A DNA stretch of 64,000 nucleotides, taken from Aurantiacibacter rhizosphaerae (GTDB taxonomy: Bacteria > Pseudomonadota > Alphaproteobacteria > Sphingomonadales > Sphingomonadaceae). The notes under the pieces were generated by a model. It was not told where the DNA came from. It worked only from the letters and a program-made list of their open reading frames with translations, and ran no database searches. Position 1 is the first letter of the stretch; each line of letters begins with the position of its first letter. The DNA lies in NCBI RefSeq assembly GCF_009807005.1, contig NZ_WUBR01000001.1, positions 1,364,001 to 1,428,000 on the forward strand, read 5' to 3'. Below are positions 1 to 64,000 of this stretch, in pieces. Made by a program: the position numbers and the translations under genes.

Positions 1-2
1 AG

Positions 3-428
3 AAGCTGGGCAGCATCCAGATGAGCCGCCCTGTCGTGGTGGGCAAGGCTGGCCCCCGACTGGAACCGGGCGGCACCTTTGGGGTGACGCTGGCAGCGTT
101 TGATCGGCGTCTGGCCGAGGGGCGCTTCACCATCCGTGAGGAATGCGAGTCGGCGGGCTTTGTTAACGGGCACCCGATGGCGCACAGCCGCTGGATGCCT
201 GCGATCGAGACAGACGGCACGCAAAGTCTTAACGAAGTCGTCACCATGAGCGGTTTTGACGTGGAGAAGGGCCGCTGTTTCAAGGGCGACTTCGATATTA
301 CCTATTTCGACAGTCCGGTAGAAGAATTGCTGGATATTGCACCGCAGGAAAAGATCGCGGGATACTGGCACGAGATCGGCGTTTCCTGGCGGGCTGGCAC
401 CACGCTGGCGCGCAACAATCTGGCCTGA
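3..428 (+). CDS. Acetoacetate decarboxylase family protein, 3' part (truncated by window start)
   Basis: The reading frame is open from base 3, before the first internal ATG at 21, so the gene probably starts outside the window. About 140 C-terminal residues are visible. Their layout fits the second half of the acetoacetate decarboxylase fold: a KLG segment, a small hydrophobic strand block, a Pro-rich strand followed by a Glu-containing strand (NEVV), and a closing hydrophobic strand after a D-x-A-P turn. This is a judgement from recalled family sequence. If correct, the protein is a cytosolic beta-keto acid decarboxylase or a relative of unknown substrate. The Schiff-base lysine region lies near or beyond the missing end, so catalytic competence cannot be judged. 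It lies 181 bp upstream of a TonB receptor gene on the same strand and may belong to the same catabolic island. Confidence 0.5.
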   Translation, partial: KLGSIQMSRPVVVGKAGPRLEPGGTFGVTLAAFDRRLAEGRFTIREECESAGFVNGHPMAHSRWMPAIETDGTQSLNEVVTMSGFDVEKGRCFKGDFDITYFDSPVEELLDIAPQEKIAGYWHEIGVSWRAGTTLARNNLA

Positions 429-609
429 TCGCGCCGGCTCAACCCGCGCGGAGAGAGTGAATTTTCAACCTTCAGGCTCGCTGTTTCGGCGGGCCTGAAG
501 TCGTGCCTGCTGCAAGCGTAAAAGGGCGAATTATCATGGCCTAAATTGCCAAGCCAGATTGCCCTATCCGGCATCTCATGCACCCTCGAATTCAAGGTCG
601 GGGAAAATC

Positions 610-2982
610 ATGAACAAGTTCGGCAGTACCAAATCTCTACTTCTCGTATCCGCAGCAATCGCCGGTTTTGCGACGCCCGCATTCGCGCAGGACACCGCCG
701 CTGAACGGGCAGGGGAGCCCGAAGCGCGCGAGCGGCCCAACGAGATCGTCGTTACCGCAAGGCGGACGGAGGAATCTCTTTCCGATGTGCCGATCAGCGT
801 TGCTGCCTACAGCCAGGAATCGCTGGATGAGCAGGGCGTTCGCAATATCGATGATATCGCCAACATCACGCCCGGCGTAACCCTGACCCGCGGCGATCAG
901 CGCAATGCGGGCGCGGCCAATATCGCCATCCGCGGCATCTCCTCCACGGCGGGTTCTGCCACCACCGGCATCTATATCGACGATACGCCGATCCAGATCC
1001 GCAACATCGGTTTCTCTGCCTTCACGCCGTTCCCTGCAGTGTTCGATCTGCAACGTGTGGAAGTGTTGCGCGGGCCGCAGGGCACATTGTTCGGTGCAGG
1101 ATCGCAGGGCGGCACGGTGCGCTTCATCACGCAGCAGCCCAATCTCAATTACGTTGAAGCCTACGGGCGCGGCGAGCTGGCCTTCACGCAAGGCGGTGAT
1201 CCAAGCTACGAAATGGGCGCCGCAGTCAGCGTGCCATTGGTGGAAGGCAAGGTTGCCGGCCGGGTAAGCGGCTATTTCCGCCGCGATGGCGGTTACATCG
1301 ACCGGGTAAATTACATCAACGGCAATATCGAGGACGAGAATTCCAACCACTCCGACACGGTCGTTCTGCAAGGCGCGCTGGCAATCGAGCCGACCGAGAA
1401 CCTGACCATTCGCCCGTCGATCTTCTATCAGGACATCGATATCGCGGACGGCAATTATTACTGGGAAGACCTGTCCGATATCGACGATGGCGATTTCCGC
1501 AACGGCAACGCGCTGGCCAACACCAGCAGTGACCGTCTGCTGCTGCCTGCCCTCGCGATCGAACTCGATCTTGGCCCAGTGGCGCTGTTCTCCAACACTT
1601 CCTACTTCGATCGCAGCCAGAACGCGGTGAACGATTACACGGTGTTTGAATCCTCGCTGTGGGCACGCAACCCGTTCTTTCCCGCCGGCTATTTCGCACC
1701 GGCGTTCCAGGATAACCAGCAGGCCAATTTCACCCAGGAACTGCGCCTGCAATCCAATGATCCGGATTCGCGCTTTAGCTGGGTGGTCGGCGGGTTTTAT
1801 TCCCGCAACAAGCAGACCGCCGCGCAGCTGGTGCAGAACACCTTCCTCCCGCAGCAGATCATGGACAATTTCGGCATCACGATCGAACAGTTCTTCGGTC
1901 AGGGGCTGATCGATGGGAAATATACGTTCGTGCTGGACGATGCTGAATCGGTGGACGAACAGATCGCCGGTTTTGGCCAAGTTGATTTCCAGGTCACTGA
2001 CGAGCTGAGCCTTACGGCAGGTCTGCGCGTAAGCAGCACCAAGTTTGATGTGAACGCGCAGTTCGTTGGGCCCGTGGTCGGCCCGCCGGTGGATGACACC
2101 GGCTCGCAAAGCGAAACGCCGATCACGCCGAAGTTCGGCATCTCCTACCAGCCGGACGATGATCACCTGTTCTATGCGACGGCCGCCAAGGGCTTCCGCA
2201 TCGGCGGGTACAATCCTGCCGTGGGCCTGCCGTGCGGTGTTTCCCAAGGTGCTCCCATTCCGGGCACGCCGCTGGGCAATATCGGCCTGTCCGATCGCCC
2301 AGAACTGTATGAATCGGACTCTGTCTGGAGTTACGAGGTTGGCTCCAAGAACAGTCTGTTCGGCAACAGCGTGAATGTTGAAGCCAGCGCCTTCCTGATC
2401 AAGTGGGACAATATCCAGCAGAACGTCGGCCTCGCCTGCGGGTTTGCCTTCACCGATAATCTCGGTTCGGCCACCAGCAAGGGCTTCGACGTCGCTTTCT
2501 CGGCGCTGGTCACTGACAATCTGACGCTGGGCGGACAGGTCGGCTATGTCGATGCGAAGCTGGATGAGACGGTGAGTGCAGGTCCTTCCGCACCGCTCAA
2601 CCTGGTGACGGAGGGCGATGCGATCTCGCTCAACCCGTGGCAGGTGACGCTGAATGGCCAGTATGATTACGACATGCTCGGACAGGAAGGCTACACCCGC
2701 TTCGATTACAAGTTCCAGAGCAAGCAGAACGATCTGACGCCGGGCCTCAACCCGCTCAACGGCGGTGCCGATCTGCAATTGCTGCCGCGCCAGGAACTGC
2801 ACCTGCTGTCACTGCGCACAGGCGTGAAGACCGATCTGCTGGATATCTCGCTGTTCGTGAACAACGTGTTCAACACGCACAAGCGCCTGTTCCGCCAGCG
2901 CGACGTGCAGTTTTCACCCCTGTTCCGTGCCACCAGCCCCCGGCCGCGTACCGGCGGCGTGACCGTCACCGTGCGATATTGA
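610..2982 (+). CDS. TonB-dependent outer-membrane receptor (first of a paralogous pair)
   Basis: The protein is 790 aa with a signal peptide ending at A-F-A-Q. A TonB-box-like EIVVTARR segment follows, then a plug domain (PISVAAY, DTPI, VEVLRGPQGTLFG) and a long beta-barrel ending in aromatic VTVRY. These are the standard landmarks of an active-transport receptor powered by TonB-ExbBD. The ATG at 610 is preferred over an in-frame TTG at 559 because it begins a clean signal peptide and follows a GGGG stretch. It has no N-terminal STN signalling domain, so it is not itself a sigma-factor transducer. Only 34 bp separate it from the next gene, and it probably forms an operon with the two secreted amidohydrolases, which suggests it imports their amide-type substrate. 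The ligand is unknown. Confidence 0.9.
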   Translation: MNKFGSTKSLLLVSAAIAGFATPAFAQDTAAERAGEPEARERPNEIVVTARRTEESLSDVPISVAAYSQESLDEQGVRNIDDIANITPGVTLTRGDQRNAGAANIAIRGISSTAGSATTGIYIDDTPIQIRNIGFSAFTPFPAVFDLQRVEVLRGPQGTLFGAGSQGGTVRFITQQPNLNYVEAYGRGELAFTQGGDPSYEMGAAVSVPLVEGKVAGRVSGYFRRDGGYIDRVNYINGNIEDENSNHSDTVVLQGALAIEPTENLTIRPSIFYQDIDIADGNYYWEDLSDIDDGDFRNGNALANTSSDRLLLPALAIELDLGPVALFSNTSYFDRSQNAVNDYTVFESSLWARNPFFPAGYFAPAFQDNQQANFTQELRLQSNDPDSRFSWVVGGFYSRNKQTAAQLVQNTFLPQQIMDNFGITIEQFFGQGLIDGKYTFVLDDAESVDEQIAGFGQVDFQVTDELSLTAGLRVSSTKFDVNAQFVGPVVGPPVDDTGSQSETPITPKFGISYQPDDDHLFYATAAKGFRIGGYNPAVGLPCGVSQGAPIPGTPLGNIGLSDRPELYESDSVWSYEVGSKNSLFGNSVNVEASAFLIKWDNIQQNVGLACGFAFTDNLGSATSKGFDVAFSALVTDNLTLGGQVGYVDAKLDETVSAGPSAPLNLVTEGDAISLNPWQVTLNGQYDYDMLGQEGYTRFDYKFQSKQNDLTPGLNPLNGGADLQLLPRQELHLLSLRTGVKTDLLDISLFVNNVFNTHKRLFRQRDVQFSPLFRATSPRPRTGGVTVTVRY

Positions 2983-3016
2983 GGCCGATCAGCGAACACT
3001 CTTGAGAGGAAACAGA

Positions 3017-4774
3017 ATGACCCGACCCACCTTGCTGGCTGGAACTGCCATTACGCTCGCCACAAGTCTTGCCATCGCCACCACGGCAACGGCACACGAA
3101 CGCGATGATCTGGCCGCAGAACATGCGACAGAGATCTATTACAACGCGCAAGTGCACACGCCCGATGGCTGGGCAGAGGCCATGGCGGTGGCAGACGGGG
3201 TCATTCTGGCAACCGGTACGAATGAAGAGGTGGCGCAACTTGCAGATGCCGCCACCCGGCGCATGGACATGGGCGGTGAAACCATTCTCCCAGGTCTTCA
3301 CGATGCCCATGTCCATGTGCTGTTCGCCGGTATGGAGCAATTCGCCTGCGGGTTTGAGCCGGGCGCATCGCCGGACAGGATTGCGCAGCGGGTTGGCGAA
3401 TGCGTCGCCAATGCGCAGCCGGGTGACTGGATCACCGGCGGCAACTGGGTCGCCGCCGTGTTCGAGGATGGTCAGCAGAACCGCCAATTCCTGGATGCAA
3501 TCGCGCCCGACAATCCAGTGGTGCTGGTGGACGAATCCCACCACAGCTCCTGGGCCAATTCGCGCGCCCTGGAACTGGCGGGCATCACCCGCGACACGCC
3601 CGATCCACTGAATGGCATTATTGACCGGGATGCCAATGGCGAACCCACCGGCCTGCTGCGTGAAAGTGCAGAAGCTCTGGTGGCCAACGCGATGCCGCCT
3701 GCCAGCGTGGCAGAGCGGGAGCGGGCTCTGCGCCTCTCCACCGCGCAGATGCTGTCTTACGGGATCACGTCCTTCAACGATGCCGGCGTTACACAAGAGA
3801 ATATCGGCGTCCTTGCAGACCTCTCCGAAAGCGGCGTGATGAAGCAGCGGGTGCTGGGCTGCATCCGCTGGGCACCTCCTGGCATGGAAGGCCATGAGGA
3901 AAGCATGCAGCTCATCAACGAGCGGGGCTTTTACGAGGCCGGCCGATTTGAGCCGCGCTGCGTGAAGATCGTGCTGGATGGCGTGCCGACCGAAAGCCAC
4001 ACCGCCGCGATGCTGCGGCCCTATGTCGATAATCCGCACGGCCATTCGGACGGGCCGTCCACCGGCCTGCTGATGGTGCCGCAGGATGTGCTGAACGAGG
4101 CGGTGGCCAACTTCGATCGGCAAGGCCTGCTGATCAAGTTTCACGCGGCAGGGGACGGCGCCGTGCGCGCCGCGATCAATGCTGTCGCCCATGCGCGCCA
4201 GGTAAACGGCGCGGGTGGGCCGATGCATGATGTTGGCCACAACAGCTTCATCGATCCGCAGGACATTCCCCGTGTGCGCGAAGTGAACATGACGTGGGAG
4301 TTCTCTCCCTACATCTGGTATCCCACGCCCATTGCGGACAAGGATATTCGCCGCGCCATCGGTGATGAGCGGATGGAGCGTTGGATCCCCATCCGCGATG
4401 CGGTGGAAACCGGCGCGCTGGTGGTGGCCGGGTCTGACTGGTCCGTCGTCCCGTCCGTCAATCCATGGCTGGCGATTGAAACCATGGTAACCCGCCAGAT
4501 GCCGGGTGGCAGCAGCAACACCGTGGGTGAGGGGCAGCGTGTCGACCTGGAAACCGCCTTCAAGATCTTCACCGCCAACGGCGCTTCGCAACTGGGGGAA
4601 CGATCCACCTGGGGCTCTTTGGAGCCGGGCATGATGGCCGATTTCATCGTCACCGAGACGAACCCCTTCGAAGTGCCCATCACCAGCGTGCACAGCACCA
4701 AGGTGGCGCGCGCCTATATCGAGGGTGAACTGGTTTACGATGCCGCAAACCCCCCACAACTGACTGCCAACTGA
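3017..4774 (+). CDS. Secreted YtcJ-like amidohydrolase (paralogue 1)
   Basis: The protein is 585 aa in the amidohydrolase superfamily, YtcJ/NfdA-like group. It has a signal peptide ending near A-T-A-H and is therefore expected in the periplasm. Metal and catalytic landmarks are intact: HxH in GLHDAHVHV, a conserved lysine in KIVLDGVPTESH, histidines in KFHAAGDGAVR and in HNSF, and the late aspartate in AGSDWSVVPS. The family hydrolyses C-N bonds in amides, formamides and cyclic ureas; the exact substrate is not predictable. The start at 3017 follows GAGAGGA at 3004-3010; an upstream in-frame TTG at 3002 would sit on that ribosome-binding site. The gene is 26 bp from a close paralogue, with the same motifs in the same order, so this is a tandem duplication that has since diverged. 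Confidence 0.88.
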   Translation: MTRPTLLAGTAITLATSLAIATTATAHERDDLAAEHATEIYYNAQVHTPDGWAEAMAVADGVILATGTNEEVAQLADAATRRMDMGGETILPGLHDAHVHVLFAGMEQFACGFEPGASPDRIAQRVGECVANAQPGDWITGGNWVAAVFEDGQQNRQFLDAIAPDNPVVLVDESHHSSWANSRALELAGITRDTPDPLNGIIDRDANGEPTGLLRESAEALVANAMPPASVAERERALRLSTAQMLSYGITSFNDAGVTQENIGVLADLSESGVMKQRVLGCIRWAPPGMEGHEESMQLINERGFYEAGRFEPRCVKIVLDGVPTESHTAAMLRPYVDNPHGHSDGPSTGLLMVPQDVLNEAVANFDRQGLLIKFHAAGDGAVRAAINAVAHARQVNGAGGPMHDVGHNSFIDPQDIPRVREVNMTWEFSPYIWYPTPIADKDIRRAIGDERMERWIPIRDAVETGALVVAGSDWSVVPSVNPWLAIETMVTRQMPGGSSNTVGEGQRVDLETAFKIFTANGASQLGERSTWGSLEPGMMADFIVTETNPFEVPITSVHSTKVARAYIEGELVYDAANPPQLTAN

Positions 4775-4800
4775 CCGCCAACTGAGGGATATCCGAGACC

Positions 4801-6501
4801 ATGAAAATGCAGGCGAAAACCATCCTCCTGGCCGGCGCCGTCATGCTGGCGGCACCCGCATCGGCGCAGTTCAACCAGCCCAACACCTATGATCCTACCG
4901 AAGCGGACCTGATTATCGAGGATGCCCGGATCTACACGCCGGATGGCTGGGTAAGTTCCGTTGCCATTGCCGACGGTGTGATCGTGGCGGTGGGCGATGA
5001 TGCCGCCGTCGCGCCACATCGCGCGGCAACCACGCAGGTGATGGATCTGGATGGCCGGATGGTGATGCCGGGCCTGCACGATATGCATGTTCATCCGCTT
5101 GGTGCAGGCATGGCACAATCGGCTTGCGACATTCCCCATGGTTCCAATGCAGAGGCCGCGCTGGCGGTGATTGCCGATTGCGCCGCCAATGCGGAGCCGG
5201 GCGACTGGATCACCGGCGGCGGGTATGACAACAACTCCCTTGGCACCACGCCCACGCGTATCATGCTGGACGAGGTTGCCCCGGACAATCCGATCATCCT
5301 GCGCGATATCAGCGGGCACAGCGCCTGGGCCAACTCACGCGCGCTGGCGATTGCAGAGATCGACCGCGACACCGCCGATCCCGATGGCGGCATTATCGAA
5401 CGCGATGCCGCAGGCGACCCTTCCGGCGTGTTGCGCGAAGCGGCAGCGATGCTGGTCTCTGTCCGCATACCGGAGGTTTCGGTGGAAGAAGGCGCGGCTG
5501 CGCTGCTCTGGTCGCTGGATGAAATGATGTCCTACGGGATCACCGCGTTTGACGATGCCGGCGTTTCGGAAACCACGGCGCGCGCATATGACATGCTGGC
5601 CGATCGCGGCGATCTGAAACTGCGGGCGCGCGGGTGCTTGTGGGGCCGCGACATGTCCCTGATTGCGCGGCACATGGAGTTTGCGCGCGACAAGTTCTCT
5701 CCCACTTGCGTGAAGCTGATGCTGGATGGCGTGCCGACGGACGGACACACCGCCGCCATGGTGGACCCCTATGTGGATGGCGGCCATTCCGATCACGATC
5801 AGACCGCGCGCGAGCGTGGCCTGCTGATGATCCCGCAGGATGAGCTGAACACCCTCGTCGCCGATCTGGATCGTCGCGGCTTCACCGTGAAGTTCCACGC
5901 CGCAGGCGATGCCGCGGTGAGGGCAGGGCTGAACGCAATCGAATTCGCGCGAGAGCAGAATGGCTTCAGCGGCCAGTATCACAATGTGGGCCACAACAGC
6001 TTCGTGCAGATGGATGATATCGCCCGTGCGCGCGACATGTTCGCCACCTTCGAATTCTCTCCCTACATCTGGTATCCCACGCCCATCATCGGGGACATTC
6101 GCGCCGCCGTGGGTGAGGAGCGGATGAAGCGCTGGATCCCTGTGAAGGACGCGCTGGATGCAGGCGCGCATGTCGTGGCAGGATCGGACTGGAGCGTTGT
6201 CCCCTCGGTCAATCCGTGGATCGCTATCGAGACATTGGTCACCCGCCAGGTGCCGGGCGGCGGCGGTGAGGTGCTGGGCGCGCAGGAGCGTATCACGCTG
6301 GAGCAGGCGATCGATATCTTCACCCGCCAGTCTGCCGAGCAGATGAATTCCGGCCACGCCACAGGCACGATCGAGACAGGCAAGCTGGCCGATATGATCG
6401 TGCTTGATCGTAATATCTTCGAAGTGCCGATCACCGATGTTCATGACACGAAAGTGCTGATGAGCTTCGTGGGCGGAGAGCTGGTGTATCAGGCGCAGTA
6501 A
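4801..6501 (+). CDS. Secreted YtcJ-like amidohydrolase (paralogue 2)
   Basis: The protein is 566 aa with a signal peptide (cleavage near A-S-A-Q), so it is periplasmic. The metal-binding set is complete: GLHDMHVHPLG (HxH), KLMLDGVPTDGH, KFHAAGDAAVR, HNSF and AGSDWSVVPSVNPW. It shares long stretches with the preceding gene, for example EFSPYIWYPTPI and the block around the last aspartate, but differs in the N-terminal third that shapes the substrate pocket. The two genes are probably co-transcribed with the receptor upstream. They may cleave related amides, or act on successive products. It is followed by a strong hairpin at 6567-6604 that would end the transcript. The family call is secure; the substrate is unknown. 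Confidence 0.88.
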   Translation: MKMQAKTILLAGAVMLAAPASAQFNQPNTYDPTEADLIIEDARIYTPDGWVSSVAIADGVIVAVGDDAAVAPHRAATTQVMDLDGRMVMPGLHDMHVHPLGAGMAQSACDIPHGSNAEAALAVIADCAANAEPGDWITGGGYDNNSLGTTPTRIMLDEVAPDNPIILRDISGHSAWANSRALAIAEIDRDTADPDGGIIERDAAGDPSGVLREAAAMLVSVRIPEVSVEEGAAALLWSLDEMMSYGITAFDDAGVSETTARAYDMLADRGDLKLRARGCLWGRDMSLIARHMEFARDKFSPTCVKLMLDGVPTDGHTAAMVDPYVDGGHSDHDQTARERGLLMIPQDELNTLVADLDRRGFTVKFHAAGDAAVRAGLNAIEFAREQNGFSGQYHNVGHNSFVQMDDIARARDMFATFEFSPYIWYPTPIIGDIRAAVGEERMKRWIPVKDALDAGAHVVAGSDWSVVPSVNPWIAIETLVTRQVPGGGGEVLGAQERITLEQAIDIFTRQSAEQMNSGHATGTIETGKLADMIVLDRNIFEVPITDVHDTKVLMSFVGGELVYQAQ

Positions 6502-6566
6502 AGAGGAGGGTCAGGCCGAAAGCTTCTTCGGTCCTCGGGCTTCCACCGCCTTTTCATCATGTAAAT

Positions 6567-6604
6567 AGCAAAGCCAGCGCCTGCTTGCGGGTGCTGGCTT
6601 TGCT
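6567..6604 (+). terminator. Strong hairpin after the amidohydrolase pair
   Basis: The arms are AGCAAAGCCAGCGCC (6567-6581) and GGTGCTGGCTTTGCT (6590-6604). They pair over 15 bp with one G-T wobble around an 8-base loop. There is no clear T tract, so it may be a weak intrinsic terminator, a bidirectional one, or an mRNA-stabilising stem. Confidence 0.6.
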
Positions 6605-6817
6605 GCGTTGTTGAGAGCAGCGACCTTGCGGCTGCAGCATCGGCTAAATCCCCATCTCAGGCTGTTAAATGGGGCGATAATCTCTGTTTCACCTGCGAAA
6701 TTTCCTGTTTCCCGATCAAGGGGCTGGCGCGTCTTTTTAAGGCGTGTTCCAGCCGATCTGTCGGTCACCTGTCATCAGCGTTGCTGACCCCCGGAACGCA
6801 GCCCCCACCGCCACTGT

Positions 6818-6830
6818 ACCCCCGCAGGGT
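6818..6830. promoter_or_regulatory. Palindrome ACCC-N5-GGGT upstream of second TonB receptor
   Basis: ACCC-CCGCA-GGGT is a short inverted repeat 103 bp before the receptor start at 6934. The same spaced pattern recurs at 13245, 13291 and 16541, always between genes of the amide-catabolism island. This suggests an operator, possibly for the LuxR-type protein encoded at 10918. The link to that protein is inference. Confidence 0.4.
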
Positions 6831-6933
6831 GACTTGCTGATCGCGAGGGTGAGGGGGACTATCGGGCCAATCGATAAAAAGACGCAGGCGAGGAACGGTT
6901 CAACAAATACCGACATGAATGGGGAAGTCGAAA

Positions 6934-9504
6934 ATGCGAAAACTAATCTTGCTGGCAGGTGCATCACTTGGCGCTTTTTCCGCCGGTTCTGCTGCGGCCC
7001 AGACGGCCGCGCCGAATGATACGGACACTGCGGCGAACCGGACCGACACCATAGTGGTGACGGCAACCCGCCGGGCGGAATCGATTGAGCGTACTCCGGT
7101 CAGCGTTTCGGCCTTCGGCACCGAAACACTGGAAGCGGTGGGTGCCAAGCAGATCGACGATCTTGTCAGCCTGACGCCCGGCCTTGAGCTTGGCCGCACC
7201 CTTACAGGCTCGAACAATATCTCCATTCGCGGGATCGCGTCCGGTGCCGGCGCGGGCACGACCGGTGTCTATATCGACGATACGCCGATCCAGGTGCGCA
7301 ACCTTGGCTATGGCGCGGGCACGGCATTTCCGGAGATTTTCGACCTTGAGCGGGTGGAGGTTCTGCGCGGTCCGCAAGGCACGCTGTTCGGTGCTGGATC
7401 GGAAGGCGGCACAGTCCGCTTCATCCAGACTGCGCCCGAAATGTATGACTGGTCCGCCTACGGACGCGCTGAAATTTCCACCACGCACAATGGCGATGAA
7501 TCGTATGAGGCCGGTGCTGCCATCGGCGGGCCGATCGTGCCGGGTGTCCTGGGCTTTCGTGGCCACGTCTATTATCGCAAGGATGGCGGATATGTTGACG
7601 CGGTACGGGCGGATGTCACGCCCGCTGTCGACCCCGCAACCGGCAATCCGCCAGCGCCGGAATATCCCTATGCCAACCTTGTCGATTTCAACACGACGGA
7701 GGTTTTGCGCAAAGACACCAACAGTTCCAACGCGCTGACGGCGCGACTGGCGCTGGAGTTCCGCCCGAATGACTGGCTGAGCATTTCGCCATCGGTCAGC
7801 TACCAGCGCCTGCGCCGCGACGATGGCCTTGGCGCATTCTGGCTGGCAGGGTCTGACCTGGACGATGCGGATTATGTGCGCCGCGTCAATTTTCAGGGTG
7901 CACCCGGCTCCAATCCGCTGTTCACACAGGTCGATATTCCTGACCTGGAAGCATCAGAGGATACGTTCTGGCTTTACGCAGTCGATGCCGAAATCGATCT
8001 GTCCGACACGGTCCAGCTAATTAGCAGCACGTCCTACTTTGATCGGGAAAGCGAGACATTCCTGGATTTCACCGTCATCGATGCATTCCAGTATGCATTC
8101 GAATTTTTCGTGCCTGAAGGCTACAAATCAATGTCCGCCTATGGCGTGGCGCAGGAGAATTTCGTTCAGGAAATCCGCTTGCAATCCACCGATACCTCGT
8201 CCCGCTTCAACTGGGTGCTGGGCGGCTTCTATTCCCGCAACAAGCAGGGATCTACGCAGAACATCGGCAACAACTTCGTTTCCAATCTACCGGTTCTTCC
8301 ATTGTTCGGCGGCGTTGCGGGCGGGCAACCGTTCGGACCGGGGTCTTCTGCGGTGGAGAATGCCTTCGGCACACCGCTGCTCGGTCCCAAGAACAGCTCC
8401 TATATCGAAAACCGCGATCTGACGGAAAAGCAGCTGGCAGGCTTTGGCCAGGTTGAATACGAAGTGATCGAAGATCTTACGCTGATCGCCGGGGTACGTG
8501 TTGCCAAAAACGATCTAGAACTTGACGCAACCTTCCGAGGCCCGCTCAACAATGATAACGCGCCCTATGGTGCACCTTGTCCTGCGGGTGAAACCTGTGT
8601 TGTCGGCTCTGGCACATTCGCGCCCGTTTACGTGGACACATCCGGCTTCAAGAATTCCGAAACCGCGATCACGCCAAAGTTCGGCATTTCGTGGCAGGCA
8701 ACGCAGGATCACCTGTTCTACGGCACGATTGCCAAGGGATTCCGCCCGGCGGGTGTGAACGCCCGCGTGCCGGCAAAGTTCTGTGGACCTGACCTTGCGA
8801 ACATCGGCTATGTCGATGGGCAGGGCAATGCCAGCCAGCCTGCGGTCTATGGCTCTGATTCAGTCTGGAGTTACGAAGCAGGTTCCAAGAACCGCTTCGC
8901 CAACGGGCGCGTAAATATCGATCTCAGCGCCTATTACATCGATTGGTCGAACATCCAGAACAGCGTTTTCCTGCCCACCTGCCTCTATGCCTTTGTCGAT
9001 AATCTTGGCGATGCGACATCCAAGGGTATCGATCTTGCTATCGATCTTGAACCGGTTGACGATCTGCGCATCGGCGGCACCGTGGGTTATAATTCCACCA
9101 CCTATCAAGATGATGTCATCACGCCCGATGGCACCGTGCTGGGTGCGGCGGGCACGCCAATCGGCGAAACGCGGCCCTGGCGCTTCTCGCTTTACGGGCA
9201 GTATGATTTTGATCGCTTCTATGGCCGTGCCGATGTCGCTCATCTTACCTCGGCGCGGGAATACGGGGAAACCGATCCGGCATCACCGCAGTTCGATCCG
9301 CTGCTGCGGCCGCTGGAATCATACACCACGGTTAACCTTCGCGGCGGTGCAAAATTCGATGAACTCGATGTTTCGATATTCGTCGAGAACCTCACCAACG
9401 CAACGCCGCTTTTCGGGCTCGACGCGCAGTTCAACAACGTGGTTTACACAGCCTCGTCCCTGCGTCCGCGCACGGTCGGGCTGACTGTTGCATACCGTTA
9501 CTGA
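6934..9504 (+). CDS. TonB-dependent outer-membrane receptor (second of a paralogous pair)
   Basis: The protein is 856 aa with a signal peptide ending at S-A-A-A-Q. A TIVVTATRR TonB-box-like segment, a plug (PVSVSAFGTE, DTPIQVRN, VEVLRGPQGTLFG) and a beta-barrel ending in VAYRY follow. It resembles the receptor at 610 closely in the plug, including the shared YIDDTPIQ string, but has longer barrel loops, with a Cys pair around GAPCPAGETC. An ATG at 6919 is in frame, but the ATG at 6934 is better placed behind GGGGAAG (6921-6927). It probably heads a transcript with the APC permease and the LuxR-type gene, and it has a palindrome in its promoter region. It imports an unknown ligand, likely related to that of the first receptor. 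Confidence 0.9.
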   Translation: MRKLILLAGASLGAFSAGSAAAQTAAPNDTDTAANRTDTIVVTATRRAESIERTPVSVSAFGTETLEAVGAKQIDDLVSLTPGLELGRTLTGSNNISIRGIASGAGAGTTGVYIDDTPIQVRNLGYGAGTAFPEIFDLERVEVLRGPQGTLFGAGSEGGTVRFIQTAPEMYDWSAYGRAEISTTHNGDESYEAGAAIGGPIVPGVLGFRGHVYYRKDGGYVDAVRADVTPAVDPATGNPPAPEYPYANLVDFNTTEVLRKDTNSSNALTARLALEFRPNDWLSISPSVSYQRLRRDDGLGAFWLAGSDLDDADYVRRVNFQGAPGSNPLFTQVDIPDLEASEDTFWLYAVDAEIDLSDTVQLISSTSYFDRESETFLDFTVIDAFQYAFEFFVPEGYKSMSAYGVAQENFVQEIRLQSTDTSSRFNWVLGGFYSRNKQGSTQNIGNNFVSNLPVLPLFGGVAGGQPFGPGSSAVENAFGTPLLGPKNSSYIENRDLTEKQLAGFGQVEYEVIEDLTLIAGVRVAKNDLELDATFRGPLNNDNAPYGAPCPAGETCVVGSGTFAPVYVDTSGFKNSETAITPKFGISWQATQDHLFYGTIAKGFRPAGVNARVPAKFCGPDLANIGYVDGQGNASQPAVYGSDSVWSYEAGSKNRFANGRVNIDLSAYYIDWSNIQNSVFLPTCLYAFVDNLGDATSKGIDLAIDLEPVDDLRIGGTVGYNSTTYQDDVITPDGTVLGAAGTPIGETRPWRFSLYGQYDFDRFYGRADVAHLTSAREYGETDPASPQFDPLLRPLESYTTVNLRGGAKFDELDVSIFVENLTNATPLFGLDAQFNNVVYTASSLRPRTVGLTVAYRY

Positions 9505-9578
9505 TTAAACTTCGGCGCGGGTCGATTGGGCAGTGTCCGGTCGGCCCGTGTTGATCGAACAGGAGCAGATTCCACGAC

Positions 9579-10907
9579 ATGACAGGCACCCCGATCGACA
9601 CTGCGACATCGCCCACGGAGCAAGGTGCTGCAAAGCTGAACCGGGTGATGGGCACATTCTCATTGACGGTGTTCGGGCTCGCCTACCTCGTGCCGCTGAC
9701 GGTTTTCACAACCTTTGGCGCCGTTACCGAGATTACCCAGGGCCATCTTCCGCTAGCCTATGTCGTCACGACAATAGCGATGTTCTTCACGGCGCTCAGC
9801 TATGCCGTGCTGGTGCGCAAGATCCCCTCGGCAGGCTCCGCTTTTGCCTATGTCTCAGCCGCCTTCGGAAAGCGCGCAGGCTTTGCCACCGGGTGGACGC
9901 TGCTGCTGGACTATCTCTTACTACCGGCGATCAACTATCTGATTATCGGTATTTATCTTAACGCCTATTTTCCTGGCATTCCCAGTAGCCTCTTCATCAT
10001 CGCTGCCATCCTGCTGGTCACGGGCCTCAATGTGGTGGGGGTAGACGTGGTGAAGCGGGCCAGCCTGTTGCTGGTGGTGGCGCAGATCGTTTTCGCCGCG
10101 GTTTTCGTGGCAATCGTATTCCTGAGGCCAGAGACAGAGTTTGTTTCCTACCCTTTCTACTCACCGGGTTTAGAATGGGCCGGGCTGCTGGCAGGTGCGG
10201 CGATCCTGTGCTTGTCATTCCTGGGTTTCGACGCCGTTTCCACCCTTTCAGAAGAGGCGCGTGACCCCGAAAAAAGCGTGCCGCGCGCGATCTTGCTGAC
10301 CGCGCTTCTGGGCGGGGCGATTTTCATCGTGCTTTCCTATGCGGGCACGCTGGTGCTGGGTGACTGGCGGCAGATCCAGTCGGCCGATACCGCAGGGCTG
10401 GAAGTGATGAAACCACTGGGGCCCATCGTTTCCGCGGCCTTCATCGCCGCCTATCTGGCTGGCTGCGTAGCCTCCGCCATTGCTTCGCAGGCCAGCGTTT
10501 CGCGCATCCTGTTCGCCATGGGCCGCGAAGGACAATTGCCAAAATCATGGTTCGGGCATCTGGACCGCAGGTTCAACACGCCGACCTATGCCATCTGCAC
10601 CGTGGGCCTGTTTTCCCTGATCGCGGTGTTCATCTCTCTGGAAAGCCTTGCATCGCTGATCAGTTTCGGGGCGCTCTTCGCGTTCTCAATCGTCAATCTT
10701 TCGGTGCCCTTCATTTTCAGGGAGAAGCTTGGCCGCAAGACGGGGGCCATCATCCTGCGATATCTGGTGTGTCCGATCATCGGTCTGCTTCTCACCATCT
10801 GGCTGTGGTTCAGCCTTTCTGGCCTGGCACTGATGATCGGCTTGCTGTGGCTGGTGGTGGGGCTTATCATTTCTTTCACGTATAAATCAGCCGAAGCACC
10901 AGTATGA
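9579..10907 (+). CDS. APC-superfamily amino acid/amine permease
   Basis: The protein is 442 aa and very hydrophobic, with about 12 membrane-spanning segments. It opens with the typical APC first helix (FGLAYLVPLTVFTTFG) and has the family's conserved loop with a charged EEARDPEKSVPRA segment after helix 6 (LGFDAVSTLSEEA). This is the hallmark of AdiC/PotE/YjeH-type amino acid or amine transporters of the inner membrane. Its place between a TonB receptor and aminotransferase/hydrolase genes suggests it brings the amine or amino acid released in the periplasm into the cytosol. The stop is only 10 bp from the next gene, so the two are probably co-transcribed. Confidence 0.88.
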   Translation: MTGTPIDTATSPTEQGAAKLNRVMGTFSLTVFGLAYLVPLTVFTTFGAVTEITQGHLPLAYVVTTIAMFFTALSYAVLVRKIPSAGSAFAYVSAAFGKRAGFATGWTLLLDYLLLPAINYLIIGIYLNAYFPGIPSSLFIIAAILLVTGLNVVGVDVVKRASLLLVVAQIVFAAVFVAIVFLRPETEFVSYPFYSPGLEWAGLLAGAAILCLSFLGFDAVSTLSEEARDPEKSVPRAILLTALLGGAIFIVLSYAGTLVLGDWRQIQSADTAGLEVMKPLGPIVSAAFIAAYLAGCVASAIASQASVSRILFAMGREGQLPKSWFGHLDRRFNTPTYAICTVGLFSLIAVFISLESLASLISFGALFAFSIVNLSVPFIFREKLGRKTGAIILRYLVCPIIGLLLTIWLWFSLSGLALMIGLLWLVVGLIISFTYKSAEAPV

Positions 10908-10917
10908 GCGGGATGCA

Positions 10918-11763
10918 GTGTATGCAGGTCCAGAACCGGCCGAAATGAGCGAGCCGAACGATGCATTGCAAAGGCGCAAGCCGCGAAAGGCCGACGATCC
11001 GGACCCGGAGCTGGAGCGTATAGCCGGCCAGCTTGCGCTGGCGATTTCATCCGTCGGCTCCACCAGTTTCGGAGACAGCCTTGCCGCCATGCTGGAAGGG
11101 ATGAGCGGCTATACCTCGACAGTGGTCGCCGCCTTTTCAGAAGGGGCAAAGCCGGTGCGCCTGCACAGCGATCTCAGCCCGGACGACGAGAAGACGACGC
11201 TGCGCCCCTATTTCGATGGCACCTACCTGCTAGACCCATGGTACAACATGGCAAATTCGCAGATCGAGGACGGGGTGTATCGATTGTCGGACAATGTGCC
11301 CGACGGCTTCCGCAAGAGCGAATATTACCTGACCTATTATGATTCCACCGGGCTGATTGACGAGTGCGGCATCTTCGTACGCCTCAGCAAACAGATTAGC
11401 CTGGTCACGATGCTGGGCATCCGTGCAAGCGACGAGGGCGCGCTCAGGCGTGGGCAGTTGAAGCAATTGCGCGCGCTGTTCCCCGCCATTCGCGAATTGA
11501 TGTATCGCCAGTGGTCCAGCCTTTCCACCATCTCCGGCAATTCAAACGACAATCTGCAAAGCATATGTGGCGCGCGGGGCCTGGTGGGGCGCGAGATCGA
11601 GGTGACCGGCTATCTGCTGCGCGGCTATTCCAACAAGATGATCGGCCGCGAACTGGGCATCAGTCACGAGACGGTGAAGGTCTACCGAAAGCGCATCAAT
11701 CGCAAGCTTGGCACTCGCAGCACGCGCGAAATATACTCCATGTTCTTCCGCAAAAGCTTCTAG
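10918..11763 (+). CDS. LuxR-family transcriptional regulator with N-terminal sensor region
   Basis: The protein is 281 aa from a GTG at 10918, or 272 aa from ATG 10945; the GTG has a weak AGCGGGA upstream and the choice is open. The last 60 residues form a LuxR/FixJ helix-turn-helix (REIEVTGYLLRGYSNKMIG, then ISHETVKVYRKRI). The N-terminal 200 residues show no receiver aspartate pattern and do not clearly match the acyl-homoserine-lactone domain. They are best called an unknown ligand-sensing domain. The gene is the only dedicated regulator in the amide island and is the best candidate to bind the NCCC-N5-GGGT palindromes found in four nearby intergenic positions. Confidence 0.82.
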   Translation: MYAGPEPAEMSEPNDALQRRKPRKADDPDPELERIAGQLALAISSVGSTSFGDSLAAMLEGMSGYTSTVVAAFSEGAKPVRLHSDLSPDDEKTTLRPYFDGTYLLDPWYNMANSQIEDGVYRLSDNVPDGFRKSEYYLTYYDSTGLIDECGIFVRLSKQISLVTMLGIRASDEGALRRGQLKQLRALFPAIRELMYRQWSSLSTISGNSNDNLQSICGARGLVGREIEVTGYLLRGYSNKMIGRELGISHETVKVYRKRINRKLGTRSTREIYSMFFRKSF

Positions 11764-11781
11764 GCTCCAAGCCGTTGAAGA

Positions 11782-13173
11782 TCAGGCTGCGGCCGCCTGC
11801 GAAAGCAGCTGGCCCGACACATCTTCAATCGCCTGATCCAGCGCATCCACCAGCTTATCCACCTGTTCGCGAGAGATGATCAGCGGTGGCGACATGATTA
11901 CCGTATTGCCCACGGGCCGCACGATCACACCCAGTTCGCGGGCACGGCCAAAGACGATTTCCGCCGCGGCAAGTTCTGGGGCGAAGCTTGTCTTGCTGGC
12001 ACGGTTGGCCACCAGCTCCACACCGGCCATCAACTGCTCCCCGCGAACATCGCCCACGATCTCGTGCCGGGTCAGGCCCTGCAAACGCTCCTGTAGGTAA
12101 GGGCCTGTATCCAGAACATTGGCGAAGACATCCTCCTGCTCGTAAAGCTCGATGGATTTCAGCGCGGCAGCACACGACACCGGGTGGCCTGAATAGGTGA
12201 AACCGTGCGTCAGCACGCCGCCCGGCCCCTGCGGCACGCTGATCACCTCGTGAATGCGATCGGAGAAGATCGCCGCACCGATGGGGCAATAGCCAGAACT
12301 AATACCCTTGGCGGTGATCAGAATGTCCGGGACATGGGCGAACCTGTCTTCAGAAGCGAACCAATGGCCCAGCCTGCCGAAGCCGGTAACCACCTCGTCC
12401 GCGATGTAGAGAATGTCATTCTCCCGGCACAGATCGGCCATGCGGCGGTGATACCCTTCGGGCGCCACCAGAACGCCCCCGGCGCCCATCACGGGCTCTG
12501 CAATGAAGGCGGCGATATTTTCCGCGCCCAGCTGCATGATGCGGTAGCGCGCTTCGTCGACAAGGAAATCACAGAACTGCGCTTCGTCCATCCCGTCCGG
12601 CCGGCGAAAGCAATCGGCTGCCGAAAGGTGGTGCACGATGTCCTCTGCGATCCGATCAAACCCATAGTGGATGCCGTGAATACCCGTCAGCGCGGCGGCG
12701 AAGTAGGTCGATCCGTGATAGCCGTTGTGGCGCGACAGGATCTTCTTCTTTGCTGGTTTGCCAAGCCGATTGAAATAGTAATGCGCCAGCCGCACCGCAG
12801 TGTCATTCGCGGTGGAGCCGCCGGTGGTGAAGAAGACGTGGTTCAGATCACCCGGTGTACGCTCCGCCAGCTTGCGCGCCAGCAGGGCGGCGGGAGTGTT
12901 GGTTGAATGGCCAAAGGTGTTGAAATAGCCCAGCCGCGCGGCCTGTTCGCCCATGGCGCTGGCAATCTCGCGGCGGCCATGGCCAAGGTTGACGCACCAC
13001 AGGCCGGCAATACCATCCAGGTAGGATCGCCCGTCCTCATCGGTGATCATCATCGCATCGCCGTGGCTCATCACCTGGCTGCCGGTTTCCGCGAAAGTCG
13101 TAAAGTCGGTGTAGGGATGGATGAAATGATCCCGATCAGCACGCCAGCTATCCGATTTCGAAGTGCCATCCAT
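11782..13173 (-). CDS. Class III PLP-dependent aminotransferase (omega-amino acid:pyruvate type)
   Basis: The protein is 463 aa, the usual length for class III aminotransferases. Visible landmarks are the N-terminal DGIAGLWCVNLGHGR block, the cofactor-phosphate region TTGGSTANDTAVR, the YHGST motif, the aspartate in ADEVVTGFGR that contacts the pyridine nitrogen, and the Schiff-base lysine in ITAKGISSGY. Close families convert omega-amino acids, beta-alanine, putrescine or other amines with pyruvate as acceptor. Facing a carbamoylase-type hydrolase across a shared promoter region, it would take the amine released by that enzyme and form an aldehyde or keto acid. It is convergent with the LuxR gene, 18 bp away. 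Confidence 0.88.
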   Translation of the reverse strand: MDGTSKSDSWRADRDHFIHPYTDFTTFAETGSQVMSHGDAMMITDEDGRSYLDGIAGLWCVNLGHGRREIASAMGEQAARLGYFNTFGHSTNTPAALLARKLAERTPGDLNHVFFTTGGSTANDTAVRLAHYYFNRLGKPAKKKILSRHNGYHGSTYFAAALTGIHGIHYGFDRIAEDIVHHLSAADCFRRPDGMDEAQFCDFLVDEARYRIMQLGAENIAAFIAEPVMGAGGVLVAPEGYHRRMADLCRENDILYIADEVVTGFGRLGHWFASEDRFAHVPDILITAKGISSGYCPIGAAIFSDRIHEVISVPQGPGGVLTHGFTYSGHPVSCAAALKSIELYEQEDVFANVLDTGPYLQERLQGLTRHEIVGDVRGEQLMAGVELVANRASKTSFAPELAAAEIVFGRARELGVIVRPVGNTVIMSPPLIISREQVDKLVDALDQAIEDVSGQLLSQAAAA

Positions 13174-13244
13174 TTCGTTGCTCCAAAGATGCGTCAGCTT
13201 TAACTCTGCGGATAAAAGTAGTGCGCATGGAAAAAGCCGATAGT

Positions 13245-13257
13245 CCCCCCCACGGGT
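13245..13257. promoter_or_regulatory. Palindrome CCCC-N5-GGGT in divergent promoter region
   Basis: CCCC-CCCAC-GGGT lies 71 bp upstream of the minus-strand aminotransferase start. It matches the spacing of the sites at 6818, 13291 and 16541. It is likely an operator for the aminotransferase side of this divergent promoter. Confidence 0.4.
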
Positions 13258-13290
13258 TATAGGGTCTGAAACCGCTTTCGGTGCCGTTGT

Positions 13291-13303
13291 ACCCTATCGG
13301 GGT
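13291..13303. promoter_or_regulatory. Palindrome ACCC-N5-GGGT in divergent promoter region
   Basis: ACCC-TATCG-GGGT lies 68 bp upstream of the Zn-hydrolase start. It is framed by a further 8-bp inverted repeat, CCGCTTTC at 13272-13279 and GAAAGCGG at 13309-13316. It pairs with the site at 13245, so each direction of the divergent promoter has one copy at nearly the same distance from its gene. Confidence 0.45.
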
Positions 13304-13371
13304 AGCTTGAAAGCGGCTTGCAGACTGGTTCACACAGGCCCTTTGACCCAACCGGCAAGGGGATGCGGTAG

Positions 13372-14619
13372 ATGAGCGAGGACCTGAAGATCAATGGCGC
13401 GCGGCTGTGGGACAGGCTGATGGAAATGGCCAGGATCGGTGCGACCGAGATGGGCGGCTGCAATCGCCAGGCGCTGACCGATCTCGACAAGCAGGGGCGC
13501 GACCTTTTCATATCGTGGGCCAAGGCCGTTGGCTGTACGATAGCGGTGGACGAGGTGGGCAATATCTTCGCACGGTTGGAGGGGAGTAATCCCGACGCAG
13601 ATCCCATCCTGATGGGCAGCCATCTCGATACGCAGGCAACCGGCGGCAAGTTTGACGGTGTTTACGGCGTGCTGGCCGCGCTGGAAGTGGTGCAGACGCT
13701 GGTCGAGGCGAAGCACGTCGTCGCGCCGCCACTGGAGATTGCCGTCTGGACGAATGAGGAGGGGTGCCGCTTTCCGCCTGCCATGCTGGGGTCGGGCGTG
13801 ATGAGCGGGGCCTATTCGCTGGAGCAGGCCTATGCCTCTACGGACAAGGAGGGCAGGACGCTGGGCGAGGAGCTGGATCGCATCGGCTACCGCGGCACAT
13901 TGCCCGCCTCGCCCAGACCCTATGCCGCCATGCTGGAGGCGCATATCGAACAGGGCCCGATACTGGAAGCCGACGAGAAAACCATCGGCGTGGTGAGCGG
14001 CATTCAGGGCGCACACTGGTTTGACCTGAAGGTGACGGGTGCCTCCGCCCATGCAGGCCCCACGCCAATGGCCATGCGCAAGGATCCGTGGCGCGCCGTG
14101 GCGCCAATCGTATCGCAGGTTCTGCAACTGGCCGATGATCACGCGCCATGGGGGCGTGCAACCATCGGCGATGTGTCGGCCGATCCGGGTGCGCGCAACA
14201 CGGTGCCACATACTCTGTATCTCAGCATAGATATCCGGCACCCGGAGGAGGGCGTGCTTGCGAGTATGGAAGAAGAGATGCGCTGCATCATCGCGGATGC
14301 CTGCGCCGCGGCCAATGTTACCCATTCCCTGCAAGAAGTGTGGCACATGCCGCCCACCACCTTTGCACCGCATCTGGTGGATACCATAGAGGTTGCCGCA
14401 GACGCGCTGGGCTATTCCAGCATGCGGCTGGTCAGCGGTGCGGGGCATGACAGCTTGCACACTGCGCAATTCGCGCCGACCGCGATGATCTTCGTGCCAT
14501 GTGCCGACGGGCTGAGCCACAACGAACTGGAATCGGCGGAGCCTGCCGATCTGGAGGCGGGGGCCAATGTCCTGCTCCGCGCTATCGCAAATCTGGGAGA
14601 GGCGCAGGCACGCGATTGA
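13372..14619 (+). CDS. Zn-dependent hydrolase, M20 family (N-carbamoyl-amino acid hydrolase / beta-ureidopropionase / allantoate hydrolase type)
   Basis: The protein is 415 aa, matching the family. All metal ligands are visible: GSHLDT, the bridging Asp in FDGVYGV, TNEEG, the EAHIEQGP histidine and the late GLSHNE histidine. The GIQGAHWFDL and GASAHAGPTPM segments of the dimerisation/substrate domain are also present. These enzymes hydrolyse ureido or carbamoyl groups (N-carbamoyl amino acids, beta-ureidopropionate, allantoate), releasing CO2, ammonia and an amino acid. The pairing with the omega-aminotransferase recalls the end of reductive pyrimidine or hydantoin breakdown, though no dihydropyrimidinase is present. 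It is cytosolic, with no signal peptide. Expression is probably controlled by the palindrome at 13291. Confidence 0.87.
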   Translation: MSEDLKINGARLWDRLMEMARIGATEMGGCNRQALTDLDKQGRDLFISWAKAVGCTIAVDEVGNIFARLEGSNPDADPILMGSHLDTQATGGKFDGVYGVLAALEVVQTLVEAKHVVAPPLEIAVWTNEEGCRFPPAMLGSGVMSGAYSLEQAYASTDKEGRTLGEELDRIGYRGTLPASPRPYAAMLEAHIEQGPILEADEKTIGVVSGIQGAHWFDLKVTGASAHAGPTPMAMRKDPWRAVAPIVSQVLQLADDHAPWGRATIGDVSADPGARNTVPHTLYLSIDIRHPEEGVLASMEEEMRCIIADACAAANVTHSLQEVWHMPPTTFAPHLVDTIEVAADALGYSSMRLVSGAGHDSLHTAQFAPTAMIFVPCADGLSHNELESAEPADLEAGANVLLRAIANLGEAQARD

Positions 14620-14627
14620 TGCCAGGC

Positions 14628-14667
14628 TTTGCGGAAGACGGCCGGGAGCATGGCCGCCTTCCGCAAA
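14628..14667. terminator. Bidirectional terminator hairpin between convergent genes
   Basis: Arms of 16 bases (14628-14643 and 14652-14667) pair with one mismatch around the loop GGGAGCAT. The outer ends are TTTGCGG and CCGCAAA, which places A and T runs on both sides. It sits between the plus-strand Zn hydrolase and the minus-strand amidohydrolase, so it can serve both transcripts. Confidence 0.8.
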
Positions 14668-14679
14668 TGGCGCGGAGCC

Positions 14680-16428
14680 CTATTCGGCTTCGAAGACTGG
14701 GCGTCCGGCGAAATAGGTCGCCGCTACACCCATGTCGAAAATCTGCGGGTCGACCGGCTCCGCCACGGTGCCGCCCAGGATCACGAAGTCGGCCCATTTG
14801 CCTGCTGAGATGGAACCGATCTGATCGCCCCAGCTGGTGCTTTGAGCTGGCTCCAGCGTGTAGGCCTTCAGCGCCTGCGCAAAGGTGAGCGCCTGTTCCG
14901 AATGCCAAGGCTCACCATCGTTGAACCCGGCGTGGTTGGCCCGGTACATCGCATCGCCAATCTGTTTCAGCGGATCGAGATGTATGGATGTGCTGCCATC
15001 CGCGCCGAACATCACCTTGGCGCCGGTATCGATCAGTGATTGCCAGGTATATGCGCGGTCTTCACGGGCCGGTTCTATCCGATCCTCGATATAGGCGACG
15101 GCCTTGGTCATGTGATTGGGCGTCATCGATGCCACCACATTCAGTTCGGCGAAGCGGGGCAGGTCTTCCTTGTCCAGCAGCTCCACATGCTCGATCCGCA
15201 TGGGCAGGTCCGTTGTGCTGGTATCGCGCGCGGCTTCGTAAGCATCAAGGGACGCGCGCACCGCGCCATCTCCGATGGAGTGGATGGCCACCTGGAAACC
15301 GCCAGCGGTCAAAGCAGAGACATTCGCGGAAAGCTCCTCCGGCTCCACGAACCAGTTGCCGGTCCAGCCTGGCTGATCGCGATAGGCTTCGAGCAGAACG
15401 GCCGTGTGTACGGAAAGAACACCGTCATTGATCAGCTTTACAAACCCCATCTCGAACAGCGGTCCCACGCTGTCTTCGAACCCTGTCGCATCCACCAGTT
15501 CGCGCACGCGCTGTTGTTCGTTGCGCAGCTTGGCGATCCTGCCATCCATGTTGCCGGGCTGTCGCATCGGATCGTTGGCCGGATCGAACCCGCCGAAGAA
15601 ACCGTGCCACATGCGCATCGTCAGGCCGCCCTGCTGCAGCACGTGCAGCCAATCGTCATAGGCTGTCATGTTGTGCATGCCGGTGATGCCAAGGCTGTTG
15701 GCGTACTGGATCGCGGCGGGAAGGGAGGCATAGCGTTCCTCATCCGTCTGCCGCGGGATCAGGGCGCGTACCAGATCGACCGCGCCTTCCTTCAGAATGC
15801 CGGTGGGTTCCCCCGTTTCGGGATCGACAACGATCTGGCCCCCCGGCGGCACCGGCGTATTGGCAGTAATGCCAGCCATATCGATAACGGCGGAATTCAC
15901 CCACACGAAATGGCCATCGATATGCGTCAGCACGGTTGGCCGGTCTCCCACGATCGCGTCCAGAAATTCCTTCGTTGGCAGCACATCGTCAATGATGGTG
16001 TGATCCCAGTTTCCGCCCAGCAGCCAGTTATCCGCTCCAAGGCGGGAATGTTCGGTGCGCAGCAGGTCTGCCCATTCATCGCGCGACTGCACGTAAAGGT
16101 TCAGCCGATTGCTATCGCCGCTGAAATGCGCGTGGGCATCGATGAAGCCTGGCGTAATCGTGTGCCCGCCGGCATCGATCACTTCGGTTTGCGCATCAGC
16201 AAGGGAGCGAATTTCCTCACTCGTGCCGATGGCGGTGAACTTGCCATCCTCCACGGCGAAAGCCTGCGCGCGGGGATATTCCTCATCAACCGTGTAGACA
16301 TCGCCATTCACCACAATGATGTCCGGCCCTGCAAGCGCGGGGCTTGCCAGCAGCAATGCCGCGAGGGAAGTGGAGCCAGCGAATGCGGTTTTGCCCAGAC
16401 GTCTTTGGAAAGAGCGAGAGGCGATCAT
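14680..16428 (-). CDS. Secreted YtcJ-like amidohydrolase (third, divergent)
   Basis: The protein is 582 aa. The start at 16428 follows AGGAGA and gives a signal peptide ending at A-L-A-G; a longer in-frame start at 16494 has neither. Landmarks are FIDAHAHFSGD (HxH), the lysine in FVKLINDGVLSVH, IHSIGDGAVRASL, the RIEHVE histidine and the final Asp in MFGADGSTS. It belongs to the same superfamily group as the two amidohydrolases at 3-6.5 kb but is clearly more distant, so it is not part of that duplication. It is periplasmic by signal peptide and may handle another amide. It is divergent from the FecI-type sigma gene, with a palindrome at 16541 in between, which may put it under the same control as the Zn hydrolase and aminotransferase. 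Confidence 0.87.
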   Translation of the reverse strand: MIASRSFQRRLGKTAFAGSTSLAALLLASPALAGPDIIVVNGDVYTVDEEYPRAQAFAVEDGKFTAIGTSEEIRSLADAQTEVIDAGGHTITPGFIDAHAHFSGDSNRLNLYVQSRDEWADLLRTEHSRLGADNWLLGGNWDHTIIDDVLPTKEFLDAIVGDRPTVLTHIDGHFVWVNSAVIDMAGITANTPVPPGGQIVVDPETGEPTGILKEGAVDLVRALIPRQTDEERYASLPAAIQYANSLGITGMHNMTAYDDWLHVLQQGGLTMRMWHGFFGGFDPANDPMRQPGNMDGRIAKLRNEQQRVRELVDATGFEDSVGPLFEMGFVKLINDGVLSVHTAVLLEAYRDQPGWTGNWFVEPEELSANVSALTAGGFQVAIHSIGDGAVRASLDAYEAARDTSTTDLPMRIEHVELLDKEDLPRFAELNVVASMTPNHMTKAVAYIEDRIEPAREDRAYTWQSLIDTGAKVMFGADGSTSIHLDPLKQIGDAMYRANHAGFNDGEPWHSEQALTFAQALKAYTLEPAQSTSWGDQIGSISAGKWADFVILGGTVAEPVDPQIFDMGVAATYFAGRPVFEAE

Positions 16429-16540
16429 GGGTCTTCTCCTTGGTACAGCGGTTATCAGGCGGCTGGTGGCGAATGCCGAACCTCGGATCTCCACCAGATT
16501 GTCCGGTCGAGGCTACGTCCCAAGGCCCGCGCAGGATACT

Positions 16541-16553
16541 CCCCCACAGGGGT
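16541..16553. promoter_or_regulatory. Palindrome CCCC-N5-GGGT upstream of third amidohydrolase
   Basis: CCCC-CACAG-GGGT lies 113 bp upstream of the minus-strand amidohydrolase. It is part of a longer CCCC-CACA-GGGG symmetry. It has the same spacing as the three other sites in region A and is followed by TTA, as is the site at 13245. Confidence 0.4.
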
Positions 16554-16695
16554 TACGCGGCCATATCCGCTGGCCGCCACGCTGGTTGCCTGCGCTGAAA
16601 GTGAAGTCAGAACGCCGAAAAAACGCGCGAAAAGCCTTGTGGGTCGCCCCACGTGGTGCGTCATAGGGCTGTCAGCAAAAAAGCGATTGCACACC

Positions 16696-17205
16696 ATGGT
16701 ATCGAAGGAAGAGGAGAAGTGGGCCAATTTCCACCGGGATTACCGTCCCGCTCTCATCGCATTCTTCCTGCGTCGCACGCATGATTATGCCGAGGCCGAA
16801 GACCTCTCGCACGAAGTTTTCATTCGCATTGCCGACAAGGATGATACCGCATTCCGGCAAACCGATGCCTACATATTCCAGGTTGCCGCCAACCTGTTGA
16901 GAGATCGCGGCAGGCGCTCCCAAGTGCGCAGCGACTATGCTTCGCGCCAGCGCCTGTCAGACGAATTGGGCATAGATCCGCTCGATCCGCACCGGATCAG
17001 CGTGGGGCGGGAATCGCTGGCGTTGCTCACTTCGGCACTGGAAGAATTGCCGGAGCGCACGCGCCAGATTTTCATGCTGTTTCGCTATGAACAAATAGAC
17101 CAGCGCACGATCGCAGAAAGCTTTGGCATCAGCGTGAGTGCGGTGGAAAAACACGTCCATCGCGCGATGGCGAAACTTATCAAGGCGCTAGGAGAAAAAG
17201 CGTGA
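16696..17205 (+). CDS. fecI: FecI-type ECF sigma factor
   Basis: The protein is 169 aa with the two-domain ECF layout. Region 2 spans roughly residues 15-80 (HDYAEAEDLSHEVFIRI, then AYIFQVAANLLRD). Region 4 spans roughly residues 115-165 (ALEELPERTRQIFMLFRYE, then ISVSAVEKHVHRAMAKL). The R-Y-E-Q loop and the S-V-S-A-V-E-K-H recognition helix are typical of the FecI subgroup used in cell-surface signalling. Its stop overlaps the FecR-type gene by 4 bp (GTGA), so the two are translationally coupled. It should direct transcription of the receptor operon starting at 18313. The signal is probably the ligand of that receptor, not necessarily iron. Confidence 0.9.
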   Translation: MVSKEEEKWANFHRDYRPALIAFFLRRTHDYAEAEDLSHEVFIRIADKDDTAFRQTDAYIFQVAANLLRDRGRRSQVRSDYASRQRLSDELGIDPLDPHRISVGRESLALLTSALEELPERTRQIFMLFRYEQIDQRTIAESFGISVSAVEKHVHRAMAKLIKALGEKA

Positions 17206-18239
17206 GGTTGGTCGAGGTCGCAGGTTCCAGCATGACGATAGAGGAACAGGCCAGCGCCTGGTGCATTCGCTTGGCCTCCGGTCATCTGGACCCCGCCGAA
17301 CAGGCGGAGTTCGACGAATGGATATCTGCCGATGATGCCCATGGCAAAGTGTTCGACCGGGCGCAGATGGCCTGGAGAGGGCTTTCCGCCATTGCCGACA
17401 GCCCGGAAATCATTGCCCAGCGTGCCGATGCGCTGGATGCGCTGCGCCGTGCCAATCGCAGTCGGTGGTCACGCAAGGTGCAAGGCAACTGGCAATGGGC
17501 CGCGGCGCTGGCGGCCAGCGTTCTGGTCGCGGTCCTCACCGTGTCGCTATGGTCCAATTTCCAGACAAGCGCGGAGGTGCAGCCGGAAGTTTTCGCCACC
17601 AATGTCGGCCAGCAGCAGATCGTTACCCTTATCGATGGATCGCGCCTGACACTGGATGCGCAAACCACGGTCACCGTTCTTTATGAGGATGACAGGCGCG
17701 TTCTGACGCTGGAGAAAGGCCGCGCCAAGTTTGACGTGGGCAAAGATGCGGATCGCCCCTTCTCGGTAACGGCAGGCGGGCGGACCACTGTGGCGACGGG
17801 AACATCGTTCAGCGTGGAACTGCTGCGGCAGGACATGAAGGTCGTGCTTTTTGAAGGGCAGGTGAAGGTCGCCGCTGCCGGCAGTGCCCCTTCTGCCCGA
17901 TCCGTTACGTTGGCACCGGGAGAGAAGCTGGTTGCCAACCTATCGCCACTGGCGGTGCCCAGGGTTGAGCAGGCCGATCTTCTGGGCGCGAAGGCATGGG
18001 AAGACGGCCAGCTTGTTTTCATCGATGAACCGCTGGTGGCGGTGCTGGAACAGGTCAATCGCTATAGCCGCACGAAAATTGAGATCGGTGATGCGCGCGT
18101 TTCCGGGATCAGGATCACCGGCGTATTCAATGCAGGGGACAGCCGCGCTTTTCTGGATGCCATCACCGGGCTTTACCCTTTGAAAACGCAGGTCAATTCT
18201 GATCGGGTGGTAATTATGTCAAAAATACTTCAAGATTGA
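17202..18239 (+). CDS. fecR: FecR-type anti-sigma factor / signal transducer
   Basis: The protein is 345 aa from a GTG overlapping the sigma-factor stop. The N-terminal cytosolic DUF4880 segment (EEQASAWCIRLASGHLDPAE, then a W-x-x-A-D-D motif) is followed by one membrane helix at about residues 98-117. The periplasmic FecR domain follows (ANVG-like start, LIDGSRLTLDAQT, ATGTSFSV, LAPGEK), and then a DUF4974-like C-terminal domain with FIDEPL and FNAGDSRAFLDAI. It would hold the sigma factor in check and pass the signal from the STN domain of the receptor encoded next. An ATG at 17232 could be an alternative start, but coupling favours the GTG. Confidence 0.9.
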   Translation: MRLVEVAGSSMTIEEQASAWCIRLASGHLDPAEQAEFDEWISADDAHGKVFDRAQMAWRGLSAIADSPEIIAQRADALDALRRANRSRWSRKVQGNWQWAAALAASVLVAVLTVSLWSNFQTSAEVQPEVFATNVGQQQIVTLIDGSRLTLDAQTTVTVLYEDDRRVLTLEKGRAKFDVGKDADRPFSVTAGGRTTVATGTSFSVELLRQDMKVVLFEGQVKVAAAGSAPSARSVTLAPGEKLVANLSPLAVPRVEQADLLGAKAWEDGQLVFIDEPLVAVLEQVNRYSRTKIEIGDARVSGIRITGVFNAGDSRAFLDAITGLYPLKTQVNSDRVVIMSKILQD

Positions 18240-18312
18240 AGTGAGGGTCGCCACACATCCTGCGTCTTAGTTAACGTCACCTGGGTGATTGGGAACAAGA
18301 AGGGGGAATGAG

Positions 18313-20934
18313 ATGGTAAGTGTGCGCAATCTGTTCATGATGGGATCGGCCATCGCTGCGATATCGGCGCCAATGGAAGTCAGCGCACAGGCGCAGACCT
18401 ATCAGCTGGATATTCCGGCACAATCACTGGACAGCGCCCTGCGCGCATTTGCCCAGTCCACGCGGCAGCAGATCGTTTTCGATATGGATGCCGTAAGGGG
18501 CCGCACCAGCCCTGCGCTGCGCGGCAATTATACGATCAACGATGCCATCGGCATCCTGCTGGCCAATTCCGGGCTTGAGGCTTCGCCGGGAAATTCCGGT
18601 GTCTATATCGTCAAACAGAAGGCTTCGCGCCCGGTTGCGCGGATTGCGGCTGCGCAGACCTCTACGCAGGCTTCGACACAGCAGGCCGATGCCGGTCAGG
18701 TACGGCAGGCTCCGCCCGCACGCACTGTGGAGCCGACGACGGAAATCGTCGTTACGGCAAGGCGCAGGGATGAATTGCTGACGGGCGTACCTGCATCGAT
18801 CACCGCCTATTCGTCTGACTTCCTGGAAAAGCAGAACATCCAGACCTTCGCCGATTATGCGACCAAGATCCCGAACGTCACCTTTCAATACGGGCAAGGC
18901 TCCGACTTTGCCGCCACGGGTTTCAGCGGTGGCCGCGTCACCACCATTCGCGGCGTCGCGGGCGCGAACACCACGGCCTATTACCTGAACGATACGCCGA
19001 TCCCCTCCACCGTCAGCCCGCAGACACTGGGGCTGGACCGGATCGAGGTGCTGAAGGGCCCGCAAGGCACGCTGTTCGGCGCAAGTTCGATGGGCGGCAA
19101 CCTGCGCTTTATCACGCGCAAGCCCTCGCTCACCAAGAACAGCTTCATGGCAGAGGGGCAAATAGGCACGACCAAATCGGGCGGCACCGATTACGGTATA
19201 GAGGCGCTTGGCGGCGCCGTGCTGGTGCCCGATGTGATGGCCGTGGATGTCTCGCTTGGTTACACGCGCGAATCCGGGTTTCTTGAGCGCCGCTTCCCCG
19301 ATCCTGCAGCACCCGACCAGTTTATCACCAAGGATGATCAGGGCCGCAATGATGTCCTCTCCGGATCTGTGGCACTGCGCACGCGGCTGAGCGATAGCTT
19401 TGAAGTGACGCTGAATGCGCTGGGCCAGAAGGCCAAGCTGAACGGTTATCCCGCGGCCTACGTACCGCTGCCCGGCTATGCGCCTGTGTCCTACACCCTG
19501 ACGCGCGACCGCGACATTCAGGAATATTCGAAGGACCGCTGGGGCCTTGCCTCGATCGTGCTCGATTACGAAGGGGATGGCTTCTCCGTCGTTTCTTCCA
19601 CCAGCTATTTCGCCCGCCGGGTGGAGGAGCAGGAGGACGTGACCGAGGGCACCAATGAATTCCTGGTGGATTTCTTCGAGGTCGATCTGAACAGCGCGCC
19701 GTTTACGGGCCTGAACATCATCAAGGACAAGCGCTTCACCCACGAAACGCGCCTGTCTTTTGACGAAGGCGTGCTGATCCCGAACCTGTCTGGCATCGTG
19801 GGCGTTTTCCACCAGGAGGATGACCAGACCTTTACGCAGCCGGCCGTGTTCATTCCCGAACTGGCGGATGCCGGTTTCGAACCCGCTTACCTTTCGGATT
19901 TCAGCTTTCCGCAGCACGTGGACAACACCGCGGTTTTCGGGGAGCTGTATTACGAGATCCTGCCAAAGCTGACGCTGACCCTTGGCCTGCGCCAGTACTG
20001 GATCAAGCAGAAGGCGGACGAATTCCTCAGCCTGGGGTTCTTCAACTCGCCCGAGGGCGACATCACCCCGGCAGAAAGCAACAAACAGTCGGGCCTGGTG
20101 CCAAAATTCGTCGCTTCCTATGAAATTGGCGACGGCGGCAATATCTACGCCTCCGTTTCAAAGGGGTTCCGCGTGGGTGGCACCCAGCCAGCGCAGACAG
20201 ACGATTTCTGCGTGCCGGAATTGAACGCGCTTGGCCTGTCGAAGGATGCCATCGGCAACTTCCAGCCCGATACTCTGTGGAGCTATGAACTGGGCGCAAA
20301 GGCCCGGCTGGCTGGCGGCAGGCTGTCTGTATCCTCCGCCGTGTTCCAGATCGACTGGTCCGATGTGCAGCAGACGATCTTCCTGCCCGATTGCAGCATT
20401 TCCTTCATCACCAATGCGGGCAAGGCCCGCATTCGCGGTGGTGAGCTGGAGGTTTCGGGGCGGCCCATCGCGTCCGTTCCGCTGACGGTACAGCTGGGCC
20501 TTGGCTACACCAATGGCAAGCTGGTGGAGCCCGGCTTCCTGCCGCAATCGCCCAATTCCCGCCTGGCACAGGTGCCGCGCTTCACCGGCACGATCTCCGG
20601 CTATTACCGCACGCCTGTCAGCGACAGCGCGGATCTGTTCGCAGCCGCTGACTATTCCTACACAAGCGCCGTGAAGGTGGCGGACAATGTGGGCGGGTTC
20701 CTGACACGCCAGCCGTTCAACCTCCTCAACGCGAATATCGGGCTGGGCTTCGATCGTGCAGAGGTGCTGATCTACGGCAAGAACCTGCTCGATAAGCGTC
20801 TGAACTTCGGCGATCTCTACGCCAATGGCTTTGAGCGTCAGGAGTTGACCGCAGGCGGCGATGTGCAGCGCCTGCCTCGCGGCGCAGTCAGCCGTCCGCG
20901 CGAGATCGGCCTTCAGGTTCGCCTGAACTTCTAA
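18313..20934 (+). CDS. TonB-dependent receptor with N-terminal STN signalling domain (FecA-like transducer)
   Basis: The protein is 873 aa. After the signal peptide comes an STN (secretin/TonB short N-terminal) domain at about residues 25-100 (YQLDIPAQSLDSALRAFAQS, IVFDMDAVRG, GVYIVKQ). A Gln/Thr-rich linker, TonB box TEIVVTARRRDE, plug (NDTPIPSTV, IEVLKGPQGTLFGASSMGG) and barrel ending in LQVRLNF follow. The STN domain marks it as the transducer for the FecI/FecR pair immediately upstream. The ATG at 18313 is preferred over an in-frame TTG at 18289 because it follows AGGGGG and starts the signal peptide. A 12-bp near-palindrome TCACCTGGGTGA sits at 18277-18288 in the short leader. The ligand is unknown; no siderophore genes lie nearby, so a catabolic substrate is as likely as iron. 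Confidence 0.9.
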   Translation: MVSVRNLFMMGSAIAAISAPMEVSAQAQTYQLDIPAQSLDSALRAFAQSTRQQIVFDMDAVRGRTSPALRGNYTINDAIGILLANSGLEASPGNSGVYIVKQKASRPVARIAAAQTSTQASTQQADAGQVRQAPPARTVEPTTEIVVTARRRDELLTGVPASITAYSSDFLEKQNIQTFADYATKIPNVTFQYGQGSDFAATGFSGGRVTTIRGVAGANTTAYYLNDTPIPSTVSPQTLGLDRIEVLKGPQGTLFGASSMGGNLRFITRKPSLTKNSFMAEGQIGTTKSGGTDYGIEALGGAVLVPDVMAVDVSLGYTRESGFLERRFPDPAAPDQFITKDDQGRNDVLSGSVALRTRLSDSFEVTLNALGQKAKLNGYPAAYVPLPGYAPVSYTLTRDRDIQEYSKDRWGLASIVLDYEGDGFSVVSSTSYFARRVEEQEDVTEGTNEFLVDFFEVDLNSAPFTGLNIIKDKRFTHETRLSFDEGVLIPNLSGIVGVFHQEDDQTFTQPAVFIPELADAGFEPAYLSDFSFPQHVDNTAVFGELYYEILPKLTLTLGLRQYWIKQKADEFLSLGFFNSPEGDITPAESNKQSGLVPKFVASYEIGDGGNIYASVSKGFRVGGTQPAQTDDFCVPELNALGLSKDAIGNFQPDTLWSYELGAKARLAGGRLSVSSAVFQIDWSDVQQTIFLPDCSISFITNAGKARIRGGELEVSGRPIASVPLTVQLGLGYTNGKLVEPGFLPQSPNSRLAQVPRFTGTISGYYRTPVSDSADLFAAADYSYTSAVKVADNVGGFLTRQPFNLLNANIGLGFDRAEVLIYGKNLLDKRLNFGDLYANGFERQELTAGGDVQRLPRGAVSRPREIGLQVRLNF

Positions 20935-20974
20935 AGCCGCTTCGCGCCTCACCAAGAACGCAGGAGATTTTCGT

Positions 20975-21352
20975 ATGATGAAACTGTCCAAAGCCTGGAT
21001 GCCGGCCTTCGCCCTGGCCATCGGCGCGGTGGCAGCACCGGCCGTCGCGCATCATTCCTTCGCCATGTTCGATCGCAGCGAGGAAAAGACCATCACCGGC
21101 GTCGTGGGCAAATTCGCCTGGACCAATCCGCATGTCATGATCGACATGTCCGTTAAGGACAAACAGGGCAATTCCGCACGGTACCGGATCGAAAGCGCCA
21201 GCGTGAATATCCTGATGCGCGAAGGCTGGCGCGTGGGTGCGATCAAGTCCGGCGACAGGATAACCGTGGTCTACAATCCCCTGAAGGATGGGCGCCGTGG
21301 CGGTTTGCTGGTGAAGGTGAGGTTGGCCGATGGTACGGTGCTGAATGGGTAG
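20975..21352 (+). CDS. Secreted DUF6152 family protein
   Basis: The protein is 125 aa with a signal peptide cleaved before HHSFAMFD. It has the DUF6152 signature: the N-terminal His-His-Ser-Phe after cleavage, the G-x-V-x-x-F-x-W-T-N-P-H motif (FAWTNPHVMI), and a late G-D-x-x-x-V-x-x-x-P-x-x-x-G-x-x-G-G pattern. The function of the family is not established; the conserved His and Trp residues suggest a small binding fold in the periplasm. It sits 40 bp behind the signalling receptor and in front of two more secreted proteins, so it is likely part of the same FecI-controlled operon. Confidence 0.85.
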   Translation: MMKLSKAWMPAFALAIGAVAAPAVAHHSFAMFDRSEEKTITGVVGKFAWTNPHVMIDMSVKDKQGNSARYRIESASVNILMREGWRVGAIKSGDRITVVYNPLKDGRRGGLLVKVRLADGTVLNG

Positions 21353-21374
21353 GGCGGCTGTGATCGGCACTGGC

Positions 21375-22166
21375 ATGAAATCACGCCCGTCCTTGCGGCA
21401 TGCCCTGCTGTGCGGCGGATTGCTGGCGTCCCTTGGCGCGCTGCACATGCCCGTTGCCGTGCAGGCGCATGATGTATCGGCCCATGATGTTTCAGTGGAG
21501 CGCGACATCAGCGGCACCTGGGAACGCTATCCTGAAGATTGGGCGGGGCCGGACCCCGATAATCCGATCCCGCCCAATGGTCCGTTCAAACTGAACGAAC
21601 CCTATGCATCAGCCTATGATGATTTGCAGGAGCGCAAGGCGGCGGCCAATCTTGCCGGCACTCCGCTGGCCAATTCCAGCACGCGCTGCCTGCCCGAAGG
21701 CATGCCCACCATCATGGAGGCGATCTATCCGATCCAGATCGTGCAGACAGATGGCCAGGTGATCGTGCTGGCAGAATTTCTCACCCAGACGCGGCGGATA
21801 TGGCTGAATGATGCGATGCCGCCTGCCGACGAGATTTCGCCGTCTTTCAACGGCCATTCCGTGGCCCGCTGGGAAGGCGATGTGCTGGTGATCGAAACGC
21901 AGGGCGTGCGGCCGGATGTAACCTATTACGGCATTCCGCACACCGATGATCTGCGGCTGACCGAGCGCATCCGCAGGGTCGATGAGGAAACGCTGGAAGA
22001 TCACGTGACAATCCATGACCCCACGGTGTTTGCAGAGCCATACTCCTTCACCCTGACATACAAGAAATCCGATTACCGGATCAGCGAATACATCTGCGAA
22101 AACAATCAGATAGAGGTCAGCGATGATGGCGGGTCATATCTTGATCTGGGAGAGGAAGACTACTGA
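21375..22166 (+). CDS. Secreted protein of unknown function (DUF6152-associated)
   Basis: The protein is about 263 aa from ATG 21375, which starts a signal peptide ending at V-Q-A-H. An ATG at 21345 overlaps the previous stop and would add 10 residues in front. No enzyme family is recognised. The middle carries a pattern I recall from other secreted proteins next to DUF6152 genes: GHSVARWEGDVLVIET, an H-T-D-D-L-R-L-T-E-R segment, then an I-H-D-P-T strand. This suggests a beta-rich binding or lipocalin-like fold. Two cysteines, near RCLPEG and YICENN, could form a disulfide. The operon position implies a role alongside the receptor and hydrolase in handling the same ligand. Confidence 0.7.
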   Translation: MKSRPSLRHALLCGGLLASLGALHMPVAVQAHDVSAHDVSVERDISGTWERYPEDWAGPDPDNPIPPNGPFKLNEPYASAYDDLQERKAAANLAGTPLANSSTRCLPEGMPTIMEAIYPIQIVQTDGQVIVLAEFLTQTRRIWLNDAMPPADEISPSFNGHSVARWEGDVLVIETQGVRPDVTYYGIPHTDDLRLTERIRRVDEETLEDHVTIHDPTVFAEPYSFTLTYKKSDYRISEYICENNQIEVSDDGGSYLDLGEEDY

Positions 22167-22167
22167 G

Positions 22168-23682
22168 ATGACGAAAAAAGTACTGCAACGGCTGGGCCGC
22201 ACGTCGATAATGATCGCCGCGTCCGCGCTGTATTTCTCCGCCCCTGCCATGGCGGAGGTTCCGCCCATGCCGCATGTGGTACCCGTGCCGCCGTCTGGTA
22301 TCGCCCCGCTGTCCTCAGCAAGCCGGGAAGGCACCGAATATATCGACCTTGAAGCTGCGGGGTATGAGGAGGAGGAATATTATCTCTCCGGCATTGCCCC
22401 GGCGATCACGGCCGAGGGTGAAACCCTGTTCGATGCGCCTTACACCACGCGCATTCTGGTGCGCAGGCCAAAGGATCCAGACCGCTTCAACGGCACGGTG
22501 ATTATCGAGCCGTTCACATGGTTCGGCGAACGCGGGGCAAGCTGGATCCTGACGCGCGAATATCTGCTGCGCCAGGGATATGCCTATGTCGGCTACACGC
22601 TGAACATCAACAAGCCGGAGCAGGACCCGAAGTTTCTGCCGACCGATTTGCCAAAGGACATCGCGCGCTATGTCGGCATCGTGAATTTCGAATTCATGCG
22701 TGACTTCGATTATTCGCGCTATTCCCCGCTCGGCTTCTATTTCGATCCTGACCGTTTCAAACGCGGCGAGTTCGTCGATCCCTTCGTGCCGCAATCGCAG
22801 GGTGTGGGGGCGCAACTGGCCTATCTGCTGAAATCCAACGATCCTGACGGGCCATTGGCGGGCCTTCAGGTTGATCGCGTATATGTGAACAGCTGGGCCG
22901 TTACCGCGCAGGTATGGATGGATTACCTTGATCAGGGCCGTCACCAGCAGTGGAGAATGCCGGACGGCAGCGCCCTGATCGATGCCTATATGACGGGGCG
23001 CATGTCCTTTGGCGAGGTGGGCGGCGAAGTGATCCGCGTGCCCGAACACATGCCGGAAGACGCGCCTTTCGTCACCATCTTCACCCAGTCTGAATTGCGA
23101 TACAACGCGGTGAATGCGATCCCGCTGCCCGCCGATACAGACAGCCCGAAACTGCGCCATTACGAAATCCCCGGCACGCCGCACCTGCGCCCGGAGGATG
23201 TAGGCACCGGAGAGATCGAGCCGATGCCAGTCGACGTGGGCAAGGAAGACGATCCGCGCTGCAACACGCTTTATAACGAGCCGGTGGAAATCGTCGCTTC
23301 GGCCCTGCTGGATGGCATGGACAAGTGGGTGCGCGATGGCACGCCGATGCCGAAATCACCGCGCGTGGAGCGTAGCGAGGATGACATCGTAAGAGATGCC
23401 ACCACCGGCAATGCCATCGGCGGCGTGAGGCTGCCATGGGTGGCGGCGCCGTCCGCCGTCTATCTGGTGGAGGAGGAGACGAACTGCGGTCTCGCCTATG
23501 ACACCAAGACGCCCTATTCAGCGCAGCGGCTGCGCGAAATGTACGGAAGCTACGCCAATTACCGCGCGCAGTATGAGGCTGCAAAGGCCGAGGCAGTGGC
23601 GCAGGGCTATATCCTGCCTCACGATGCCGCTTTCCTTCAAACTATCGCCACGCCGGAAGACTTCACGGGCGAAGGCGACTGA
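22168..23682 (+). CDS. Secreted alpha/beta-hydrolase domain protein (Abhydrolase_10-like)
   Basis: The protein is 504 aa. The ATG at 22168 immediately follows the previous stop and begins a signal peptide ending at A-M-A-E. Features that recall the secreted alpha/beta hydrolase family PF20091 are the early IEPFTWFGERG region, a nucleophile-elbow-like YVNSWAVTAQ (Ser replacing the textbook G-x-S-x-G), a Thr-Gln-Ser-Glu segment, and a late histidine in PGTPHLR. Esterase or lactonase activity in the periplasm is the natural guess. The elbow departs from the usual Ser-Gln-Ser, so activity should not be assumed. It is the last gene of the likely FecI-regulated operon. Confidence 0.75.
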   Translation: MTKKVLQRLGRTSIMIAASALYFSAPAMAEVPPMPHVVPVPPSGIAPLSSASREGTEYIDLEAAGYEEEEYYLSGIAPAITAEGETLFDAPYTTRILVRRPKDPDRFNGTVIIEPFTWFGERGASWILTREYLLRQGYAYVGYTLNINKPEQDPKFLPTDLPKDIARYVGIVNFEFMRDFDYSRYSPLGFYFDPDRFKRGEFVDPFVPQSQGVGAQLAYLLKSNDPDGPLAGLQVDRVYVNSWAVTAQVWMDYLDQGRHQQWRMPDGSALIDAYMTGRMSFGEVGGEVIRVPEHMPEDAPFVTIFTQSELRYNAVNAIPLPADTDSPKLRHYEIPGTPHLRPEDVGTGEIEPMPVDVGKEDDPRCNTLYNEPVEIVASALLDGMDKWVRDGTPMPKSPRVERSEDDIVRDATTGNAIGGVRLPWVAAPSAVYLVEEETNCGLAYDTKTPYSAQRLREMYGSYANYRAQYEAAKAEAVAQGYILPHDAAFLQTIATPEDFTGEGD

Positions 23683-23718
23683 GATGCAGGCGTTCGGCCC
23701 GGCGAAGCGAAGTGATCG

Positions 23719-25113
23719 CTAGCCGTGGCCGAACCACAGGCGCGACATGACGGGATCGAAGATGCTGGGGTTAAGCTCGCGTGCCTTTTTCGCAGCAGCC
23801 TTCGATGCCTTGTCATTACCCAGCATCTCTTCCGCTTCGGACAGACGCGCGTAAAGCGGGGCGCTGCGCCAGCCTTGTGCCTCCGCCTCCAGCAGATGCG
23901 CGCGGGCCTGTGCCGGATCGCCCGTCTCCAGCAGCGCCTCCGCCACGAGGATATGGGCATCGCCATATGGCCGGTGCGACAGGTTCTCTCGCGCAAGGCG
24001 CAGGGCCCGTTGCGGATCGCCGAAGGCCAACTCGTTCTCGAAAGTATGAGCCGTATAGGCCAGCGGCATGGCCTTGGCGCGTGCGCGCCAGATTGCCGTG
24101 GATCGCTGCGTCAGCTGGTCTGCCGCCTGCGTATCGCCCTGTGCCAGATATAGCGACGCGGCTGCATCCAGCGCCTGGGGATCGCCATATTCGCGCGCAA
24201 TGCGCTCCTGCACCGCGATAGCATCGTCGAAATCGCCCGCGACGCCCTGCGCCTCTGCGATATAAAGCTGGGTCAGCCAGTGACCCGGAAACAGCCTGTC
24301 GGCCTGCCAGAACCGTTCTGCCGCGGCTTCGAAATTGCCGCGCGCACTCTCGATCATGCCGATCTGCAAAGCATAGGAGGCAAGTCCGCGCGGGGTGCGC
24401 AGGCTGTCTCGCCGGGCAGCCTTGCCAACCAGTTCGATAGCCTCGTCAAACCGGCCTTGTGACCGGGCGAGGAGAGCCTGCCGGATGGCAGTGCCCGATG
24501 TCGGCAATATCGCATCGGCAGCGGTGTAGGCGCTGGCAGCGCCTGCCATATTGCCGCGGTAAAATTCTATATCGCCCCGCAATGCCACGGCCTCCGCCCG
24601 TTCTGCGGGGGAGGGGGCAACGGCCACTTTTTCAAGGCGGTCCAGCTGCATTTCTGCTGCTGCCAGATCATGTCCCGCCATGGCAATCTCTGCCGCGGTG
24701 AGGATCGGGCCGGACGCGGCGGGAGCAAGGTCTTGCGCCATCGCCAGATTGTTTCTGGCCAGGGCCAGCCTCTCCGGGTCGGCCGTCATCTTGAAGCGGG
24801 CAAGCTCTGCGCGCGCCAGGCCTTCGCGGGGGAGCCATTGATCGGGCGCATTGGCCACCCTCTCTCTGGCAAGGGCAAGCTGGCGATCGGATGCCGCCAG
24901 TTCCTGATCAAAATTGTCGGGACCGAAGCCGGCAGAGGGGAGTGCCACAGCGGCGGTGGCCGTTTCGCCACCGCTCCACATAACCTCGGCCCCGACAATA
25001 GCGAGAACCGCCGCCCCTGAAAGCGCAAGCGCGCGCGGCGCTACACCCTTCCAGAAGCCGCGACCCTCGGCGGTTGCGGCGGAATCAGCCCCTGTTGCGC
25101 CGCCGGCAACCAT
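23719..25113 (-). CDS. Tetratricopeptide-repeat protein with N-terminal membrane anchor
   Basis: The protein is 464 aa. One hydrophobic segment at about residues 28-47 (ALALSGAAVLAIVGAEVM) suggests an inner-membrane anchor with the rest in the periplasm. The body is an Ala/Leu-rich alpha-solenoid with TPR-like pairs, for example AEAVALRGDIEFYRGNMAGA, GRFDEAIELVGKAARRD and GDPAQARAHLLEAEAQ. Such repeats serve as protein-binding scaffolds. The start overlaps the stop of the DUF4331 lipoprotein gene (TGATG), so the three minus-strand genes form a translationally coupled operon. Its function probably depends on the DUF4331 partners. Confidence 0.8.
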   Translation of the reverse strand: MVAGGATGADSAATAEGRGFWKGVAPRALALSGAAVLAIVGAEVMWSGGETATAAVALPSAGFGPDNFDQELAASDRQLALARERVANAPDQWLPREGLARAELARFKMTADPERLALARNNLAMAQDLAPAASGPILTAAEIAMAGHDLAAAEMQLDRLEKVAVAPSPAERAEAVALRGDIEFYRGNMAGAASAYTAADAILPTSGTAIRQALLARSQGRFDEAIELVGKAARRDSLRTPRGLASYALQIGMIESARGNFEAAAERFWQADRLFPGHWLTQLYIAEAQGVAGDFDDAIAVQERIAREYGDPQALDAAASLYLAQGDTQAADQLTQRSTAIWRARAKAMPLAYTAHTFENELAFGDPQRALRLARENLSHRPYGDAHILVAEALLETGDPAQARAHLLEAEAQGWRSAPLYARLSEAEEMLGNDKASKAAAKKARELNPSIFDPVMSRLWFGHG

Positions 25114-25832
25114 CAGCTCGGCATCGCGCAGGGGGTAAGGCCTGCGTTGGTCAGATCGTCTGCCAGAGCCTCTGTCAGTCCGGTAAGCTGCTGCGCGAGT
25201 TCGGGGACGAAGGTCTCGTTCGCATCATCTTGCGGACTGGCATCATTGTATGGGATCTTCTGATCCGAACCGATCAGAACGGTGGCAACCGCGGGCATGC
25301 CCATGCGATCGACCCGCTCATATGCCGCGGGGGCATCGGTCCTGAAGGTGAAGGTGGTCCCGCTGGTGGATGCCAGGGGCGGAGAACCCTGTGGCGCAGC
25401 CAGGAAGGGGAAGCCGCTGCGGAATGCCACATCGTTTTCCGGTGGATTGAGCGGGATGTTGGCGAAGGTCAGCGGGCTGTGCTCCATCAGATCCAGGAAA
25501 ATCACCGCCAGCGTCACGTCGATCACCGGATCGCTCAGCAATCGGCCATTGGGGAAGCCTGCATCGGCACCAAGGTTGATCGTCAGCGTATCGGGGATCA
25601 CCGCATCGGCGACGGTAAAGCCGCCGGTGCCGGGGATTTCCTGCTGCAGACAGGGGCCGACATCGAAGCTTGCCGATGTGGGCGTGGGTGTGGGCGTTGG
25701 AGTGGGTGTTGGCATCACGACCATATCGTCGTCATCGTCATCACCGTCGAAACAGCCCGGCAGCATGGTGAGGGCAACAAAGGCCGGAGCCAGTGCGATT
25801 GCGCGAAGGCACCGTGTGTTGGCAAAAGTCAT
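25113..25832 (-). CDS. DUF4331 lipoprotein (second of a pair)
   Basis: The protein is 239 aa with a lipoprotein signal, M-L-P-G-C, at about residue 27. An Asp-rich stretch and a (Pro-Thr)n linker follow, typical of sphingomonad outer-membrane lipoproteins. The folded part resembles the C-terminal half of DUF4331 proteins: a D-T-L-T-I-N-L segment, the phrase GRLLSDPVIDVTLAV, and a late FPFLAAPQGSPP. The upstream gene carries the N-terminal-half features, and the two overlap at TAATG. This is a split of a domain usually found in one chain, but with a separate export signal, so it is a genuine two-gene arrangement and not a frameshift. The function is unknown. Confidence 0.82.
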   Translation of the reverse strand: MTFANTRCLRAIALAPAFVALTMLPGCFDGDDDDDDMVVMPTPTPTPTPTPTSASFDVGPCLQQEIPGTGGFTVADAVIPDTLTINLGADAGFPNGRLLSDPVIDVTLAVIFLDLMEHSPLTFANIPLNPPENDVAFRSGFPFLAAPQGSPPLASTSGTTFTFRTDAPAAYERVDRMGMPAVATVLIGSDQKIPYNDASPQDDANETFVPELAQQLTGLTEALADDLTNAGLTPCAMPS

Positions 25833-26497
25833 TACAGCTGTCCTCCAAAGCGTGCGGTTTCGGCCCAGACGTCCACCAGATTGTCGCCGTTGGCGATCCG
25901 GTCGAGCGGGATGGAGATGACGATGGCCGTCAGGTTCTGCCCGGCGAAGAAATCGCGGTCGGCCATGAAGCTGAGATCGCCTGTATCCTTGGTTTCCATG
26001 AAACCCTGAAGGTCGAAGAAGAAGGGATCGTCGAACAGGCCGGCGCGAACCATCACGCCATCCTTGGTGAGATCCTTTTCGACAGACCCCACGATGTTAC
26101 CGGTGACGCCCGGCACATTGGAAACCTGCACGCCAAACTCGTCCGTCATCGCGCCCCTGCCAAAGCGGACGCGGATGGGAATTTCCGTATCGACACGGCT
26201 ACCGGCGTTGGAAATGTTGATCTGGTAAAGAACGTCAGGATCATAGGTCGCCGGCTCGTCCGTCGCCTGCGGGCCGGAGAAGGTCAGTACCATGTTGAAC
26301 TTGTCGTCCGTGTGCCATGCGAAGATATCGGCGATGTCTGCGGCGCGATCCGGCGTGCTGTCCACGCTTGGGTCCGTGCGGCCCGGCGGATCAAGGTGAT
26401 CGGCTGCTGTCAGGCCGAGGCCCGGCAGGATCTGCGTAGCGCCGATGGCAAGAACAAGCCCCGCCGCACCCGCCATTAATTTGGCATTTCTTCTCAT
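25832..26497 (-). CDS. DUF4331 secreted protein (first of a pair)
   Basis: The protein is 221 aa. The start at 26497 follows GGGAGGTC and gives a signal peptide; a longer in-frame start at 26560 has no such site. The mature part opens with the DUF4331 hallmark ADHLDPP followed by a D-R-A-A-D-I-A-D-I-F-A-W block. It continues with the beta-strand pattern NMVLTFSGP, the YQINISN strand, and FDDPFFFDLQGF near the end. It is the head gene of the coupled operon with the DUF4331 lipoprotein and TPR gene, and is divergent from the ECF sigma gene, which likely controls it. Confidence 0.85.
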   Translation of the reverse strand: MRRNAKLMAGAAGLVLAIGATQILPGLGLTAADHLDPPGRTDPSVDSTPDRAADIADIFAWHTDDKFNMVLTFSGPQATDEPATYDPDVLYQINISNAGSRVDTEIPIRVRFGRGAMTDEFGVQVSNVPGVTGNIVGSVEKDLTKDGVMVRAGLFDDPFFFDLQGFMETKDTGDLSFMADRDFFAGQNLTAIVISIPLDRIANGDNLVDVWAETARFGGQL

Positions 26498-26567
26498 GAA
26501 TGACCTCCCGATGTGCCGCGCCCGATGACGCTGGTGAACGGATTCTTCGATCGCGTTCATTCACCAG

Positions 26568-26594
26568 TACGAAAGGATTTGCTGAGCGGATTTC
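26568..26594 (-). promoter_or_regulatory. Possible ECF-type promoter for the DUF4331 operon
   Basis: Read on the minus strand, GAAATC (26594-26589) and CGTA (26571-26568) are separated by 17 bases. This is the spacing and -10 core used by many ECF sigma factors. It lies about 70 bp before the DUF4331 start. A single match is weak evidence. Confidence 0.3.
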
Positions 26595-26681
26595 GATGCG
26601 GTGAAATTTTTTGCCCAAAGGTGGGCCGCAGGTACGCATCGCTGGTCAGGAACCAATCTTTGTGCCAGAGAATTGGTTGAT

Positions 26682-27242
26682 ATGGCCGATACCGATCCCG
26701 ACCGGCTTCTTGCTGAACAGCTGAAGCACATCGCGCGGCGGGACCTTTCGGTTTTCCCGGAGTTCTACAGCGCGACCTCCGGAAGGCTTTTTGCAAACAT
26801 TCTTGGCATTGTGAAAAACCGCGAAGCTGCGGAAGACGTATTACAAGAAACATATATCAAGATTCTAAATCGATCGGGTGCGTTTGATCGTGATCGGGGA
26901 AAGCCGTGGCCGTGGCTTATCCTGATGGCGCGCAATACGGCGATCGATCGCATCAGGGCGCGCGGCAGGCGAGACAATCTGGATGGCGAGAAATATCTGA
27001 TCGCTATCGAGGAGGACGAGCAGAAGCCGCTGGATGAAGCCCTGGCAACGCAAACTGAAGGCAAGCGCGCAATGGAAGAAGTGAGCAAATATGATGCTGC
27101 CTCCACCGATTGCATTCGCGCGGCATTTTACGATGGCCTGACCTATTCCGAAATCGCCGAGCGGGAAAATCTCCCCCTCGGCACCGTGAAAAGCCGCATC
27201 CGGCGCGGCATCAAACATTTGAAGTCAAAAATGGATCGATGA
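26682..27242 (+). CDS. ECF sigma factor (partner of RskA-like anti-sigma)
   Basis: The protein is 186 aa from ATG 26682; a GTG at 26601 would add 27 non-conserved residues. Region 2 is seen at about residues 25-95 (ILGIVKNREAAEDVLQETYI, then PWPWLILMARNTAIDRIR). Region 4 is at about residues 135-180 (CIRAAFYDGLTYSEIAERE, LPLGTVKSRIRRGIKHL). It overlaps the next gene by ATGA. Divergent arrangement with DUF4331/TPR genes suggests that operon is its main target and that it responds to an envelope or oxidative signal. The signal itself cannot be read from the sequence. Confidence 0.9.
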   Translation: MADTDPDRLLAEQLKHIARRDLSVFPEFYSATSGRLFANILGIVKNREAAEDVLQETYIKILNRSGAFDRDRGKPWPWLILMARNTAIDRIRARGRRDNLDGEKYLIAIEEDEQKPLDEALATQTEGKRAMEEVSKYDAASTDCIRAAFYDGLTYSEIAERENLPLGTVKSRIRRGIKHLKSKMDR

Positions 27243-28033
27243 CTGACAGCACTCGCCTTGATGCGGAACGCGCCCTGCTTGCAGCCGAGTATGCTCTCGG
27301 CCTGCTGGAAGGTTCTGCGCGTGCCCAGTGTGAGGAGCTGTATGCTGTCGACCCTGCCTTTGCCGCTGAAGTCGATCGCTGGATCGAGGAGGCAGATGGC
27401 TGGGGCGACGGGGAGCATGATGCTGGACCGTCGGAAGAAAGCTACGCCCGCATTGCCGCTGCTGTCGGCCTGAATGATGAGGGCGGTGCTGTCAGCCCGG
27501 AGCATGAGCCTGCGCCTGTTGCAGCAAATGATCCGGGCCTGTGGCGTCCGCTGGCAATTGCTGCTTCGCTGGCGGCGGTGGTGTTCGCCAGCCTGTGGCT
27601 GCTGGATAGCCCCGCGCAGCAGGATTACCCTTCGCAGCAGGACAGGCCCATTGCGGACGCGCAGGTTCCGCCGATGCCCGACAGGCAAGAGCAGTTCAGC
27701 GTTGCGCAGATCAGTTCTGACGATACGACATCGCTAGTGTCCGCCCTGTATGACACCGATACCGGCACGTTATATGTGAAGCTGTCCGACATTCCCGATG
27801 CAGAGCGTGTGCCGCAATTGTGGCTGCTGGACAGCAATGGCACGCCGCGTTCGCTGGGCTTTGGCACGCGCGACGCGAGCACGCCGATCACGCTTTCGGC
27901 AGACCTGCGACAAATCGCCGATGAGGGCGGCGTTCTGGCGATCTCGCTGGAGCAGCCGGCGGCCGTGCCGCATGAAACGCCAAGCGACGTGTTGGGCGCT
28001 GCGCAGTTCGCCAGCCTGGATATCGCGCGCTAA
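27239..28033 (+). CDS. Anti-sigma factor, RskA-like
   Basis: The protein is 264 aa. The N-terminal 60 residues form a helical anti-sigma domain (AEYALGLLEGSARAQCEELY). After an acidic linker comes one membrane helix at about residues 103-122 (LAIAASLAAVVFASLWLL), then a periplasmic RskA C-terminal domain with LYVKLSDIP, the short LWLLDSNGTPRSLG signature, and a late LAISLEQPAA. There is no CHCC or ZAS zinc motif, so it is unlike ChrR. The start overlaps the sigma stop by 4 bp, so the pair is coupled. It should sequester the sigma factor at the inner membrane until proteolysis or a conformational signal. Confidence 0.87.
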   Translation: MTDSTRLDAERALLAAEYALGLLEGSARAQCEELYAVDPAFAAEVDRWIEEADGWGDGEHDAGPSEESYARIAAAVGLNDEGGAVSPEHEPAPVAANDPGLWRPLAIAASLAAVVFASLWLLDSPAQQDYPSQQDRPIADAQVPPMPDRQEQFSVAQISSDDTTSLVSALYDTDTGTLYVKLSDIPDAERVPQLWLLDSNGTPRSLGFGTRDASTPITLSADLRQIADEGGVLAISLEQPAAVPHETPSDVLGAAQFASLDIAR

Positions 28034-28065
28034 ATTCGTCGGGCGGCTAGGCCTGCCGGTTTCAG

Positions 28066-29151
28066 CTATTCCTGCAGGAAATCGTCCCTGGTCCCCAGAT
28101 ACTCCAGAAATGCCGGGCCAACGCCTTGCGATTGCAGATATTCCGACGTCACCGGCAGATCGGGAGAGGTGAAGCCCGGCTCCTCCATTACGCGCCGTGC
28201 AAAATCGTGGTTCAGGATGGCCGCGCGGCCCACCAGCACGAAATCCGCACCCTTGGCCATCGCAGCCTCTGCATCGCCTCGGTTGCTGATCTTTCCCGCC
28301 ACGCCCAACGCAACCTTGTCTCGCGGCAGGCTGCCGAAGATGTCCAGCAGGTCCTTGTCGCCAAAGCGGTCATCCTCCGGCTTCTTGAACACATTCCATA
28401 GTGACATATCGAGATAGTCTACCGTCTCCTGCAACAGGATCTGCGCCGCCAGATCGCGGATTTCGCCAAGGTCCTGCCCAAAGCGTTCTGGTGACAAGCG
28501 AACGCCCAGCTGGAAATCGGGGCGGCAGGCGCTGCGAATGCCATCGATCACTTCCAGCAACAGCCGCGCGCGGTTTTCCGGGGAGCCGCCATAGCGATCC
28601 GTCCTGCGGTTCAGTTCGCGTGAGAGGAAGGCGCTGAGCAGATAGCCATGCGCCCCGTGAATCTCCACGCCATCGAACCCGGCCCGTTCTGCGCGCACCG
28701 CCGCAGCGATGAAATTGTCGCGCACGGCCTCAACCTCATGCAAGGTCAGGGCGCGGCTGGCCACGTCCTCGGCAGCGGACGGCCCGACAGGCACGCCCAC
28801 CAGATCAGCCGGAGAGCGCAGGCCCCCGTGGTGCAGTTGCACCGAGGAGACGGCACCGCGGCTGCGGATGGCATCTGCCAGCCGGGTAAGCCCCTCCAGA
28901 TGCAGCGCGTCATCGAAGATGCCAAGCTGGCCGGCAAAGCCCTGGCCCTGCGGTTCCACATGGGCAGCCGCCGTCATCACCATGCTGAAACCGCCATCGG
29001 CGCGCATCGTCAACCAATTAATCTCATCGTCCGAAAGCGCGCCATTTGCGTGGCTTTGCATATTGGTCATCGGGGCCAGCGCGATGCGGTGGCTCCACAC
29101 TGGCCCGCGCGGCAGATGGAGCGGCTGTGTAATCGCGCTCTTCCGGTTCAT
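28066..29151 (-). CDS. NADH:flavin oxidoreductase, Old Yellow Enzyme family
   Basis: The protein is 361 aa. The ATG at 29151 is preferred because the frame upstream to 29223 lacks an ATG and does not look conserved. Family landmarks are RIALAPMTNMQS at the FMN-binding start, VQLHHGGLRS, the long helix with EIHGAHGYLLSAFLS, the RTDRYGGS-ENRARL motif, and FVLVGRAAI near the phosphate site. These flavoenzymes reduce activated C=C bonds or nitro groups in the cytosol. It is convergent with the anti-sigma gene, 32 bp away. Nothing near it fixes a substrate, and it may be unrelated to both the sigma module and the polysaccharide locus. Confidence 0.88.
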   Translation of the reverse strand: MNRKSAITQPLHLPRGPVWSHRIALAPMTNMQSHANGALSDDEINWLTMRADGGFSMVMTAAAHVEPQGQGFAGQLGIFDDALHLEGLTRLADAIRSRGAVSSVQLHHGGLRSPADLVGVPVGPSAAEDVASRALTLHEVEAVRDNFIAAAVRAERAGFDGVEIHGAHGYLLSAFLSRELNRRTDRYGGSPENRARLLLEVIDGIRSACRPDFQLGVRLSPERFGQDLGEIRDLAAQILLQETVDYLDMSLWNVFKKPEDDRFGDKDLLDIFGSLPRDKVALGVAGKISNRGDAEAAMAKGADFVLVGRAAILNHDFARRVMEEPGFTSPDLPVTSEYLQSQGVGPAFLEYLGTRDDFLQE

Positions 29152-29282
29152 GACATTATCCAACCCGATGGTTCGCAAGCATACTTTGGCACATGCGAAT
29201 AGACGTGCGGTGATCCGCGTCAACCGTCATCGGCGCCGCAGCGATGCACGCCATGCGAACCATCAGGGGTGAAAGAGGCCGG

Positions 29283-31175
29283 TCAGGCCAGCGTCACGTC
29301 GATGAAGGTCTTGTGCGGCGTATAATCATCCACCGCGCAGGCATATGTCACGCTGCCATCGTCATTCTCGTCAACAATCTCGAAGCCCAGACGGGTGTAG
29401 AAATCGGCGACCATGGCGTTGCGATCGGTTGGGATATAGGTGGCCCTGATGGTCTCCACGCCCGCCAGCGCTGCGGTTTCGAACAGGCTGTTCATCACGC
29501 ATTGCTCCACGCCGCGTTCCAGCACGCGGCACGATTGCAGCCAGCTGTCGATTGACCATTCGGCCCCGTCCTTGCGAACGATAACCACGCCGATCATCCC
29601 GTGCGCTGCAAACTTGTCCTCCAGCCGTACCTGCCATCCCAGCAGATCGGGATCGTCCTCCATCTTCCTGACATCCTCCTCGCCATAACGGCGGGTGGTG
29701 AGGTTGAACTGGTTGGACTTGTTGATCAGCTGGGTGATCCGGCTGCGCCCGGCATCATCGAAGGGGGCAATCGTCATACGCATGCCAAGCGATGTCAGGT
29801 AATCGTCGTAATTGCCGATTTTTGCGCGGATTTCCGCTGCCGCCGCGCGCCCGCCATAGCTTTCTGCGCGAGAGATATCCTCCGTGTTCAGCGGCAGGTG
29901 ATCGAACAGGCCGGATTGCGCAATACGCTCTATGTAAAAGGACGGATCGTCGCCCACTTCGATGGTGGAAACCAGCGGCAATTCCTGCCGAACACGCTCC
30001 CGCTCTGCGGCGTTGTCATCGATGAAAACGAAAGATTCCAGGCCAAGGCTGAGCGTTTCGGCGATGGACTTGATGTTGGTTGCCTTGTCGCTCCAATTGG
30101 CCTGAAACACCGCGACGTGATCTTCCTTGATCACCATTTCGGAGTGGTTGCGAAACGGCTCCCGCGCGATTTCATCGGTGTTCTTGGAACATACGGCCAG
30201 CACCACGCCCCGCTTGCGCAGGGTGATGATGAAGTTCTGGAACGCGACGAAAGCCTCACCCTCCGGCGAGTTCTGGCCCAGCCGGATACCGGCCAGCCCA
30301 TCATCGCCGATCACGCCGCCCCATAATGTGTTGTCCAGATCAAGCACCAGACCGCGCGCGGCCTTGCCCTTCATCGCTGCCAGCACGCCGGCGATGGAAT
30401 CCGCGGCCAGCGGGCACACGTCCACGCTGAAAGGGATCTTTGCCGCATGATAGCGCACGGGGTCCAGCCAATTTTCCATGCCGACCCGGCTGGCAAGGGC
30501 AGCCTGATCCCACAGCAGCCAGCGGCCCTGCATCGCGCCTTCGGCCAGCATCAAATTCATGCACTGCCTAAAACGCGCGCTGGAGCCGGGTGTTGCCAGC
30601 TCTGCGGAGGAAACCTGCAAGGCGGCAGGAAGCGTGGCGAAAATGACCTGGCAGCCGGTCTTGTCCTTGGCCGCCGCAGCCAGCGCGGTGACGAGGTTTT
30701 CCGCATCGGCCAGCGCTTCATCCTCCGCGGCCTGATCCAGCATCGGCCGCTCACTGGCAAAGGCGCTTTCATCCAGCACCACCAGCAGGGCATCCAGCGC
30801 GCAGCCAAAGCAATCGGCGGGCGAAAAGGCGAAACTTGCCACGCTGTCGTAAGGGGCTTCGACGGACGAAATACTCAAACCCCGCGCCAAGCCTGCCGCA
30901 GCCAGCGGGGCGGGCAGATAGCTGAGCGTGCGAGAACCCAGCAGCCCCAGCCTTACCGGCGTGAACTGTGAATTGGGAAAGTCGGCCTTCTGCAGCTTCT
31001 TCGCCAGCCGCTCCGTCCGCAATTGTTCGCGCATACCCAGCTGCTGGTTGGCCAGGGTCTTTACTGCGACATAATCCGGCTCTGCACCGCCTGCCAGAAC
31101 GGCCTCGATCTCTGCCAGACGGTCTGCCCAGTCGTTGGCCAGGGGAGGGCGCCAGGGGAAGTTCAAGGATGTCAT
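29283..31175 (-). CDS. FkbH-like HAD-IIIC/acyltransferase protein
   Basis: The protein is 630 aa. A variable N-terminal region of about 270 residues precedes a HAD phosphatase domain with motif I LDLDNTLWGG (about 279-287), motif II in AVCSKN and motif III FIDDN (about 384-388). A GNAT-like domain follows at roughly 460-620 (INKSNQFNLTTRR, HGMIGVVIV, SWLQSCRVLERGVE). FkbH enzymes are known to dephosphorylate 1,3-bisphosphoglycerate and load the glyceryl unit on an acyl carrier protein; some relatives make lactyl or related thioesters. The ACP gene is directly upstream and overlaps by ATGA, so the partner is clear. The cassette with MBOAT and SGNH genes suggests a small acyl group for decorating the polysaccharide. 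Confidence 0.87.
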   Translation of the reverse strand: MTSLNFPWRPPLANDWADRLAEIEAVLAGGAEPDYVAVKTLANQQLGMREQLRTERLAKKLQKADFPNSQFTPVRLGLLGSRTLSYLPAPLAAAGLARGLSISSVEAPYDSVASFAFSPADCFGCALDALLVVLDESAFASERPMLDQAAEDEALADAENLVTALAAAAKDKTGCQVIFATLPAALQVSSAELATPGSSARFRQCMNLMLAEGAMQGRWLLWDQAALASRVGMENWLDPVRYHAAKIPFSVDVCPLAADSIAGVLAAMKGKAARGLVLDLDNTLWGGVIGDDGLAGIRLGQNSPEGEAFVAFQNFIITLRKRGVVLAVCSKNTDEIAREPFRNHSEMVIKEDHVAVFQANWSDKATNIKSIAETLSLGLESFVFIDDNAAERERVRQELPLVSTIEVGDDPSFYIERIAQSGLFDHLPLNTEDISRAESYGGRAAAAEIRAKIGNYDDYLTSLGMRMTIAPFDDAGRSRITQLINKSNQFNLTTRRYGEEDVRKMEDDPDLLGWQVRLEDKFAAHGMIGVVIVRKDGAEWSIDSWLQSCRVLERGVEQCVMNSLFETAALAGVETIRATYIPTDRNAMVADFYTRLGFEIVDENDDGSVTYACAVDDYTPHKTFIDVTLA

Positions 31176-31417
31176 CCCTTCTGCTTCGCCGCCGCGTTCA
31201 CCAGGTCACCCAGGTTCTTGAAACCCTGCATCTCGGATGTGCTGAAATGAACGCCCAGTTCCATCTCGATCATCACCATCAGCCGCACGTGGGAAAGGCT
31301 GTCCCACTGTGCGACATCGTCTGCCGTGGTTTCCATGGTGACGGGGCCGTCATACTCATCGAACAGGTCCCTGATGATTTGCGTAACCTGTTCAAGAATG
31401 GCCTGTGGGTCCGACAT
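31172..31417 (-). CDS. Acyl carrier protein of the FkbH/MBOAT cassette
   Basis: The protein is 81 aa with the ACP helical pattern and the phosphopantetheine serine in WDSLSHV at about residue 40. The ATG at 31417 is favoured over a longer frame to 31456 because it gives the normal ACP length. It is not the housekeeping fatty-acid ACP, as the residues around the serine (Ser-His-Val in place of Leu-Asp-x-Val-E) and the context differ. It would carry the glyceryl or other acyl group made by the FkbH protein encoded next, much as DltC carries D-alanine. A 4'-phosphopantetheinyl transferase would have to come from elsewhere. Confidence 0.88.
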   Translation of the reverse strand: MSDPQAILEQVTQIIRDLFDEYDGPVTMETTADDVAQWDSLSHVRLMVMIEMELGVHFSTSEMQGFKNLGDLVNAAAKQKG

Positions 31418-31472
31418 GAAATTATCCTTTTTGCTGAAAGTTCTGGAGCGCATCAATCATTAGGCATGTGCC

Positions 31473-32663
31473 TTACAGATCAGGCACGACGAGCCTTAGA
31501 TCGGTGTAATCCCGATTTGGATCATAGTCTTTAACGGCGGTGCGAATTTCTTCCTCGTATTCTGCGATATTCTCTCGCGTTACGCGGTCACTGCCGTTCT
31601 TGATCGCCATCATGAAACGGCGAAGAATGGCCGGGTTATAGATGTGGCCGACTTCGCGATAATTGGCGAGATCGCCCGCGACAGTGGGATCATTGTCCAG
31701 CGCGAAAATGCTGACATTGGGCAGATCGGCCACGGCATTCACCAGGCACCGCCGCGCCACCATCTGTTCATCCAGCAGGGTGGGGCTGATGTCGTTACGC
31801 CGCACGTAGTAGAAAGCATAGGACACGATCGGGAACAGGATATCCACCTGCGCCCCGCGCGCGGAAAGCTTTTGAAGATCGGGGATCAGCTGTTCGTTAA
31901 GAGCGGTAAAGCTGTCGCAGGTCTTGCCGCTGGACTGGGTGATGCCGGTCCGGTTGCGCTCCACCATCCGCTTGATCCGGGAGAGTTCCGGCGGGCTCTG
32001 GAAGCGGGCATACATGTTTTCGATGTAGGCGTCGTAACCCGCATCATCGGGATTGCTGTAGGTGGTCTTGCCGCGCAGGATATCGAAGGTGCGGCGAATG
32101 GTCGGCGGGTTCACCATGCGCAGATCGTTGGTGATGTCATCGTCATACAGGAAGGTGGGGAAGCCGCGATTGGCGACGTCCGCGCCTTCCATATAGGTCC
32201 AGTCGTATGTCAGGATCACGCGCTTTACCGCGGGATTATCCACCAGCCTATCCAGCACCAGGTCGCGATCGATCGGGCGCGGGCCGCCATAGCTCAAATT
32301 GGCGGCATTGGTGTCCGGCCCCAATATCTCCCGCATATATTCCGGCGTGTACATCGCGGTGATGGAACTGCCGACGAGGAAGGTGTTGTACGACGGATCC
32401 TTGGCCGCGACATCGATCCAGTCGATCACCAGATCCCTTGGCGTATCGCCCGCCTCGATGCGCGGTTCGGCGCCCCAGCGATAGACATTGTGCGGATCAA
32501 CCGCGATCACCAGCGCGGCCAGCGCCAGGTATAGCACGCTGATCAGCACCGCTGCAAACAGCATGGGCCGCGCCGCTTTCCAGCGGATGGATTTGAGCGA
32601 TTGCCTGCGCGCGTTTCGCGATGCGGATGGTGCCACGGGGCTTGCGTTGTCAGGTTTCGTCAT
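31473..32663 (-). CDS. Membrane-anchored SGNH/DltD-like protein of the MBOAT cassette
   Basis: The protein is 396 aa with one membrane helix at about residues 33-55 and the rest predicted outside the cytosol. A VGSS motif at about residues 97-100 opens the catalytic block, as the G-S-S serine does in DltD and related SGNH-type acyl-transfer proteins. A late histidine in REVGHIYNP is placed like the DltD/AlgX histidine. No acidic residue sits in the usual D-x-x-H position, so the triad may be rearranged. The gene starts 4 bp after the MBOAT stop, the same gene pairing as DltB/DltD and AlgI/AlgJ. The likely role is final transfer or removal of the acyl group on the polysaccharide in the periplasm. 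Confidence 0.75.
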   Translation of the reverse strand: MTKPDNASPVAPSASRNARRQSLKSIRWKAARPMLFAAVLISVLYLALAALVIAVDPHNVYRWGAEPRIEAGDTPRDLVIDWIDVAAKDPSYNTFLVGSSITAMYTPEYMREILGPDTNAANLSYGGPRPIDRDLVLDRLVDNPAVKRVILTYDWTYMEGADVANRGFPTFLYDDDITNDLRMVNPPTIRRTFDILRGKTTYSNPDDAGYDAYIENMYARFQSPPELSRIKRMVERNRTGITQSSGKTCDSFTALNEQLIPDLQKLSARGAQVDILFPIVSYAFYYVRRNDISPTLLDEQMVARRCLVNAVADLPNVSIFALDNDPTVAGDLANYREVGHIYNPAILRRFMMAIKNGSDRVTRENIAEYEEEIRTAVKDYDPNRDYTDLRLVVPDL

Positions 32664-32667
32664 GGCG

Positions 32668-34236
32668 TCAGAATCCCTGATAGAGGAACGGCGGCTGGCG
32701 GGACACATAGTAGAGCGCGGCAAGCACCAGCACCGACATATAGGCAGCCTGGACCCAGCCCGGCCGCCACAGGCGGCGCAGGAAGGCAGGGCCATAGCTC
32801 TTGTTATCATAGGTCATGATGGCCGGACGATAACGTCGCATCAGCTCAACACTGTTGGGGCACAGGTAAATGATGGAAAACGCGATGCCCAGCATCATCA
32901 CCGGATAGCGCATGTTGAAGGCCGAGGGCGCATCGAAGGATGTGCCGAACATCTGCGAGAACAGGTGGAAGCCGCCGGCCACGCTTTCGGAACGGAACAT
33001 CGCCAGGCTCAGCAGCAACGGCAGGAAGAACACGGCGCGTTCAAGGAAGCCGATGAACAGCCGGTTCTTGTCCTTCGAGAAGTTGCGATACCACTTCGAT
33101 GCGCGCACCTCTGTTTCCAGCGCAAACCAGAAGCCATGCATCAGGCCGAACACCACGAAGGTCCACAAGGCGCCGTGCCAGATGCCGATGATCTGGAAGT
33201 TCACCAGCATGGGGATCCACAGGCTCAGCAGATGTGCCGGGATCGGGGCCAGCCGGTTGAACATGGCATATCGCGTACCCGCCACCGAGAGGGGCGTGTA
33301 CAGGAAGCGGGCGATCACGCGCGTCAGCGTCATATGCCAGCGGCGATAGTAATCGATGATGCCGTTTGCCTTGAAGGGCGAGAAGAAGTTGATGGGATAG
33401 CGTAGGCCGAACATGCGGGCGAGGCCCAGCGCCATGTCCGAATAGCCGGAGAAATCGAAATAGAGCTGGCCCATGTAAGCCAGCGCCCCGATCCATGCCT
33501 GCACCGGGTGGATCTCTGCCCCCACATTGGCGGCGCTGAACACGACATCCACCGTGGGGGCAAGATTGTCTGCAATCACCACCTTCTTGAACATGCCGAT
33601 GGCGATGAAGGTGAGGCCTACGGCAAGGTCGATCGGGTTGAGGCGGAGGAACCGCTTGGACTGGATCTGCGGATTGAACTCGCTGAGATAGGTGATCGGC
33701 CCGATGATCAACTGCGGAAAGAAGCTGACGAAGGCGCCGTAGCGGCAGAAGGCGGAAACCATTGCCTTTGGCGAGGACAGCTTGCCCAGGAACTGGAGTA
33801 CGTTCTTCTCCCGACCATAGGCATCCGCCAGAAAGGCGGCCTGGTGGAAGGTATAGAAGGAAATACCTGCCGGAATGGCGATGCCGGCAATGTCCACCAG
33901 CACCCCGCCACTGGGGCCGAACAGCAGTGAGACGATCTTGTACTTGAAATAACACAGCGACAGGAAGTTGTACGCCTGCCCTGCGAGGTAGAGCCGTTTC
34001 CTGCGCTTGTCCTCGTCATCCATGAAGGTGATGGCAAGGGCGATCACGAAATTCACGATCAGCGCAATGATCAGCAGCGCGACAGAGAACCAGCTGTGCG
34101 GAATGTAGAAGATTATCGACGAGACGAACAGGACGATAAGAGCCGCATTCTTGCCGGCGAAATGGCTGATAGTATAAAAAGTTATCAATACGATAGGCAG
34201 GAATACAAACAGAAAGAGAGGGTCTGTAAAAATCAA
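32668..34236 (-). CDS. MBOAT family membrane-bound O-acyltransferase (AlgI/DltB-like)
   Basis: The protein is 522 aa from a TTG at 34236. That start yields the family's usual N-terminus M-I-F-T-D-P-L-F-L-F and has GAAGGGAA 7 bases upstream. The ATG at 34263 would add nine charged residues that do not fit. About ten membrane segments are seen, with the MBOAT core: SFYTFHQAAFLADAY, the YFDFSGYSDMALGLARMFG block, FRxPWxxxS-like HMTLTRVIARF, and the catalytic histidine in IGIWHGALWTF plus GLMHG. In AlgI and DltB this protein passes an acyl group across the inner membrane to an exported polymer. The neighbouring ACP and FkbH genes suggest the donor is an ACP thioester. Confidence 0.88.
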   Translation of the reverse strand: MIFTDPLFLFVFLPIVLITFYTISHFAGKNAALIVLFVSSIIFYIPHSWFSVALLIIALIVNFVIALAITFMDDEDKRRKRLYLAGQAYNFLSLCYFKYKIVSLLFGPSGGVLVDIAGIAIPAGISFYTFHQAAFLADAYGREKNVLQFLGKLSSPKAMVSAFCRYGAFVSFFPQLIIGPITYLSEFNPQIQSKRFLRLNPIDLAVGLTFIAIGMFKKVVIADNLAPTVDVVFSAANVGAEIHPVQAWIGALAYMGQLYFDFSGYSDMALGLARMFGLRYPINFFSPFKANGIIDYYRRWHMTLTRVIARFLYTPLSVAGTRYAMFNRLAPIPAHLLSLWIPMLVNFQIIGIWHGALWTFVVFGLMHGFWFALETEVRASKWYRNFSKDKNRLFIGFLERAVFFLPLLLSLAMFRSESVAGGFHLFSQMFGTSFDAPSAFNMRYPVMMLGIAFSIIYLCPNSVELMRRYRPAIMTYDNKSYGPAFLRRLWRPGWVQAAYMSVLVLAALYYVSRQPPFLYQGF

Positions 34237-34263
34237 TTCTGTTTCCCTTCGCCCTGCAATCAA

Positions 34264-34632
34264 TCAAAAGTTCTTGAGCAATCTTTGCAACGATCGCTGT
34301 CCGAAATGACCGGAATTCAGTCAACTTGTGTCGTGAGGCGATGCCAAAATGGGCCGGAATCAAAAAGTGGGCATCGGTATAGCCACCCTCCCGCAATGAG
34401 AGGCGCATAATCAAAGTGGTTACTGCCTAGGGGTGGGGAGGGCGGCACCACGGCGTATCCGCTATTGCCCATACAGTTTGGGAGTAATCCCGATGCGCAG
34501 CAGATCCCCTGCGCGGGCAATGGCAATTTCAGTTGGACGCTGCCATTCTCGATGCCTGAATTTTATTTGCGCGGTGAAGTCGATTTCAGTCGCCTTATCA
34601 TCCTGCGTTCTACTCTAAGGTGCCAATGACCA
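34264..34632. other. Divergent intergenic region, 369 bp
   Basis: The region lies between the acyl-modification operon on the minus strand and the sulfotransferase on the plus strand. No gene is seen. It must hold both promoters. A short inverted repeat ATGGCA/TGCCAT (about 34524 and 34549) is the only symmetry noted and is too short to call. Confidence 0.5.
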
Positions 34633-35454
34633 ATGCAGCTCAGTGACATTGATTTCGTGATTATCGGCGCGGCCAAATCGGCCACGACCTGGCTTCAGAC
34701 GCAGTTGCAGTCTGATCCGGCGATCTACATGCCTGACCCTGAACTCCACTATTTCTCCAGGGAATATGAGCGTGGCACGGACTGGTATCTGTCGCAGTTC
34801 AGCGATGAGGGGATCGGCAAGGTCGTTGGCGAAAAGTCCAACTCCTATCTCTACACGCCCGAAGCGCCGGAGCGTGTTCACCGCGATCTGCCGCATGTCA
34901 AACTGATTGCCCAGCTGCGCAATCCGGTTGCGCGGGCCTATTCCAGCTATTGCATGCTTTTCAGGCGCGGAGAGGTGGGGTCCGATATCGAGAACTATCT
35001 CGATCCTTCGAAGGGAGAGCACACGCAGATCCTGGGCTCCGGCAATTTTGCGTCTTACCTGCAATCCTACGTCGATCTTTACGGCCGTGAAAAGCTGCTG
35101 ATCCTGTTCTTCGATGGCGTGTCGAAAACGCCGGAATTGCAGATGTCGAAAGTGCGTGGCCATCTGGGCCTGCCGGATCGTGCGCTGGCACCCGAAGGGC
35201 GCGAAAAGGTGAAGGACAAGACCGCACCGCTGGTGCCAGTCGGCATGCGCAAGCGCCTGTCCTGGATGAAGCCACTGGTGCAGCCCTTGCGCGGCACGGC
35301 CCCGTTCGAGGCGGCGCGCGGCATGATCGCGCGCAAGACCGAATATCCGCAGTACACCGACGATCTGAAAAAGCGCGTGAGCGAGTATTACGCCCCATCG
35401 ATCGAGGCGCTGGAGAAAATGAGCGGCCAGTCGTTGAACCATTGGTATAAATAG
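34633..35454 (+). CDS. PAPS-dependent sulfotransferase
   Basis: The protein is 273 aa. The 5'-phosphosulfate-binding loop is clear near the start (IIGAAKSATTWL), and the 3'-phosphate-binding motif is in IAQLRNPVARAYSSY at about residue 95. A G-E-K-S segment (VGEKSNSYLY) and a G-x-Y-x-x-x-L-like GNFASYLQSYVDLYG block follow, as in carbohydrate sulfotransferases. It is cytosolic, with no signal or membrane helix. Its place at the head of the plus-strand polysaccharide genes implies sulfation of a sugar in the repeat unit or its lipid-linked precursor. PAPS synthesis genes are not in the window. Fold assignment is strong; the acceptor is unknown. Confidence 0.85.
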   Translation: MQLSDIDFVIIGAAKSATTWLQTQLQSDPAIYMPDPELHYFSREYERGTDWYLSQFSDEGIGKVVGEKSNSYLYTPEAPERVHRDLPHVKLIAQLRNPVARAYSSYCMLFRRGEVGSDIENYLDPSKGEHTQILGSGNFASYLQSYVDLYGREKLLILFFDGVSKTPELQMSKVRGHLGLPDRALAPEGREKVKDKTAPLVPVGMRKRLSWMKPLVQPLRGTAPFEAARGMIARKTEYPQYTDDLKKRVSEYYAPSIEALEKMSGQSLNHWYK

Positions 35455-35641
35455 ACCCGCAGGCCCAATTGGTCAGCGATAAAGTCAATTATGGGCTAAT
35501 CGCTTTTCCCACCTGCGCGCATGCCCACACATTGGTAACCCGGTGTGTGTACAATCTCCATCTCAACCAGACGGGACGATTTCGCTGGAACGTGCATCGC
35601 ACGCAGAGATGACGCTATCGTCAAGAGGGCCAAGAATTACC

Positions 35642-36853
35642 ATGAAGAAGTTCATCATCACCGGCATCCAGATGAGAAACAAGGGCTCTCAGGCGATGTT
35701 TCTGTCTTTGTACTATGGCCTGAAGGCGCTGTACAAGGATTGCCAGGTAACGGCATTCGCCAACAAGTACGATGATCCGGAGCAGTACTCTTTCGAGTTG
35801 TTGCCATATGACGATTACACCCGGCTGTTGTACAAGTATAATCTGAACAACATTCCGCTGGTAACCCCGCTGTTGACGGCGCTGGCCGGTCGTTCGCGCA
35901 AGACGGACAAGTGGGACGGCGCAATCTCCAAGATGGACAAGGCCTTGCGAGAGGCGGACGCCATCCTCGATGCCAGTGGCTACACCCTCGGCTCTGGCTG
36001 GGGGAAGGGCGGCGGCCGGATGCTGTTGCAGACGATCCGCATCGCCAAGGCGCACAAGAAGCCGATCATCCTGATGCCGCAAAGCTTCGGCCCGTTCGAC
36101 TGGGGCGAGGATGATGACGAGGCCTTCCTGAAAGAGGTGAAGGAAGAGCTGAGCTATTGCACCAAGATCTATGCCCGCGAAGTGGAAGGCTATGAATGCC
36201 TGAAGGCGCTGGGCCTGACCAATGTGGAACTGTCGGCAGACATGGTGATCAGGGAAGATATCTTCCCCACCGCCGCCGACATCCACAAGTCCTATAATCC
36301 GGCACGCGTGGAATACCCCGCGCCGGGCTCCGTAGGCTTCATCATCAATGAAAACGTGTTCCGCATCGGCGATCGCGAAGCGGTGTTCAACCTCTACGCC
36401 AAGATGCTGGACAAGCTGGTGGACGACGGAGAGAAGGTGGTGTTCCTGAACACATCCACCGCCGATATGCAGTTGGTGGAAAAGGTTCTGGAAAGGACCA
36501 GGGGCCGCGATCAGGTTGGCGTAATCAGCGGCGAATATTCCAGCCCGGAACTGATCGATATCCTCAGCCGGTTCAAATATGTGGTGGCATCGCGCTATCA
36601 CTCCATCGTGTTCGGCTATCGCAGCGGTATTCCCGCCATCATCCTGGGCTGGGCCAGCAAGTACCAGGATCTGGCAGCCCATTTCGGGCAGCAGGATTAT
36701 GTCTTCGATATCCGCGAGCCCGATGTGGACCGCATCATCGAGAAGATCGACAAGATGAGCGCAAACCACGCCGAAGAATCGCAGAAGATCAAGGATCGTC
36801 TGAAGGAAATGCAGACCACATCCGTTATCCAGCAGGCCGTCAGCGCCCTGTAG
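35642..36853 (+). CDS. Polysaccharide pyruvyltransferase family protein
   Basis: The protein is 403 aa. ATG 35642 starts the conserved strand MKKFIITGIQMRNKGSQAM, whose N-K-G-S/A pattern is the N-terminal signature of PF04230. Later landmarks are ILMPQSFGPFDW, a SADMVIRED aspartate and VASRYHSIVFGYRSGIPAI, the S-R-x-H-S segment that is the most conserved part of the family. Members such as CsaB and WcaK add a pyruvate ketal to sugars or act as related glycosyl-type transferases, giving acidic groups. An upstream frame to 35543 is not conserved. It lies 187 bp after the sulfotransferase and probably modifies the same polymer in the cytosol. Confidence 0.85.
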   Translation: MKKFIITGIQMRNKGSQAMFLSLYYGLKALYKDCQVTAFANKYDDPEQYSFELLPYDDYTRLLYKYNLNNIPLVTPLLTALAGRSRKTDKWDGAISKMDKALREADAILDASGYTLGSGWGKGGGRMLLQTIRIAKAHKKPIILMPQSFGPFDWGEDDDEAFLKEVKEELSYCTKIYAREVEGYECLKALGLTNVELSADMVIREDIFPTAADIHKSYNPARVEYPAPGSVGFIINENVFRIGDREAVFNLYAKMLDKLVDDGEKVVFLNTSTADMQLVEKVLERTRGRDQVGVISGEYSSPELIDILSRFKYVVASRYHSIVFGYRSGIPAIILGWASKYQDLAAHFGQQDYVFDIREPDVDRIIEKIDKMSANHAEESQKIKDRLKEMQTTSVIQQAVSAL

Positions 36854-36957
36854 GCGCGTTGCAAGAGTGCGGGTTTACCTGACCAGCCTCAGGCACGGCC
36901 TGCGATACCCTTTTACTGGCACGCGCGCATCGCGGTGCGGAACATAGGCTTGGCAGT

Positions 36958-38901
36958 ATGTGCGGAATTGCAGGCTTTGTAGATTTTGAACGAGGGTTGC
37001 AGCGCAATCCGGGGCGGGTGGTGGACGATATGCGCGATGCCTTGCTGCATCGCGGACCGGATGCCGGCGGTTCCGTGCTGGAGGCAGAGGGCCGGGTGGG
37101 GCTGGGGCATCGCCGCCTGTCCATCATCGATCTGTCGGAAACCGGCGCGCAGCCGATGGAATCCGCCTCTGGCCGATATGTCATCGTCTTCAACGGCGAG
37201 ATCTACAATTTCCAGTCCATCCGTGCAGAGCTGACGGCGCTGGGTGCCAGCTTTCGCGGCACGTCGGATACAGAGGTGCTGCTGGAGGCGATTGAGCGCT
37301 TCGGCTTTGCAGGGGCACTGGGCCGGGCCAACGGCATGTTCGCGCTGGCGCTGTACGACAGGAAGGAAAAGCAGGTTTCCTTCGCGCGGGATCGGCTGGG
37401 CAAGAAACCGCTCTATATCGGTCTGGAAAATGGCGCACTGGCCTTCGGATCGGAACTGAAGGCGCTGCGCCGCCATCCGCAATTCGAACAGGTGGAAATT
37501 GATCGGCAGGCCGCGGCGCTGTTCGCGCGGCTGGGTTATATTCCCTCGCCGCATTCGATTTACAAAAACATCTGCAAGCTGCCCCCCGCCAGCTATCTGG
37601 TTCTGCCGCTGGAAGGCAGGGCGCCGGATTTCGACACCATGCGCGCGGAAACGCGCACCTACTGGAGCATGTATGCCGCCGCCAAGGAAGGCATGGAAAC
37701 CCGGTTCGAGGATGAGGATGAAGCTCTCACAGCTCTGGAAGAGCGGCTGGGCACAGCGGTGGAGCAGCGCCTGATTTCCGACGTGCCCGTTGGCGCGTTT
37801 CTATCGGGCGGGGTGGATTCCAGCCTTGTCTGCGCGGTGATGCAGGAGCGGCTCTCGGGCGATGCGCGCACCTATACGGTGGGCTTTGCCGAGAGCGAGT
37901 TTGACGAGACGGCGGATGCCGCAGAGCTGGCCGCACATATCGGATCGCAGCACACCCAGCTTCCACTTGATCCCAGCGCCGCGCTGGAAACCGTGGGCGA
38001 GATGCAGCAGATTTTCGACGAGCCCTTCGCCGATGCCTCCCAAATCCCCTCCCTGCTGATTTCGCGCCTGATCCGGTCCGAAGTCACCGTTGCGATTTCG
38101 GGCGATGGCGGGGACGAATTTTTTGGCGGATACAAGCGCTATCCACGCATGCTGGCGATGGAGCGGCTGGCCCAGCGTATGCCCGGCGCCCTGCGCAGCG
38201 CATCGCGTGCCGCGCCATTCTGGCTGCTGGATGCGGGCGCCAAGGCTGGCGCGATGCTGAAACCGGGCGGCCTTGCCGGAGAGGTGAGCGGGGATCGTCT
38301 GGAGAAAATCCGCGATATCGTCGCGCAGCCCGATTTCCGTCATCGTTACGAGCATTTCAATTCGCAGTGGACCGGCGGCTCCGGCTCCTCTGCCAGCCCG
38401 TTCACCACGGCGGACATTCCCGATAACCTGGGCCAGCTGGAACAGATGATGTTCCTCGATTCGATCTGCTATCTGCCGGATGATGTTCTGGTGAAGGTGG
38501 ATCGTACATCGATGGCGACCAGCCTTGAAGTGCGATCTCCGCTGCTGGATTATGAACTGATCTCCACCGCCTGGCGCATGCCGGACAGCCTGCGCATGCC
38601 CGATGGCGGCGCTGGCAAGGTGGCTTTACGCAAATTGCTGGCGCGGCGCGTTCCCGATTCCATGATCAACCGCCCGAAGCGCGGATTTGGCGTGCCGCTG
38701 AATGATTGGCTGCGCGGTCCTTTGCGCGAACTGGCGGAAGATAATCTGAACCCTGCACGGCTTAATGCGCTTGGCTATTTCGATAGCAAGGCCGTGGCCC
38801 GTCACTGGGCTGAGCATCTGTCCGGTCGCCGCAACTGGGGCTTCCACCTGTGGGGCGTGATCAGCTTCAGCCTGTGGCATCGCCACTGGATGGAAAGCTA
38901 G
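36958..38901 (+). CDS. asnB: Asparagine synthase (glutamine-hydrolysing), polysaccharide-locus type
   Basis: The protein is 647 aa. It begins MCGIAGF, so Cys2 is the class II glutaminase nucleophile, and NGEIYNF and the later DTEVLLE belong to the same domain. The synthetase half has the PP-loop FLSGGVDSSL and the ISGDGGDEFFGGYKRYPR block. AsnB-like proteins inside polysaccharide loci may amidate uronic acids or simply make asparagine; sequence alone does not decide. Asparagine synthases are also a habitual part of XrtA exosortase loci, but no exosortase or PEP-CTERM gene is visible here. It is followed by a hairpin at 38913. Confidence 0.9.
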   Translation: MCGIAGFVDFERGLQRNPGRVVDDMRDALLHRGPDAGGSVLEAEGRVGLGHRRLSIIDLSETGAQPMESASGRYVIVFNGEIYNFQSIRAELTALGASFRGTSDTEVLLEAIERFGFAGALGRANGMFALALYDRKEKQVSFARDRLGKKPLYIGLENGALAFGSELKALRRHPQFEQVEIDRQAAALFARLGYIPSPHSIYKNICKLPPASYLVLPLEGRAPDFDTMRAETRTYWSMYAAAKEGMETRFEDEDEALTALEERLGTAVEQRLISDVPVGAFLSGGVDSSLVCAVMQERLSGDARTYTVGFAESEFDETADAAELAAHIGSQHTQLPLDPSAALETVGEMQQIFDEPFADASQIPSLLISRLIRSEVTVAISGDGGDEFFGGYKRYPRMLAMERLAQRMPGALRSASRAAPFWLLDAGAKAGAMLKPGGLAGEVSGDRLEKIRDIVAQPDFRHRYEHFNSQWTGGSGSSASPFTTADIPDNLGQLEQMMFLDSICYLPDDVLVKVDRTSMATSLEVRSPLLDYELISTAWRMPDSLRMPDGGAGKVALRKLLARRVPDSMINRPKRGFGVPLNDWLRGPLRELAEDNLNPARLNALGYFDSKAVARHWAEHLSGRRNWGFHLWGVISFSLWHRHWMES

Positions 38902-38912
38902 GGCTGCTACCC

Positions 38913-38932
38913 GCCGGGCATCATCGCCCGGC
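38913..38932. terminator. Hairpin between convergent asnB and flippase genes
   Basis: GCCGGGC (38913-38919) and GCCCGGC (38926-38932) form a perfect 7-bp stem with a six-base loop, just after the asnB stop and just before the end of the minus-strand flippase gene. There is no long T run. Confidence 0.5.
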
Positions 38933-38946
38933 TATCTTCCTTTAGT

Positions 38947-40296
38947 TCAGGACGTTTCCGCTTTTTCCACGGTGGGCAGATCCTTGCTCGATCCCCACAT
39001 CGCGGTGTCCAGCACGATGGCGTTCAGCAGGCCGAAGCCGATATGGGCAAAGCTTGCCCCGATGGCCCCGTAAATCGGGATGGCGTAGAACGCGATGCCC
39101 AGGAACAGGGCAGTGGAGACCGCTGCCGATATCAGCACGAAGCGCGGGCGGTTCATAGCCAGCAGGGCGGACCGCGCCGGGGCCGAGTGCATGATCAGGA
39201 ACACCGCCACAAGCTGCGCCATCAGGATCGGGTAGGAGGCCACGAAGTCCGGCCCGAAGGCAAATTCGATCAGCTGCTTGCCAATCACCAGCGCGACAAG
39301 GAAGATACCGGCCAGGATCACGCCCAGCAGACCCTGCACACCGGCAATGGTCTTGCGGAACTGCTTCTTCTTCTGGCCCACCCACATGCGCGCCAGATCG
39401 GGATACACCACCATCTGGATCATCTCGCCCGATTGCATGGCAACCTTCGCCATACGCTTTGCCAGATGATAGAAACCGGCGGCAGAGCTATCGGTGAATG
39501 CGCCGACGATCAGCGTATCGGCCTCATGCGTGATCGTGCGCAGGGCGCTGGAGGCGTTGGTGGTGAAGGCAAAACCCAGGAAGCCCGGATAATCCTTCAT
39601 CAGACCGCTGGGGTTTGCCCGCAGCGGAGAAGGCGTGCCCTGTTTGTGGAGCTGGCGAAAGGCGATGAAATTGTAAACCAGCGCATCCACCACCTGCGAA
39701 ATGGTCCACACCCATACGAAGGTCATCAGTCCGGCGCCGGCCCAATAGAAGATGCCGGCAAGAATCAGGCGCAATATTCCGGCGATGAAGACGATATAGG
39801 CCATCGTGCGGAACATGCCCGCCATCCGCATCACCGCGGAAGACATGCCCCGCAGGTTTAGCGCAATGGCAATCGCATAGATCGCGACCAGCGGCACCAT
39901 CTCCTTCGGAAAATCGAAGAAACTGGTGATGATGAAGGCGATGATCACCGAAAGGACAGCGGCCACCACGGCCCCCACCACATCCAGGATCAGGCCGAAC
40001 AGATAGAGGCGGGACATCCGCAATGGATCGTTCGCGCCTTCCTCCGTCGCGGCATAGCGTACCAATGGCTGCCAGGATTCAAAGCGCACCACGCGTTCGC
40101 ACACGCGGCCCACGGCCAGCGTCATGGCAAGCACGCCGAAAGCTTCCGGCCCCAGCGCGCGCGTGGCCAGCGCAAGGCTGCCGATCATGATCACGGCATT
40201 GCCGAAACTGCCCGTCATCAGGTGCAGCACGCTTTCAATGCGCTTGCGCAGAACGGATTTCCCGCCCGCCTGGGGCGAGGTTGTCCCGTCGCTCAT
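38947..40296 (-). CDS. Wzx-type oligosaccharide flippase (MOP superfamily)
   Basis: The protein is 449 aa, with about 12-14 membrane helices in the polysaccharide-transporter order. It opens with a GSFGNAVIMIGSLALATRALGPEAFGV segment, the usual first two helices of lipopolysaccharide/teichoic acid flippases. A long loop with FTTNASSALRTITHEADTLIVG is the typical middle region. It would move the undecaprenyl-linked repeat unit to the periplasmic face of the inner membrane. The ATG at 40296 fits better than a longer frame to 40347. It is encoded downstream of, and on the same strand as, the Wzy/ligase-like gene. Confidence 0.87.
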   Translation of the reverse strand: MSDGTTSPQAGGKSVLRKRIESVLHLMTGSFGNAVIMIGSLALATRALGPEAFGVLAMTLAVGRVCERVVRFESWQPLVRYAATEEGANDPLRMSRLYLFGLILDVVGAVVAAVLSVIIAFIITSFFDFPKEMVPLVAIYAIAIALNLRGMSSAVMRMAGMFRTMAYIVFIAGILRLILAGIFYWAGAGLMTFVWVWTISQVVDALVYNFIAFRQLHKQGTPSPLRANPSGLMKDYPGFLGFAFTTNASSALRTITHEADTLIVGAFTDSSAAGFYHLAKRMAKVAMQSGEMIQMVVYPDLARMWVGQKKKQFRKTIAGVQGLLGVILAGIFLVALVIGKQLIEFAFGPDFVASYPILMAQLVAVFLIMHSAPARSALLAMNRPRFVLISAAVSTALFLGIAFYAIPIYGAIGASFAHIGFGLLNAIVLDTAMWGSSKDLPTVEKAETS

Positions 40297-40468
40297 CGTA
40301 GCGTTCCGTTCGTGGTATTCAGGTGGTGCACGCAAGATCTCCAGCACGGGTAAGTGCGAGCAAAAGATAGGCTGATGGCGCAGGTCATGCCATTTGCATG
40401 ATGGACGCGCAGTGGCAATTCAGGGTGTCAAAATTGGATAGGTCTTTCGCCCGCCCAGTTACAGCAAT

Positions 40469-41896
40469 CTAGCGCCGCCCGCGATTCCCGGGATGCGGCG
40501 GGTCCAGAAATGAGACGGGTTCGTCCTCCTCTTCATGGCCAAAGCCATGGTCCTTAACGGGAGTTTGCCACCGGCGCCCGCCGTATCGCTTCGCATTGCG
40601 CGGCGGCGGCGGGGCGGCCGCACCGGGCGCCTCCGGCCTTACGCAGGTGAGCAGGGCGAGGAATACCGGCGCAACCCACAGGCGGGCATACATATGCGGC
40701 ACTGTCAGCGTGAACAGGGTGAAGATCAGCAGCACACCCACGCAGATGATGCCGCGCCGGGCATCGGTTGAAATACCTGTGAGAGCCTGGAACCACATCA
40801 GGCCCAGCATCGCCATGAAGCCGATCAATCCCATCAGGCCGGCTTCGGTAAGCAGCAGCAGCGGGAACACATGCACCGGCGCCTGATGTACGCTCACCAC
40901 CCGGAAACTGTCCGCGCCGATGCCGATAACCAGCGTGTCGCCCGCCATGCGCCAGGCTTCCTGCGCCAGCTCCATCCGGCCGGTAAAGGTGCCCGCTTCC
41001 TGCAGGCCGCCGCCCGACAACGCGCCCATCACGCGGGTTTCGAAAGCCGCAGGCAGGGGCAGGCCGCTGGACAGATAAACCCCGACGATGCCGATCACTG
41101 CCAATATCCCGAACATCGCGCGGCGCGGCCAGCGTGCCAGCATCACCAGCGCGCTGGCGGAAAGGCAGATCACGAAGCCGCCGAAACTGGCCGACGATAT
41201 CAGGCCCCACACCAGGAACAGTCCGCAAACGATGCTGAGCAAGGGCGGCATCAGCCTGCGGCCCGCGATGTAGAACAGGAACACCAGGGCAAAACCCGCC
41301 ATGGCGCTGTTATTGTTGGCATTACCCGAAAACGCGCCAAGCCTGCCCATGCCGGTGATGAAGTTGTTGCCGAAATAGGGCGCGGTATCGGCATAGGTGA
41401 AGAAAAGGCTGGCGATATTGCCGAACGCCTGTGAAAAGGTCACGCCAAGGACATAGAAGACCACGCAGCGTTGCAGGGTTTTCAGGTCGAAACTGGCGAA
41501 TATCATCGGCAGCATCAGATAGGCGAAGATATATTGCATCGCCACGATCAGCCAGCGGATGATCTCTCCGTTGATCAGCGTGCTGATGAACAATGCGCCC
41601 AGCATCAGGATCAGGGAAAACAGCCACGCCGGAGACAGCGCCGCCATGGGCGCAAGGTTTAGGCGCGATGTGGCCACCAGGCCGCCCAGCACGATCAGAA
41701 ATGCCCCGTCCGAGAATGTGAAGTTGATGTCTCCCGGCCGGGCGATGTGCCACGAAACGCAGAAGACGCCGATCAACAGGAATATTTCGAGCACGCGCGA
41801 AAGCGAGAGCGTAGCCCCCGATGTTGGCGTGTGACGACGCGCCCCTGTGTAGGAGGCTGTCGCATCGGAGCGAGTATCGTCGAGAAATGTGCTCAT
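40469..41896 (-). CDS. O-antigen ligase / Wzy polymerase-like membrane protein
   Basis: The protein is 475 aa with about 11 hydrophobic helices and a hydrophilic, Pro-rich tail. The large periplasmic loop carries FTGRMELAQEAWRMAGDTLVIGIGADSF followed by the conserved HVFPLLLLTEAGLMGLIGF. This layout (R, then G-x-G, then H-N/V-x-x-L-x-x-x-x-E-x-G) defines the WaaL/Wzy superfamily. In a locus with Wzx, Wza and Wzc homologues the expected role is polymerisation of repeat units. The true start is ATG 41896, preceded by an in-frame GTG at 41899 that cannot be excluded. The gene is divergent from the first pectate-lyase-like lipoprotein. Confidence 0.85.
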   Translation of the reverse strand: MSTFLDDTRSDATASYTGARRHTPTSGATLSLSRVLEIFLLIGVFCVSWHIARPGDINFTFSDGAFLIVLGGLVATSRLNLAPMAALSPAWLFSLILMLGALFISTLINGEIIRWLIVAMQYIFAYLMLPMIFASFDLKTLQRCVVFYVLGVTFSQAFGNIASLFFTYADTAPYFGNNFITGMGRLGAFSGNANNNSAMAGFALVFLFYIAGRRLMPPLLSIVCGLFLVWGLISSASFGGFVICLSASALVMLARWPRRAMFGILAVIGIVGVYLSSGLPLPAAFETRVMGALSGGGLQEAGTFTGRMELAQEAWRMAGDTLVIGIGADSFRVVSVHQAPVHVFPLLLLTEAGLMGLIGFMAMLGLMWFQALTGISTDARRGIICVGVLLIFTLFTLTVPHMYARLWVAPVFLALLTCVRPEAPGAAAPPPPRNAKRYGGRRWQTPVKDHGFGHEEEDEPVSFLDPPHPGNRGRR

Positions 41897-42145
41897 CACC
41901 GCAAACGCTAATACATTTGCGAGGGCAGGCCAAAGGCGGGTTTGGATATCGCCGTGCCAAAGGCGATCAATCGCTGGCGATTATGAGGATACGACTACAC
42001 CCTTTGAGGGAGTGTCATCGAGCTAATGCGCAGTTTAAACGCAGTAATTACCCCAGTGAACAGTAGACAGCAGGCGATACGAACTGCACCCTTGGGAGCG
42101 AATTTCAGTATTTTACCCGGTGCAGGCAAGAGGGCAGTGAATATC

Positions 42146-43528
42146 ATGCGATGTGATCGAATCCTTCCCGCCCGTTCTATTTGGCTGGCGATGGTTGCTG
42201 GCCTGGTGGCCTGTTCCGGTCCGGCGGAAAGCGGCACGCAGGAAGGGGAGGCAGGCTGGCAGACACCGGAGCACCCGGCCTTTCCCGGTGCGCAGGGATA
42301 TGGCTCTCGCAGCAAGGGCGGGCGCGGTGGCAAGATCATGCAGGTCGTTTCGCTGGAGGATTCCGGACCCGGAACCTTGCGCGAATGCATTGAAGCGATG
42401 GGCCCGCGCGTCTGCGTGTTCCGCGTTTCCGGCGTCATCCGCTATACCGATCAGCCGCCCCGCATCCGCCACCCGTTCATCACCATTGCCGGGCAAACCG
42501 CGCCGGGCGATGGGATCACCTTGGCCCACAGCGGCGGGGAAATGGGCCGCACGCCTTTGGTGATCAAGGATACCAATGACGTAATCATTCGCCACATCCG
42601 CGTGCGCAACGATCGCATCGGAGACCGGCGCGGCAGCGAGGATTCGATCACGATCGAGAACAGTTCGCACGTGATCCTGGATCACGTCAGCGCCAGCTGG
42701 GCGCGTGATGAGCTGGTGAACGGCCACGGCAACAACAACTTCATCACCGTCAGCAATTCGATTTTTTCCTGGGGTATCCCCAAGCATGACAAGTGCGCGC
42801 TGCTGGCATCGGACCCCAAGGCACCGCAGTATTTCAGCTTCATCGGCAATCTTTGCGCCCATAACGGGGATCGCAATCCCGATATCAATTTTCCGCCCGA
42901 TTCCTGCGTGGAGGTGGTGAACAACGTATTCTACAACGCGCAGTCCGAATTTGCGGAAGTGTGGGAATCCTACGGCGGGACGCCTGTCGCCATCATCGGC
43001 AATACCTTCATCGCCGGTCCCGATACGCAGCGGAACGCGCTGGGCATTATCCGGCAGATCATTTCCAGCACCGGGCCCGCGCGCGTTTACGTGGATGACA
43101 ATGAATTCATCGGGAATTTCATGGAGAAAGACACCGGCCTTGCCGACATCAGCCTGACGCAGCCCGATTGCGCGACAACATTCACACCGGCCTCCGCGCA
43201 GCAGGCCTATCAGTCGGTGCTGGGCGGTGCAGGCGCATTTCCGCGCGATGCGCTGGATCGGCAGGTGGTGGACGATGTGCGCAACCGCACAGGTTCTGTG
43301 ATGAAGGCGCCGGGCACCATCCCGCAATTTGCCATGGAGCGCGCCGGGCGAGATACGGACCGCGACGGAATGCCAGATGATTGGGAGACTGCACATGGCT
43401 CCAGCCCCGATTTTGCCGATCCGTGGGATGATGCCAATGGAGACGGTGTGGCCAATATGGATGCCTGGCTGGAACAACGGCACCTGGAAGTCATCGGTGC
43501 AAGCGTGCCGCAGGGTAGCGCGGTCTAG
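42146..43528 (+). CDS. Pectate-lyase-like right-handed beta-helix lipoprotein (1)
   Basis: The protein is 460 aa. A lipoprotein signal ends at L-V-A-C-S (Cys at about 21), favouring ATG 42146 over an in-frame ATG at 42026. The mature part starts PAFPGAQGYGSRSKGGRGGK and continues through beta-helix turns (TIAGQTAPGDGI, VIIRHIRVRNDRIGD, VILDHVSASWARDE) that match the PL1/polysaccharide lyase fold. The C-terminus has Asp-rich calcium loops (DTDRDGMPDDWE, DANGDGVANMD). Such proteins in polysaccharide loci often trim or cleave the locus product. Lyase catalysis is not confirmed, because the catalytic Arg/Lys cannot be placed by eye. It lies 9 bp upstream of a glycosyltransferase gene. Confidence 0.83.
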   Translation: MRCDRILPARSIWLAMVAGLVACSGPAESGTQEGEAGWQTPEHPAFPGAQGYGSRSKGGRGGKIMQVVSLEDSGPGTLRECIEAMGPRVCVFRVSGVIRYTDQPPRIRHPFITIAGQTAPGDGITLAHSGGEMGRTPLVIKDTNDVIIRHIRVRNDRIGDRRGSEDSITIENSSHVILDHVSASWARDELVNGHGNNNFITVSNSIFSWGIPKHDKCALLASDPKAPQYFSFIGNLCAHNGDRNPDINFPPDSCVEVVNNVFYNAQSEFAEVWESYGGTPVAIIGNTFIAGPDTQRNALGIIRQIISSTGPARVYVDDNEFIGNFMEKDTGLADISLTQPDCATTFTPASAQQAYQSVLGGAGAFPRDALDRQVVDDVRNRTGSVMKAPGTIPQFAMERAGRDTDRDGMPDDWETAHGSSPDFADPWDDANGDGVANMDAWLEQRHLEVIGASVPQGSAV

Positions 43529-43537
43529 AAATCAGGG

Positions 43538-44677
43538 ATGAAGGTTCTTCACGTCATTACCGGGCTCAACGTCGGCGGGGCGGAGAACATGCTCGCCAAG
43601 CTGATAGAGCGAGGCGGGGCGGATACGCCCGAAGTCCTTTCCCTGCTGCCACCCGGCCCCATTGCGGAGCGAATCACCGCGTGCGGGGTGAAGGTGCACA
43701 CGCTGAACATGCGGCGCGGCGCGGTTGGGCCTGCTGCCATGTTGCGGCTGCCGCGCATGGTGGAGGCGATAGCGCCAGACCTGATCCACGGCTGGATGTA
43801 TCACGGCAATCTGGCCGCCAGCTATGCACGCAAACGGTTGCAGCCCAGGCTGCCGCTGGTGTGGAACATCCGCCATTCCATCCCCGATCTGGCGATGGAA
43901 AGCCGGCAGACGCGCATCCTGCTGAAGCTGAGCGCAGCCATATCCCGCGGGCCGGAAGCGATCGTTTACAACGCCCATGTCTCCCGCGCGCAGCATGAGG
44001 CGATTGGCTACTCGGCGACGCGCGGCATGGTGATCCCCAATGGTTTCGACACTTCGCGCTATCAGCCCGCCCCCGGCGCGCGCGATGCGGCGGCGGCGCA
44101 GTTCGGCTTTGCCGATGGCGCGTTTCGCATCGCCTGCATCGCCCGCCTGCATCCGATGAAGGATCATGCGCGGCTGGTGGAGGCGGTGGCTGCAGCCCGC
44201 ATCAGGGGGTGCGACATCCACCTGGTTCTTGTGGGGCACGGGCTTGAGGAGCCACCCGCGGATCTGAAGCACCTGATCGAGAGCAAGCTGCCCGCCGACA
44301 GGGTGACCACCTGCGGCGCGCGTTTCGATGTGGCAGACTGGCTGGCGGGTATGGACCTGCTGGCCGTGCCATCGGCCTGGGGCGAGGCATTCCCCAACGT
44401 GATCGGAGAGGCGCTGGCCTGCGGCGTGCCCGTGGTGGCCACGGATGTGGGAGACAGTGCGCGGATCGTTGCCGATGATGGCATCATCGTGCCGCCCAAG
44501 GATACGCACGCCATGACGGAGGCTATTCTCAGCATGGCCGCGCTACCGCCAGAAAAACGTGAAGCGATGGGGCAGGCCGGGCGCGAGCGCGTGGTTCGCG
44601 ATTATTCGCTGCCCAAGATTGGGGAGCGCTATTCGGATATGCACGCCGCGTGCTTGGAGCAATTGCGGCAGGGCTGA
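43538..44677 (+). CDS. Glycosyltransferase family 4 (GT-B fold)
   Basis: The protein is 379 aa. The N-terminal acceptor domain opens with HVITGLNVGGAENML, the glycine-rich loop typical of GT4 enzymes. The C-terminal donor domain shows IARLHPMKDH and a GEAFPNVIGEALACGVPVVATDVGD block (E-x7-E motif). No membrane helix is seen, so it is cytosolic and peripheral. It should add one sugar of the repeat unit; donor and linkage cannot be told. Its start is 9 bp after the beta-helix lipoprotein, implying co-transcription. It is convergent with another GT4 gene at 44727. Confidence 0.88.
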   Translation: MKVLHVITGLNVGGAENMLAKLIERGGADTPEVLSLLPPGPIAERITACGVKVHTLNMRRGAVGPAAMLRLPRMVEAIAPDLIHGWMYHGNLAASYARKRLQPRLPLVWNIRHSIPDLAMESRQTRILLKLSAAISRGPEAIVYNAHVSRAQHEAIGYSATRGMVIPNGFDTSRYQPAPGARDAAAAQFGFADGAFRIACIARLHPMKDHARLVEAVAAARIRGCDIHLVLVGHGLEEPPADLKHLIESKLPADRVTTCGARFDVADWLAGMDLLAVPSAWGEAFPNVIGEALACGVPVVATDVGDSARIVADDGIIVPPKDTHAMTEAILSMAALPPEKREAMGQAGRERVVRDYSLPKIGERYSDMHAACLEQLRQG

Positions 44678-44726
44678 AACCAGCTTCGCAAGTATTTCAG
44701 CAGGGCGCGTAAACCCGCGTGCAGCG

Positions 44727-45944
44727 TCAGCTTGTAGTGAAGGAGGAGGAGTTGTTCCGCCGGCCAGCATGGGACTTCGGCCGGCGCAGTGTTCCCACCA
44801 ACTCGCGATAGACCTTGCGCACCTCGGCAACGTGATGTTCGCTGGTGTAGCGTTTCTCTGCCATCAGGCGTGCACGCTGGGTCAACGCATCGCGCCGTTC
44901 GGGATCGTTCAGCAGGTCCAGCGTGGCCCTTGCCATGGCAGGGGCATCGTCCATCGGCACGATGATGCCGCAATCGGGCGCCACGGCCTCTGCATTGCCG
45001 CCTGAATCGGTGGCGATCACCGGGGTGCCAACCAGCATGGCTTCCACCAAAGTGCGGCCCAAAGGCTCGTTAAGGGCGGTGATCAGCAGCGCATCGCATG
45101 CGCCGATCCATTCGTGGCCCGGCTCTCTATAGCCCATCAGCTGTACCGGCGGTGTCTTGCCGGGGCTGCCAAGCCGCTGCTGCATCTCGGCAAAAAGCGG
45201 GGCGTCCTTCGGTTCGCCAAACATCACGCCCACCACGGGGCGATCCGAGATGCGTTCCAGCTCGGCAACGGCATCCATGAAGGCCAGCGGGCGCTTTCGC
45301 ACGATATACTGGCCGAAATAGCCGCAGATGATGGCATCGTCCGGGCAGCCAAGTTCCGCGATCAGTCGCTGGCGCATATCGGCGCGATCGACGGATACGC
45401 TGACATCGAAAGGGCTGTGAATGACGCGGGCTGACTTCAGCTTGCCCCAGCGGCGCCGGGGCAGTGAATATTCGGATACGGACACGATCTGGTCCGCCAG
45501 GATCGGCGCGATCATGCTGGTGCCGCGCGCATCGGGATCGCCGCGATGATACCAGACCATGCGCGACCCCGCCAATTTGGCCGCCATCGCCCAGCTGGCA
45601 TGGCTGCGCCCGTCATTGGTGTGGACGATATCCACGCCCAGTTCCTTCAACATGCGCGCGCGGCTGAACATGCGCGGCAAGGTGCGCAGCGCACTGCCGA
45701 TGCCGAAATTGCGGCCAACGGCAAACGGTTTTTCCATCGCGCCGGGATCGGCCACCTGATCATAATCGCTGTACAGTTCTGCAATCTTGCCGCCGGCGAC
45801 TTCTGGCACGATGATGATGCGATATTGCGAACGGGGCAGGGCATCCAGCAAACCCTTGAGCGAAATATGGCTGCCACCGATCCGATCACCCGCAAAGGCG
45901 AGGCAGACCGTGGTTTTTCGCTCGGTATTCATGAGGCCGGACAT
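44727..45944 (-). CDS. Glycosyltransferase family 4 (GT-B fold)
   Basis: The protein is 405 aa. The ATG at 45944 follows GGAG at a good distance; an in-frame TTG at 45956 overlaps that site. The GDRIGGSHISLKGLLDAL segment is the N-terminal glycine loop. VSEYSLPRR and NEPLGRTLVEAMLVGTPVIATDSGGNAEAV give the donor-site E-x7-E block. The rest fits a GT4 of usual length. The sugar and linkage are unknown. It is preceded on its strand by a 291-bp gap and the second beta-helix lipoprotein gene, so it may have its own promoter. Confidence 0.87.
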   Translation of the reverse strand: MSGLMNTERKTTVCLAFAGDRIGGSHISLKGLLDALPRSQYRIIIVPEVAGGKIAELYSDYDQVADPGAMEKPFAVGRNFGIGSALRTLPRMFSRARMLKELGVDIVHTNDGRSHASWAMAAKLAGSRMVWYHRGDPDARGTSMIAPILADQIVSVSEYSLPRRRWGKLKSARVIHSPFDVSVSVDRADMRQRLIAELGCPDDAIICGYFGQYIVRKRPLAFMDAVAELERISDRPVVGVMFGEPKDAPLFAEMQQRLGSPGKTPPVQLMGYREPGHEWIGACDALLITALNEPLGRTLVEAMLVGTPVIATDSGGNAEAVAPDCGIIVPMDDAPAMARATLDLLNDPERRDALTQRARLMAEKRYTSEHHVAEVRKVYRELVGTLRRPKSHAGRRNNSSSFTTS

Positions 45945-46235
45945 TGCATGCTCCAATTCTGCCTGGACAGATCACATCCGCATATCGCCGGCTGCGATGC
46001 AGTTCAGACGATCAGTCCAGGTGGGCCCGTTTCCGGGGCCAGACAATCGACGCGAAGTATCAAAAGCTCAAGCTATCTTTGGTATTATTGCCAATAACTT
46101 GCAGCGGGTGGACCTTCGCCTGTCTACCCGCCGAATTGGACATTACCAAGAATACGCAGCGAAGCGTTACGTCAGCATGCCGGTGTCCCTAATAGAGACA
46201 GGCAATAGCCGCCTTCGCGTTTAGGAGAGCTGAAC

Positions 46236-47936
46236 TCAGCGCCCGCAGTTGGCGGCGGGCAGTTTGGCAGATGTGTTGAAGAATTTGCCGGAGCCATAGC
46301 GCGTGTGATCATTGGCCAGCATGTTCAGATATTCCTCGATATTGGGGTATCCGTCGCCGTCGGCATCGGCATTTGCATCCGATTTATTGGCATCGGTGTT
46401 CTTGTACTTGTTTTCCCATGCATCGGGCATGCCGTCATTGTCTTTGTCTGCCAAGGCATCGACGCCGGCCGTGATCTTGGCAAAGCCGCCATAATCTGCC
46501 GGGTTGCCGCTGGTGAAGCCGTTCTGGAACAGATAAGGCGCGCTGTCGCAGGTTTGCAGATCCTTGATATAGGCCGCGTCCACATTGTCACGGCAGCGGC
46601 CCGATCGGCAAAGCAGTGCCCCGGCCTGATCGATCACGGTGCGCTGCGCCGTGCGGGCATCGGTCAGCATCCAGGGCCGCAGAAAATTGTCGTTGATACC
46701 GGGCGCGTAGACCCAGTCATTGGCGTAGACGCCGGAACTGATGGTTGATCCGGGGTAGGCGCCAAAGCCGCGGCGGCTCTTGTTGCCCTCGCGAAAAACC
46801 TTGAAGCCGAAGGACGTGTCCGTCGCCCTGTCGAACAGGGCGGGGAAGAACGATTCGGGCCGATCCTGCGACAGCACGCCTTCCATGTGGCTGTTGCTGA
46901 CCCAGTTGAGGAAGACGGTGCCGAACTGGTTGGAGATCAGCCCCGGCTCGCTGATGAAATTATACACCGTGTTGCCAATGAAATCGATCTGCCCTGTGGT
47001 GCCCGTGGGCGAAGGCGAAACGCCGCCTGCGATATTGGCCCCGCGCTCATCACCATGTTGCGACAAATTATAGGCAATCGTGGCCCGGTTTGCAGGCTTC
47101 ATGAAGAACGTTTTGCAATGATATGCGCCGGGATCATGGCCGGCATCACGGCACAGGTTCGGCCCGATCATGGAGAACTGGATTGTGCAATCGGTGCACA
47201 CCGCGTCCAGGCTTTCATCCGTGCCGAACATGGCCGTCACGTGATCCAGGATCTGGCGCTGGCTCTCCCCGATGCGCACGGAATCGCCATTGCTACTGGG
47301 CGCATCGGTATGGTTGCCATAGCGGAAGCGGATGTGCCGCACGATCGTATCGTCCTGGCGGCGGGTGTAGAACAGCGGCGCGTCCACCAGCCCCTTGCCA
47401 CGCACCACCTCTATGCCGCGGGGCGAGGTCTGGCCCGCAATATAGAGGCCATCCACGGTGATGCGCATCGCCGATTGAATGACGATCTGCCCGCTCACAT
47501 CGAACACGCAATAACGCGGGCGCCCCGCAGGAATGGAATAGGGGGAGGATACCTGCAGCGCGAGGGCGCATTCGCGCAGGGTGATCTTTCCATCATTGGG
47601 GTCTGCCGTGTCCGCCAGGCTGTTGATGCGATAGACCACGGCATTCGGGCTGCGCACGCTGGCCTGCGCGCCAAAGCCGATGGCGGTGGGGAATGCCAGC
47701 GGATGGCGGCTGGCTTCCGGAATGCTGCCATTGTCAGGGTCGGCAAAGGCCGCAGCGCCCGCCGTGCTCTGTGCCGAGGTGGGCGTGGGTGTCGGCGTTG
47801 GCGATGGAGACGGGGTGGGCGTCGCCGTGGCGAGCGATGTTGGCGTGGAGGGAGAGCTATCATCGCCCCCGCATGCGCTTAAGAGCGCCAGCGCCAGGGT
47901 CACAAAGCCTAAACGGCCACGGAGAGATCGCACCAT
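46236..47936 (-). CDS. Pectate-lyase-like right-handed beta-helix lipoprotein (2)
   Basis: The protein is 566 aa. The start at 47936 gives a compact lipoprotein signal ending L-L-S-A-C-G-G; a start at 47969 is also in frame. A Thr-Pro-rich linker at about residues 30-55 separates the anchor from the beta-helix, a common outer-membrane spacer. Helix turns include ITVDGLYIAGQTSPRGI, DDTIVRHIRFRYGN and ILDHVTAMFGTDESL, parallel to those of the first lipoprotein. The C-terminus carries acidic calcium loops (DKDNDGMPDAWE, DADGDGYPNIEEYL). Several Cys residues may form disulfides. It is the second protein of the same type within 5 kb and on the opposite strand, probably a distant paralogue and not a recent copy. 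Confidence 0.83.
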   Translation of the reverse strand: MVRSLRGRLGFVTLALALLSACGGDDSSPSTPTSLATATPTPSPSPTPTPTPTSAQSTAGAAAFADPDNGSIPEASRHPLAFPTAIGFGAQASVRSPNAVVYRINSLADTADPNDGKITLRECALALQVSSPYSIPAGRPRYCVFDVSGQIVIQSAMRITVDGLYIAGQTSPRGIEVVRGKGLVDAPLFYTRRQDDTIVRHIRFRYGNHTDAPSSNGDSVRIGESQRQILDHVTAMFGTDESLDAVCTDCTIQFSMIGPNLCRDAGHDPGAYHCKTFFMKPANRATIAYNLSQHGDERGANIAGGVSPSPTGTTGQIDFIGNTVYNFISEPGLISNQFGTVFLNWVSNSHMEGVLSQDRPESFFPALFDRATDTSFGFKVFREGNKSRRGFGAYPGSTISSGVYANDWVYAPGINDNFLRPWMLTDARTAQRTVIDQAGALLCRSGRCRDNVDAAYIKDLQTCDSAPYLFQNGFTSGNPADYGGFAKITAGVDALADKDNDGMPDAWENKYKNTDANKSDANADADGDGYPNIEEYLNMLANDHTRYGSGKFFNTSAKLPAANCGR

Positions 47937-48197
47937 GTCCACCGGCGCTGCGCGAAATTCGTCTTCCATCGTATTTTACCTGCAATGAGGGCACACCGGC
48001 CCTTTCGTCATCCCCCTGTATTAGATGCAGGGCGCCTCTCGCACCATTCAGGTTGAATGCGTGTGACTTTTACCGCGATAAATGACGAATCGTGCAGCGA
48101 AAGCGCCGGATCGTGGAACTCTTGTCGACGAGAAGCTGGCGCGGGCGCGCGAAGGGCAGCATTCGCCCGTCTCACCTATTGATTCGAGCCCCTGTTG

Positions 48198-48887
48198 TCA
48201 GGCCCGCAGGATGGAGCGGACGTGCATAAAAGCCTCCGCCGCATGCAGGTGCACGGCAGACCCGCGCACCGCTGCCATGGCGCGCAGGGTTTCGGGGCTG
48301 CGCTCTTCAGGGAAGGGGCGAACCTGGCTGGCGAATGCGCCAAAGGCTTCCAGCTTGCGCTCCAGCGTGCTTTGAATGTCGATAAACACATTGGGCACGA
48401 AGGCGGGCGTGGTGGGGGCGGCGTACCAATTGGTTTCGCTCACCGTCTCATAGCAGAGAATGTCACATGGCGCGTTTGAATGGCGCGGGCGGGCGGCAAC
48501 CATGGATGCAAGAAAGGTGTACTGGTGATCCAGATGGATATCGCCCACGAATGGCAGCAGCAGCGTATCGGGGCGCACATCATCCACCAGCTGCGCGAAA
48601 GGCGCGTTGCATTCGCGAGCGGGGATCGCATCAAGCTCGGCAGCGGGCAGGTCCAGCATGCGGGTATCGGTCACACCGATGATGGCGTGGGCGCGGCGCA
48701 TTTCCTGCTGCACCTGCTCCACCTGTTCGCGCGGGAAAATCGGCTGCCGGCCGGTGGTGGCGACGGCAATGGTGACATCGGCCCCTTCATCCACCAGCCG
48801 CGCCAGCGTGCCGCCACAGCCCAGTATCTCGTCATCCGGATGCGGCGCTATGGCCAGCACGCGGCCAAACCTATCGGACAGTTTCAT
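48198..48887 (-). CDS. PIG-L family N-deacetylase
   Basis: The protein is 229 aa. The zinc motif is complete: APHPDDE at about residues 14-20 and the paired HLDH near residue 117. These metalloenzymes remove acetyl from N-acetylated sugars or related conjugates. The gene overlaps the formyltransferase gene by one base (48887), so the two are tightly coupled. A natural reading is that one group is taken off an amino sugar and a formyl group is put on, possibly at different positions. The order and the actual substrate are inference. Confidence 0.86.
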   Translation of the reverse strand: MKLSDRFGRVLAIAPHPDDEILGCGGTLARLVDEGADVTIAVATTGRQPIFPREQVEQVQQEMRRAHAIIGVTDTRMLDLPAAELDAIPARECNAPFAQLVDDVRPDTLLLPFVGDIHLDHQYTFLASMVAARPRHSNAPCDILCYETVSETNWYAAPTTPAFVPNVFIDIQSTLERKLEAFGAFASQVRPFPEERSPETLRAMAAVRGSAVHLHAAEAFMHVRSILRA

Positions 48888-49801
48888 TACCGCTCTCTTC
48901 CCAGAATTGCATGCTGCAGCGGGGTCTTGCCCGATGCTGTTTCCCAGTCTTCCACCCGCAGCAGGCCATCGCCGGTCATGATGGTAATCTCGCCGTCAGC
49001 CCGCTCTATGATCTGGCCATTCATGGCGTGATATCGGCCATCGTCGGGCAGGGCGCTGCTGCGCCAGATGGTCAGCTTGTTATCCGCGTCGAAGGTGAAG
49101 GCGCCGGGATAAGGCTTGCCCACGGCGCGCACCAGGCGTTCAATTTCAATTGCGCTCTGGTTCCAGTCGATCAGCCCGTCTGCCAGCGTCCTTTTCGCGG
49201 CATAGGTGGCATAGCGCGCTTCCTGCGGCTGGCGCGGCAATTTGCCGCTAGCGATGGTGGCCAGCGTTCGATTCAGCATCGTTTCCAGCGCATCCTGATG
49301 CTTTGCATACAGCGTTTCCGCCGTTTCATCCGGTGCAACATGGAAGAACTGCTGATCGATGATGTCGCCATCGTCCACATCATCGCCCAGCCACATCAGC
49401 GAACCTGCGGTGATCGGCTCCTGCAACAGGATCGTCCACGGCAGGGCCGCGCGCCCGCGCAGGCGCGGCAGGGCGGCGGGGTGATAACCGATGATCGCAT
49501 CAGGCTTTAGATTCATGAATTCATCGCGGCACAATTGCGACCAGCCGATCACGAAGATGAAATCGACGTCCGCATCCCTGATGGCCTGAAGGGTTTCGGC
49601 GCTATTGGAATTCAGCGTGCGGAATAATCTGGCGTCCGCCCTCTCGGCATGACCAGCAAGATCCTCGAAATCAGAATGCCTGCTGGCCGCCTCAAGCTCC
49701 AGCGTGACGATAATCTCAAGCGACCATTCCGGCGATCGGGCAAGTGTTTCAGCGGCCAGCGCGGTGCTGCCCACGCAGCCTACAAGTGCAGCTTTCAACA
49801 T
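48887..49801 (-). CDS. Formyltransferase family protein (amino-sugar N-formyltransferase-like)
   Basis: The protein is 304 aa with the formyltransferase fold of Fmt and sugar N-formyltransferases: IGYHPAALPRLRGRAALPW at about residues 104-122, then LGDDVDDGDIID with the catalytic Asp near 143. The usual Asn-x-His is changed: Gly105 replaces the asparagine while His107 is kept. I recall this G-x-H form in a subset of family members with sugar substrates. A C-terminal domain after residue 210 (NQSAIEIERLVRAVGKPYPGA) matches the Fmt C-domain. Too little distinguishes it from a tRNA formyltransferase by fold alone, but the context of PIG-L, DegT and dehydratase genes favours a sugar role. Confidence 0.83.
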   Translation of the reverse strand: MLKAALVGCVGSTALAAETLARSPEWSLEIIVTLELEAASRHSDFEDLAGHAERADARLFRTLNSNSAETLQAIRDADVDFIFVIGWSQLCRDEFMNLKPDAIIGYHPAALPRLRGRAALPWTILLQEPITAGSLMWLGDDVDDGDIIDQQFFHVAPDETAETLYAKHQDALETMLNRTLATIASGKLPRQPQEARYATYAAKRTLADGLIDWNQSAIEIERLVRAVGKPYPGAFTFDADNKLTIWRSSALPDDGRYHAMNGQIIERADGEITIMTGDGLLRVEDWETASGKTPLQHAILGRER

Positions 49802-49807
49802 GACCGA

Positions 49808-51013
49808 TCAGCCCGCAGTGCCGGAAAGCGAAGCACCCGCTGCAGTGGGCGTGGCTGCAGGCGATTGCGCGCCCGTGCCGCGCAGCAGGCCCATTTCGGC
49901 CAGCAGCTGATGATTGACCTTGTGCACGTCGTAAACCTCTTGCGCCAGCTTCAGCGAAGCGGCGCCCATTTCCTGCGCCAGCGCGGGATTGGCGGCGAAC
50001 TTCTGCATAGCCTCGGCCAGATCCTGCGCATTGCGTGGACGCACCAGAAAGCCGTTCACGCCGTCTTCTATCGCATCGCGGCAGCCGGGCAGATCGGTGG
50101 TGATTACTGCGCGCGCGCTGGCCAGCGACTCCAGGATCGTGCGCGGCAGGCCTTCCCGGTAATAGGATGGCAGCACGAACACAGAGCTGGCCGCAAGATA
50201 GGGCCGCACGTCATTGGTGCCTGGCACGAATTCCACGTCATATTCCGTGGCCAGTCGCGCGCTTTCCTCGCTGGAGATGCCGGAAGGGTTTTCATCCTCT
50301 GCACGGCCCACGATCTGGAACTGGCAATCGGGATAGGTCTGGTGGACGATGCGCGACGCTTCCAGAAATTCCATGATCCCCTTGTTGCGCATCAGGCGGC
50401 CGATCATCAGGAAACGGATCGGCTGGGTAACGGCAGGGCTGGGGGTAAAGCGGGTGAGCGACACGCCCGATCCCGGCACCTGGATCACGCGCTGGTGCGG
50501 ATCCACGATACCCAGTTTGATCATGTCCTTGCGATCATCGGCGTTGAAGACGAAGGTGGCCTGCGCCCGCGCCAGCGCGCTGCGATACAGCCGCGTCACC
50601 GCCTTACGCAGCAGGCTGGAATAACCCGCATCCATGCTGAACACCTGGCCCAGGCCGGACATCAGCGCATAGAATTTCGGCTTTGCACCGGCCATGCTGG
50701 CAATCCGCGTGGCGATACCGCCGTAGATGATCGGCTTTTGCGTATAGGCCAGCACGATATCGGGCTTTTCGCGGCGGATCAGGCTGACGTAGTTCAGCAT
50801 CAGGCCCATGTCCGAGATCACATTGGTGCCGGTGCGCTGCATCGGGGTGTGCGCGAATGTAACGCCCATCTTTGCCAGCTTGCCCTCCGTCTCCGCATCG
50901 CGATCCGGCGCGCCGGCAATCACCGTATGGCCATTGTCGATCATCGCCTGCAGCAGATCACCGCGAAAATTGATCAGCGAATAGGCGAGGCTGGAGAGGA
51001 CAAGGATCTTCAC
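49808..51013 (-). CDS. Glycosyltransferase family 4 (GT-B fold)
   Basis: The protein is 401 aa. The N-terminal domain has ILVLSSLAYSLINFRGDLL in place of the usual glycine loop, which is typical of the capsule/LPS GT4 subgroup with a KILV-N-F-R-G start. The donor domain includes IGRLMRNKGIMEFLEAS and SYYREGLPRTILESLASARAVITTDLPG, the E-x7-E block. It ends with a Pro/Ala/Thr-rich tail. It lies 6 bp upstream of the formyltransferase gene on the same strand, so three genes (GT4, formyltransferase, PIG-L) form an operon. Its likely job is to add the modified amino sugar, or the sugar next to it. Confidence 0.88.
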   Translation of the reverse strand: MKILVLSSLAYSLINFRGDLLQAMIDNGHTVIAGAPDRDAETEGKLAKMGVTFAHTPMQRTGTNVISDMGLMLNYVSLIRREKPDIVLAYTQKPIIYGGIATRIASMAGAKPKFYALMSGLGQVFSMDAGYSSLLRKAVTRLYRSALARAQATFVFNADDRKDMIKLGIVDPHQRVIQVPGSGVSLTRFTPSPAVTQPIRFLMIGRLMRNKGIMEFLEASRIVHQTYPDCQFQIVGRAEDENPSGISSEESARLATEYDVEFVPGTNDVRPYLAASSVFVLPSYYREGLPRTILESLASARAVITTDLPGCRDAIEDGVNGFLVRPRNAQDLAEAMQKFAANPALAQEMGAASLKLAQEVYDVHKVNHQLLAEMGLLRGTGAQSPAATPTAAGASLSGTAG

Positions 51014-51435
51014 TGGACACCATCTTTCGCAATTGCCGGAACGGTCTTCTCGCAGCTGTCGCAGCTATGGCGGACGCTGTTTAAGGAAAGATTGCCTGGA
51101 AAAGTCACGCCCCCGATATGGCGGCAAAAGCGGCTGTCAGGCAACCGCGGCAGACGGTTACTATCCTTTCGATATGTCCGCTTGGGCCATTTGGGAGATT
51201 CTTCTTCGCAGGTGATAGGGTGGCCTAGCCGAATTATCGCGACACTAGCTTGTCGGGCGTTTCAGGCGCGCTGACGACTAATCCGGCTATTCCCAGCTTG
51301 CTCATGCCTCATCTTCGCCCCGCCGGGGTAACGTGCATCGTATTGGAGTTGCCCATCCCGAAACAGGCCATCCTGAAACAGGGCCTGAAACAGGGGGGTG
51401 GCCTACGCGGACACAACAGGAATGAGCCAGAGCTG
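51014..51435. other. Divergent intergenic region, 422 bp, with short tandem repeats
   Basis: The region separates the minus-strand GT4 operon from the plus-strand dehydratase gene. A frame is open across its right half from 51250, but the translation is low-complexity. The only structure is three copies of a CCTGAAACAGG-like repeat at 51358-51394. Both promoters must lie here. I could not pick a -35/-10 pair with confidence. Confidence 0.5.
51358..51394. repeat. Three short direct repeats, CC(T)GAAACAGG
   Basis: Copies start at 51358 (CCGAAACAGG), 51372 and 51384 (CCTGAAACAGG each). The last two are spaced 12 bp apart. They end 42 bp before the predicted dehydratase start. They may be an operator array or slippage repeats. 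Confidence 0.5.
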
Positions 51436-53520
51436 ATGAACAAGCCCGAGAGGAAGATTGAAAGCAGGGAATCGCACCAGATTCCGGAAGCGGCTGACAG
51501 CACATCGTCCAGCACCCGGCGAAAGTTGCGACGGCTGACGCGCGATGTTGGCGTGATGGGTATCGATTTTACGGTCGTGTTCGTCACCCTGTTTGCCGCA
51601 CTCAACTTGTTTCCGATCGAGCCCTTCGGCCCGGTGCTCGGCTTCGTGCCCTTCACGCTGGCGTTTGCGGTTGTGGCGGTCGCGGTCTTTGCCCTGTCCG
51701 GCCTTTACAAGCGCAGCTGGCGGTTCGTGAACTTCACCCATTCCAGCTTCCTTGGCATGGTGATCCTAGGCGGGCTGGCGCTGGCATGGGTTCTGGCCGC
51801 TGCCATTCCCGCCGTGCGCGAACAGGCCGGCTTGCTGATCCCCGTGGCGGTGATCCAGTGGGCTTTTGCCACGCTGGGCATGCTCAGCGCCCGCATGATG
51901 CGCCGGGTGGAGCGCCAGTTTTTCGAGCGTCGCCGCCTGGTTGTGCGGCCAAAGCCGCTGTCGGCGGAGCGCAAGAAGGCCGTGCTGATCGGATCGTGGC
52001 AGTGGGCCCGCATCTCCATCGATATTGCGAACACCGATCAAAGTTCCTCCATGGAAATCCAGGGCGTGCTGCTGCCGCGGCAGGAAGATGCGCTGCTGCG
52101 TGTGGATGATATTCCCGTGCTGGGCAGCCAGTACGATCTGCCAGCCGTGCTGCGCCAGCTGGAGTTCGAGGACAATTCGCCAGACTACGTCGTGGTCTGC
52201 GATGATGGCACCTTCCTCAGCAATCGCGACGTAACGCGCATCATCCACACCTGCCGCGAGCGAAAGGTGGAGGTGCGCCGCGTGCGTGACCCGTGGGCGC
52301 AGCTGTTGCAGCAGGCATCGCCTGCCAACGCGCCGCGCCTGCCGATCGAGGATCTCCTGGGCCGCAGCGAATACAAGCGCGACAACAAGAGCGTGCTGCG
52401 CCAGATTGCAGGCCGCAGCATCCTGGTGACGGGCGCTGGCGGAACCATCGGTTCGGAACTCTGCCGCCAGATCGCGCAGATCAAGCCATCGCGGCTGGTG
52501 CTGCTCGATTCCAGCGAATACAATCTCTACCAGATCGATATGAGCCTGCGGGAGCTGTTCCCCGATCTTGAGATCGTGAGCGAAATTGCCAGCATCTGCG
52601 ATGCCGCCGCCATCAATCGCGTGTTCGAGAACAACCGCCCCTCAATCGTGTTTCACGCCGCCGCGCTGAAGCATGTGCCCATCGTGGAGGCCAACCCCTG
52701 CGCCGGCGCGATGACCAATATCATCGGCACGCGCATCATCTCCAACGCGGTGTGCCTGTTTGGTGCCAAGGCGATGATCCAGGTTTCGACGGACAAGGCC
52801 GTGAACCCCATTGGCGTGATGGGAGCGACAAAGCGCGTGGGCGAGCTTTACTGCCAGGCGCTGGATATGTGCGGGGTGGATGATCCCGATGCGCCGCGCT
52901 TCATGACGGTGCGTTTCGGCAACGTGCTGGGCTCCAGCGGTTCCATCGTGCCCCTGTTCGAACGCCAGTTGCGCGAAGGCAAGCCGCTGACCGTGACGCA
53001 TCCTGACATCGAACGCTTCTTCATGACCGTTCGCGAAGCCGTGCAGCTGATCCTGCAAAGCAGCTCCAGCGCGCTGGAATATGAAACGCAGCGCGGCTCC
53101 ATCTTCGTTCTCGACATGGGTAACCCTGTGCGGATCGTGGATCTGGCTCGCCGCATGATCACGCTTTACGGGCTGGAGCCTGAGGAAGATGTGCCCATCG
53201 AATTCGTGGGTCTGCGTCCGGGTGAAAAGCTTTACGAAGAACTGTTCGACATTTGCGAGGAGCAGGTGGAATCGGGCATCGAAGGCATCTTCGAAGCGCG
53301 CTCACGCCCCATCCCGCTGCCGTTCATCACCATGGCCATCAACCTGATCGCAGAACGTGCCGACGCTGGCGAGGACGAGGGTATCATCAGGCTGGTACAC
53401 GGACTGGCGCGATATCCGGCGAATGGTAATGACCATGACCTGTTGCAATATTCATCGGCCGCCGAACTCACCACGCTGTTCGAACGCGCCTATCGTGCAG
53501 AGACCGCCAATGACCGTTAA
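51436..53520 (+). CDS. Membrane-bound nucleotide-sugar 4,6-dehydratase (CapD/WbpM/PglF type)
   Basis: The protein is 694 aa from ATG 51436. The N-terminus has four hydrophobic segments (about residues 40-140), then a CoA-binding-like domain. An SDR domain follows with the Rossmann loop VTGAGGTIGSE at about residue 331, the DNRP-like FENNRPSIVFHAAALKHVPI, and the catalytic strand STDKAVNPIGVMGATKR. Met in the M-x-x-x-K position is typical of this dehydratase class. The usual reaction is UDP-GlcNAc to its 4-keto-6-deoxy product. The DegT aminotransferase gene overlaps its end by 11 bp, supplying the 4-amino step. The start is uncertain because the frame is open to 51250. Confidence 0.88.
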   Translation: MNKPERKIESRESHQIPEAADSTSSSTRRKLRRLTRDVGVMGIDFTVVFVTLFAALNLFPIEPFGPVLGFVPFTLAFAVVAVAVFALSGLYKRSWRFVNFTHSSFLGMVILGGLALAWVLAAAIPAVREQAGLLIPVAVIQWAFATLGMLSARMMRRVERQFFERRRLVVRPKPLSAERKKAVLIGSWQWARISIDIANTDQSSSMEIQGVLLPRQEDALLRVDDIPVLGSQYDLPAVLRQLEFEDNSPDYVVVCDDGTFLSNRDVTRIIHTCRERKVEVRRVRDPWAQLLQQASPANAPRLPIEDLLGRSEYKRDNKSVLRQIAGRSILVTGAGGTIGSELCRQIAQIKPSRLVLLDSSEYNLYQIDMSLRELFPDLEIVSEIASICDAAAINRVFENNRPSIVFHAAALKHVPIVEANPCAGAMTNIIGTRIISNAVCLFGAKAMIQVSTDKAVNPIGVMGATKRVGELYCQALDMCGVDDPDAPRFMTVRFGNVLGSSGSIVPLFERQLREGKPLTVTHPDIERFFMTVREAVQLILQSSSSALEYETQRGSIFVLDMGNPVRIVDLARRMITLYGLEPEEDVPIEFVGLRPGEKLYEELFDICEEQVESGIEGIFEARSRPIPLPFITMAINLIAERADAGEDEGIIRLVHGLARYPANGNDHDLLQYSSAAELTTLFERAYRAETANDR

Positions 53521-54709
53521 TGCCGTTGCCAAACCGTCTACAAGGCGAGAGGTCCGTTCGGCCTGGCCCCGGTTCGAGGAGGATGAGCGTGAGGCAGTGG
53601 CCAACGTCCTCGTCACGGGCCGGGTGAACGCCCTTGTCCACGGCGGGGAGTGCGATGCCTTTGCCGCCGAATTCGCCGAATATCTGGGTGCCGATCAGGC
53701 CCTGTGCATGGCCAATGGCACGGTGACGCTGGAGATTGCACTGCGTGCGCTGGGCGTTGGGCCGGGTGACGAGGTGATCGTACCTGCGCGCAGCTTCTTC
53801 GCCACGGCCAGCTGCGTTGCCGCCGTGGGCGCATTGCCGGTGTTTGCCGATGTGCTGTCACCCTCGCAGAACATCGATCCCGAGTCTGTGGCACGCATGA
53901 TCACGCCGCAGACCAGGGCGATCATCTGCGTCCATCTGGCGGGCCTGCCATGCGACATGCAGGCGCTGTGCGGCATAGCGCAGCGGCACGGATTGTTCCT
54001 GATAGAGGACTGCGCGCAGGCCCATGGCGCTGCGATTGACGGGCGCAAGGTCGGCACATTTGGCGATGCGGGATCATTCTCCTTCTGCACGGACAAGATC
54101 ATGTCCACCGGCGGGGAGGGCGGTCTGCTGGTGATGCGCGATGCAGAGGCTCATCGGCGCGCATGGTCCCTGAAAGACCATGGCAAGAACCCGGAGAAAC
54201 TGTCTGACGGAAAAGGCATTCCGGGGCAGTTCCGCTATATTCACGATAGCATGGGCAGCAATGCCCGGATGACGGAGATGCAGGCGGCCATCGGGCGGGT
54301 GCAATTGCGCAAGCTTCCCGATTGGCTGGAAACGCGCAATGCCAATGCGCAGGCCTTGTCCGAAGCCATGGCCGATCATCCGCTGCTGATGGTGCCGGAA
54401 GTCCCGGCGGACATCACCCATTCCTATTACAAATACTATCTGCTGCTGCGGCCGGAGATCGCCGATCCAGAGGCAAAGCGTGCGCAGATCATCGCGCATC
54501 TGATGGCCAATGGCATTCCCTGCGGCACGGGCTCATGCCCGGATATGAGCCAGGAACTAGGGCTGGAAGGGCTGGATTGCCGCCGTGACGGCACGCTTGC
54601 AAACGCCCACGAACTGGGCCGGCGCACGCTGATGCTGCTGGTCGATCATACTCTGGATGCAGACGACATGGCTCGAACCGCAGAGGTATTGTGGGAACTG
54701 ACGTCTTGA
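53510..54709 (+). CDS. DegT/DnrJ/EryC1/StrS family sugar aminotransferase
   Basis: The protein is 399 aa. The PLP lysine is in FCTDKIMSTGGEGG, and earlier landmarks are GTVTLEIALRALG (phosphate loop), GDEVIVPARSFFATA, and IEDCAQAHGAAIDG with the cofactor-binding Asp. Sugar aminotransferases of this fold use glutamate to aminate keto sugars. ATG 53510 overlaps the dehydratase stop, so the two are translationally coupled, as in PglF/PglE pairs. The product is expected to be a UDP-4-amino-6-deoxy sugar, a plausible target for the formyltransferase at 48887. It is cytosolic. Confidence 0.9.
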   Translation: MTVNAVAKPSTRREVRSAWPRFEEDEREAVANVLVTGRVNALVHGGECDAFAAEFAEYLGADQALCMANGTVTLEIALRALGVGPGDEVIVPARSFFATASCVAAVGALPVFADVLSPSQNIDPESVARMITPQTRAIICVHLAGLPCDMQALCGIAQRHGLFLIEDCAQAHGAAIDGRKVGTFGDAGSFSFCTDKIMSTGGEGGLLVMRDAEAHRRAWSLKDHGKNPEKLSDGKGIPGQFRYIHDSMGSNARMTEMQAAIGRVQLRKLPDWLETRNANAQALSEAMADHPLLMVPEVPADITHSYYKYYLLLRPEIADPEAKRAQIIAHLMANGIPCGTGSCPDMSQELGLEGLDCRRDGTLANAHELGRRTLMLLVDHTLDADDMARTAEVLWELTS

Positions 54710-54725
54710 AGTGATTTGCGATTTT

Positions 54726-54768
54726 CAAGTCCAGCCGCCCGGTATGGGCATGCAACGTGTTGGACTTG
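54726..54768. promoter_or_regulatory. Long-spaced inverted repeat upstream of the export operon
   Basis: CAAGTCCA (54726-54733) and TGGACTTG (54761-54768) are a perfect 8-bp inverted repeat. The right arm runs into a TTGACA hexamer at 54766-54771. It lies about 150 bp before the wza-like gene and could be an operator that overlaps the -35 region. Confidence 0.35.
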
Positions 54769-54775
54769 ACATAAT

Positions 54776-54792
54776 GGGAAAGTAAGTTTCCC
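54776..54792. promoter_or_regulatory. GGGAAA-N5-TTTCCC inverted repeat between TTGACA and TATACA
   Basis: The arms at 54776-54781 and 54787-54792 are perfect. They lie between a -35-like TTGACA (54766) and a TATACA (54795). Those two hexamers are 23 bases apart, too long for a normal sigma-70 promoter. The spacing suggests an activator-dependent promoter or chance. Confidence 0.3.
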
Positions 54793-54920
54793 TCTATACA
54801 GGGGCATGGCGGGGTTCGAACAGTATGCTGAACTTGCCATGACATGGTGCCGAGGGGCGATGCCGGGATGATCCGGATTTCGACTTTGCGGCTATTTGGA
54901 AGAATGAAAAGGGGTGCGAC

Positions 54921-55499
54921 ATGATTCGACGGACTAGAGACCTGATAAAGGCATTAACCTGCATGATGGGCTTTGCGCTGCTGGCCGCATGCTCATCCTC
55001 CCTGGCCGGCCTGCCATCCCTGGCAAGCGCCGAGACGATGGAATATCGCATGCAGCCGGGTGACGAGCTGCTGATCACCATTCAGGACGTTGAACAGGCC
55101 GATCGCTCCTACATCATCGACAGCAGCGGAATGATCTCGCTGCCGCTGTTGCAGGAAGTGAAGGTTTCGGGGCTGGGCCCGCGCGAAATCGAGGATGCGA
55201 TTGCCAATGGCTATCGCTCTCGCGACCTCCTCACCAACCCGATCGTATCGGTACAGATGGGCACGCTGCGCCCGTTCTACGTGATCGGCGAAGTGAAGGG
55301 TCCGGGTGAAATTCCCTATCGCCAGGGCATGACTGTGCTGTCCGCGATCTCCGCTGCCGGTGGCTACACCTACCGCGCGCAGGAGGGCGAGGTTGAACTG
55401 GTCCGCACCATCGATGGCCGCGAGGTCCGTTCGCGGGCAACCGAAAACACGCTTATCATGCCGGGTGATCGTATCCGCGTTTACGAGAGATGGTTCTGA
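54921..55499 (+). CDS. Wza-type polysaccharide export lipoprotein
   Basis: The protein is 192 aa. Signal and lipobox (LLAAC) put the mature Cys at about residue 24. The Poly_export domain follows: YRMQPGDELLITI, then DSSGMISLPLLQEVKVSGL and an SLBB-type domain (RPFYVIGEVKGPGEIPYRQGM). It is shorter than E. coli Wza, as in GumB-like proteins, lacking the C-terminal helix that crosses the outer membrane. A barrel partner would therefore be needed, and the next gene supplies one, overlapping at TGATG. It is preceded by AAAGGGG at 54908-54914. It acts as the periplasmic or outer-membrane export channel component. Confidence 0.9.
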   Translation: MIRRTRDLIKALTCMMGFALLAACSSSLAGLPSLASAETMEYRMQPGDELLITIQDVEQADRSYIIDSSGMISLPLLQEVKVSGLGPREIEDAIANGYRSRDLLTNPIVSVQMGTLRPFYVIGEVKGPGEIPYRQGMTVLSAISAAGGYTYRAQEGEVELVRTIDGREVRSRATENTLIMPGDRIRVYERWF

Positions 55500-56734
55500 T
55501 GCACATTCGCTCCCTTTGGTTTGTCAGCGCGGCGGCATGCGCCATCGCCGGTACGTCGGTCTCGGTTTCCGCACAGGAAATCGGATCGACGGCGGGCGGC
55601 GTTCTGGGTGACGATTCTGAATATCGCCATCAGCCGGTGCCCTTCGGCCCCTTCAACATCGAAGTGGGTGCAGAAGCGCAGCTGGAATATGACGACAATA
55701 TCTTCGCCGAACCCACCGCGACCGAAAGCGATGTGATCGCCCGGTTCCGGCCCTATGCCGGTATCGAGCACAGGACGGGCGCACTCAGGACAACGCTGTC
55801 CACCAAGTTCGACCTGCGCCGTTATTTCGATTTCACCAGTGAAAACGCCACCGGCGCCAGCGCGCTGTTGACCAGTTCATACAGCCCGCAGGCTGGCGAA
55901 GCGTTCACGCTCACCGCGCTGGCAGATCGTGCAATCGAGGATCGCGGCGATCCCGAAGCGCGCGAGATCGAAGGCATCGGCCCGCGTATCTATCGCATCC
56001 TGGGCGGTTCTGCGGGCTATACCCGCCAGGGCTCCCGCTTTCTGGTAGAAGCCGTGGGCGATTATCGGAATGTCGATGCGCTGGCCATCATCGATGCGCA
56101 GCGTGATTACGAAACCTATTCGGGCCGCGTTACCGTGGGCTATCGATCCGGCGGGCCGTTCTACCTCACCGGTACAGGCTATTACACGCGGCGCAATTTC
56201 CGCCTGCGTGAACCGATCACCAATATCGATCGTGACACCTCCACCGTCGGCGCATTGGCGGGCATTCGTTTCGACGATGGCGGCCTGATCGAAGGGCGCG
56301 TTGGCGCGGGTATTTTCAAGCTCAGCACGGACGATCCGCTGCGCGACGGGCGCACGGGTTTCTCCCTGCAAGGCCAGCTGGCCTATCGTCCCACGCAGCG
56401 TACCGCCGTCAGGCTCAACCTGTTCAACGGGGACGTTGCCTCGTTCCGTTCCGGTGGTTCAACCCGGACCGAGACCAACATCGGCCTGTTCGTGGAGCAG
56501 GAGATCCGGCACAATTTCCTCGGCTCTGCCGGTGTGGAATTTGAACGCTACAACTTCTCCGGCAGCAATTCGCCAACGCAGCAGCGCTGGCGCGCCACCA
56601 CGGGCCTTGAATATCTGATTAACCGCCGCCTGTCGGTGTTTGGCCGGGTCAGCTACAGCGATCGCAGCAGCGATGGCCCGCTGGAAGGATACAGCCGCTT
56701 CCGTGCAGGGGCGGGCGTGAGAGTGCGCCTCTAG
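55499..56734 (+). CDS. Outer-membrane beta-barrel protein of the export locus
   Basis: The protein is 411 aa. ATG 55499 sits in the TGATG overlap with the export lipoprotein gene; a signal peptide ends near V-S-A-Q. The mature part is a run of amphipathic strands (FNIEVGAEAQLEYDDNIF, TLSTKFDLRRYF, FYLTGTGYYTRRNF, GRVSYSDRSS) and finishes with VRVRL. This matches the outer-membrane beta-barrel family BBP2 (PF10082), which accompanies GumB/Wza-type proteins in sphingomonads and xanthomonads. It may form the outer-membrane pore that the short export lipoprotein lacks. Assignment to that family is by pattern. Confidence 0.82.
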   Translation: MHIRSLWFVSAAACAIAGTSVSVSAQEIGSTAGGVLGDDSEYRHQPVPFGPFNIEVGAEAQLEYDDNIFAEPTATESDVIARFRPYAGIEHRTGALRTTLSTKFDLRRYFDFTSENATGASALLTSSYSPQAGEAFTLTALADRAIEDRGDPEAREIEGIGPRIYRILGGSAGYTRQGSRFLVEAVGDYRNVDALAIIDAQRDYETYSGRVTVGYRSGGPFYLTGTGYYTRRNFRLREPITNIDRDTSTVGALAGIRFDDGGLIEGRVGAGIFKLSTDDPLRDGRTGFSLQGQLAYRPTQRTAVRLNLFNGDVASFRSGGSTRTETNIGLFVEQEIRHNFLGSAGVEFERYNFSGSNSPTQQRWRATTGLEYLINRRLSVFGRVSYSDRSSDGPLEGYSRFRAGAGVRVRL

Positions 56735-56785
56735 TCACACGGGCTTGTCCCAAGGGCTGGTCACAAGGCTTGTCACAGGGGCTTG
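56735..56785. repeat. Four tandem 12-13 bp units, consensus TCACAAGGGCTTG
   Basis: Units begin at 56735, 56748, 56761 and 56773, starting directly after the barrel gene stop. They differ at one to three bases each. A hairpin follows at 56798. This could be a protein-binding array in the leader of the kinase gene, or expansion of a short sequence. Confidence 0.6.
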
Positions 56786-56797
56786 AGTTACAAGGAA

Positions 56798-56831
56798 TTC
56801 GGCGCCGTGTCCGCAGGGGCCCGGCGCCGAA
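56798..56831 (+). terminator. Hairpin after the outer-membrane barrel gene
   Basis: TTCGGCGCC (56798-56806) and GGCGCCGAA (56823-56831) form a perfect 9-bp GC-rich stem around a 16-base loop. It lies between the barrel and kinase genes, so it could reduce read-through into the kinase gene. There is no T tract, so it may act as an attenuator or RNA-stability element. Confidence 0.5.
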
Positions 56832-56993
56832 AGCGCAATTGGCCATCGCATGTATCAAAATGGGCTACCCTATATAAGTAGCCCGACATACCGATGATAA
56901 AGTGCCAAGACACGCGCGATCTGCGAAATGCAGGATCTAGGAAACCTATGAAGGAGTCGCTTCTGCAAGGGGCGACAACGGGCTGAAAATCGC

Positions 56994-59336
56994 ATGGCGA
57001 ATCTGGTAGAAGTCAACAATTTCGGTAACAATCTGCCGGCAGAGCGGCGGCTGCCGTGGACGTATCGTCCGGAGGCCGTGGCCCATCACAACCTGTCGCT
57101 GCGCGATTTCGTGCGGCTGCTGGAACGCCACAAGCGCATGATCCTGCTGGTGATTGCGGCGATTACCCTGCCGGTTCTCGTCTACCAGCTGATGTCGCCC
57201 AACCTCTATAGCTCGTCTGCCCATGTGCAGGTGCAGCTGATTGACGAAGTGGGCACCAACCAGGCCGACGTCAGCAATCGCAACGAAGTCCGCGTTTCCA
57301 ACGCGGTGCGCCTCAATCGCTCGCGCTCCTCGGCAGAGGCCGTGATCCAGGATCTTGATTTGCTGAACGATCCGGAATTTCGCACGGAAATGGGCCAGGT
57401 GACAGGGGACGAACCGGCGCAGATGCACCGCGCGATCAACACGTTGCTGAACATGCTTTCCGTCACCAGTGAGCCGAATTCCGACCTTATCCAGGTCACC
57501 ATCACCAGCAAATCGCCAGAACTTTCTGCGCGGATCGCGAACCAGTATCCCGACAGCGTCAGCAATGTGCGCAAGGGGCAGAGCACGCAGCGCCGTGAAG
57601 AATTGCTGGCATCGCTGGTGGCAGAACGGGCCGATCGCGAAGAAGCCGCGCGCTCCGCATCCAATGAGCTGGCGGAATTCCGCCGCGATGCGCGCATGCC
57701 ATTTGGCCTAGGCACGACTGAAAACCTGTCTCACATGAACCAGCTTGCTGCCGAAGCGGCTTCGGCCAGCGCCAACAGCGCGGGCTCTTCCTCGCGCAGT
57801 GCGGTTATCGGCAATGCAGCCGGTTTGCGCAGCACGGCGCAGGCAACCTCTGCCGCCGTTCAGCAGCTGGAGCGGCAACAGGCAACGCTGATCGCCGAAA
57901 GGGCGCGCTATGGCGCCACGCTCGGCTCCGGCCATCCGGATATGGTTCGCGTTACCAATGAACTCGCCACCGTGGAGAGCGAGCTTGCCCGCCAACGCGC
58001 CGATGCGCAGGCCGCGGCGCAGGCCGTTGCCAATGCCGAAGCTGCACAGATGCGCGAAATGGCACGCAGCCAGGCCGCGCAGGACGCCGCCCGTGCCAGC
58101 CGCCTGCAGGGCGCGCTTTCATCGGTGCGATCGCAGGCTTTCCAGAACAACGAAAACTCCGTGAAACTGGCCGAGCTGGAGCGTAACGATCAGCTTGCCA
58201 ACATGGCCTTTGCATCCATTGTTGAACGTATCGAGCAGGTGCGTGCGCAGATGCAGCTGGAAGGCGTGAACACCACCGTGGTTTCGCCCGCGGTCGCCAA
58301 TTATGACCGTGTTGCACCGGCGCCTGCGAAGATGACGCTGGTCGCCTTCCTCGGTTCTGCCGTGCTGGCAGTGATGATGGCCCTGGGCCTGGACCTGGCC
58401 GATGGCCGCCTGCGCACCTCTGCCCACGTGGCCCGCCACTTCGGCCTGCCGACGCTGGGCATGCTGCCCCGTATCGAGGCAGGGTTGTCGGAAGAGATCA
58501 ACGAAAGCCCGGTTCTGCAGGATCCGCATTCGCTGTTTGCTGAGGCTGCTCGCTCCACCTATTCCGAAATGCGCGCGCTGCGCCAGGATGGCGGTTCGCA
58601 ATCGGTGCTGATCACCAGCCCGCTGCCCAACGATGGCAAATCCACCGTATCGCTGACGCTGGCTGCCGCCGCCAAGGTGATGGGGCAGAGCGTGGTTCTG
58701 GTTGACCTTGATCTGCGCGTGAAGGGTCTGCTAAAAGACGTGCAGCGTAACCTCGATACGCCGGATATCGTGGACGTGCTGACGGGCCGCGCCAGCGTGG
58801 ATGACTTGTTGCAGGATCCGGAGGTCAAGCCGATGCTGGATACGCCGGAAGGCCTTGGCCCCGAAGAGATCGAAAACGCCTTTGCCGTGGATACCGGGCG
58901 TATCGTGATCCTGAGTGCGAAGCAGCCGGTGGAAAATCCGGCGGCCCTGCTCAACGCGCAAAGCCTGCGCCTGCTGCTGGCCGACCTGAAAAAGCATTTC
59001 GACCTGTTGATCATCAACGCACCTGCCGCGCTGGCCGTGCGCGATGCCCGCGCCATGTGCGATTTTACCGATCATACGCTGGTGGTATCCCGCTGGGGCC
59101 GCACCACGATCGAGCAGATGAGCGCGACGCTGGAAACGCTTTCCGGCCGTGCTGACGGGGTGGTGTTCGACCATGTCGATTATGCCGAGCATGCCCGCCG
59201 CCAGTATGGCGACTCCATCCAGTTCTATGTCGATGCCTCGGATTACTATTCCGACGATTACTCATCGCCATCGATCAAGGAGCGGATTATGCGGATCTTC
59301 CGCGGCAAGCGCGCCCGTCAGGATGAATACGCTTAA
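56994..59336 (+). CDS. Wzc/GumC-type polysaccharide co-polymerase with BY-kinase domain
   Basis: The protein is 780 aa. A Wzz domain lies between two membrane helices at about residues 49-66 and 447-466, with a long coiled-coil, Ala-rich periplasmic region. The cytosolic kinase has Walker A PLPNDGKST (Lys about 549) and Walker A' VVLVDLDLRV (Asp 571 and 573). The usual Walker B aspartate is replaced: LLIINAPA has Asn at about 675. The C-terminus carries a tyrosine cluster in FYVDASDYYSDDYSS and a final DEYA, as expected for autophosphorylation. It should set polymer length together with the export lipoprotein and barrel. The gene is 259 bp from the barrel gene, with repeats and a hairpin in its leader. 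Confidence 0.9.
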   Translation: MANLVEVNNFGNNLPAERRLPWTYRPEAVAHHNLSLRDFVRLLERHKRMILLVIAAITLPVLVYQLMSPNLYSSSAHVQVQLIDEVGTNQADVSNRNEVRVSNAVRLNRSRSSAEAVIQDLDLLNDPEFRTEMGQVTGDEPAQMHRAINTLLNMLSVTSEPNSDLIQVTITSKSPELSARIANQYPDSVSNVRKGQSTQRREELLASLVAERADREEAARSASNELAEFRRDARMPFGLGTTENLSHMNQLAAEAASASANSAGSSSRSAVIGNAAGLRSTAQATSAAVQQLERQQATLIAERARYGATLGSGHPDMVRVTNELATVESELARQRADAQAAAQAVANAEAAQMREMARSQAAQDAARASRLQGALSSVRSQAFQNNENSVKLAELERNDQLANMAFASIVERIEQVRAQMQLEGVNTTVVSPAVANYDRVAPAPAKMTLVAFLGSAVLAVMMALGLDLADGRLRTSAHVARHFGLPTLGMLPRIEAGLSEEINESPVLQDPHSLFAEAARSTYSEMRALRQDGGSQSVLITSPLPNDGKSTVSLTLAAAAKVMGQSVVLVDLDLRVKGLLKDVQRNLDTPDIVDVLTGRASVDDLLQDPEVKPMLDTPEGLGPEEIENAFAVDTGRIVILSAKQPVENPAALLNAQSLRLLLADLKKHFDLLIINAPAALAVRDARAMCDFTDHTLVVSRWGRTTIEQMSATLETLSGRADGVVFDHVDYAEHARRQYGDSIQFYVDASDYYSDDYSSPSIKERIMRIFRGKRARQDEYA

Positions 59337-59922
59337 GCCGCGTCAGATCCCGATCATGTTTTCACGCTTCGTTGCCCTCGTCCTGCTGATCCTGGCGCTG
59401 CCCATTCTTGCCGTGCTGGCTGTACTGGTCGCTCTGTCGATGGGCAGGCCGGTGATGTTCCGCCAGACCCGATCGGGCAAGGGCGGGGAGGGGTTCACCC
59501 TGGTGAAATTCCGCAGCATGAACGATGCGCGCGATGCACGGGGCGAGCTTTTGCCCGATGAAGAGCGGACCGGCGCGGTGGGCACTCTGCTGCGCCGTTC
59601 GCGGCTGGATGAGCTGCCCGGCCTGTGGAACGTGGTGAGCGGGGACATGAACTTCGTCGGCCCGCGCCCGCTGCTGCCGCCGACAATTGCCGAAAAGGGC
59701 GAAGTGGGCCGCCGCCGCGGCGCGGTGAAGCCTGGCCTTACGGGCTGGGCGCAGGTCAATGGCAACACGCTGCTCTCGCTGGACGAGAAGATGGCGCTGG
59801 ACCTGTGGTATATCGAAAACCGCAGCATGGCGCTGGACCTGCGGATCATCATGCGCACGCTGCTGGTAATGGTGGGCGGCGAGCGGCGCACGCCAACCGT
59901 GGTTGGCAACGCCAAAAACTAG
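59323..59922 (+). CDS. Undecaprenyl-phosphate sugar transferase, short PglC/WecP-like type
   Basis: The protein is 199 aa from ATG 59323, which overlaps the kinase stop by 14 bp; ATG 59356 gives 188 aa and is possible. It has one N-terminal hydrophobic segment (about residues 14-35), then the bacterial sugar transferase core: PVMFRQTRSGKGGEGFTLVKFRSM, LRRSRLDELPGLWNVVSGDMNFVGPRPLLP and KPGLTGWAQVNGN. This short form starts repeat-unit assembly by moving a sugar-phosphate to the lipid carrier on the cytosolic face. The lack of the extra N-terminal membrane domain separates it from WbaP. The donor sugar could be the 4-amino/formamido sugar or a hexose. Confidence 0.9.
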   Translation: MNTLKPRQIPIMFSRFVALVLLILALPILAVLAVLVALSMGRPVMFRQTRSGKGGEGFTLVKFRSMNDARDARGELLPDEERTGAVGTLLRRSRLDELPGLWNVVSGDMNFVGPRPLLPPTIAEKGEVGRRRGAVKPGLTGWAQVNGNTLLSLDEKMALDLWYIENRSMALDLRIIMRTLLVMVGGERRTPTVVGNAKN

Positions 59923-59940
59923 GTAATAACCGGCTGATAG

Positions 59941-60642
59941 CTAGCCGAACTGGCGCAGTATCCCGGCCAGTTCATCCAGAGAACCGATATACTGTTCAGC
60001 CGCATGATCAGGCGATTTCGGGATGGGTGAATGCACGCCGCCCTCCCGCTCTATCTGCACCGTGCGCCAGCCCAGCGCACGCGGAGCGATAAAGTCCTTC
60101 GCCGGATTATCGGCGATGTAGACATGCTCTGGCCCCGGCTCGCCAGACCACGCCATCACGTTCTCAAACGCGCGCGGATGGGGCTTGCCCATGCCCTGCG
60201 GCAGTTCGCCGGTGGGGATGATGAGGCCGAAGAGATCGCCAAAGCCAAGCGCGGCGATTTTCGATCGCTGCATCGCGGCAGGGCCATCGGTGATGATCGC
60301 GCGGGGCCTGCTGTCAGCGGCCAGAAAACGCATCGTATCAGGGCAGGGGGCGATCTGCGGCGGATGCAGGCGATACACCTCCACCAGAGCGGCGATCGCC
60401 TCGGCATCGGCGGGCAGGCCGAACTGATCCAGCGCGCGGTTGAATATCTCTCCGCGCACGCCCTGCTGGTAAAGGGACTGGCACGTACCCGGCGACACCT
60501 TGTCGCCATGCGTTGCCTGCAGATGCGCCTCCACCGCGGCAAAGCCGCTGAAGGCGAAGTCCCGTTCCAGATAGAGCGTATCGTCCAGGTCGAAAACCAG
60601 GACGCTGGGCCCCTTGCCGTCAGACGAAGACGGCATTGTCAT
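59941..60642 (-). CDS. HAD superfamily hydrolase
   Basis: The protein is 233 aa with motif I FDLDDTLY (about residues 17-24), a cap domain, motif II IITDGP, and the late KPHPRAFE and ADNPAKDFIAPRALG (motifs III and IV). This is the normal HAD layout for small-molecule phosphatases. The start overlaps the end of the ATP-grasp gene by 23 bp, so the genes are coupled. The HAD/ATP-grasp pair is common in polysaccharide clusters, where the substrate is not established. A role in making or trimming a phosphorylated sugar or an amide-linked substituent is possible. Confidence 0.85.
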   Translation of the reverse strand: MTMPSSSDGKGPSVLVFDLDDTLYLERDFAFSGFAAVEAHLQATHGDKVSPGTCQSLYQQGVRGEIFNRALDQFGLPADAEAIAALVEVYRLHPPQIAPCPDTMRFLAADSRPRAIITDGPAAMQRSKIAALGFGDLFGLIIPTGELPQGMGKPHPRAFENVMAWSGEPGPEHVYIADNPAKDFIAPRALGWRTVQIEREGGVHSPIPKSPDHAAEQYIGSLDELAGILRQFG

Positions 60643-61588
60643 AGCGCAGCATCGTCACCCCGTCGCGCCAGTCGGCACAATTCACCAGCGGTTCGCCCAT
60701 GGCTTGGCGCAGCACGTTTTCTGCAAAATGGCCGCCGGCCTGGTCTGCCAGTGGATAGCCGCCGCCGAAACGGGCGTTGATCTCTATCACCCGCGGGCCA
60801 AGCACGGGATCGTCAAAAACCTGGAAACACAGAACCCCGCGCGCACCGGGCATGGCGGCGGCAAGATTGCGAGCAATCGCCTCGAAATCATCGCGGCGCA
60901 CCGTGCGGCCCTTTTCCACCTCGCCCGCGCGGATGGATATGCGCAAATGCGGGATCGCGGCCTGCATCACGCCGTCTTCATCCACGAACAGGTTGATGGT
61001 GTATTCATCGCCGCGCAGCAGTTCCTGCACCAGCATCGGTTCGTCAAATTCGCGGTCGAGCGCCTTGATATCCTGCACCAGCTCCACCCCGCGGCTGGCG
61101 CTGCCCGATACGGGTTTCACGAAAAGCGGCCAGTCCCAGCCCGCGGGATCGCGGCGGAAATCTTCCAGCCGGGCAGTGCGGGGCACCGGCACGCCGGCCT
61201 CTGCCAGAACGTCCATCGTGCGCTTCTTGTCCCGCACGATATCGATCACCTGCGGGGAGGATACGTGGACGTATGTGCCCTGCGCGGAAAAGTCCGGCCG
61301 CGCGTCGGCCAGCGGTTGCAGCTCTGTATCGATGGTGGGCACGATCAGCCCGATGCCGTTTTCGCGCGTGTATTTGCGCAGCAGGGGGATGTAGCCATCA
61401 TCGGTGCAGCGCGGCGCGGCGAAGCTGGCGTCTGCCAATGCGCAGGCGGCGCTGAGATCGGGGTTCAGGTCGCAGGCGTGGATTTCCAGCGCCACGCCCA
61501 TGCGCTTTGCAGATGCGCGAAAGCATTCGAGCAGCCCTGCACGGCGACCGGCGGAGGTCACCAGCATCTTCAGTTCGCGGGTTGTCAT
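60620..61588 (-). CDS. ATP-grasp protein (carbamoyl-phosphate synthase large subunit-like)
   Basis: The protein is 322 aa. An N-terminal Rossmann-like part (MLVTSAGRRAGLLECF) precedes the ATP-grasp fold with LFVKPVSGSASRGVEL (nucleotide-binding loop), MLVQELLRGDEYTINL and IEINARFGGGYPL (metal-binding Glu-x-Asn). Such enzymes join a carboxylate to an amine or thiol via an acyl-phosphate. In a polysaccharide locus they may add an amino acid or other carboxylic acid to a sugar. It overlaps the next gene (GT4) by ATGA and precedes the HAD gene, so the three are one operon. The target is unknown. Confidence 0.85.
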   Translation of the reverse strand: MTTRELKMLVTSAGRRAGLLECFRASAKRMGVALEIHACDLNPDLSAACALADASFAAPRCTDDGYIPLLRKYTRENGIGLIVPTIDTELQPLADARPDFSAQGTYVHVSSPQVIDIVRDKKRTMDVLAEAGVPVPRTARLEDFRRDPAGWDWPLFVKPVSGSASRGVELVQDIKALDREFDEPMLVQELLRGDEYTINLFVDEDGVMQAAIPHLRISIRAGEVEKGRTVRRDDFEAIARNLAAAMPGARGVLCFQVFDDPVLGPRVIEINARFGGGYPLADQAGGHFAENVLRQAMGEPLVNCADWRDGVTMLRYDNAVFV

Positions 61589-62757
61589 GCGGCGGTTTCC
61601 TTCGTGTTCCGCGTGGGCTCATGCGGTATTTGTGCGTGCGGTGCCAGAGCTTCAGCCAAGGCCGCGTCCCATTGGCGCAAAACGCGCTGAGAAGAGAAAG
61701 CGGCGATATCTTGTGCGGCCTGTTTGCCGAGCCGTTCCCGCAAGGCAGGATCAACGATGCATTCGCGCATGGCATCGGCCAGCGCGGCGGGATCTTCCGG
61801 CGGCACCAGCAGGCCGGACTGGCCGTGATCGATCATTTCTTCAGGCCCGAAATCGCAGCGCGTGGATATCGCCGGAAGGCCCGCCGCCATCGCTTCGCCC
61901 AGCACATTGGGGAAGCCTTCATAGCGGGATGACAGCACGAACAGCTCTGCATTCTGTACCCAGCCGCCGGGCGCGGGGCTGTTGCCCATCAGTTGCACCT
62001 GATCGTTCAGCCCAAGCCGCGCGGCCTGCGCTTCCAGATCGGCGCGCTGCGGCCCTTCGCCGAAAATTTCAAGCCGCCAGCCTGCCGCCGCCGGCCCGAT
62101 TCTGGCAAAGGCATCCAGCAGCACGTCGAAACCCTTTTGCTCGGTCAGCCGGCCAACCGCCACGATGCGCGGTGGATCGGCGGGTTGGCGCGTTTGCTGC
62201 CAGCCGCTGATCGGGTTGGGGATCACGCGCAGGCGATCGTGAACCTCTGGAGAGAAGCAGCGCTTAACCGCCTCTGTCTGGCAGATGATGAGTGTTGCGC
62301 GGCGATAGGCATGGGCCAGCATCATGTTCCACGCGGGGTGTTTCGCCTGCTTTTCCGGGTTGTTGCGTTCACAGCAGACGACCGGGATCGAAAGGCCCCT
62401 GGTGGCGATCAGCGCCAGCAGATTGTTCTTGGTGAGGAAGGATACCACCACATCGGGGCGCGACGATTTCAGCAAAGCCCTGAGGTTGCGCAGATTACCC
62501 AGCTTGGACAATTTGCGCGAAAGCTTGCCGCCCGATCTGCTGCCCAGCTGGTGCCGCACGATCTCGGGGCCGAAGTGATGAAATTCAGGGTCGCCCGGCG
62601 CATCGAAGCTGGCGATTTCAACCGCCACGCCGCGCGCGTGCCAATGGTCCGCGATCAGGGAGATCACCCGCTCCGCGCCGCCTGCACCAAGCCCGGAGAT
62701 GACGAACATCACCTTGGGCCTTCCGCTGGGCGCTTGCTGGTTGCTGATCTTGGTCAC
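61585..62757 (-). CDS. Glycosyltransferase family 4 (GT-B fold)
   Basis: The protein is about 390 aa from GTG 62757, which has AAAGGGG upstream; the frame is open to a GTG at 62832, which would give 415 aa. The glycine loop KVMFVISGLGAGGAERVIS is clear, as are VGRLTEQKGFDVLLDAF and SRYEGFPNVLGEAMAAGLPAI (E-x7-E). It is a retaining cytosolic glycosyltransferase of the GT4 family. It is probably the head of the operon with the ATP-grasp and HAD genes, and lies 112 bp from the end of the UDP-glucose dehydrogenase gene on the same strand. The sugar specificity is unknown. Confidence 0.88.
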   Translation of the reverse strand: MTKISNQQAPSGRPKVMFVISGLGAGGAERVISLIADHWHARGVAVEIASFDAPGDPEFHHFGPEIVRHQLGSRSGGKLSRKLSKLGNLRNLRALLKSSRPDVVVSFLTKNNLLALIATRGLSIPVVCCERNNPEKQAKHPAWNMMLAHAYRRATLIICQTEAVKRCFSPEVHDRLRVIPNPISGWQQTRQPADPPRIVAVGRLTEQKGFDVLLDAFARIGPAAAGWRLEIFGEGPQRADLEAQAARLGLNDQVQLMGNSPAPGGWVQNAELFVLSSRYEGFPNVLGEAMAAGLPAISTRCDFGPEEMIDHGQSGLLVPPEDPAALADAMRECIVDPALRERLGKQAAQDIAAFSSQRVLRQWDAALAEALAPHAQIPHEPTRNTKETAA

Positions 62758-62869
62758 GGCGCGCTGCACCCCTTTCGGATAATGGATCGGCCAGTTCGTA
62801 ATCGAGAGAGCTTTTCTGCGATGCCGAGGCACCGCTGGCAGGTGTCAGCTTGCCTTTAACCACACAAGA

Positions 62870-64000
62870 TTAACGGCCAACTGCCACATATTTGATGCCG
62901 AGCATTTCTATTTCCTCGCGGTCATAGATGTTCCGCAGGTCCACCACGATCATACCCTTCAGCTTGGACTGCACCTTGGCAAGATCCAGCGCACGGAATT
63001 CGTCCCACTCGGTGACGATGGCCAGCGCCTCTGCCTCTTCCATGGCGGCGTAGGGGTCATCGAAATAGACGACATCTTCCAGCACTTCACGCGCGTTTTC
63101 CGCGCCCGCCGGATCATAGGCGTGCACCACCGCGCCTGCATCCTGCAAGGTCTGCACGATGCCGATGGCAGGGCTGTCGCGCATGTCATCGGTGTTGGGC
63201 TTGAAGGTCAGGCCCAGCACAGTCACGATCTTGCCGCGCACATCGTGGCCGATGGCCTGGATCACCTTGCGGCCCATGGCGCGTTTGCGCTTTTCATTGC
63301 TGCGCACCACGGCATCCACGATATCCTGCGGAGCCTCAAAATCCTGCGCGGTTTTCAGCAGGGCCAGCGTATCCTTGGGGAAGCAGCTGCCGCCATAGCC
63401 GGGGCCTGCGTGCAGGAACTTGTTGCCGATGCGGTTATCCATCCCGATCCCGCGCGCCACGTGCTGCACATTGGCACCTGTCTTCTCGCACAGATCGGCG
63501 ATTTCATTGATGAAGGTGATCTTGGTGGCCAGGAATGCATTGCCGGCATATTTGGTCAGCTCGGCAGAGCGGCGATCCATTTCCAGAATGGGGGACTTGT
63601 TCAGGCTGAGCGGGCGATACGCCTCTCGCATTACGGCCAGCGCACGCTCATCCTCGCTGCCCACGACGATGCGATCGGGCCGCTTGAAATCCTCGATAGC
63701 GGCGCCCTCGCGCAGGAATTCCGGATTGGAAACCACGGCAAAATCGCCATCGGGCCGGGTGCTTTGAATGATGCGCTCCACCTCGTCTCCCGTGCCCACG
63801 GGAACGGTGGACTTGGTAACCACGACGGTGAACCCGTCTATGGAGCGGGCAATATCCTCTGCCGCAGCGGCGACGAAGCTCAAATCCGCATGGCCATCGC
63901 CCCGGCGAGAGGGGGTGCCAACCGCGATGAAGACGATGTCGGCTCGCGCCACAGCCGGGCCAAGATCCGTGGTGAAGGACAGGCGGCCCGCCTTGGCATT
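62870..64000 (-). CDS. ugd: UDP-glucose 6-dehydrogenase, 3' part (truncated by window end)
   Basis: 376 residues are visible; the frame runs off the window edge and the Rossmann N-terminus is missing. Signatures include FIAVGTPSRRGDG, the catalytic Lys region KYAGNAFLATKI, and the catalytic Cys in PGYGGSCFPKDT. The C-terminal domain has FKPNTDDMRDSPAI and the YDPAG motif. The enzyme oxidises UDP-glucose to UDP-glucuronic acid with two NAD+. It is the probable source of the acidic sugar in this polysaccharide. An internal ATG at 63952 is not the true start because the conserved sequence continues upstream of it. Confidence 0.92.
   Translation of the reverse strand, partial: NAKAGRLSFTTDLGPAVARADIVFIAVGTPSRRGDGHADLSFVAAAAEDIARSIDGFTVVVTKSTVPVGTGDEVERIIQSTRPDGDFAVVSNPEFLREGAAIEDFKRPDRIVVGSEDERALAVMREAYRPLSLNKSPILEMDRRSAELTKYAGNAFLATKITFINEIADLCEKTGANVQHVARGIGMDNRIGNKFLHAGPGYGGSCFPKDTLALLKTAQDFEAPQDIVDAVVRSNEKRKRAMGRKVIQAIGHDVRGKIVTVLGLTFKPNTDDMRDSPAIGIVQTLQDAGAVVHAYDPAGAENAREVLEDVVYFDDPYAAMEEAEALAIVTEWDEFRALDLAKVQSKLKGMIVVDLRNIYDREEIEMLGIKYVAVGR

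Follow-up and report, generated by a model that had tools for sequence, protein, structure and literature searches.

A conserved FkbH-ACP-MBOAT-SGNH gene cassette suggests carrier-protein-fed acylation of an exported glycan in Aurantiacibacter rhizosphaerae

Results

The window analyzed here is a 64,000-nucleotide stretch of the Aurantiacibacter rhizosphaerae genome (contig NZ_WUBR01000001.1, positions 1,364,001 to 1,428,000). Its ORF coordinates and translations contain all four adjacent minus-strand genes that a sequence-only reading had described (FkbH, ACP, SGNH and MBOAT), and the details given there are correct: the ATGA overlap of the ACP and FkbH genes, the 4-bp gap between the MBOAT and SGNH genes (32664-32667) and the VGSS motif of the SGNH protein. 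The features, in window coordinates, are as follows.

29283-31175, minus strand: FkbH-like HAD-IIIC protein, 630 aa (TIGR01686, 290 bits, cut-off 146.65)
31172-31175, minus strand: ATGA shared by the ACP stop codon and the FkbH start codon, from ORF coordinates
31172-31417, minus strand: acyl carrier protein, 81 aa from ATG (PF00550, 22.7 bits, cut-off 20.8)
31473-32663, minus strand: putative SGNH/DltD-like extracytoplasmic protein, ATG at 32663, one N-terminal membrane helix
32668-34236, minus strand: MBOAT acyltransferase, 522 aa, TTG start (PF03062, 78.3 bits, cut-off 27)
from 34263, minus strand: longer MBOAT ORF, 531 aa, which the residue numbering follows
32671-32688, minus strand: putative acyl-shuttle hexapeptide FLYQGF (FxYxxF) at the MBOAT C-terminus, with Tyr528 in the 531-aa numbering
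34633-35454, plus strand: sulfotransferase, divergent to the cassette; conserved next to it in three Qipengyuania loci, and at a distance of about 2 kb in L008
35543-41899, strand not assigned: exopolysaccharide locus with a pyruvyl transferase, an amidotransferase, a Wzx-like flippase and a sub-cut-off Wzy_C protein

The FkbH, ACP and MBOAT proteins pass the cut-offs of their curated family models, and the genome holds a single MBOAT match and a single FkbH match. The FkbH domain with its adjacent, overlapping ACP gene has the make-up of an FkbH glyceryl-ACP synthase. In nine aligned sequences, D279, D281, N282 and T283 of the FkbH DLDNT motif and the CSKN stretch (329-332) are invariant, and the protein matches the solved structure 3slr_A with an E-value of 1.1e-53. 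The predicted phosphopantetheine serine of the ACP is Ser40 in DSLSH, a motif that reads DSL(S/G)H in the listed order-conserving relatives. The MBOAT displays the features of the MBOAT-SGNH family, a PF03062 domain with a candidate catalytic histidine (His363 of WHG) and the C-terminal FxYxxF with Tyr528, both residues being invariant in 9/9 aligned sequences. Among solved structures, DltB entries are nearest to it in sequence (E 7e-18); a structure prediction that included the terminal peptide reached a pLDDT of 40 from nine similar sequences and was set aside.

The assignment of the SGNH protein is tentative and draws on a sequence motif, a membrane anchor and a weak match to the DltD fold. 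The candidate nucleophile Ser100 (VGSS) is invariant in the nine-sequence alignment, as is His340, which is preceded by Glu/Asp337, and a helix is predicted at residues 23-55 in a model with a pLDDT of 63.6; the protein thus has the GSS motif and N-terminal helix of an adjacent membrane-anchored SGNH partner. Searches against Pfam and NCBIfam gave no match at E ≤ 0.001, and the alignment profile gave two weak, unrelated matches among solved structures (best E 0.16). When the weak model was compared with the PDB, DltD was the only match at E ≤ 0.001 (E 7.8e-4, TM about 0.32, rmsd 17.5). In comparisons with two Qipengyuania relatives, the four genes have dN/dS values of 0.03-0.16, and with S. 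glycinis 0.10-0.28; these values are only rough because dS is near saturation.

Whether the four genes keep together in other genomes had been set beforehand as a test of the proposal, and their co-occurrence holds far beyond the window. All eight close relatives carry the four genes in the same order, so the arrangement is more than chance. The order MBOAT-SGNH-ACP-FkbH is common to 15 loci (the window, L002-L009, L084-L087, L114 and L158), Sinorhizobium meliloti pSymB among them, and in five of these (L084-L087 and L158) a methyltransferase gene is added between SGNH and ACP. For Sinorhizobium, a close MBOAT was found in 39/39 records with a close FkbH, among the matches listed. An oxidoreductase-like gene beside FkbH (28066-29223) was considered as a cassette member and rejected, as it has no match in L002-L009.

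In the class sample of 289 genomes, an MBOAT lies within 6 kb of 16 of the 33 FkbH matches (34 rows with two G033 pieces merged, two of the resulting matches scoring under the family cut-off), against 0.14 expected, and the two families co-occur at the genome level (19/29 vs 76/260, Fisher p = 2.3e-4). In the phylum sample, where 54 genomes yielded 93 FkbH matches, 17 of these have an MBOAT within this distance, against 0.69 expected; this count, derived from 95 MBOAT rows, is the same when limited to rows sharing the FkbH contig. The remaining 17/33 class and 76/93 phylum FkbH matches have no MBOAT within 6 kb. An ACP gene adjoins 16/16 FkbH-linked class MBOATs compared to 0/20 MBOATs without FkbH, the latter being control regions picked from the class MBOAT list. 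The family sample (29 of 37 rows) contained 14 regions with FkbH and MBOAT, 12 with FkbH alone and three with FkbH and ACP but no MBOAT, one of which is a 3.6-kb contig. An SGNH candidate, defined by the motif and a hydrophobic stretch, occurs near 10/16 linked MBOATs in the class, 11/14 in the family and 12/17 in the phylum, and near 10/20 unlinked ones. Besides the window, 31 of the 33 class loci were examined, the weak G270 being left out; the phylum set comprised 16 of the 17 linked places, G535:C26 being left out, plus G565:C69, whose MBOAT lies just beyond 6 kb.

An FxYxxF ending is present in 34 of 37 complete linked MBOATs (38 linked loci minus L059, which is cut by a contig end) and absent from the other three (L052, L055 and L060); in the phylum set, the hexapeptide is found in 13/17 loci and the MBOAT of L158 ends in FIYMGY. 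On the tree, 31 of 35 linked MBOATs form one clade (100/99), and the nearest rows without FkbH are unlinked class MBOATs with the same C-terminal ending. The first tree was built without L065, L066, L086, L093, L059 and L113. From the second, which contained two DltB, the long linked rows L052, L055, L060 and L064, also L067, and the near-copies L085, L094 and L137 were dropped, and L149, L156, L157, L159 and L160 were not entered.

The locus had been called a Dlt-like cassette, a description that stands for its carrier, MBOAT and SGNH anatomy but not for its lineage. The resemblance to the DltABCD/DltX system of teichoic acid D-alanylation lies in a dedicated carrier, an MBOAT, a membrane-anchored SGNH protein and an FxYxxF shuttle peptide; the cassette differs in having FkbH in place of the ligase DltA, in the fusion of the shuttle motif to the MBOAT, whereas that of Dlt resides on the separate DltX, and in an MBOAT and ACP that fall short of the Dlt models. 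Membership in a Dlt operon was rejected. DltA (TIGR01734) has no match in the window, and none of its 14 matches in the genome exceeds the cut-off (best 156 vs 559.85 bits); the MBOAT scores 120.7 bits against the DltB model TIGR04091 (cut-off 375), and the two DltB are set apart from it on the tree by a branch length of 3.67. At E ≤ 0.001 the ACP matches seven NCBIfam models, none of them with a score that reaches the cut-off; they represent other ACPs, with no DltC among them. No separate DltX microprotein with FxYxxF was seen among ORFs of at least 60 aa. Teichoic acid is an unlikely acceptor because the host is Gram-negative.

Because it falls short of the DltB model, lies far from DltB and carries its own C-terminal DltX-type motif, the MBOAT looks by sequence like a PatA/AlgI-type enzyme that gained a carrier, on a tree that included no named PatA or AlgI. 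PatA/PatB and AlgI/AlgJ-AlgX O-acetylation systems likewise combine an MBOAT ending in FxYxxF with an extracytoplasmic SGNH protein; the cassette differs in linking them to a dedicated ACP and loader. The FxYxxF motif and its acyl-shuttle role are described in the accessible part of a 2025 study (PMC12148441), which presents Dlt as one carrier-fed MBOAT-SGNH pathway and the others as operating without a carrier protein, evidently with acyl-CoA; PatA, which bears the motif, uses acetyl-CoA as donor. By this precedent, the MBOAT and SGNH proteins could perform ordinary acetyl-CoA-fed O-acetylation while FkbH and ACP supply glyceryl-ACP to a different enzyme encoded in the cluster, such as a cytoplasmic acyltransferase whose substrate is a lipid-linked unit or a sugar nucleotide. 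Such a division of labor is in keeping with the amino-sugar genes of the window cluster (DegT, formyltransferase and PIG-L), with FkbH-ACP pairs that lack an MBOAT and with the suomilide and varlaxin clusters, in which, according to the accessible accounts, FkbH loads glycerate for the peptide and the MBOAT is given another role. We nevertheless consider it quite improbable. The cassette does not conform to a system with an acyl-CoA donor and no carrier protein, given its ACP gene and the ACP genes beside the linked class MBOATs but not the unlinked ones; the linked MBOATs mostly group in a clade of their own; and the four genes stand together with no amino-sugar gene beside them in S. meliloti ml28, by annotation, or in the four flanking ORFs of S. 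glycinis (L009).

A further case is Sphingomonas sanxanigenens NX02, in which a relative, apparently of the same clade, seems to be SsI. This 521-aa MBOAT lies beside an ACP, an FkbH and an SGNH candidate with a GPS motif, but the gene order differs and the FkbH is only 40% identical. SsI has been published as an alginate O-acetylation protein, with neither FkbH nor ACP mentioned in the accessible portion of that report, and an ssI mutant is described there as making no sanxan. The acyl groups of sanxan named in the accessible part of a review are acetyl only, which lends some weight to the acetyl-CoA alternative.

The acyl group is most likely glyceryl, by analogy with FkbH chemistry. FkbH should yield D-glyceryl. 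Gellan carries L-glycerate (PMC9104527, seen in part), so that a link between the cassette and gellan is only a lead. According to the accessible descriptions, glycerate is the unit loaded by FkbH in the tetronate and aeruginosin pathways; aeruginosin-type pathways O-methylate and sulfonate it, and methoxymalonyl-ACP pathways oxidize and methylate it. The FkbH/ACP pairs of tetronate and methoxymalonyl polyketides resemble the cassette in pairing FkbH with a carrier, and in some pathways the glycerate is O-methylated after loading; however, their unit, like that of the FkbH domains of aeruginosin synthetases, enters a polyketide or peptide, whereas in the cassette FkbH and ACP stand next to an SGNH protein and a membrane acyltransferase. 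These modifications suggest a variant in which the carrier route is right and the acyl group is a lineage-dependent glyceryl derivative (O-methyl-, sulfo-, oxidized or lactyl-like). Genes of a single methyltransferase family are located within or next to the module in L052, L060, L063, L064/L119 (the same record), L065, L084-L088, L090 and L158; a sulfotransferase adjoins the cassette in the window, the three Qipengyuania and Rhodobacteraceae SC52; and an SDR adjoins FkbH in L061. The methyltransferase, however, has no match in ten of ten loci (the window, L002-L009 and L114), and the oxidoreductase-like gene of the window is not conserved in its relatives, so we hold a derivative to be rather unlikely.

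The acceptor in the window strain is probably the neighboring Wzx/Wzy-type exopolysaccharide. Homologues of Wzx and Wzy accompany the cassette in the three Qipengyuania and L008, and two glycosyltransferases and a flippase do so in L004. That the acceptor is instead a different envelope glycan, for instance capsule or lipopolysaccharide, is suggested by loci in which Pfam detected no polysaccharide assembly gene in the flanking ORFs, namely S. glycinis (four ORFs), L084 (two) and L087 (three, with a phosphoglucomutase/phosphomannomutase about 2 kb from the cassette), and by S. meliloti ml28, where a capsule (Rkp) gene stretch starts about 5 kb downstream. Set against the Wzx/Wzy-associated loci, the L004 genes and the reported loss of sanxan upon loss of ssI, this acceptor is in our judgment unlikely.

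Discussion

Combining the gene identities, the conserved order, the recurrent linkage, the invariant candidate catalytic residues and the fused shuttle motif, we propose the following model, whose catalytic steps, acyl group and acceptor are all inferred. FkbH would charge the phosphopantetheine arm of the dedicated ACP with a small hydroxy-acid, most probably a glyceryl unit derived from 1,3-bisphosphoglycerate. On the cytoplasmic face of the membrane, acyl-ACP would donate this group to the MBOAT, which would hand it over on the outer face to the tyrosine in its C-terminal FLYQGF peptide. The membrane-anchored SGNH protein would then accept the group onto Ser100 and use it to acylate a hydroxyl on an exported glycan, here probably the neighboring exopolysaccharide. 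The route from carrier to MBOAT to SGNH protein, with FkbH in the loader position, had been anticipated by the sequence-only reading and is supported by the co-occurrence of the genes in many other genomes. For the scheme as a whole, carrier-protein-fed envelope acylation with glyceryl as the most likely group and exopolysaccharide as the probable acceptor, we estimate a probability of about 0.68.

The cassette is thus Dlt-like by anatomy but not a Dlt operon, and represents a new variant of MBOAT-SGNH acylation. We found no description of the FkbH-ACP-MBOAT-SGNH combination for a polysaccharide in the open literature, most subscription papers and patents lying outside this search, and FkbH and MBOAT appeared together there, in the accessible texts, only in the context of aeruginosin-type peptides. 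At the genome level, the recurrent module contradicts the view, as expressed in the accessible part of PMC12148441, that non-Dlt pathways operate without a carrier.

A broader proposal, which we advance tentatively and at somewhat less than even odds, is that Proteobacteria have, on at least two occasions and apart from Dlt, equipped MBOAT-SGNH pairs that carry a fused shuttle peptide with a loader made of FkbH and ACP, and that esterification with glycerate or O-methylglycerate is widespread. The acyl groups of gums such as gellan govern their gel properties (PMC9104527, seen in part), and the genes may therefore have practical use; the module points to enzymes that could put small hydroxy-acids on polysaccharides. 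If the proposal is true, the module would constitute a second class of carrier-fed envelope acylation that draws glycerate directly from glycolysis onto exported glycans, would form O-methylglycerate esters where the methyltransferase is present, and could supply the missing origin of the glyceryl esters that some bacterial polysaccharides bear.

A proposed four-gene acylation cassette and its recurrence

The minus-strand cassette picked out by the sequence-only reading was confirmed and recurs beyond the window. We give a probability of about 0.68 to a route in which an acyl group would pass from the carrier (ACP) to the MBOAT and then to the SGNH protein. The MBOAT and SGNH genes are 4 bp apart, the SGNH and ACP genes 55 bp apart, and ACP and FkbH overlap at ATGA.

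Cassette genes in the window, in transcription order
34236 to 32668, minus strand, MBOAT, first (78 bits on PF03062, above the curated cut-off)
32663 to 31473, minus strand, SGNH-type protein, second
31417 to 31172, minus strand, ACP, third (barely over the PF00550 cut-off)
31175 to 29283, minus strand, FkbH protein, fourth (290 bits on TIGR01686, above the curated cut-off)

Alignments of the window with eight close relatives showed as invariant (i) the HAD motif DLDNT and the CSKN motif of FkbH, which we take to hold the catalytic Asp and Cys, (ii) His363 and Tyr528 of the MBOAT (531-aa numbering), and (iii) Ser100 and His340 of the SGNH protein, which has Glu or Asp three residues ahead of the His. 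A family-model search gave no match for the window SGNH protein. Its AlphaFold model, of modest quality (mean pLDDT 63.6), had 916 PDB matches, the sole one at E ≤ 0.001 being DltD of Enterococcus faecalis; among the first 14, five are titled DltD and two, chains of 3bma, D-alanyl-lipoteichoic acid synthetase. TM-scores are low (~0.3) and the rmsd of the top match is 17.5.

The window MBOAT matched 20 loci in a collection of genome contigs, the nearest relatives found being Qipengyuania. All eight loci at 64–86% identity keep the four genes in unchanged order; in the 12 clostridial loci (26–34% identity) the other three genes were looked for and none was found. The same order occurs in 15 loci: the window, the eight close relatives, four loci of its family (L084–L087), one of the phylum sample (L158) and pSymB of S. 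meliloti ml28 (L114). In a plasmid collection, 39 of 39 listed Sinorhizobium records with a close FkbH also have a close MBOAT. The ml28 genes are annotated as MBOAT family protein, TonB-dependent receptor, acyl carrier protein and HAD family hydrolase; the second name, on the SGNH partner (L114:19486-20715), is probably an error that hides the cassette. FkbH is a single intact ORF in ml28 and two overlapping ORFs in pSymB of strain 1021 (L113, L141; ~631.2–633.3 kb of the record), and the FkbH match in CP050561 overlaps an IS630-like element.

In 289 genomes sampled from the class, 33 FkbH matches (29 genomes) and 138 MBOAT matches (95 genomes) were found, with an MBOAT within 6 kb ("linked") of 16 FkbH matches, the window's included; 0.14 would be expected for randomly placed MBOATs in a 3.3-Mb genome (the host genome has 3.42 Mb). 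Across 299 genomes of the phylum, own genome excluded, the count is 17 of 93 FkbH matches (54 genomes), with 0.69 expected for 3.9-Mb genomes. The cassette is patchy in the genus, since none of four other sampled genomes matched the window FkbH. Twelve family-level FkbH homologues (L101–L112), with no ACP or MBOAT match in 16–20 kb, represent a different setting.

An ACP gene accompanies 16/16 class-linked, 13/14 family-linked and 16/17 phylum-linked MBOATs and 0/20 MBOATs without FkbH ("unlinked"), in stretches of 3.7–8.5 kb (unlinked) and 4.2–20 kb (class-linked; window, 64 kb). In 13 of the 16 class-linked loci no more than 2 kb separates it from the MBOAT, and in L063 the distance is 3.0 kb; for L064 and L065 the ORF that was scored is overlong. 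Candidate SGNH proteins, scored by motif plus hydrophobic stretch, number 10/16, 11/14, 12/17 and 10/20, respectively, and an SGNH profile adds L084–L086 and L158.

The acyl group

The sequence-only reading proposed a glyceryl or lactyl-like unit; for the window we regard plain glyceryl as about an even bet. Five of the 15 order-keeping loci (L084–L087, L158) carry a methyltransferase gene between SGNH and ACP; the other ten, the window among them, gave no match to it, and the window type lacks this gene. Inside the module or next to it, the gene occurs in L052, L060, L063–L065, L084–L088, L090 and L158, where its presence would suit an O-methylglyceryl variant.

Methyltransferase and related genes in other loci
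L084:7925-8839, optional fifth gene, methyltransferase
L087:7776-8687, the same
L158:7164-8102, the same
L063:6925-7845, the same
L088:8165-9118, the same
L119:6940-7875 (same record as L064), the same
L116:9264-10232, methyltransferase of the same family, beside FkbH and ACP; MBOAT not found
L061:11940-12680, SDR, in a position similar to that of the optional methyltransferase

Excerpts of the aeruginosin papers propose a separate role for the MBOAT of the same cluster, so co-location in a cluster is not by itself proof that two proteins act in one pathway.

A relative comes from sanxan synthesis. Excerpts of PMC5399355 describe ssI (521 aa, named alginate O-acetylation protein; NX02_28110 by order in text and table) as required for sanxan and complemented from a plasmid, and call the mechanism of acyl addition unclear. 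One of three MBOAT matches in genome G343, a 521-aa ORF, adjoins an 89-aa ACP, a 640-aa FkbH and a 339-aa GPS-motif protein; Pfam confirmed MBOAT, PP-binding and FkbH_N, and found, 7–12 kb away, a bacterial sugar transferase as well as RmlA-, RmlD- and RmlB-like proteins, matching the rml and ssB genes in the same excerpts. We infer that this MBOAT is SsI. Excerpts of the review PMC9104527 place acetyl groups on the glucose of sanxan and mention no glyceryl there; unless glyceryl was overlooked, this speaks against it.

The acceptor

In three Qipengyuania loci the cassette lies beside homologues of the same sulfotransferase, pyruvyl transferase, amidotransferase, Wzx and Wzy as in the window. 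Among other close relatives, L008 has Wzx, Wzy, sulfotransferase, glycosyltransferase and pectate-lyase-like homologues nearby, and L004 two glycosyltransferases and a flippase. By contrast, nine flanking ORFs from S. glycinis, L084 and L087 were searched in Pfam and no polysaccharide assembly gene was found among them; the L087 flank includes a phosphoglucomutase/phosphomannomutase. Given these mixed neighbourhoods, the exopolysaccharide is the likely predicted acceptor in the window.

Other genes of the window
42026-43528, exopolysaccharide locus, pectate-lyase-like (sub-cut-off PelZ match, 134 of 840 bits)
46236-47969, exopolysaccharide locus, pectate-lyase-like by eye only (weak TSP3 match)
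48198-49801, PIG-L deacetylase and formyltransferase, one-base overlap; the pair suggests that the polymer may contain an N-formylated amino sugar

Relation to Dlt and origin of the linkage

The cassette had been called Dlt-like, with FkbH in the place of DltA. The likeness holds for the anatomy, including the dedicated carrier, but the loader differs and the shuttle is fused to the MBOAT. The acyl-shuttle motif FxYxxF, which in Dlt belongs to the separate microprotein DltX, closes the window MBOAT (FLYQGF), the same arrangement as in PatA. It ends 34 of 37 complete linked MBOATs and is present in 13 of 17 phylum loci; because 20 of 21 unlinked MBOATs also end in it (the remaining one is cut by its contig), it marks the MBOAT-SGNH kind rather than the carrier link. 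Three divergent FkbH-linked MBOATs (L052, L055, L060) lack it at the C-terminus, and L055 has two GSS-type proteins in tandem ahead of FkbH.

Of the 35 linked sequences in a 60-MBOAT tree, 31 form one clade (100/99), nested inside unlinked ones and including the apparent SsI; the remaining four have long branches and an uncertain position. A second tree of 66 rows, which omits long branches and gains two DltB plus 12 phylum-level sequences, keeps the main linked clade (99/95, 32 rows), groups eight more linked sequences with other unlinked ones (100/97) and sets DltB apart on a branch of 3.67, so long that the deep order is unsure; midpoint rooting served for drawing only. With DltB apart on the tree, the different loader and the fused shuttle, identity with a Dlt operon was rejected. 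The simplest reading of these trees is that FkbH-ACP would have been recruited at least twice, apart from Dlt.
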